From positions 1 to 26,204 of the IMG/VR virus record IMGVR_UViG_3300020204_000325: 26,204 nucleotides of DNA; one strand, given 5' to 3'. The first letter of the stretch is position 1. Every line of letters begins with the position of its first letter. This document shows, one piece after another, positions 1 through 26,204 of this stretch. The notes under the pieces were generated by a model that saw only the letters and a program-made list of their open reading frames with translations, made no database searches and was not told where the DNA came from. Made by a program: the position numbers and the translations under genes. This stretch comes from a virus.

Positions 1-74
1 TTGAAGTTTCATTCCGTCTGCTTCCAAACGATAACGGCTCTTATGGTAAGATCGTTGATCGTACGGTAGCATAA
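1..74 (+). CDS. 3' end of probable major tail (tube) protein, partial
   Basis: An open frame enters from the left edge (codons in phase from base 3) and ends with TAA at 72-74, giving 23 C-terminal residues that include LLPNDNGSYGKIVDRTVA. Too little remains to recognise a domain. The identity is inferred from position: in siphoviruses the gene just before the tail assembly chaperones and tape measure is usually the major tail protein. The strong terminator right after it fits the end of an abundantly expressed structural gene. It could be another tail-completion or structural protein. Confidence 0.5.
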   Translation, partial: EVSFRLLPNDNGSYGKIVDRTVA

Positions 75-95
75 AACTACAACTTAATAATACAG

Positions 96-134
96 AAGGC
101 CCAAGACCCTTGAAAGTCTGGGCCTTTTGTTTTT
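96..134 (+). terminator. Rho-independent terminator after the tail protein gene
   Basis: Bases 96-107 pair with 116-126. The stem is AAGGCCCAAGAC against GTCTGGGCCTT with one bulged A at 104 and an 8-base loop (108-115). It is followed by the T-rich run TTTTGTTTTT at 125-134. This is a textbook intrinsic terminator on the + strand, 21 bases after the stop codon of the upstream gene. It would reduce read-through from the tail-tube gene into the chaperone and tape-measure genes. Confidence 0.85.
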
Positions 135-142
135 GGTATAAT
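134..142 (+). promoter_or_regulatory. Extended -10 promoter for the first chaperone gene
   Basis: TGGTATAAT is a perfect extended -10 element (TGn plus TATAAT, hexamer at 137-142). It directly abuts the T-tract of the terminator. No good -35 lies at 16-18 bases; the nearest TTGAAA (110-115) is 21 bases away and inside the hairpin. The expected transcription start, about 6-7 bases downstream, falls on or next to the ATG at 149, so the transcript would be leaderless or nearly so. The same nine bases occur at 846-854 and 18522-18530. Confidence 0.7.
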
Positions 143-148
143 AAGAAG

Positions 149-835
149 ATGCCTACTCAAATTTACGACAGCACAATTGTTACTTTAGTTGATGGCTCAG
201 AAATATATGTAACTCCTTTAAAAATAAAATATCTTAGACTTTTTATGAAAGAGTTTCAAAGAGTAAGAAATGCTAAAGATGATAATGAGGCAATTGATGC
301 ATTATGTTCTTGTGCAACAATAATGATGAGACAATTTTATCCTAAAATAAAAACACAAGAAGAGTTAGAAAACTCAATAGATCTTCCTACTATATACAAA
401 ATATTAGAATATGCTGGAGGAGTTAGTGTAAATGAAAAATCCCAAGAGTCTGTAAAAGATCAGGCAACAAAAGGAGGGACTACCTGGGAAGAACTAGATT
501 TAGCAGAATTAGAATCCGAAGTGTTTCTTCTAGGAATATGGAAAGACTATGAAGAACTAGAAACCTCTATGTCTATGCCAGAACTAACATCTACTTTAAA
601 AATAAAAAGGGAACTAGATTATCAAAATAAAAGATTTTTGGCTGCTATACAGGGGGTAGACTTAGATAAGGAAAGCGGTAAGCAAAATGCCTGGGAAGAA
701 ATGAAGGCTAGAGTATTCAGTAAAGGAAAGGCTGCAAACTCTAAAGACATATTGGCCCTACAAGGAGCAAATGCACAACAGGCTGGTTTTGGCATAGGTA
801 TGGGCTTAGAATATGAAGATCTAACTAAAAAATAA
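149..835 (+). CDS. Tail assembly chaperone, long form (G-like plus T-like parts)
   Basis: The 228-residue protein probably helps fold or hold the tape-measure protein while the tail tube assembles around it. Residues 1-100 are paralogous to the whole of the next gene: both have (T/I)L(V/I)DG, then PLKI, then LRxFMK(E/K)F, and later LDLPT(I/V)Y. Residues about 113-228 are a second helical part (FLLGIWKDYEELE, FLAAIQGVDLD, then AGFGIGMGLEY) that I associate with actinophage tail chaperones. Both parts lie in one uninterrupted frame, so no ribosomal frameshift is needed. I chose ATG 149 because its sequence aligns with the paralogue's start. A TTG at 110 lies inside the terminator hairpin. No Shine-Dalgarno sits at proper spacing, in keeping with a leaderless mRNA. 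Confidence 0.8.
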   Translation: MPTQIYDSTIVTLVDGSEIYVTPLKIKYLRLFMKEFQRVRNAKDDNEAIDALCSCATIMMRQFYPKIKTQEELENSIDLPTIYKILEYAGGVSVNEKSQESVKDQATKGGTTWEELDLAELESEVFLLGIWKDYEELETSMSMPELTSTLKIKRELDYQNKRFLAAIQGVDLDKESGKQNAWEEMKARVFSKGKAANSKDILALQGANAQQAGFGIGMGLEYEDLTKK

Positions 836-845
836 AACCTCGCTA

Positions 846-854
846 TGGTATAAT
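846..854 (+). promoter_or_regulatory. Extended -10 promoter before the second chaperone gene
   Basis: TGGTATAAT lies in the 44-base gap between the chaperone genes, with the hexamer at 849-854. The predicted start is near 861. That leaves a leader of about 20 bases carrying the strong Shine-Dalgarno AAGGAGG (868-874), 5 bases before ATG 880. No convincing -35 is present. The element is identical to those at 134 and 18522. Confidence 0.65.
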
Positions 855-879
855 TTATGCATACCTTAAGGAGGAATAA

Positions 880-1203
880 ATGGCTACAACTGTGCACGAA
901 GAAAAAGAGATTACTCTCATTGATGGCACAAAAGTTAGTATCAGACCACTCAAAATATCACTTCTGCGTCAATTTATGAAGAAGTTTGAGGGTTTGGCTG
1001 ATGTTCAAGATAATAACGATAAGTCAATGACTTTGCTTATTGAGTGCGTTCAAATTGCTATGAAGCAATATAAGCCAGAGTTATCTGAAGACATTACTAA
1101 ACTTGAAGACTTGTTGGATCTTCCAACAGTTTATCAGGTTATTGAAGCAGCATCAGGAGTTAATCTTTCAGATACAGCACTCTTGGCTCTTTCACAGCAA
1201 TAA
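880..1203 (+). CDS. Tail assembly chaperone, short form (G-like paralogue)
   Basis: This 107-residue protein matches the N-terminal domain of the preceding gene along its full length. Shared positions include LIDG/LVDG, PLKI, LRQFMKKF, a central helix with MKQY/MRQF, and LDLPTVYQVIEAASGV against LDLPTIYKILEYAGGV. It stops where the long form continues into its T-like part. It probably plays the gpG-like role in tape-measure assembly. The Shine-Dalgarno AAGGAGG at 868-874 is among the strongest in the window, and together with its own promoter suggests higher expression than the long form. It lies 25 bases before the tape-measure gene. Confidence 0.78.
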   Translation: MATTVHEEKEITLIDGTKVSIRPLKISLLRQFMKKFEGLADVQDNNDKSMTLLIECVQIAMKQYKPELSEDITKLEDLLDLPTVYQVIEAASGVNLSDTALLALSQQ

Positions 1204-1228
1204 AAAAAATTAATACAGGAGGCGGTTA

Positions 1229-4200
1229 ATGGCAGGAGATGTAAATAGCAACATTTTTATTAATGTTGACACCTCTTCGGCTATGGCACAACTTCGTGCC
1301 CTTGAAAAAGAATTAACTGCTCTTAACCGTGCTCTTGTAATAGGAACAAAGACTGCAGCACAGGCTCAGTCAAAGTATGCACAAGGACTTCTACATAATG
1401 TAAACGCTACTGGTCAGTGGACAGCATCCATGACTAGAATGAGAACTGCAACAGAACAGTTTTCAACAGCACTAGATAGATCTAAATTATCACTTAAAGA
1501 ATATTTCCGTTATGGAATGGCATCTACTAGAACATTTGGTAGGGCATTTGGAAATGAATATAGTACAGTATCAAAACTAGTTGAAAAACGTGTAAAAGTA
1601 TTACAACAACAATATGTTCAGTTAGGACGAGACGCTCAGGGTGCAATGAATGCACTCAAGTTTACACCCAAAGCATTAAACTATAGAGATGTAACAACTC
1701 AGTTAATGATGGCTACGCAACGTCAACAAATTTTCAATAAACTTCTTGACGACGGCTCAACAAAACTTCTAAACTTTGGTAAGAATACACAGTGGGCTGG
1801 TCGTCAGTTAATGGTTGGTTTTACTGTTCCATTACTGCTTTTTGGAAGTCAAGCCATAAGAACATTTAAAGAAATTGAAACTCAAATGATAAGATTTAAA
1901 AAAGTATATGGAGATATCTATACAGATCCAGGTCAAACAGAGCAGGCCCTAAAAAACATAAGAGCGTTGGCAGATGAATATACAAAATATGGTGTTAAGG
2001 TTGCAGATACACTTAAGATGGCTGCAGATGCAGCAGCAGCAGGTAATTCTGGAAAAGATTTAGAACAAATTGTAGAACAAACAAACCGACTTGCAGTTCT
2101 CGGTGGAGTTACACAAGAAAAAGCACTTGAAACCACAATTGCATTAAAGAACGCATTCCAAGTTGGAGCAAATGATTTAGATCAAACAATTAACTTCCTT
2201 AACGCAGTTGAAAACCAGACTGTTGTTGCTCTTGAAGATTTGACAGAAGCGATTCCTCGTGTTGCTCCAGTTGTAAAACAACTAGGTGGAGACGTTAAAG
2301 ATCTTGCATTCTTTATGGCTGCTATGCAAGAAGGTGGTATTAGCGCAGCGCAGGGTGCTAACGCATTAAAATCTGGTCTTGGTTCTTTAATTAATCCAAG
2401 CAAGAAGGCATCAGAAGCAGCAGCAGAAGTTGGAGTTAATATAAGAGGAATTGTTGAGGCAAACCAAGGCAATCTAAGAAACATTGTTGTTGGCTTTGCT
2501 CAAGCACTACAGCCATTAACAGACTTGCAGCGTACCAGGGTTATTGAAGATGTTTTCGGTAAGTATCAGTTTGCACGTATATCAGCACTTTTAAATAACG
2601 TTACAAAAGAAGGAACGCAGGCTGCAAGAGTATTACAACTTGCAAATGCCTCTGTAGAAGAACTAGCAATCTTATCTGAACGAGAATTGGGAGTTCAGGC
2701 AGACTCTGCAATGAATAAATTCGCTGGTGCAGTAGAAAGACTTAAGGCTGCAGTTGCCCCAATAGGAGAAATATTTGCTAAAACATTAACTCCAGCAATT
2801 GAATTTATTACAAAAATGTTTGAAAGATTTAATAAACTTCCAGAAGGAATTAAAAAGGGTATTGCAGTAATTACTGCTGTTGTTGGAGGGCTTGGACCAA
2901 TATTTTTAATGACATTTGGCTTGCTTGCTAACGCTCTTGCTAACACAATGAAAGGATTTAATTTACTTCGTAAAGGATATCAACAGTTGGCACACGGATC
3001 TTCTGATGCTGCCCTAAAAACACAGTACCTAACAAATGAAGAACTAGAAAATATATCTGTTACAAATTCTTTATATTCTACACATGAAAGACTTTCTGCA
3101 GCATATAGGATAGAATCAACCGCCCTTGGAGCATTGATTGCTCAGTATGGCACTGCAACAAGTGCGATGAGAAACTTTTCAATGGCTAATCCAGGACTAT
3201 TTGTTCCTGGCAGAGTTGTTCCTCCAATTCGTCGTGCAGGTGGCGGTACAGTAAGTGGTCCAGGAACATCTACATCTGATTCTATTCCAGCATATTTATC
3301 TGATGGAGAGTATGTAGTAAATGCTAAAGCAGTAAAGCAGTATGGCGTAGATACGTTTGATGCAATGAATGCAAGAAAGTATTCTAGTGGTGGACCAGTT
3401 ATCGGTAAAGATGGAATACCTCGTTTATTTGGTGGAGGATTTTATAGAAGAATTTTGGACGCAATGCTTCCAAAAACCAGACTGGGTGTTGTTCAAGCAG
3501 GTGCAAGCGGATATGATATATCTGGTTTTGGCACAGGAGGTAGACCAAGAGTCGGTGTTGTAGTACCTCCTAGTTCAGCACGTGTAGGAGGATCTCGCCC
3601 ATTAGTATTTACCGAAGATCCTAGTGGAAAAATTAAAGTTGCTTTAAGAGATGATCCAAATAGTTTCTTTTATATAGAAGCAAGGAAAAGATTAAGTTTT
3701 GAAAATTCTATTGATAGTCATGTAGTGGAAAGAATGTCTCGTGGAGATAGTGCAGAAAAAATTTATAACAACTTTAGAGAGCAAATGCTTAGAAATAGAA
3801 GAAGTTTTAGAGGTCAGCCTATTCTTGGAAGAACAGAAACCCCATCAAAATTTTTGTTTGGATTAACTGGATATAAAAAATCTGCATCTAATGCAAAAGG
3901 TGCTCCTCGACATGTTAAAGATGCATTTGAAAAAAAGGCTATAATTTTTGATTCTACAGGGGCGAAAATTGGTTATACCAGAACCAAGGCTGGAGAATTA
4001 TATCAAGAATTAGACAATGAACAAGAAGCAATTAGTAGATGGGTAAGAACTAATGTAGGAAATTTAGATGAAAAACAAATAGCCGCTATAGAAAGATATA
4101 ATAGAGTAGCAGTTTCTCATTTAGATCCTGCAGATAGCCATTTGTGGACTCCAAGAACTGGTAGTCGTGATTCTGCTTTAATTAATCAGGCATTAAATTA

Positions 4201-7200
4201 TGAAAAAGGCAGATTCGGGTCTGGAAATCATATTACTAATCAGCAAGAAGCACAATTATTTTTAAATTATTTAGAAAGTAGATATGCACAATTAGGCGAC
4301 ACAATGCCAGGAACTCAATTGGGCGCATTGCAACTTTTAAGGATGAGACTAAAACCAGACACGAATGGTAAAACATTTTATAAAAGACATGGAATAAAAG
4401 ATACTCAATTAAATTTACAATATACTTCAGTAAGACAAAATCCTGCAACAAAAAAATACTATAACGTAGATAAATTTGGAAATGCCACAACTGAATATGC
4501 AATGGGTGGAGCAGTTCAAAAATATGCAGGCGGAACGACATTTGTTGGTATGCCAAAATCATTTACAAAAGTGCTACAAACAAGAGCGCTTGCAGAAAAA
4601 TTAAATGAGGCAGTTAATGCAAGTAGATTTAAAAATCTTCCAATAACAGATACTGGAGTAAAACTAAAGGATCTTGGAGGCTTTAGTGTTGGAGAAATTT
4701 CAAGAGCAGTAAATGGAGTTTATAAACATCCAGATGGCAGAACTGTAGTTTATAAGGCTGTAGAAAGTGAAGAGGCTGCGCTGGCTGAAATGAGAATGGC
4801 TGCTTTAATGAGAGGTGGCAGTGAACTTAAAACTCCAATGAATCAGTCAATAAAAGTTATTGCTGACCCAACAGATCTAACAAGAAAAAGAAAAATTCTT
4901 GCTATAGAGTCAGACTACGACCCAAGATTTGAAAATCCAACGGGAGAATTTACCAAGAAACAATTTATTAAGCAAACATTGGCTGCTGGTATTCGTGGGG
5001 ATAAGGATGTTAAGAGATCAAACATTAGCGGAGACGATGTAATAGATCAGGGCAACTCTGGAGTATTTGGTACTGCATCAAGTAGATTTAAATATGCAGA
5101 TAGCATGAAGACAATAGAAGAGCAATTGTTAATAAACTTTGGCGCAGTAAAAGGTGGTGCTTCAAAAGATTTTGTAAAGGCTGTTAGAAAGATGGCCAAA
5201 ACAATGGGTTATTCAGCATTTAAAAACGCAATGCTTAAAGAAATTGAAGAGTCTATTCCTAGATATAAAGCAACCATTAACTCATTTAAATTAAATCCAC
5301 AAGAAAGAAAAATATATGATGATTTGGTTGTTCGTTTAGAAAATTCTAAAAATGCAGACTGGAGGAAAGTTTACAATGCTGCTGCTGGAATTCCAGGATA
5401 TGAGGATGGAGTATTTTCTGTACCTGGCCCAAAAGGTGCTGGCGATGTAGTCCCTGCAATGCTTTCTCCAGGAGAAGCCGTAGTTCCAGCAGATCAATCA
5501 CAAAAGTATAGACCACTTATTAAATCAATTATTGCAGATAATGTCCCTGGATATGCAGGATCTAATATCGATGATTGGGGGGACGACGATACTCCAAAAA
5601 GAGGAGGGTCCTATGATAGAACCAGAGTTGATCGTTTCCAAACACGAATGGAAGCAAAGATTGACAGAGCGGCAGACAGATTTGTTGGAACAAGAGTTGG
5701 CGGTTGGATTGATAGAAAGGTAAGACAAAAACAAGAAAGAGAAGATGCTGCAAGAAACGCAGCAAGAGCATCAGCCAGAGCAGTTCCAATGCCAGCATTT
5801 TCAGACTTAAAAGAATCTATTGATAAAAATACTAAGGCTGCTAATGATTCTACAGATGCTTCTAAGAAAAATACACGTGGTGTTTTGCAAAGACTTGGTT
5901 TTGATAGAGGTAATTTAAGTGAGGCAGAAAGATTAGAGAGAACACGAGGTGGCCGTGGATTTTTAAGAGGATTTGCTCCAGTTGCTGACTTTGATAGGAC
6001 TGTAACAAAAAATGGTAAAGAAAAATTTACACTAGCATCATCAGCACAAAAAACTAATGCAAGACAATTAGACAGAATGAATCGTTCTCAAAGACTTGCT
6101 ATGCCATCTATGGGCGTCGCTATGGCCACATCAATGGCTGGAATGTATGCGATGAGCAACCCTGACAAACAGTTTATGGGTATGAACTTAGGACAACTAT
6201 CTGGTCCATTAATGGGAGTATCTATTCTTGCTGGATTATTACCAATGCTTAATAGTCCAATAAAAATGTTAATTGCAGGAGTAGTTGGTCTTGCTGCAAT
6301 ATTTAAGATGCAATCTGCTCAAATTAAACAATCTATTTTAGATGGTCGTGAACAAGGAAAGACTTTACTTACTACAAAAGAGTCATTAGAGGAATTTGGC
6401 AATATCACCAATACTGTGTCTAAAACACAAATAGCAGAAAATGTTAGGGCTTCTAGGACAACAGAAATTGTTCCAGTTAGCATGGATTTTGGTAAAAACT
6501 TTATACTTAATAGTGATTTTGGTAAAAAGTTTCAAGCAGATCTTCAAAAAAATATAGAAACTTTTGGCAAACCTATTGCAGCACAAGTGCTTGGAAATCA
6601 ACTTGCAACAGCAGTTAGTCAAAAAGTTTTAACTGAAGAGCAAGCACAGTCAATCGCAATAGCACTTACTAGAGATCTTAAAGATGCAACATTTGAAATG
6701 CAGGTTCGTGGTAAATTAATTGAACTATTAGGACCCGATGGTAAAAATGTAATAACAGATCCAATAGAGTTGCAATTAAAATTAATATCTAATAAAAAAC
6801 AAATACAGCAAGAAACATTTAAAAATTTGCAAGAAGTCATATCAAGAGAAAGAAATGGGCTTGCTGGATTAGGCGGAAAAGAAGCATTGGCGATGGGTCT
6901 TTCAACAATACCTGCTGCTGGTGCAGGCGCTCTTGCAACTGGAGCGATGTATCGTGGAAAGGTTGTAAATTATAACTTACGACGTGCAGAGGAATTAGCA
7001 TTTAAAGGAAAACGTGCACAACAATTTATGGCTGCTACAGAAATGGCAAGAGGATCTGGAAAGTTGAATATGGCTGCTAATGCAGTTAGAGGTTTAAGGG
7101 TAGGAACACAGATTGCTGGTGCAGGAGCAACTGCAACTGGCGTAGGAGCAGTACCTGGTTTAACCTCTATTATTTTAGGAACTGTTATTTTTGGAGGTAT

Positions 7201-10200
7201 TGAAGCAGGTTTACGTGCATGGCAAAAGGGTAATGAAAAGAAAGCAATTGGAAAGGCTGCGGGAATATACTCTGGAGTCACAACAGAACTACTTAAATCA
7301 ACTCAACAAGGCCTTGACGCTATGAATGCACAGATAGATGATTCAGTTAAGATTCTTGAGGCTAAAAAAAGAATAGCAAAAACTTCGCAAGAGACTGCAG
7401 ATTTAGAAGGACAAATTGCAGTTCTTGAGCAGCAAAGAGCGCAGGGTATAAACAAAATATATGCACAACAGGTTGAAATATTAAATAACCTTGAAACATC
7501 TTTTAATCAGATAGGAAAGTCAACATTTTTTGAAACAATTAGTCCATTTGGAACTGGTCGTGGACAACTTCGTACCAAGTTCTTGGAGTCATTCCAAGAA
7601 GGAACTGATCTTAAATTTAAAAAAGATCCAATAAGTAAAATGTATGTTGAAAGAATGCGTAAAGATTTACAAAAGACTGAATCCATTCAAGGATCTGGAG
7701 GGTCTTCTAGTGCTGCAGCAATGGCATACAATGAACGTCAAAAAGTAGCAAGTGATGTTATAACATTAAAGATAGAAGCACTAATTAACTCAGATGTTTT
7801 AACTGCAGAGCAGGCAGCAGAGGTAGTGTCTAATTTATCTGGTGATAGAGTATTGGCTCAAAAAGAATTAGAAACAATTATTACAGTGCATGGTACAGAG
7901 GGTCTTCAAAGAATGGCTATTCTACAACAGTATATTCCAAAAGAAAAAAATAAGAAAAATCTTCAACTCATGATTCAGTCTTCTAACAGACAAGATGCTA
8001 ATGAAATGATGTCTGCTTTAGAAGAATTGGTAAAACTTCCTTCCTACCTCGGATTTGATATTAACATTGAAACACAAAAAGGAGACATGGAAAGACTTGA
8101 GGGTGTTGGCGAAGAAATTTCAGATCTAAAGAAAATGATTCCAAATGGTCAAATAAGTTTAAAAATATTACAAGATGTACAGCAAAAACTTGGAGGGCCA
8201 GGTAAAAACCTTACATTAGATGCTGCAATTGCACAATGGGAAACATTATCTAAATTACCTAAAAATTTACAGTTTAATGCTATGATCACATTGGGAAGTA
8301 TTCAGCAAAGTGATAGTTTTGATAAAATACTTGATAGAGAATTAGAGGCAGCATTTTATAAGGCAAATCCAACACTTCAAATGAGTTTTGTTGATCCAGA
8401 AAAAGAAAAATCAAAAAAGGCAGCATTAGCAGCATTTAAATTAGAACAAAAAAATATAGATGCAGCAACAAAGGCTTACTTTGCAAAAGTTATGCCAGAG
8501 TTATATGGAACTGCTGTTAAGGATACAGTAAAAACTGGAAAAGGCACGGGAGACGGAAAGGGCAAAGGCCCAGATACAAGTTGGCTATCTGAGTTATTAC
8601 AAAGACTTAAATTATTAAAAGAAGGAAGCATTGATGCAACAGGCTCTATGAAACAATTACTGGGTCAGGTTACAAAATTCTTTGGACCAGGATTGATGTC
8701 TTCGGTAAATCCTTCGTTAGATAAAACTAGGGGAGCACTTTTACAAATTGAGCAGGCTGCTAAAGCGGCTGGAATAACTTTATCGACAGAATTTGTAGAT
8801 TTTATTGAAGGACTAGATGCTGAAAAGTTTGAAGAATTTAGAGATCGCTTCTTATCAATGAGTAACGGAAAAATAGTTGGATTTAAAGGAACAAGCAGTC
8901 AGTTCTTTGGATCTGATGCAGCATATGATCGCAGACAAAAAGCAATAAAAGCAGGAACATTTGACGGATCTCAGCAAAGTCTGTTCGGCCAAGTAAACGA
9001 GGCTTTTAGAACAAAAACAATAGCAGAATTTATTAAAAAACAACAAGACTCTATTAAAGAGAGTAACCTTCAGGTTGAAGCATTTAGAAAATTAACCGAC
9101 GCAACTGGAGAATTTAAATTTGATGCCATGGCAGCAATGGAAGTATTAAAAGATCCAGCCCTGGCTAAGGAAATAGCCCTTGGAAAAAAGATTTTTAGTC
9201 CAGAAGAAAGAGAAGCAATAATTACTTCTATCAATAAAACATATGCAGCAGCATCTGCTTTATCTAAAATTAAGATGATTCAAGATACCGAAGGATTGCA
9301 AAATCAAGTAAAGGCTTTTGATAAGTTATCAGCAGCAGGATATGATTATGCCACTATACTTAAGGTAATAGAAAATGAGGCATATGCCTACGAGATTGCT
9401 AAGGATGGGGTTGACGGTTTATCGGATTCTACAAAGGCTTTAGTAAAAGATACAAAAAATTATATTGATGCACTAACAACCTTAGAGAATACGAAGTTTT
9501 TTGAAGAAAGAACTAACGCTCTTAAACTTAAACAAGATTTTGCTGCAATTGCTCCGTTACTAGTACAGGCAGGAGCAAGTTTATCAGACATACAAGAAAT
9601 ATTAAGCAACCCTAACTTAGCAAAGGCATTTATACAAGAACTTCAAGATGGATCGCTAGATGCTGGAAGAATTAAAGAATATTTAGATCAAATTCCAGAT
9701 TTTAAACAAGTTGACGTAGAACTTAGAATTTCTACAAGAGAGGGTCAGGAAGAGGAGTTTGATAAGTTATTTAGTAAGGCCATGGAATATTATGACTTGC
9801 TAGAAGATAAAATTGAAGATGATTTTGAGCCATTGCTTAAAAATGCTCAAGATGCAATTGATGCCACACAGGAAAAAATTGAAGGTATTAATGATGAAAT
9901 TCAAAAATATCAAGATGAGATTGATGTAAAGCAAAGAAAGATTGAAATAGAAATAACAAGACCTATTGAGATTTTACAAAAAGATTCTGCTGAATTAGCC
10001 AACGATCTTGAGTTAATGAATGTAAGTGCAGATGAGATAACCAAGAAATATGACGAACAGGCAGAAGCGCTTACAAAGGTTTTTGAGATAAACTCAAGAA
10101 TTGCTGATCAACAAAAACAACAATTAAATCTTGCAGGTGCTCTATCTCAAGGAGATATTTCCGCAGCAGCAGCAGCAGCGCAAGAACTAAAAGCATCTCA

Positions 10201-11434
10201 ATCAGCAGCAATGCAAGAGGATCAACTCGGTATTTTAAACACTGCAAAACAAACTCAAATTGCAGGCTTAAGAAACAAGGGTGGATTAACTAGGTTACAA
10301 ATTGAAAAACTTCAATTTAATACGAGTCAAAAGATCTATGAACTTGAAAAGAAACGTGATCTTGAATTAATAGAAGTAAGAAAACTAGAAGACGCTATCT
10401 ATAATATTAAGACTGGTAGATTAAAACTTGCTCAAAATGAACTTGATTTAAATAATAAAAATCTTAAATCAATACAAGATCAAAAAAACGCTGCGATTGA
10501 AGCAATAGACAAACAAAGAGAAATTTGGACAGACGCAAAGTTGGCAATTGGTTTTGCAAGGATAGAGGCTGGACACTATAACGATGTTATTGAATTTTCC
10601 AATACACTTGTTACTTTAATGAAAGACGGATGGCTCGGAGTTGGAAATGCTATTCTAGCAGCCGTTTCTGCCCTTGCTCTTTATAATGCAGGACTAAAGA
10701 AGAAGCCACTTACTTTTGAGCAGGCACAGGCACAGGCTCAAAACACTTTAGGTGGTTACTTAAATACTTTTGGTTCTAAACTTGGAAGTGCAGATCAGCA
10801 AATAGTTGGTCTAGAACTTAAGATTGCAGAGGCAATGGAGAAGGGCGAAGATACCTCCGCATTAGAAGCACAGTTGGCTGCTTTAAGGGCATCTACTGAG
10901 TTATTAGCAGACAACATGTATGATGTAGCAAAAACGCTTGATAAGGTTGATAACGCAACAAACATCGCTGCAATTAATAGTGCAGTTTCTACTGCCACCA
11001 GCATCCTAAAAGATCCTTTTGGAGATATTGATGTTGAGTGGGACGGGCCAGTTTGGATTCCTGAAGAAGGTTCTGGCGCAGCAGGAGCAGACTTTGTTCA
11101 GGTAGCATCTAAGGGTGGAATCATAAAACCAAGTTACTTGAAAAAAGGCGGTATGGCAAAATATTTCTTAGGTGGTGGTTTTGCTAAAGGAACAGATACA
11201 GTTCCAGCAATGCTGACTCCTGGAGAGTTCGTAATGAGCAGATATGCTGTAAATGCTCACGGAGTAGAGAAAATGAGAGCAATTAATGGCGGGGCATCAA
11301 TTGGAGACTCAGTGTATAATTATAGTATTAGTGTTAATGTTAAGTCTGATGCAAATCCAGATGAAATTGCTAGAGTGGTAATGACACAGATTAAGCAAGT
11401 AGATTCTAAGAGATTGAGGGGGGCAAGTCTATAA
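1229..11434 (+). CDS. Tail tape-measure protein with embedded accessory domains
   Basis: At 3401 residues this is the largest gene here. It sets tail length and is ejected during DNA delivery. Residues about 215-430 resemble the TP901-type tape-measure core, including ADEYTKYGVKVADTLK, NAFQVGANDLDQTINF and AMQEGGISAAQGANALKSGL. Hydrophobic segments lie near residues 545-575, 1650-1690, 1900-1925 and 1955-1990. Three Gly/Pro modules share D-x-(V/I)-P-A-x-L-(S/T)-x-G-E at residues 671-722, 1390-1433 and 3315-3356. Between the first two sit an unrecognised part (about 790-1090) and a kinase-like part (about 1155-1385). Residues 2850-3150 contain strongly predicted coiled coil. ATG 1229 follows AGGAGG (1217-1222), and its stop overlaps the next ATG. 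The 0.15 nm per residue rule gives roughly 400-510 nm of tail. Confidence 0.95.
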   Translation: MAGDVNSNIFINVDTSSAMAQLRALEKELTALNRALVIGTKTAAQAQSKYAQGLLHNVNATGQWTASMTRMRTATEQFSTALDRSKLSLKEYFRYGMASTRTFGRAFGNEYSTVSKLVEKRVKVLQQQYVQLGRDAQGAMNALKFTPKALNYRDVTTQLMMATQRQQIFNKLLDDGSTKLLNFGKNTQWAGRQLMVGFTVPLLLFGSQAIRTFKEIETQMIRFKKVYGDIYTDPGQTEQALKNIRALADEYTKYGVKVADTLKMAADAAAAGNSGKDLEQIVEQTNRLAVLGGVTQEKALETTIALKNAFQVGANDLDQTINFLNAVENQTVVALEDLTEAIPRVAPVVKQLGGDVKDLAFFMAAMQEGGISAAQGANALKSGLGSLINPSKKASEAAAEVGVNIRGIVEANQGNLRNIVVGFAQALQPLTDLQRTRVIEDVFGKYQFARISALLNNVTKEGTQAARVLQLANASVEELAILSERELGVQADSAMNKFAGAVERLKAAVAPIGEIFAKTLTPAIEFITKMFERFNKLPEGIKKGIAVITAVVGGLGPIFLMTFGLLANALANTMKGFNLLRKGYQQLAHGSSDAALKTQYLTNEELENISVTNSLYSTHERLSAAYRIESTALGALIAQYGTATSAMRNFSMANPGLFVPGRVVPPIRRAGGGTVSGPGTSTSDSIPAYLSDGEYVVNAKAVKQYGVDTFDAMNARKYSSGGPVIGKDGIPRLFGGGFYRRILDAMLPKTRLGVVQAGASGYDISGFGTGGRPRVGVVVPPSSARVGGSRPLVFTEDPSGKIKVALRDDPNSFFYIEARKRLSFENSIDSHVVERMSRGDSAEKIYNNFREQMLRNRRSFRGQPILGRTETPSKFLFGLTGYKKSASNAKGAPRHVKDAFEKKAIIFDSTGAKIGYTRTKAGELYQELDNEQEAISRWVRTNVGNLDEKQIAAIERYNRVAVSHLDPADSHLWTPRTGSRDSALINQALNYEKGRFGSGNHITNQQEAQLFLNYLESRYAQLGDTMPGTQLGALQLLRMRLKPDTNGKTFYKRHGIKDTQLNLQYTSVRQNPATKKYYNVDKFGNATTEYAMGGAVQKYAGGTTFVGMPKSFTKVLQTRALAEKLNEAVNASRFKNLPITDTGVKLKDLGGFSVGEISRAVNGVYKHPDGRTVVYKAVESEEAALAEMRMAALMRGGSELKTPMNQSIKVIADPTDLTRKRKILAIESDYDPRFENPTGEFTKKQFIKQTLAAGIRGDKDVKRSNISGDDVIDQGNSGVFGTASSRFKYADSMKTIEEQLLINFGAVKGGASKDFVKAVRKMAKTMGYSAFKNAMLKEIEESIPRYKATINSFKLNPQERKIYDDLVVRLENSKNADWRKVYNAAAGIPGYEDGVFSVPGPKGAGDVVPAMLSPGEAVVPADQSQKYRPLIKSIIADNVPGYAGSNIDDWGDDDTPKRGGSYDRTRVDRFQTRMEAKIDRAADRFVGTRVGGWIDRKVRQKQEREDAARNAARASARAVPMPAFSDLKESIDKNTKAANDSTDASKKNTRGVLQRLGFDRGNLSEAERLERTRGGRGFLRGFAPVADFDRTVTKNGKEKFTLASSAQKTNARQLDRMNRSQRLAMPSMGVAMATSMAGMYAMSNPDKQFMGMNLGQLSGPLMGVSILAGLLPMLNSPIKMLIAGVVGLAAIFKMQSAQIKQSILDGREQGKTLLTTKESLEEFGNITNTVSKTQIAENVRASRTTEIVPVSMDFGKNFILNSDFGKKFQADLQKNIETFGKPIAAQVLGNQLATAVSQKVLTEEQAQSIAIALTRDLKDATFEMQVRGKLIELLGPDGKNVITDPIELQLKLISNKKQIQQETFKNLQEVISRERNGLAGLGGKEALAMGLSTIPAAGAGALATGAMYRGKVVNYNLRRAEELAFKGKRAQQFMAATEMARGSGKLNMAANAVRGLRVGTQIAGAGATATGVGAVPGLTSIILGTVIFGGIEAGLRAWQKGNEKKAIGKAAGIYSGVTTELLKSTQQGLDAMNAQIDDSVKILEAKKRIAKTSQETADLEGQIAVLEQQRAQGINKIYAQQVEILNNLETSFNQIGKSTFFETISPFGTGRGQLRTKFLESFQEGTDLKFKKDPISKMYVERMRKDLQKTESIQGSGGSSSAAAMAYNERQKVASDVITLKIEALINSDVLTAEQAAEVVSNLSGDRVLAQKELETIITVHGTEGLQRMAILQQYIPKEKNKKNLQLMIQSSNRQDANEMMSALEELVKLPSYLGFDINIETQKGDMERLEGVGEEISDLKKMIPNGQISLKILQDVQQKLGGPGKNLTLDAAIAQWETLSKLPKNLQFNAMITLGSIQQSDSFDKILDRELEAAFYKANPTLQMSFVDPEKEKSKKAALAAFKLEQKNIDAATKAYFAKVMPELYGTAVKDTVKTGKGTGDGKGKGPDTSWLSELLQRLKLLKEGSIDATGSMKQLLGQVTKFFGPGLMSSVNPSLDKTRGALLQIEQAAKAAGITLSTEFVDFIEGLDAEKFEEFRDRFLSMSNGKIVGFKGTSSQFFGSDAAYDRRQKAIKAGTFDGSQQSLFGQVNEAFRTKTIAEFIKKQQDSIKESNLQVEAFRKLTDATGEFKFDAMAAMEVLKDPALAKEIALGKKIFSPEEREAIITSINKTYAAASALSKIKMIQDTEGLQNQVKAFDKLSAAGYDYATILKVIENEAYAYEIAKDGVDGLSDSTKALVKDTKNYIDALTTLENTKFFEERTNALKLKQDFAAIAPLLVQAGASLSDIQEILSNPNLAKAFIQELQDGSLDAGRIKEYLDQIPDFKQVDVELRISTREGQEEEFDKLFSKAMEYYDLLEDKIEDDFEPLLKNAQDAIDATQEKIEGINDEIQKYQDEIDVKQRKIEIEITRPIEILQKDSAELANDLELMNVSADEITKKYDEQAEALTKVFEINSRIADQQKQQLNLAGALSQGDISAAAAAAQELKASQSAAMQEDQLGILNTAKQTQIAGLRNKGGLTRLQIEKLQFNTSQKIYELEKKRDLELIEVRKLEDAIYNIKTGRLKLAQNELDLNNKNLKSIQDQKNAAIEAIDKQREIWTDAKLAIGFARIEAGHYNDVIEFSNTLVTLMKDGWLGVGNAILAAVSALALYNAGLKKKPLTFEQAQAQAQNTLGGYLNTFGSKLGSADQQIVGLELKIAEAMEKGEDTSALEAQLAALRASTELLADNMYDVAKTLDKVDNATNIAAINSAVSTATSILKDPFGDIDVEWDGPVWIPEEGSGAAGADFVQVASKGGIIKPSYLKKGGMAKYFLGGGFAKGTDTVPAMLTPGEFVMSRYAVNAHGVEKMRAINGGASIGDSVYNYSISVNVKSDANPDEIARVVMTQIKQVDSKRLRGASL
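4690..5385 (+). other. Kinase-like domain embedded in the tape measure
   Basis: Residues about 1155-1385 of the tape measure look like an atypical (HipA/PI3K-like) kinase fold. A Gly-containing strand pair (GGFSVGEISRAVNGVYKHPDG) leads to VVYKAV with K1176, a possible beta-3 lysine. E1187 follows in the next helix. The loop D1260-V-K-R-S-N1265 has the D-x4-N spacing of the PI3K DRHNSN loop, and VIDQG (D1273) stands where the metal-binding Asp would be. A helical tail follows. What is seen is the order and spacing of these residues. The fold and any activity are inferred. The loop His is replaced by Lys, so the domain may be inactive or act differently. Confidence 0.45.
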
Positions 11435-12075
11435 TGTCAACTTCATCATATATGATAGGTAGAAAAAAATATGGCAGACCACAAGCAATGCTCTGGTCAG
11501 AAAACTCAGGAACATTAACAAACGGAGTATATGTTCCTAATGGACTGGAAGTAGGACAAAACCCAGGATCGGAAACAGACACTTCGGTGTATAATCAATT
11601 TTTAACTTTATCTGATGACAATAGAAGTCAAATAGATTTTAATTTTACACGAATTGAAACAAGAGAAAGAATGATTAATGGACGTATGCGTTCATATCAT
11701 ATTGCAGATAAATTAACCTTAACAACATCCTGGAGTATGTTGCCATCTAGGTCATATTTTAATGTTCCAGACTTTAATCCTACAACTGGCAAGTCGCCAC
11801 ACGCTGGATCAAATAACCTAGAATATACAACAGATGGCGGAGCAGGAGGAGTAGAATTATTAGATTGGTATGAAAATCATAAAGGTCCTTTTTGGGTATA
11901 TCTAGCCTACGACAAATATTCTAACTTTGGTAAAGACTCCGATGCGTACGGTCATTTAGCCCAATATAATCAATTGATACAGATGTATTTTTCAGACTTT
12001 AGTTATAGTATTGTAAAACGTGGAAATAATAATTTTGATTTTTGGAATATATCTGTTATTTTGGAAGAAGTATAA
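11434..12075 (+). CDS. Dit-like distal tail / minor tail protein
   Basis: This 213-residue, beta-rich protein lies directly after the tape measure, where siphoviruses encode the distal tail protein that joins the tube to the tip. The N terminus (SYMIGRKKYGRPQAMLW) and the end (YFSDFSYSIVKRG, then FDFWNISVILEEV) resemble actinophage minor tail proteins. GPFWVYLAYDKYSNFG is another recognisable piece. No signal peptide or membrane segment is present. The ATG shares one base with the tape-measure stop (TAATG). The only nearby purine run is GAGGGGGGC, about 11-19 bases upstream, so translational coupling is likely. The Dit assignment rests on position and gross features. Confidence 0.65.
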   Translation: MSTSSYMIGRKKYGRPQAMLWSENSGTLTNGVYVPNGLEVGQNPGSETDTSVYNQFLTLSDDNRSQIDFNFTRIETRERMINGRMRSYHIADKLTLTTSWSMLPSRSYFNVPDFNPTTGKSPHAGSNNLEYTTDGGAGGVELLDWYENHKGPFWVYLAYDKYSNFGKDSDAYGHLAQYNQLIQMYFSDFSYSIVKRGNNNFDFWNISVILEEV

Positions 12076-15000
12076 TGTTTCAAAATGAAGAATTAAAAAA
12101 ATATTTAGAAGAGTCAGCAACTGTAAAAAGTCAGTCTGCCGTAATAGCAGAGTGGAATATGAATATTGCAAACAATATTTTTAAATTAGGAAACTATAGA
12201 TATAGGCCTACAGCATCAATTTCTGATAAGTATAAATTACTACCAAATAGTTTTGATATAAATGATATAGGAAATTATTATACTGGCGCAACTGATTCAG
12301 ACATAACTGTAGATGGCGGAATAAATCCAGAAAATAATAACGAACCTTGGTTTTTATTAGCAAAAAATAAAAAAATGTCAATGATTTATTCATTAGAAGA
12401 TTGTTTTAAAAAATTTAGACCAAGGTCTGGTATTAACAAGGCTGTATATTTCCCAGGTAAAAAACTTCATCATTCTAATATGAATATGTTCAATAGACCA
12501 AGATACTACATGGCTGATAAAAACGATAACTTTAAATATTGGACTTCTTTCAGAAATGACGGAGAAAACTTGAGGGGCATTGCAAATAAGCCATTAAACG
12601 CTGAAAATTTTATTGAGGATGCAGTTCCATTTGTTATTTATGAAAATCCTGTTCCAACAAACAAGGTAGTAATAAAAATGCAAACAAACGTAGGATCAGT
12701 GGACCTTGGACCATTTACAAATTCGTCTGGCTCTTTTTTAGATCCTTTGTACGGAGATCAAAATAAAACAACGCCAGTAAAATGGAAAGTTCAGTCTTTA
12801 CAGGGAAATGATTGGATAGATGTTATTAGTTTTAATTCTGCAAGTCGTAGATCAAACGGTACACCAGTCATAAGTCACGACGGGTATGTTGAGTTATCAT
12901 ATGGGCTAAAAGTTCCAGAAAAATATAGGGATGTTTTTGTTCGTGCAGAAGAATATTTAGATATTTCTTTTAGGCCTGAAGAGTCAGTTAATGGTTATGC
13001 GTACTTAATTAAAACTGATAACAATGACATTGGGCAGTATCACATATGGTTTAATAATCAATGGGAAACATTTGTTCCAGAATACGGATGGTCTTTAGAG
13101 CAAGAAACGGTTAACAGACTTACAAATTTTGTTACTGACTTTGTAAATTGCAAATCTTTTAAATCTGTTTCTAACAATAAAACAATATTTAGAGAGTTTG
13201 AATACACAAGAGGATTAAGAATAGTTGTAGATACAATGAATAAAATTAATTCTACTTTTGATTTAATAGAAATTTCTCCAAGGCTTGCTGCAGATATTAC
13301 TGATAGAGTTGTGTCATTTGACCTTTCAAAAACAGCATCTGATTTAGGAACAAGCGGACTACCAGTGGGCCAACTTCTAGCGTCCAATGGAAGTATAAAC
13401 ATTTTTGACTATGACAATTCTTTTAATGAAAATAATAAAAATAGTATAATTAAAGACTACACGCACAACAATGTTCAATTAAAATTTTATGAAATAATTA
13501 TTAACGTAGATGCATATGATTATTTTGTTCCGTTAAAAACAATGTACTTCGACGGCTTTCCTTCATTTTCACATTCAGATAGAAAGGTTAATATTAAACT
13601 AAGAGATCTATATTTTTATTTTGAATCAATAAAGGCACCAGAGATGTTAGTGACCAATGTATCATTAAGTTATGCTGTTTGTCTTTTGTTAGACTCCGTA
13701 GGATTTTCTAATTATGTATTTAAAAGGTTGTATGACGAAAAAGAATTAATTATTCCATTTTTTTACATAGCACCAGATCAAACAGTCGCAGAAGTTTTGA
13801 ATAACCTAGCAGTTTCTACTCAAACAGCAATGTTTTTTGATGAATACAATAATTTTGTTATGATGAGTAAAAATTATATGTTGCCAGAAAATAATCAAAG
13901 AAGTGTTGACGTTTCATTAAATGGATCAAATGATTCAACCCACATTGGATCTATTGAAAATTCAAACACAAACAATAAACTTGCAAATATTATACAGATT
14001 GCTTCTGAAGAAAAAAATGTTTTTAATGACGGAGTAATCAACTACAACACTAGATATATTCAGAGATCCTATGGAAGTATCAAACAGGCATTAATGATTG
14101 ATAATGAGGTTGCTGCAAAAAATTGGATATATAAGCCAGCGCTCTTGTGGGAGATAACTGGAAGTCAAAACCTAAGAAGTATAAATAATGAAGTATCAGA
14201 TCAATCTTCTTACAATCTTTCTGCAATTCCACTAAACTCTAATCTATCTAACTTACCGCCAGTAGTTGTCGGCAACAAATTAGAAAATAATGTTATTGAT
14301 TTAGGTGAGGCCGTATATTGGCTAGGAAGGCACAATGGTTACTTTTATGCTAATGGAGAAATTATTAAATTTGATGCAATTCAATACAATATTCCTGGAG
14401 CACAAAAGAATATTATAAGAGAAGAGTCTGATGGAAAATTTTCGTATACAACTCAAACAGTCGGGGCAGTCGGAAATGTTTGGATAGGCAGTAATCAAGA
14501 ATATCAAGACTACATGTCTAAACTTACTTTTAATGGAAAAATATACCCCACTGGATTAGTAAAGATATATTGCGAGCCAAAATATGAAACAATAAACGGT
14601 ATTACTGTTATGAAAAACGGAGAGGTGGCAAAACATGGACGTGGTCAGTTTGGCACTAACATAGTTTCTCATGATGCTGGATTAAATCAATACTGGAAAA
14701 ATGATAGTTATTTGCGTGGATTTAATATGTTAAGTCACAGGCTTTTTGGGTTAAAGGCTGGAGATGTTTTTACACAAAGTCAAATTTTAGAAGAAAATCT
14801 TTCAGTTACTATTCCAGCATCACCAGATCCAGTAAGAGCAAAATCAAATATACGAACTGGAGTTATTAAAAACTTTTTGTCATACTCTTATTTAAATGAA
14901 TCTGAAAATAATACTAAAAGATCTACACAGGCTGGATCAGTGCAGTCTTCAGCCATGGTAATGTCTGGGCCATCCTTTAGTCAAACGGAAAAATCATTAG

Positions 15001-16472
15001 ACTTTGTTTCTTATCAATACAAGGCGCTAGACAATAAATACAAACACTTCGGAACAAGAATGAGAATTATTGGAAAAATAGAGGTTGGAGAAACAAAAGA
15101 GCAAACCCCCATTAACTCTATTCCATATTATGTACTACCAGGAACTCAGCCAAATCAACCATTAAATATATCTGGAGGTTCTGGTGGTATTGCAGTAATG
15201 ATTAATCCAGCAACTAACATAGGGTATTATTTTGAAATTATTGCATTAACAGAAAAAAATGTTGAAGGATACTCTTCTGAAGTAGATAATCTGCATAATA
15301 TAATTTTTTATAAAATTAAGTCTGATTCAAATGGAAAAGCAGTTCCTATAAAATTGTGGGGCGGACTAAGCAATATTTTAATTGATGACGGTAGACTTAC
15401 AGGACAAGCAAGAATGATGGGAGAACAAAATCCCACAGTATATGATCTTGCTGTAGAGTATCAAGATGTAGGATCTTTTAGAAGATTCTACCTATATATA
15501 AATAATAACTTGATTAAAGTTGTAGATGATCCAAAACCATTACCAATATATAATAACATAGCCCTGTTTGTTCGTGGCGGTTCAAAGTGTATGTTTGAAA
15601 ACGTTTATGCACTTGCTAACAACTACAGTCAAAATACTTCATTTGCACTAGAGACTCCAGTATCTGCAGCCTTTGGAGACGAAAATATTAATGCCAATGA
15701 GTCATTTAGAAAGTATGCAATGTCTGGCATGATTCAGTCAACTTATTTGTCTGGAATAAATACTTCTCAACCACCGTCATTTAATTTATATTTTGATGAA
15801 TTTGGAACTATTATGAGAGAGGCTGCATATTTAAAGGCTAGATATGACAAAGCATACCCTGCACTATATGCACAACTGTCTCCAACTTTTAATAGAATAA
15901 AGGGATATACCACTTCTGGTTTTAAGGCTGGATCTTATGGTGCAGAATTTTTAATATTTAATGCAACAGATACATCAATCAATCTTGATGAAACTAGCGG
16001 AAACTATCTTAGAATTCAGGGAATCGCATTTACACAAGAGTCCAACAATCAGTTAACCGTAGATTCTTATTTTGCAAAGAACGCCAATTTCTCAAATCCA
16101 TTAATTAATAAAAATGGGAATATTGTTTCACCACATAAGGCTGCTTTAGATTATGATAAAATTAAAACAAGCAGACTGACATATGGCAAAAAAGAATTTT
16201 CTTTAGATCCAATATATGTACAGTCCAACGATGATGCAAACGAATTAATGGGTTGGATGATAAATAAAATACTAAGGCCAAGGAAAAGCGTTGGTGTGCA
16301 GATATTTGCTAACCCTATGATTCAGTTGGGAGATTTAGTTAATTTAAATTATAAAGACAATACCAATAATGATATAATAGCACCAGATAATAAAACTTTT
16401 GTCGTTTATAATATTGAATACAAAAAAAATTTTAAAGGACCAAATATGACCTTATATTTGAGTGAGGTGTAA
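12075..16472 (+). CDS. Tail hub / tip protein with lectin-like insert
   Basis: The 1465-residue protein probably forms the central tail-tip hub and carries host-recognition domains. Residues about 185-260 look like a discoidin-type beta-sandwich (NKVVIKMQTNVG, then WKVQSLQGNDWIDVISF). Residues about 400-680 have a hub-like layout (DRVVSFDLSK, then SDRKVNIKLRDLYFYF). Residues about 985-1185 read like a concanavalin-A-like carbohydrate-binding fold, with GGIAVMINPATNIGYYFEI and RFYLYINNNLIKVVDDP. The last 100 residues include PMIQLGDLVNLNYKD and MTLYLSEV, typical hub endings. ATG 12075 follows GGAAGAAG (12062-12069) and overlaps the upstream stop. An in-frame start at 12042 would only add residues inside the previous gene. 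I see no peptidase or lysozyme motif. Confidence 0.7.
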   Translation: MFQNEELKKYLEESATVKSQSAVIAEWNMNIANNIFKLGNYRYRPTASISDKYKLLPNSFDINDIGNYYTGATDSDITVDGGINPENNNEPWFLLAKNKKMSMIYSLEDCFKKFRPRSGINKAVYFPGKKLHHSNMNMFNRPRYYMADKNDNFKYWTSFRNDGENLRGIANKPLNAENFIEDAVPFVIYENPVPTNKVVIKMQTNVGSVDLGPFTNSSGSFLDPLYGDQNKTTPVKWKVQSLQGNDWIDVISFNSASRRSNGTPVISHDGYVELSYGLKVPEKYRDVFVRAEEYLDISFRPEESVNGYAYLIKTDNNDIGQYHIWFNNQWETFVPEYGWSLEQETVNRLTNFVTDFVNCKSFKSVSNNKTIFREFEYTRGLRIVVDTMNKINSTFDLIEISPRLAADITDRVVSFDLSKTASDLGTSGLPVGQLLASNGSINIFDYDNSFNENNKNSIIKDYTHNNVQLKFYEIIINVDAYDYFVPLKTMYFDGFPSFSHSDRKVNIKLRDLYFYFESIKAPEMLVTNVSLSYAVCLLLDSVGFSNYVFKRLYDEKELIIPFFYIAPDQTVAEVLNNLAVSTQTAMFFDEYNNFVMMSKNYMLPENNQRSVDVSLNGSNDSTHIGSIENSNTNNKLANIIQIASEEKNVFNDGVINYNTRYIQRSYGSIKQALMIDNEVAAKNWIYKPALLWEITGSQNLRSINNEVSDQSSYNLSAIPLNSNLSNLPPVVVGNKLENNVIDLGEAVYWLGRHNGYFYANGEIIKFDAIQYNIPGAQKNIIREESDGKFSYTTQTVGAVGNVWIGSNQEYQDYMSKLTFNGKIYPTGLVKIYCEPKYETINGITVMKNGEVAKHGRGQFGTNIVSHDAGLNQYWKNDSYLRGFNMLSHRLFGLKAGDVFTQSQILEENLSVTIPASPDPVRAKSNIRTGVIKNFLSYSYLNESENNTKRSTQAGSVQSSAMVMSGPSFSQTEKSLDFVSYQYKALDNKYKHFGTRMRIIGKIEVGETKEQTPINSIPYYVLPGTQPNQPLNISGGSGGIAVMINPATNIGYYFEIIALTEKNVEGYSSEVDNLHNIIFYKIKSDSNGKAVPIKLWGGLSNILIDDGRLTGQARMMGEQNPTVYDLAVEYQDVGSFRRFYLYINNNLIKVVDDPKPLPIYNNIALFVRGGSKCMFENVYALANNYSQNTSFALETPVSAAFGDENINANESFRKYAMSGMIQSTYLSGINTSQPPSFNLYFDEFGTIMREAAYLKARYDKAYPALYAQLSPTFNRIKGYTTSGFKAGSYGAEFLIFNATDTSINLDETSGNYLRIQGIAFTQESNNQLTVDSYFAKNANFSNPLINKNGNIVSPHKAALDYDKIKTSRLTYGKKEFSLDPIYVQSNDDANELMGWMINKILRPRKSVGVQIFANPMIQLGDLVNLNYKDNTNNDIIAPDNKTFVVYNIEYKKNFKGPNMTLYLSEV

Positions 16473-16473
16473 T

Positions 16474-16968
16474 ATGTCAACTGTTTCCAGTACTCCAAAT
16501 TTGCCATCTGTTATTCCTGCAACTACAAAAGATGGCTCTGTTAAATCTGCCACTCCAGATATTATTTTATTTGATGATGAAACAACCCCTATAGAAATAA
16601 TGACAGATCTGATATTTGAAAATATCGGAGGGCAAGAATTGATTAATATAATTAGAACAGATATTATTAATGGGCAAAATCTTAATTATCAACCTATTAA
16701 AAATTTAACTAGTTTATATCTTCAGTATAATCCTCAAAATATTTTATCTTTACAAGATACAGATTATAACTACTTTAGAAAATTTCCAATTAACTTCTCT
16801 ACCAAAATTCCAATATGCGGAACTGGGCCAGACTGCTCTATTGTCTACATAGATTCAGAAACTGGAAACTTAGTTATAAACGTTGTAAACTTGGGACGGG
16901 ATGAGCAGGTAGAGGTATCAATAGTTTCTAACGGGGTGGTATTAGATGATACAATATATGGGGTGTAA
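16474..16968 (+). CDS. Tail-tip protein of unknown function
   Basis: This 164-residue protein has a low-complexity Ser/Thr/Pro N terminus (about 1-25). A helical stretch with FENIGGQELINIIRTDI and NYQPIKNLTSLYLQYNPQ follows, then a beta-rich C terminus (IVYIDSETGNLVINVVNLG) ending DDTIYGV. Its place between the hub and adhesin-like genes makes it a probable minor tail or tip component. I do not recognise an enzymatic domain. ATG 16474 follows GAGGTG (16464-16469). A GTG at 16462 would use that ribosome-binding sequence as coding sequence and is unlikely. Confidence 0.65.
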   Translation: MSTVSSTPNLPSVIPATTKDGSVKSATPDIILFDDETTPIEIMTDLIFENIGGQELINIIRTDIINGQNLNYQPIKNLTSLYLQYNPQNILSLQDTDYNYFRKFPINFSTKIPICGTGPDCSIVYIDSETGNLVINVVNLGRDEQVEVSIVSNGVVLDDTIYGV

Positions 16969-16970
16969 TT

Positions 16971-18089
16971 ATGATTACTAATATAGGAAAAGGCATACTT
17001 GCCAAATATTTGATAGGTCAGGCTCCCTCGTATGCCTCGTATATCGCCATTGGCTGTGGGGCAAAGCCACTTGCAACTAATCAGTCTTTTGGAAATTACT
17101 CAGCCAAAGAGTCGTTAGATTTTGAAATGTTTAGAGTTCCAGTTACTTCTAGAGGATATGTTACTGAAGGTGGAATTAGTAAGATTGTTTTAACAGCAGA
17201 ACTTCCAACTGATGAACGATACGAAATATCTGAGGTGGGTGTTTATTCAGCAGGAGCAAACCCATCTGCGGGAGCATATGATAGCCGATCCTTATTTGCT
17301 TTTACTGTTAATGAAAATTGGGAATACCACGATCAAACTTCTGCAACAGCGTTACCCGTAGTTTACACACCCTTGGACGGAAGCAATAATGACAATGTTG
17401 TAAATCAAACTTATGCTGCATTTCAGACTAACTCAGATAACAGATTATTTACTAGTCCAAACAGAGTGTCTAGGCATGAAAGAGCAAGATTTTATAATAA
17501 TATAGTTATGCTTAGAGGAGATTCTGCAAATCTTTCTGTTTCTGGAGAGCACTTAACAATAGGTGCTGACTCAAATCACATACACCTATTGGGGACATCA
17601 CTAGATTTTAATCAAAACGCTCCGACAGATCAAATTAAATTGGCATTTAGTATTATTAATAAAGATCCAGATTCGTCTATTGTTCCCGACGAAGTAAGAA
17701 TATTATTAGAATTTGCAGAAACCGACACGGCTGGAATTGGAGAGTCTGCTAGATTTGAAGTCATAATGAAAGCAGCAGACCATAATTTTTCAACAAATAG
17801 ATATCATGTAGTAACAAAACAATTGCAACAATTGTACAAGACTGCTGGTTTCACGTGGAACAATGTTAGCATTGTAAAAATATATTCAACCGTTATTAAA
17901 AATCAATCTCCGTCAAATAATTTTTATGTAGGACTAGACGCAGTAAGATTTGAAAATATATCAACTACCAACCCAATATATGGTTTAACGGGATATACAG
18001 TTTTAAAAAATACAAATGCAGAAACTATTGTAAAGGCAGCAAATACAAGCAACTACATTGAGTTTAGATTTGCTATGGACGTGCAATAA
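16971..18089 (+). CDS. Minor tail protein / probable receptor-binding protein
   Basis: The 372-residue protein has an N-terminal part (1-150; NIGKGILAKYLIGQAPSYAS, YIAIGCGA, YEISEVGVYSAG) of the kind found at the attachment end of phage tail-tip and fibre proteins. A beta-rich C-terminal part (about 180-372) includes RARFYNNIVMLRGD, YRFENIS-like and NFYVGLDAVRFENIS strands. The C-terminal half may be a carbohydrate-binding sandwich, but I cannot name a family. GGGGTG at 16960-16965 precedes ATG 16971. The stop overlaps the next ATG (TAATG). Position in the tip block supports a role in adsorption. Confidence 0.6.
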   Translation: MITNIGKGILAKYLIGQAPSYASYIAIGCGAKPLATNQSFGNYSAKESLDFEMFRVPVTSRGYVTEGGISKIVLTAELPTDERYEISEVGVYSAGANPSAGAYDSRSLFAFTVNENWEYHDQTSATALPVVYTPLDGSNNDNVVNQTYAAFQTNSDNRLFTSPNRVSRHERARFYNNIVMLRGDSANLSVSGEHLTIGADSNHIHLLGTSLDFNQNAPTDQIKLAFSIINKDPDSSIVPDEVRILLEFAETDTAGIGESARFEVIMKAADHNFSTNRYHVVTKQLQQLYKTAGFTWNNVSIVKIYSTVIKNQSPSNNFYVGLDAVRFENISTTNPIYGLTGYTVLKNTNAETIVKAANTSNYIEFRFAMDVQ

Positions 18090-18529
18090 TGCCAAGCCCA
18101 GATCAAGGTATTAAAAAAATTATTATTCCTAAGTCTAAACTTCCTGGATTCTTTGGAGAAAATAGGCAGTATGTTTTAAGATATAGGTTTATATCAGAAG
18201 ACAAAAACAGAACATCGCACTGGTCCCCTGCATATAAGATTATTGCAGAAGACACGCCATCAGAAATTTTAAACAGTATAATTATTGATAAAGCAAATAA
18301 GGTTATTAATGTAGCCTGGGCACCACAAGATAATATGAATGAATATTTTATTTATGTAAAATGGAATAACGGCGCATGGCAGTATTATACAAAAACATCA
18401 CAAACCAACTATTCAATAGTTTATGATGCATCAAAAACATATATTCATCTTGCTGTTCAAACCAAAACAATTCCATTAGAAAGATTCGCAGATGCCATTT
18501 TGTTTGAAAATGAAGGCAGTCTGGTATAA
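18089..18529 (+). CDS. Small tail protein with fibronectin-III-like features
   Basis: This 146-residue protein begins PSPDQGIKKIIIPKSKLP. It continues with beta-strand patterns common in fibronectin type III-like tail domains: YVLRYRFISEDKNRTSHWSP, then INVAWAPQDNMNEYFIYVKW. No catalytic motif is visible. It is translationally coupled to the upstream gene through TAATG. A role as a tail-tip decoration or spacer is inferred from fold-like features and position. The stop codon TAA (18527-18529) is part of the promoter hexamer for the next gene. Confidence 0.6.
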   Translation: MPSPDQGIKKIIIPKSKLPGFFGENRQYVLRYRFISEDKNRTSHWSPAYKIIAEDTPSEILNSIIIDKANKVINVAWAPQDNMNEYFIYVKWNNGAWQYYTKTSQTNYSIVYDASKTYIHLAVQTKTIPLERFADAILFENEGSLV

Positions 18530-18530
18530 T
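18522..18530 (+). promoter_or_regulatory. Extended -10 promoter before the last tail gene
   Basis: This is the third exact copy of TGGTATAAT, with the hexamer at 18525-18530 and the upstream stop codon embedded in it. A weak TTGAAA lies at 18504-18509, spaced 15 bases. The predicted start is near 18537, just at the AGGAG ribosome-binding site (18536-18540) for ATG 18546, so the leader would be very short. It could drive the last tail gene and the following zinc-ribbon and MerR-like genes. Confidence 0.6.
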
Positions 18531-18545
18531 TAATTAGGAGAAACT

Positions 18546-18986
18546 ATGGCAAAAATACCATCACCAGAACCAGGGCAACCAATAGATGTATCTTATATAG
18601 ATCAGATTGTTCGTACTATTAATGATTTGTCTGTTCAGGTATCCCCCGCAATATATAAATATGTTACAGTAGATGTCCCTTATTCTGCATCACAAAGCGC
18701 TAAAATATCTGAAACCAGAATTGTTGGAGGATATGTAGATGTTTTTAAAGGAAGCCAAAGTGTCGGCGGTCAAAAAGATTTTTCTTATCCTCTAAAGCCA
18801 GAATTTAAATATCCCCCAATAGTAACTGCAAGTCCTGTAAATATTGGTGCAACAGATGCTGGTAAAAATGTAACGGTAGTTATAAAGTCTATAACAACAT
18901 CAAGAGTAGATGGAGTGGTTAACTTTAATGTAAACGGAGACGTTAATGTTGGCGTTAATTTAATTATTGTCGGCATACCTAATTAA
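18546..18986 (+). CDS. Small tail-tip protein, possible H-type-lectin-like domain
   Basis: This 146-residue protein has an N-terminal part (IPSPEPGQPIDVSYIDQIVR, then a short helix) that could bind the tail tip. The C-terminal beta-rich part includes FSYPLKPEFKYPPIVTASPV and GVVNFNVNGDVNVGVNLIIV, a pattern reminiscent of H-type lectin-like sandwiches. That would suit a receptor-binding role, but the match is by eye only. It has its own promoter (18522-18530) and ribosome-binding site. It is the last clearly structural gene, and its stop overlaps the next start (TAATG). Confidence 0.55.
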   Translation: MAKIPSPEPGQPIDVSYIDQIVRTINDLSVQVSPAIYKYVTVDVPYSASQSAKISETRIVGGYVDVFKGSQSVGGQKDFSYPLKPEFKYPPIVTASPVNIGATDAGKNVTVVIKSITTSRVDGVVNFNVNGDVNVGVNLIIVGIPN

Positions 18987-19177
18987 TGATAAGATGCAAA
19001 AAATGTTCAAGAAAAATGATAATAGACAGAGTTTACAACTCAGTCTCTCATTTAGAAGTCTATTGTTTGGTGTGTGGGTCAAGAGTTTTTTTACATCCAC
19101 CATCTGAGTCAGAGGAAGGTAGATGGCTACTCGTAAAGGAAATAGAACGAGCGAAGAGTACAATATCGCCTCTGTAA
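18986..19177 (+). CDS. Zinc-ribbon small protein
   Basis: This 63-residue protein carries C4-x2-C7 and C27-x2-C30 (CKKC and CLVC), the layout of a zinc ribbon. A polar helical tail follows. Such small proteins may bind nucleic acid or another protein; the partner is unknown here. It starts on the stop of the tail gene (TAATG). Its last 55 bases overlap the next gene in another frame. Four Cys at zinc-ribbon spacing and tight coupling make a chance frame unlikely. Confidence 0.65.
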   Translation: MIRCKKCSRKMIIDRVYNSVSHLEVYCLVCGSRVFLHPPSESEEGRWLLVKEIERAKSTISPL

Positions 19178-19665
19178 TACCTGGAAATAAAAAAGTTTGG
19201 TTTTTAAATAAAGATCTTGTTAGAATTGTGCATTATAACAGATCAAACGGTATTATGTCAATATACAATATTAATAAAGATAGATTAGAAAGTTGTTTAA
19301 TTAATGATTTTAAAACTAAAAGAGAAAGAGCATATACTGTAGGAGAGACTGCTGATCTTGTTAATAGACATAAAAAATATATGCCATCACTAATGAAACG
19401 TGGAATTATACCATTTCCAACTGGATCACAAAAAGGCGGAGCACGGGGATGGCAAGTAAGATCTTATTATTCTGAGTCGCAAGTAAAAGATATTCGTGAT
19501 ATACTGGCTACATATCATATTGGCAGACCAAGAAAAGACAATTTAATAACAAACGATATCACACCAACAAAGGCTGAGTTGACACGCCGAATGGGAGATG
19601 GTATACTGACATATACGAAGACTGAAGACGGTAGATTTATACCAATTTGGTCAGAATCAATATAA
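19123..19665 (+). CDS. MerR-like helix-turn-helix DNA-binding protein
   Basis: The 180-residue protein is probably a phage regulator or nucleoid-type DNA-binding protein. Residues 1-68 form a beta-rich N-terminal part (KVWFLNKDLVRIVHYN). Residues about 70-133 resemble a MerR/excisionase-type winged helix: YTVGETADLVNRH as the recognition helices, GGARGWQVRSYYSESQV as wing and following helix. The C-terminal tail has GRPRKD, then MGDGILTYTKTEDGRFIPIW. The strong site GAGGAAGG (19112-19119) precedes ATG 19123 even though it lies inside the zinc-ribbon gene. It sits at the boundary between tail and replication genes, a sensible place for a regulator. Confidence 0.65.
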   Translation: MATRKGNRTSEEYNIASVIPGNKKVWFLNKDLVRIVHYNRSNGIMSIYNINKDRLESCLINDFKTKRERAYTVGETADLVNRHKKYMPSLMKRGIIPFPTGSQKGGARGWQVRSYYSESQVKDIRDILATYHIGRPRKDNLITNDITPTKAELTRRMGDGILTYTKTEDGRFIPIWSESI

Positions 19666-19679
19666 CAGAAGGGTATGAA

Positions 19680-19886
19680 ATGGAAGAAACAAAAGTATCA
19701 GTAGCGTTAGGCTATACACGCAACCTTGGAAATTTTCAATCATTAAGAATTGATTTGGGTGTTACAGACTCAAAGCGTGATGGCGAAAATACAGATCAGG
19801 CTTTTGAGCGTGTATATAAGTTTGTTGAAGACAAATTAGCAGCAAAGGTTTTAGAGGCAGAAGGTCAATTAGAAGAAGGTAACTAA
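19680..19886 (+). CDS. Small conserved-looking phage protein, unknown function
   Basis: This 68-residue acidic protein contains KVSVALGYTRNLGNFQSLRI and then GENTDQAFERVYKFVEDKL. The N-terminal half looks beta-rich and the C-terminal half helical. I have the impression of a family that accompanies phage replication genes but cannot name a function. ATG 19680 follows AGAAGGG (19667-19673). A TTG at 19647 would overlap the previous gene and remove that ribosome-binding site. Confidence 0.6.
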   Translation: MEETKVSVALGYTRNLGNFQSLRIDLGVTDSKRDGENTDQAFERVYKFVEDKLAAKVLEAEGQLEEGN

Positions 19887-19887
19887 T

Positions 19888-20196
19888 ATGACCGACAAGC
19901 AGAAGCGATTGGCTCTGTTAAGTCGGTTTGACAAGCACTACACGTTTAAACTAGGACACAAGCCAAGATATAACAAATGGGTTGAGCAGTGGTCTGCTAA
20001 CGCAATTATTGACTCATATGGACTAGAAACCTGCTACGAGTTACTTGAGTATTATTTTGAAGTAGTGCCTAACCCAACATGGAGTAATTTTGCTTACATG
20101 GCACATGATATACTGGAAGCAAAAGAACAACATATAAAAGACACAAAAGAACGGGCAGAGCGTAGAAAAAAGGCTAGGGAGTGGCTGAGTGAATAG
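19888..20196 (+). CDS. Helical protein, possible helicase-loader-like
   Basis: This 102-residue, mostly helical and charged protein has features WVEQWSANAIIDSYG, then CYELLEYYFEVVPNPTWSNF, and ends in a long basic/acidic helix (QHIKDTKERAERRKKAREWL). The aromatic PxWxxF pattern and a position a few genes before the helicase suggest a helicase loader or replisome-organiser role. That is an inference from context. It starts one base after the previous stop and overlaps the next gene by 8 bases. Confidence 0.55.
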   Translation: MTDKQKRLALLSRFDKHYTFKLGHKPRYNKWVEQWSANAIIDSYGLETCYELLEYYFEVVPNPTWSNFAYMAHDILEAKEQHIKDTKERAERRKKAREWLSE

Positions 20197-20410
20197 CACA
20201 AAAGCAAGATCATTAACCAAGGCCTTAACATGGAGAGTTGTAGCAGTCATTAGCACCTTTGTGCTTGCTTGGTATTACACGAAGGATATTGCCTTTACCG
20301 TATCGTTTACAATTGTGTCAAATGTTATTAATTTTATTTTATATTATATACATGAGAGAACTTGGCTTAGGGTTAGATGGGGGAGGTCATGGAAGAAAGA
20401 GACCGCTTAG
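20189..20410 (+). CDS. DUF2061-like membrane protein
   Basis: This 73-residue protein has two membrane helices (about 15-30 and 34-53). The arrangement is KARSLTKALTWRVVA at the start and YYIHERTWLRVRWG after the second helix, the hallmark pattern of DUF2061. Biochemical function is unknown in the family. The GTG start at 20189 overlaps the upstream stop. The encoded start MNSTKARSLTKA fits the family N terminus, which supports GTG. A membrane role alongside replication genes is unexplained; it might alter the host envelope or anchor complexes. Confidence 0.7.
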   Translation: MNSTKARSLTKALTWRVVAVISTFVLAWYYTKDIAFTVSFTIVSNVINFILYYIHERTWLRVRWGRSWKKETA

Positions 20411-20517
20411 AAAGATGGTGCGACGAGCACAACCATAAGATGGGATTAATTAGAACTGTTGGTACTTTTATTGTAATTGTAATACAGATAGTAATATTGT
20501 ACAAGGTTTCTCGATGA
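20389..20517 (+). CDS. Single-pass small membrane protein
   Basis: ATG 20389 opens a 42-residue frame. A charged N terminus (MEERDRLERWCDEHNHK) is followed by one hydrophobic helix (about residues 24-38, FIVIVIQIVIL) and a basic tail. It has a strong purine site (GGGGGAGG) just upstream, overlaps the previous gene by 22 bases, and its TGA overlaps the helicase ATG (ATGA). The coupling and ribosome-binding site make it credible despite its size. It resembles small phage membrane or spanin-like peptides in general shape only; no function is assigned. Confidence 0.55.
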   Translation: MEERDRLERWCDEHNHKMGLIRTVGTFIVIVIQIVILYKVSR

Positions 20518-21740
20518 ACGATGTAGAATCTAAATTAATTTCTGCAGTACTGCAAGATAAGCAAGCACATGTGTTGCTTCAGGCTAATATAGAAAGTATT
20601 TTAACTACGCATGTAGATGTCTGGCAATTTATTAGAAAATATTATGAGCATAATTCCACCGTTCCTCCAACAGAATTAGTTGTAGAAAAGTTTAGAGACT
20701 TTGAGCCAGTCAATAGTGTGGGCTCTACCAAACATCATCTTGAAGAATTGCAAGCAGAATATTTAACAAACAGCCTTAAGGATATTATTAGATCTGCTGC
20801 TACGGATGTTCAGGGTGGACAGGGTTTAGATGCACTAGAATCTCTTATTACAAAGACTGCAGAACTTAGAAAAAATACAGCAGCAATTCGTGATATTGAT
20901 GTTACAGATTTAGATTCTGCAGTTGCATATTTTGAAAATCTAAAAAAGCAGCAAGAGGCTGGTGCGCTTGGAATTAAAACAGGCTTGCCAGGATTTGATA
21001 ATTACTTACCTTCTGGAATTATGCCAGGGCAGTTAGGAGTCTTTCTTGCATATCCAGGCATAGGAAAGTCATGGTTGTCTCTCTATTTTGCTGTACAGGC
21101 CTGGAAACAGGGTCGTAGCCCGATGATCATAAGTCTTGAAATGTCTGAAGTTGAAGTTCGCAATCGTGCGTTTGCAATTATGGGCGAAGGCGTTTGGTCG
21201 CACAGAAAATTAAGTGCTGGTCAAGTTGAGATAGATACGCTTAAGTCTTGGCATGATAAAAATGTTAGGGGCAGACCAGAGTTCCATATTGTTTCAAACG
21301 ATACTGGCGGAGACATTACCCCACTAGTATTGCGAGGCAAGATTGACCAATATAGACTAGATTTCGTTATTGTTGATTACCTACAACTTATGTCCCCTAA
21401 CAGTAAATCAGACAATGAAACTATTCGTATGAAGAATTTATCTCGTGAACTTAAACTTATGGCTATTTCAGAAGAGGTGCCAATTATTGCTATTTCGTCT
21501 GCAACTCCTGACGACGTTACAAAACTTGAAACCGTGCCCACCCTTGGACAAACAGCGTGGTCAAGACAGATTGCTTATGATGCTGACTGGGTTCTTGCAT
21601 TGGGTAGGGCTTCTAATAGTGATGTAATTGAATGCGTATTTCGCAAGAACCGCCATGGTTTTATGGGTGAATTCTTGGTCCAGGCTGATTTTGACAAGGG
21701 ATATTATAGGTATAAGGATTATGAAGATAAGTCAGTATAA
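20514..21740 (+). CDS. Replicative DnaB-like helicase
   Basis: This 408-residue RecA-fold ATPase should unwind DNA at the phage fork. An N-terminal helical domain (1-130) is followed by a linker and the core. Walker A is AYPGIGKS with K185. SLEMSEVEVRNR follows, as in DnaB-family helicases. FVIVDYLQLM is Walker B, and later motifs include SRELKLMA, SATPDD and FRKNRHGFMGE. The length is a little short of bacterial DnaB (about 450-470), as is usual in phages. It sits before the primase, SSB and polymerase genes, and its start overlaps the previous stop as ATGA. Confidence 0.9.
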   Translation: MNDVESKLISAVLQDKQAHVLLQANIESILTTHVDVWQFIRKYYEHNSTVPPTELVVEKFRDFEPVNSVGSTKHHLEELQAEYLTNSLKDIIRSAATDVQGGQGLDALESLITKTAELRKNTAAIRDIDVTDLDSAVAYFENLKKQQEAGALGIKTGLPGFDNYLPSGIMPGQLGVFLAYPGIGKSWLSLYFAVQAWKQGRSPMIISLEMSEVEVRNRAFAIMGEGVWSHRKLSAGQVEIDTLKSWHDKNVRGRPEFHIVSNDTGGDITPLVLRGKIDQYRLDFVIVDYLQLMSPNSKSDNETIRMKNLSRELKLMAISEEVPIIAISSATPDDVTKLETVPTLGQTAWSRQIAYDADWVLALGRASNSDVIECVFRKNRHGFMGEFLVQADFDKGYYRYKDYEDKSV

Positions 21741-21748
21741 TATGCTCC

Positions 21749-22075
21749 ATGGAGACATTTCCACACAAGGCCATAAAGCGGTTTGGGCTGGACGGAATCA
21801 TAGTAGATGACTCAGCCATATACAGACTGCAACAAGAATATATCAGGCTACTGGTATCAGAAATGCGCCTATCTGGGTATGCTCCAAGATTTGATATTAA
21901 TCCAGAATTTACATTGTCATATAACGAACAAAAAAATTACTTTGACTTTCAATTAAGCGTATACGGAATATACATAGGGAGAAAGAAGGCAGAATGGATA
22001 TTAGGGATAGACGGAACCAGACCAATTTATACACAGCCAGTCAGGTTAAAAGAGTACTCGCAGGATCTGGCGTAA
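21749..22075 (+). CDS. Replication-neighbourhood protein of unknown function
   Basis: This 108-residue protein has a helix containing DDSAIYRLQQEYIRLLVSEM, then strands including YAPRFDINPEFTLSY and NYFDFQLSVYGIYIGRKKAE. No known motif is recognised. It lies 8 bases after the helicase and overlaps the primase gene by 82 bases in a different frame, a long overlap. Since both frames have protein-like sequence and the primase has a clear start, the overlap looks genuine. TATAAT at 21736-21741 is 7 bases before the ATG, so a leaderless start is conceivable but unproven. Confidence 0.6.
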   Translation: METFPHKAIKRFGLDGIIVDDSAIYRLQQEYIRLLVSEMRLSGYAPRFDINPEFTLSYNEQKNYFDFQLSVYGIYIGRKKAEWILGIDGTRPIYTQPVRLKEYSQDLA

Positions 22076-22938
22076 CTGTAGAAAAAGAAGTAGAGTCTGA
22101 ATATATTGTATTTTGTCCATTTCATTCTAATTACCGCACCCCTGCTGGAGAAATAAATAAATATAGCGGGTTGTTTTTTTGTTTTTCATGTGGCAAAACT
22201 GCAGACTTAATAGAATTAGTTATGCACTTTTCAAATAGAACATATTTTGAATCTGTTAGATTTATTAAAAGCAAAGAAGTTGAAACTGATATTTTATCTG
22301 AGGTTAATGCTAAACTAATACAAAAAGAAGAATGGACAGAGTTTGATACTTCTGTTATTCAGAGACTTCACGATCAGGCAGTTGTGTCAGAAAGAGCAAA
22401 AGAGTATTTCATAAAAAGAAAAATTACCAAAGAGTCTGCAATAAAGTTTAAACTTGGCTATTCTGAAACACAGGACATGATATGTATTCCAGTTCACAAT
22501 AGCGATGGTTTGTGTGTTGGTTTTGTTGGCAGGTCTATTGAAGGAAAAGATTTTAAGAATACTCCAAAACTTCCAAAATCAAAAGTATTGTTTAATTTAA
22601 ATAGAGTTAAAACAGCATCAAGGGTATATGTGGTTGAGTCATCTTTTGATGCTATTAGATTAGATCAAGTAGGATTCCCAGCAGTAGCAACACTTGGTGC
22701 TAATGTTTCATCAAAACAAATAGATTTGCTTCAAAGATACTTTAATGATATAATAATTATTGCTGATAACGATGAAGCAGGCGGTAACATGAAAGAAAAG
22801 ATAGTTGAAAGACTAAATGGAAATGTTACTGTAATTAATTTAGACAAAAAGTATAAAGATATAGGGGATATGACTGATGAAGAAATATCCAATATAAATA
22901 AAAACTTTGGAGAAAATATTTTGGAGATGTTGTCATGA
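21994..22938 (+). CDS. DnaG-like DNA primase
   Basis: This 314-residue primase would make RNA primers for the phage replisome. The N-terminal CHC2-type zinc finger has CPFH (C41, H44) and CFSC (C63, C66). A middle region (about 130-200) resembles the DnaG catalytic core entry (DMICIPVHNSDGLCVGFVGR). The TOPRIM part shows E215 in VESSFD, and ADND with D258 and D260, the metal-binding acidic pattern. It is much shorter than bacterial DnaG and lacks the C-terminal helicase-binding domain. AGAAGG (21984-21989) precedes ATG 21994. The end overlaps the next gene as ATGA. Confidence 0.88.
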   Translation: MDIRDRRNQTNLYTASQVKRVLAGSGVTVEKEVESEYIVFCPFHSNYRTPAGEINKYSGLFFCFSCGKTADLIELVMHFSNRTYFESVRFIKSKEVETDILSEVNAKLIQKEEWTEFDTSVIQRLHDQAVVSERAKEYFIKRKITKESAIKFKLGYSETQDMICIPVHNSDGLCVGFVGRSIEGKDFKNTPKLPKSKVLFNLNRVKTASRVYVVESSFDAIRLDQVGFPAVATLGANVSSKQIDLLQRYFNDIIIIADNDEAGGNMKEKIVERLNGNVTVINLDKKYKDIGDMTDEEISNINKNFGENILEMLS

Positions 22939-23228
22939 AAAAACATATGCAGTGGGTTGATGCCATTAAAACAATGAGCAAAAAAAAATATTGGAGTAAA
23001 CCAAATACAGTAGAGTTTTTTGCATTTATGACAAAAATATCTATAATTTTCCCTGGTTTAATTTTAGGAAAGCAGTGGTGGTGGCTTTATATTTTTGCTT
23101 TGACATCAAGTCTAGCATTGATATGGTCCTCAACAATAAAAACTTTACCTACCATTATTTTGTTTAATATTCTTTGGTGTATACTAGCAACAATAGCAAT
23201 ATTAAAACATTTTAATGTTGTTCTATAA
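22935..23228 (+). CDS. Small membrane protein, three predicted helices
   Basis: This 97-residue protein has a basic N terminus and hydrophobic segments at about 28-44, 48-65 and 71-90 (FPGLILGKQWWWLYIF, then LIWSSTIKT, then IILFNILWCILATIAIL). The function is unknown. It is coupled to the primase by ATGA and followed by the SSB promoter. Its composition makes it a likely integral membrane protein. It could be an envelope-targeting early protein or a replication-complex anchor; no family is recognised. Confidence 0.6.
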   Translation: MKKHMQWVDAIKTMSKKKYWSKPNTVEFFAFMTKISIIFPGLILGKQWWWLYIFALTSSLALIWSSTIKTLPTIILFNILWCILATIAILKHFNVVL

Positions 23229-23236
23229 CTTTTTAC

Positions 23237-23265
23237 TTGACAAAAAAATACTTATAGGATATACT
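23237..23265 (+). promoter_or_regulatory. Near-consensus sigma-70-type promoter for SSB and polymerase
   Basis: TTGACA (23237-23242) is the perfect -35. TATACT (23260-23265) is the -10, one base off consensus. The spacer is exactly 17 bases. The expected start is near 23272, giving a leader of about 20 bases with AAGGAG at 23281-23286, 6 bases before ATG 23293. It is the only strong -35/-10 pair found in the window and would be recognised by a host housekeeping sigma factor. It likely drives the SSB gene and DnaE. Confidence 0.85.
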
Positions 23266-23292
23266 TAAATAACAATAACAAAGGAGAAAAAT

Positions 23293-23955
23293 ATGAGCGT
23301 TATTAAGGGACTAAAAAATATCAATGCCCTGCTCGATAAGAAAGCAGATGAAAGTGGGCCAAAGGTTAAGTGGCTTAAACTAGCCGATGGACAGGCAGTT
23401 AAAATCCGATTCATTGAAGAACTAGATGAGGATTCTGCAAATTATAATGAAAAGCGTGGTCTTGCACTTGTTGTTAAAGAACACACAAATCCAAAAGACT
23501 ATAAGCGTAAGGCTGTAGACACAATGGATACAGAAGGCCGTGATTGGGCCGAAGAAATGTACCGTAAAGATCCAAGAGGCAATAGCGGATGGCGTGGTCG
23601 TCTTCGTTTTTATTGCAATGTACTTGTAGATGACGGCATCGAGCCAAGTCCTTATGTTGCAATTTGGTCTATGGGAGTAAGCAAGCAATCATCATTTCAT
23701 ACTATTCGTGAGTATGCCTTAGAAACTGGTAGTATTTCAAATCTAACATGGAAGTTAAAGCGTAATGGTCAGGGTACTGAAACATCTTACACTTTGATTC
23801 CGTCGGCTCCAGATAAGGAACCGTTTAAGTGGGAAGGCATTGAGCCTTACCAACTAGAGAAAGCATTGCGTCGTGTTCCATACGCAGAACAAGAAGCATT
23901 CTATCTCGGATTTGATTCCCCTTCATCTACATCAGCGACGAATATCGACTGGTAG
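23293..23955 (+). CDS. Single-stranded DNA-binding protein
   Basis: This 220-residue protein probably coats single-stranded DNA at the phage fork. It matches the phage-type SSB layout rather than bacterial SSB. There is an N-terminal arm (1-20), then a core with WLKLADGQAVKIRFIEELDE, SGWRGRLRFYCNVLVDDG and YVAIWSMGVSKQSSFHTIRE, then NLTWKLKRNGQGTETSYTLI, and YAEQEAFYLGFD near the end. The last residues (TNIDW) form an acidic-aromatic tip that could dock partners as SSB tails do. It has its own strong promoter and lies 3 bases before the polymerase gene. Confidence 0.8.
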   Translation: MSVIKGLKNINALLDKKADESGPKVKWLKLADGQAVKIRFIEELDEDSANYNEKRGLALVVKEHTNPKDYKRKAVDTMDTEGRDWAEEMYRKDPRGNSGWRGRLRFYCNVLVDDGIEPSPYVAIWSMGVSKQSSFHTIREYALETGSISNLTWKLKRNGQGTETSYTLIPSAPDKEPFKWEGIEPYQLEKALRRVPYAEQEAFYLGFDSPSSTSATNIDW

Positions 23956-23958
23956 TAG

Positions 23959-26204
23959 ATGAACTACGTACCACTACACTTACATACTCACTTTTCACTA
24001 TTCGATGGTATTGGGTTGCCATCTGAATACGTAGATCGTGCTAAAAAATTGGGTATGCCTGCAATATCGATTACAGACCATGGCTCCCTTTCTGGCCACA
24101 GAGAAATGTATCGTACTGCAAAAGCAAGTGGTATCAAGCCTATTCTTGGCGTAGAAGGTTATATGTGTGAGGATCGCTTTGATCAAAGAGACAAGGAAGA
24201 TCGCACTACACCATTAGACATGGTTTATAATCATATAATTCTTCTAGCCAAGAATCAGGCAGGTCTAGAAAACCTTAATAAGTTAAATGAAGTTGCGTGG
24301 ACAGAGGGCTATTACAAAAAGCCACGAATTGACTTTGAGATTTTATCTAAATATAAAGAAGGAATCATAGTATCATCTGCATGTCCAAGTGGAATTATTG
24401 CTAAATCAATAGAACTTGGCGAATTGGGAATGGCAAAGAAATATATTAAATGGTTTAAAGAAGAGTTTGGCGACGATTACTATCTTGAAGTAATGCCACA
24501 CAATAATGAGAGTATCAATCAAACAATATTACAGTTGGCAGACGAGTTTAAGATTAAGCCAATAGTAACCCCAGACTGTCATCATGTTGACCCCTCACAA
24601 AAAGAAATTCAAGAACTAAAACTTATTCTCAATACCTATTCAAATAAAATTCAGAAAGACGCCACATACGAGAAGTCTAAAAAGCAAGGGGACTTAATGA
24701 AGCGCCTTGATTACTTATACGGCGCAGACAGACAAATGTCATTTAATAAATTTGATATTCACTTGTTGTCATATGAAGAAATACAGGCTGCTATGGAAAA
24801 GCAGGGCATATTTAGAACAGACATTTATGAGAACACAATTGAACTTGCAAATAGAATAGAAGATTATGAAATTAAAGATGGACTAAATCTTCTTCCAGTT
24901 CAATACAAAAATCCTGATAAGCAGTTAGAAGAACTTGCCATTCTAGGATTGACAGAAAAAGGTTTAAATAAAAACAAAGAATATTTAGATAGACTTAATG
25001 AAGAACTTAAAGTTATTAAAGATAAAAAGTTTGGCCCATACTTTCTTGTAGTTCAAAGTATGATTTCGTGGGCAAAGAAAGAGAACATTATGGTTGGTCC
25101 AGGTCGTGGATCATCTGCAGGTTCTTTGCTCTGTTACGTTCTTGGCATTACTGAGATTGATCCCATTAAGCACGGACTATTGTTCTTCCGATTTATTAAT
25201 CCAGAGCGCAACGATTTTCCAGACATAGATACAGACATTCAAGATTCTCGTCGTGATGAGGTTAAAGATTATCTTGTAAGACAGTACAAACATGTTGCTT
25301 CAATTGCAACATTTTTAGAGTTTAAGGATAAGGGTGTTGTGCGAGATGTTGCTCGTGTGTTAAACATTCCTTTATCAGATGTAAACAAGGTTTTAAAGTT
25401 GGTTGACAGTTGGGACGACTATTGCACTTCTAAAACCACCCTATGGTTTAGGGAAAAATATCCAGAGTTAGAGCAGTACGGAGAAAAACTTCGTGGGCGT
25501 ATTCGAGGAACTGGTATTCACGCTGCTGGTGTTGTTACTAGTAAGAATCCTATTTTTAGATATGCACCTATGGAAACAAGAAACTCTCCAGGATCGGATG
25601 AGCGCATTCCTGTAGTTGCTGTTGACATGGAAGAGGCCGAAAGAATTGGTCTTATTAAGATTGATGCATTAGGACTTAAAACTTTAAGTGTAATTAAAGA
25701 TACTGTAACAATAATTAAAGAACGAGAAGGCACAGACATTGACCTTTTAAGCATTGATATGTCTGACTCAAAGGTATATGAAATGCTTTCTGACGGACAC
25801 ACAAAGGGAGTCTTTCAGTGCGAAGCAGCGCCATACACAAACCTTCTTATTAAAATGGGTGTAAAAAATCTAGCAGAACTTGCTGCTTCAAATGCTCTTG
25901 TTCGTCCAGGCGCCATGAACACTATTGGAAAAGATTATATTGAAAGAAAGCACGGTAGACAGGCAGTCAATTATTTACATCAGACAATGAAACCATTCAC
26001 AGAAGAAACATATGGGTGTATCCTATACCAAGAGCAGGTTATGCAGGCTTGCGTTGAATTAGGAGGAATGTCTTGGTCTGAGGCCGATAAGGTTCGTAAA
26101 ATTATTGGTAAGAAAAAAGATGCAAGAGAATTTGATGCGTTTCGTGATAAGTTTGTTGTTGGTGCTTCTAAGTACATTAATCCTAATACTGCTCGTGATC
26201 TATG
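23959..26204 (+). CDS. dnaE: DNA polymerase III alpha subunit (DnaE-type), partial
   Basis: The frame opens at ATG 23959 and is still open at the window end (748 codons); family members run to about 1100-1200 residues. The N-terminal PHP domain has HLHTHFS, ITDHG, GVEGYM, HIILLAKN, SACPSG and TPDCHH, including all nine metal-ligand positions (H7, H9, D16, H41, E66, H92, C142, D206, H208). The polymerase part has GPGRGSSAGSL (380-390), the catalytic aspartates in PDIDTD (D424, D426) and the third in LIKIDALGLK (D569), plus GIHAAGVVTS. It extends the fork with the helicase, primase and SSB. No Shine-Dalgarno is evident; coupling to SSB is likely. Confidence 0.93.
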   Translation, partial: MNYVPLHLHTHFSLFDGIGLPSEYVDRAKKLGMPAISITDHGSLSGHREMYRTAKASGIKPILGVEGYMCEDRFDQRDKEDRTTPLDMVYNHIILLAKNQAGLENLNKLNEVAWTEGYYKKPRIDFEILSKYKEGIIVSSACPSGIIAKSIELGELGMAKKYIKWFKEEFGDDYYLEVMPHNNESINQTILQLADEFKIKPIVTPDCHHVDPSQKEIQELKLILNTYSNKIQKDATYEKSKKQGDLMKRLDYLYGADRQMSFNKFDIHLLSYEEIQAAMEKQGIFRTDIYENTIELANRIEDYEIKDGLNLLPVQYKNPDKQLEELAILGLTEKGLNKNKEYLDRLNEELKVIKDKKFGPYFLVVQSMISWAKKENIMVGPGRGSSAGSLLCYVLGITEIDPIKHGLLFFRFINPERNDFPDIDTDIQDSRRDEVKDYLVRQYKHVASIATFLEFKDKGVVRDVARVLNIPLSDVNKVLKLVDSWDDYCTSKTTLWFREKYPELEQYGEKLRGRIRGTGIHAAGVVTSKNPIFRYAPMETRNSPGSDERIPVVAVDMEEAERIGLIKIDALGLKTLSVIKDTVTIIKEREGTDIDLLSIDMSDSKVYEMLSDGHTKGVFQCEAAPYTNLLIKMGVKNLAELAASNALVRPGAMNTIGKDYIERKHGRQAVNYLHQTMKPFTEETYGCILYQEQVMQACVELGGMSWSEADKVRKIIGKKKDAREFDAFRDKFVVGASKYINPNTARDL

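Follow-up and report, generated by a model that had tools for sequence, protein, structure and literature searches.

A predicted kinase-like domain carried as an exchangeable insert in phage tape measure proteins

Tape measure proteins are usually viewed as molecular rulers that also form membrane channels and bear, at the most, a cell-wall enzyme, and the locus described here raises the question of whether one of them also carries a kinase. The window, i.e. the whole stretch of DNA that we analyzed, comprises 26,204 bases and is a virus record in IMG/VR. Its largest ORF (1229..11434, plus strand, as are all features below; 3401 aa) matched PF10145 (E 8e-29) and PHROG tape measure families with E values down to 1e-92 (phrog_10030), and the PhageMin_Tail core lies in its N-terminus (residues 250-444; 1976..2560). 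The PhageMin_Tail and PHROG matches, together with the location of this giant ORF in a tail operon, identify it as the tape measure. Two hydrophobic segments were found C-terminal to the inserts described below, one at residues 1673-1693 (6245..6307), a possible membrane-inserting part, and one at residues 1969-1994 (7133..7210). On the 3' side of the tape measure the gene order is minor tail genes followed by DnaB, primase, SSB and a DnaE-like DNA polymerase. Given that the polymerase is nearest to those of Streptomyces phages such as BillNye (55%), an actinobacterial host appears likely from sequence comparison, although it is not shown. Upstream of the tape measure, at the usual site of tail-assembly chaperones, two ORFs (110-835 and 880-1203) both match phrog_10504, a family of unknown function, and this common match suggests that they arose by duplication.

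A preliminary description of this DNA, made from the sequence alone, had placed a kinase-like domain at residues ~1155-1385 of the tape measure. The domain is present, but its start had been set too late: the conserved region begins at ~1105 and extends to ~1390 (4541..5398). The five residues named there were all found at the expected codons, i.e. the strand-3 lysine K1176 (4754..4756), the helix-C glutamate E1187 (4787..4789), the catalytic-loop aspartate D1260 (5006..5008), and the putative metal-binding residues N1265 of D-x4-N (5021..5023) and D1273 of D-x-G (5045..5047). The replacement of the loop His of HipA (DxHxxN) was likewise seen as described, the loop reading DVKRSN in the window and DLSxSN in many relatives. 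In a single sequence such a motif is weak evidence and the signature is not significant; the loose K-E-DxxxxN-DxG pattern occurred in 41% of shuffles of the whole protein and in 3% of shuffles of the 286-aa domain. It is conservation in relatives, rather than the pattern in one sequence, that makes the kinase signature significant. We counted conservation on 99 distinct domain sequences, since some of the 163 ORFs recovered represent one contig retrieved twice. Down to a minimum pairwise identity of 34%, the lysine, both aspartates and the asparagine were kept without exception (99/99), and the glutamate in 97 of 99, with Gln in the other two, so that the homologues pass a check that could have refuted the proposal. 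About 42 of the 286 columns are equally conserved, and the probability that five positions named beforehand all fall among them is ~6e-5. Further positions invariant in the 99 copies are G1151 and S1153 in the Gly-rich loop after predicted strand 1 (strand and loop, residues 1144-1155; 4658..4693), E1227 where strand 5 ends, R1256 and D1258 ahead of the catalytic Asp and G1278 after D-x-G, while V1173 ahead of the lysine is kept in 98/99; these sit where the cleft of a kinase is expected. The distance from N1265 to D-x-G, 8 residues, is below that of typical kinases. The dN/dS of the domain, 0.16-0.37, indicates that it is under purifying selection.

To the structure prediction that the preliminary description had called for, the domain responded with a kinase-like fold. 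An AlphaFold2 model based on 59 family members reached a mean pLDDT of 86.5 and a pTM of 0.85, and its order of elements according to DSSP is b1-Gly loop-b2-b3(K)-aC(E)-b4-b5-aE-catalytic loop, followed by a helical C-terminal part to residue 1386. The model thus has a five-strand N-lobe, helix C between strands 3 and 4, a hinge, helix E and a catalytic loop, and the residues that mark membership in the kinase fold (strand-3 Lys, helix-C Glu, the Asp of D-x4-N and the Asp of D-x-G) are in place. Searching the PDB with Foldseek, the best 50 matches listed were all kinase-fold proteins or complexes with one, led by AAK1 (E 7.5e-5). In BFVD the top match was a phage PI3/4-kinase-like protein (E 1.5e-6); other leading matches were large ART- and portal-named phage proteins, one of the portal-named at TM 0.51, and the matches also included HHTV-1 gp13, the PI3/4K protein of HSTV-2 and ordinary viral Ser/Thr kinases. 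As a negative control, the neighbouring module taken through the same AlphaFold2 and Foldseek steps gave no PDB match below E 0.6, with the caveat that its model is less confident (pTM 0.58). Against solved kinases the model reaches TM-scores of only 0.23-0.39, with large rmsd; these low values leave the lobe geometry open and imply that, in the model, the C-lobe or the lobe arrangement is divergent. We consider it very likely that residues ~1105-1390 have a kinase-like fold.

No known kinase family claims the domain by sequence. Pfam, PHROGs and NCBIfam gave no match to it, a Pfam scan of the 59 members found neither HipA nor any other kinase family, and PDB sequence searches matched no kinase. 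A WD-repeat match in the PDB was discarded, as it covered 33 residues, passed on no single stretch and was gone with a larger profile. Alignment by hhalign to HipA and to two halovirus kinase-like proteins was not significant (E 0.02-0.3); the similarity to HHTV-1 gp13 was marginal (E 0.024) and is the only case in which the D-x4-N of both proteins aligned. The placement near HipA and PI3K-like kinases in the preliminary description is supported by the fold and, by eye, by the catalytic loop G[N/D]xDx4N, but not by membership in a sequence profile. The domain resembles HipA and CtkA in its Foldseek matches (4pu4, HipA, E 2e-3, TM 0.39; 3akl, HipA-like CtkA, E 2.6e-3) and in a D-x4-N loop that follows a G-x-x-D-like turn (IGATDGHAKN in E. 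coli HipA). It differs in that it is embedded in a tail protein, lacks the His of the HipA loop DGHAKN and has no detectable sequence homology to E. coli HipA (hhalign E 0.29, misaligned); with no profile match either, membership in the HipA family was rejected. No HipB-like partner was evident among the annotated neighbours, which were not searched in detail.

The PI3/PI4K-like proteins of phages and haloviruses (HSTV-2 gp16, HHTV-1 gp13, proteins of uncultured Caudovirales and the large portal- and ART-named proteins) are among the top BFVD matches (E 1.5e-6 to 2e-3), and their loops LTGNRDIHGGN...VDNG and VGNDDRHYGN...IDSG share a pattern with LRGDKDLSxSN...ADVG of the domain family. Unlike the domain studied here, HSTV-2 gp16 and HHTV-1 gp13 are encoded next to portal, capsid and gpF-like genes, in the head and head-tail part of the genome, and not in a tape measure. 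PF00454 (PI3/PI4-kinase) was not matched at E<=1 by any of the 59 members, whereas HSTV-2 gp16 itself reaches 1.5e-5, and PI3/4K family membership was rejected on this ground. HHTV-1 gp13 (L104 9436-12738), annotated as hypothetical and located just upstream of the gpF-like gene, has the K and D-x4-N...D-x-G motifs and matches the kinase model by fold with E 2.5e-4. Another likeness is to the kinase module of phage polyvalent proteins, which is one domain of a giant protein believed to accompany the phage DNA into the host and which has lost the C-lobe while keeping the catalytic His and, in the final strand of the N-lobe, a conserved Gln (PMC5512222, which does not mention tape measures). In the window the loop lacks a His, strand 5 closes with the invariant Glu E1227, and a helical part continues to residue 1386; membership among the polyvalent-protein kinases was rejected.

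Alignment-based scans of viral contigs yielded 107 and then 229 matching stretches, and the domain is encoded in well over 100 contigs. It was found in tape measure ORFs only: the tape measure N-terminus is present in 156 of the 163 ORFs, the other 7 being cut by contig ends, and all complete ones are at least 1790 aa long. No relative was detected by tblastn among 50,697 records of cultured phages, and two Streptomyces phage tape measures that we examined (2104 and 2096 aa) do not have the domain. Two scans of bacterial and archaeal species genomes, which were pattern-seeded and may miss distant copies, found no copy, whether in a prophage or of the host itself, and the host cannot be assigned from the domain.

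Comparison of close relatives indicates that the domain comes and goes. The closest relative is contig L001 (94%). Six other tape measures (L004, L005, L006, L008, L009 and L012) are 82-91% identical over the first 660 aa and have no kinase, and between L049 and L103 the N-terminus is 97% identical while the kinase is only 53% identical; N-terminal identities with the truncated L130 were left out as artefacts. In this absence and this replacement, both read from sequence alignments, the kinase domain behaves as an exchangeable cassette. Compared with L001, the window shows a dS of 0.07 in the kinase and of 0.35 in the N-terminus, and the module lying between these two is only 45% identical, which marks the tape measure as a mosaic. 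In the window a large insert separates the N-terminal domain from the hydrophobic segment. When close relatives are divided at an anchor in the hydrophobic region, the N-terminal portion measures 1564-1601 aa with the kinase vs 1202-1267 aa without it, and the C-terminal portion 1791-1810 vs 1659-1737 aa.

A repeat with the consensus 'PGxxGxxDxVPAxLSPGExVV' (core 'DxVPAxLSPGEfVV') occurs three times in the window, and two copies border the insert region: 'PGxxxxDSIPAyLSdGEyVV' on the left (residues ~671-706; 3239..3346) and 'PGPKGAGDVVPAMLSPGEAVVPA' on the right (residues ~1391-1436; 5399..5536). The third, 'GTDTVPAMLTPGEFVMSRYAV', is near the C-terminus (residues ~3315-3345; 11171..11263). 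It is plausible that the copies serve as a recombination site; alternatively, they may be a processing or structural element of unknown role. The same region holds a second exchangeable module (residues ~755-1075; 3491..4453), and the kinase is found either before or after it. This module shows an H-N-H pattern with H964 and N986 invariant in 22/22 and H1001 in 21/21 aligned copies at ~20% identity; a nuclease fold could not be confirmed, the AlphaFold2 model being that used as negative control above, without a PDB fold match by Foldseek. A different module follows the kinase in 65 kinase-bearing tape measures (e.g. L052 residues 1214-1386 and L027 residues 1270-1345) and has invariant H, N and HP in the 40/40 copies covering them; no homology was detected between it and the H-N-H module of the window.

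What might a kinase do in a tape measure? The presence, family, conservation, predicted fold and cassette behaviour of the domain were established computationally. Beyond these, and taking the statement loosely as a whole, we lean slightly towards a tape measure that carries a probably active atypical kinase as cargo ejected at infection; activity, ejection and host target are inferred. In the proposed sequence of events, residues ~1105-1390 would form a small atypical kinase inserted between the N-terminal tape measure domain and the hydrophobic or ruler part. This domain would travel in the virion within the tape measure and its segment would be ejected at DNA entry, after which, early in infection, the kinase might modify some component of the host or a target where the DNA enters. 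Since all canonical ATP- and metal-binding positions are kept, an active phosphotransferase is most likely, and we infer activity with reasonable though not strong confidence. That the kinase acts after ejection is likewise inferred, and here we regard the case as evenly balanced. An injected effector fits better than an assembly factor, given that near-identical tails assemble without the kinase, and the exchange of the kinase among close relatives suggests a target that differs from host to host. Against the kinase-cargo reading stand the low TM-scores, the short N-to-DxG spacing, the lack of a profile family or matching PDB sequence, the doubt whether a folded domain fits the tail tube (see below) and the absence of activity data.

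An active kinase could instead work in the producing cell, where it would phosphorylate the tape measure, the tail-assembly chaperones or other tail parts, or be clipped off before or at tail completion. The domain does belong to a structural protein made late, and the part after the insert is of similar length without the kinase, so the insert need not belong to the ruler. Moreover, a folded domain of ~30 kDa may not fit the lumen of the tail tube, in which case it would need to unfold, to remain at one end or to be removed; because of this steric problem, neither activity in the producing cell nor removal ahead of assembly can be dismissed. On the other hand, the tape measures that are 82-91% identical at the N-terminus and lack the domain imply that assembly does not require it, and replacement between near-identical proteins is more easily reconciled with a varying target, for example the host, than with a step of assembly that is conserved. 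We consider a role in the producing cell unlikely on balance. Pseudokinases usually lose some of the catalytic Asp, the Lys and the metal ligands. The replaced loop His, the short spacing and the low TM-scores to active kinases would agree with a pseudokinase, or with a fold that senses ATP or a ligand and serves the tail structurally or as a gate, but none of the 99 sequences has lost the Lys, the catalytic Asp or either putative metal ligand, which renders such a role rather improbable.

The atypical kinase-like superfamily also includes enzymes of AMPylation and glutamylation. Transfer of such a non-phosphate group to the target is conceivable, the active site here being atypical; yet nothing specific points to it and the loop retains D-x4-N and D-x-G, and we give it very little credence. 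Finally, the motif and the Foldseek matches could be misleading and the kinase fold not exist, as low TM-scores and the absence of profile-level homology might suggest. The uniform top 50 PDB matches with E values to 7.5e-5, the clean negative control and the agreement of topology with the five conserved catalytic positions speak against this, and we hardly credit it.

Injection of an enzymatic domain as part of a tape measure would have parallels. Tme, a CIS effector related to tape measures, contains an endonuclease domain (PMC11126660), enterococcal tape measures carry lytic transglycosylase, i.e. cell-wall lysin, domains (PMC10194240), and tape measures contact inner-membrane proteins during injection (PMC13190303). 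Tme and the enterococcal proteins resemble the present case in that a protein of the tape measure type is fused to an enzymatic domain believed to work once ejected, and differ in that the enzyme is an endonuclease or a cell-wall enzyme and not kinase-like. No kinase within a tape measure was found in the open-access literature, a scope that takes in no preprints and only a minority of subscription papers. The MinS1 'kinase domain protein' was rejected as a precedent because it is a separate ORF of 95 aa.

More speculatively, and doubtful as it stands, a large group of uncultured phages could use their tape measures as cargo racks, in which conserved repeats flank interchangeable enzymes (the kinase in active form, the H-N-H nuclease-like module and others) that are threaded into the host along with the tape measure, disarming or reprogramming it before phage genes are expressed. 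If tape measures do widely carry a conserved and exchangeable domain of kinase fold, the length of a tape measure need not equal the length of its ruler, and siphophages would gain a further route by which a signalling enzyme could be delivered at genome entry. Three questions would then be open to direct tests: whether effectors are among the cargo of tape measures, by what means a folded domain gets through the tail tube, and which host process is the first to be affected.
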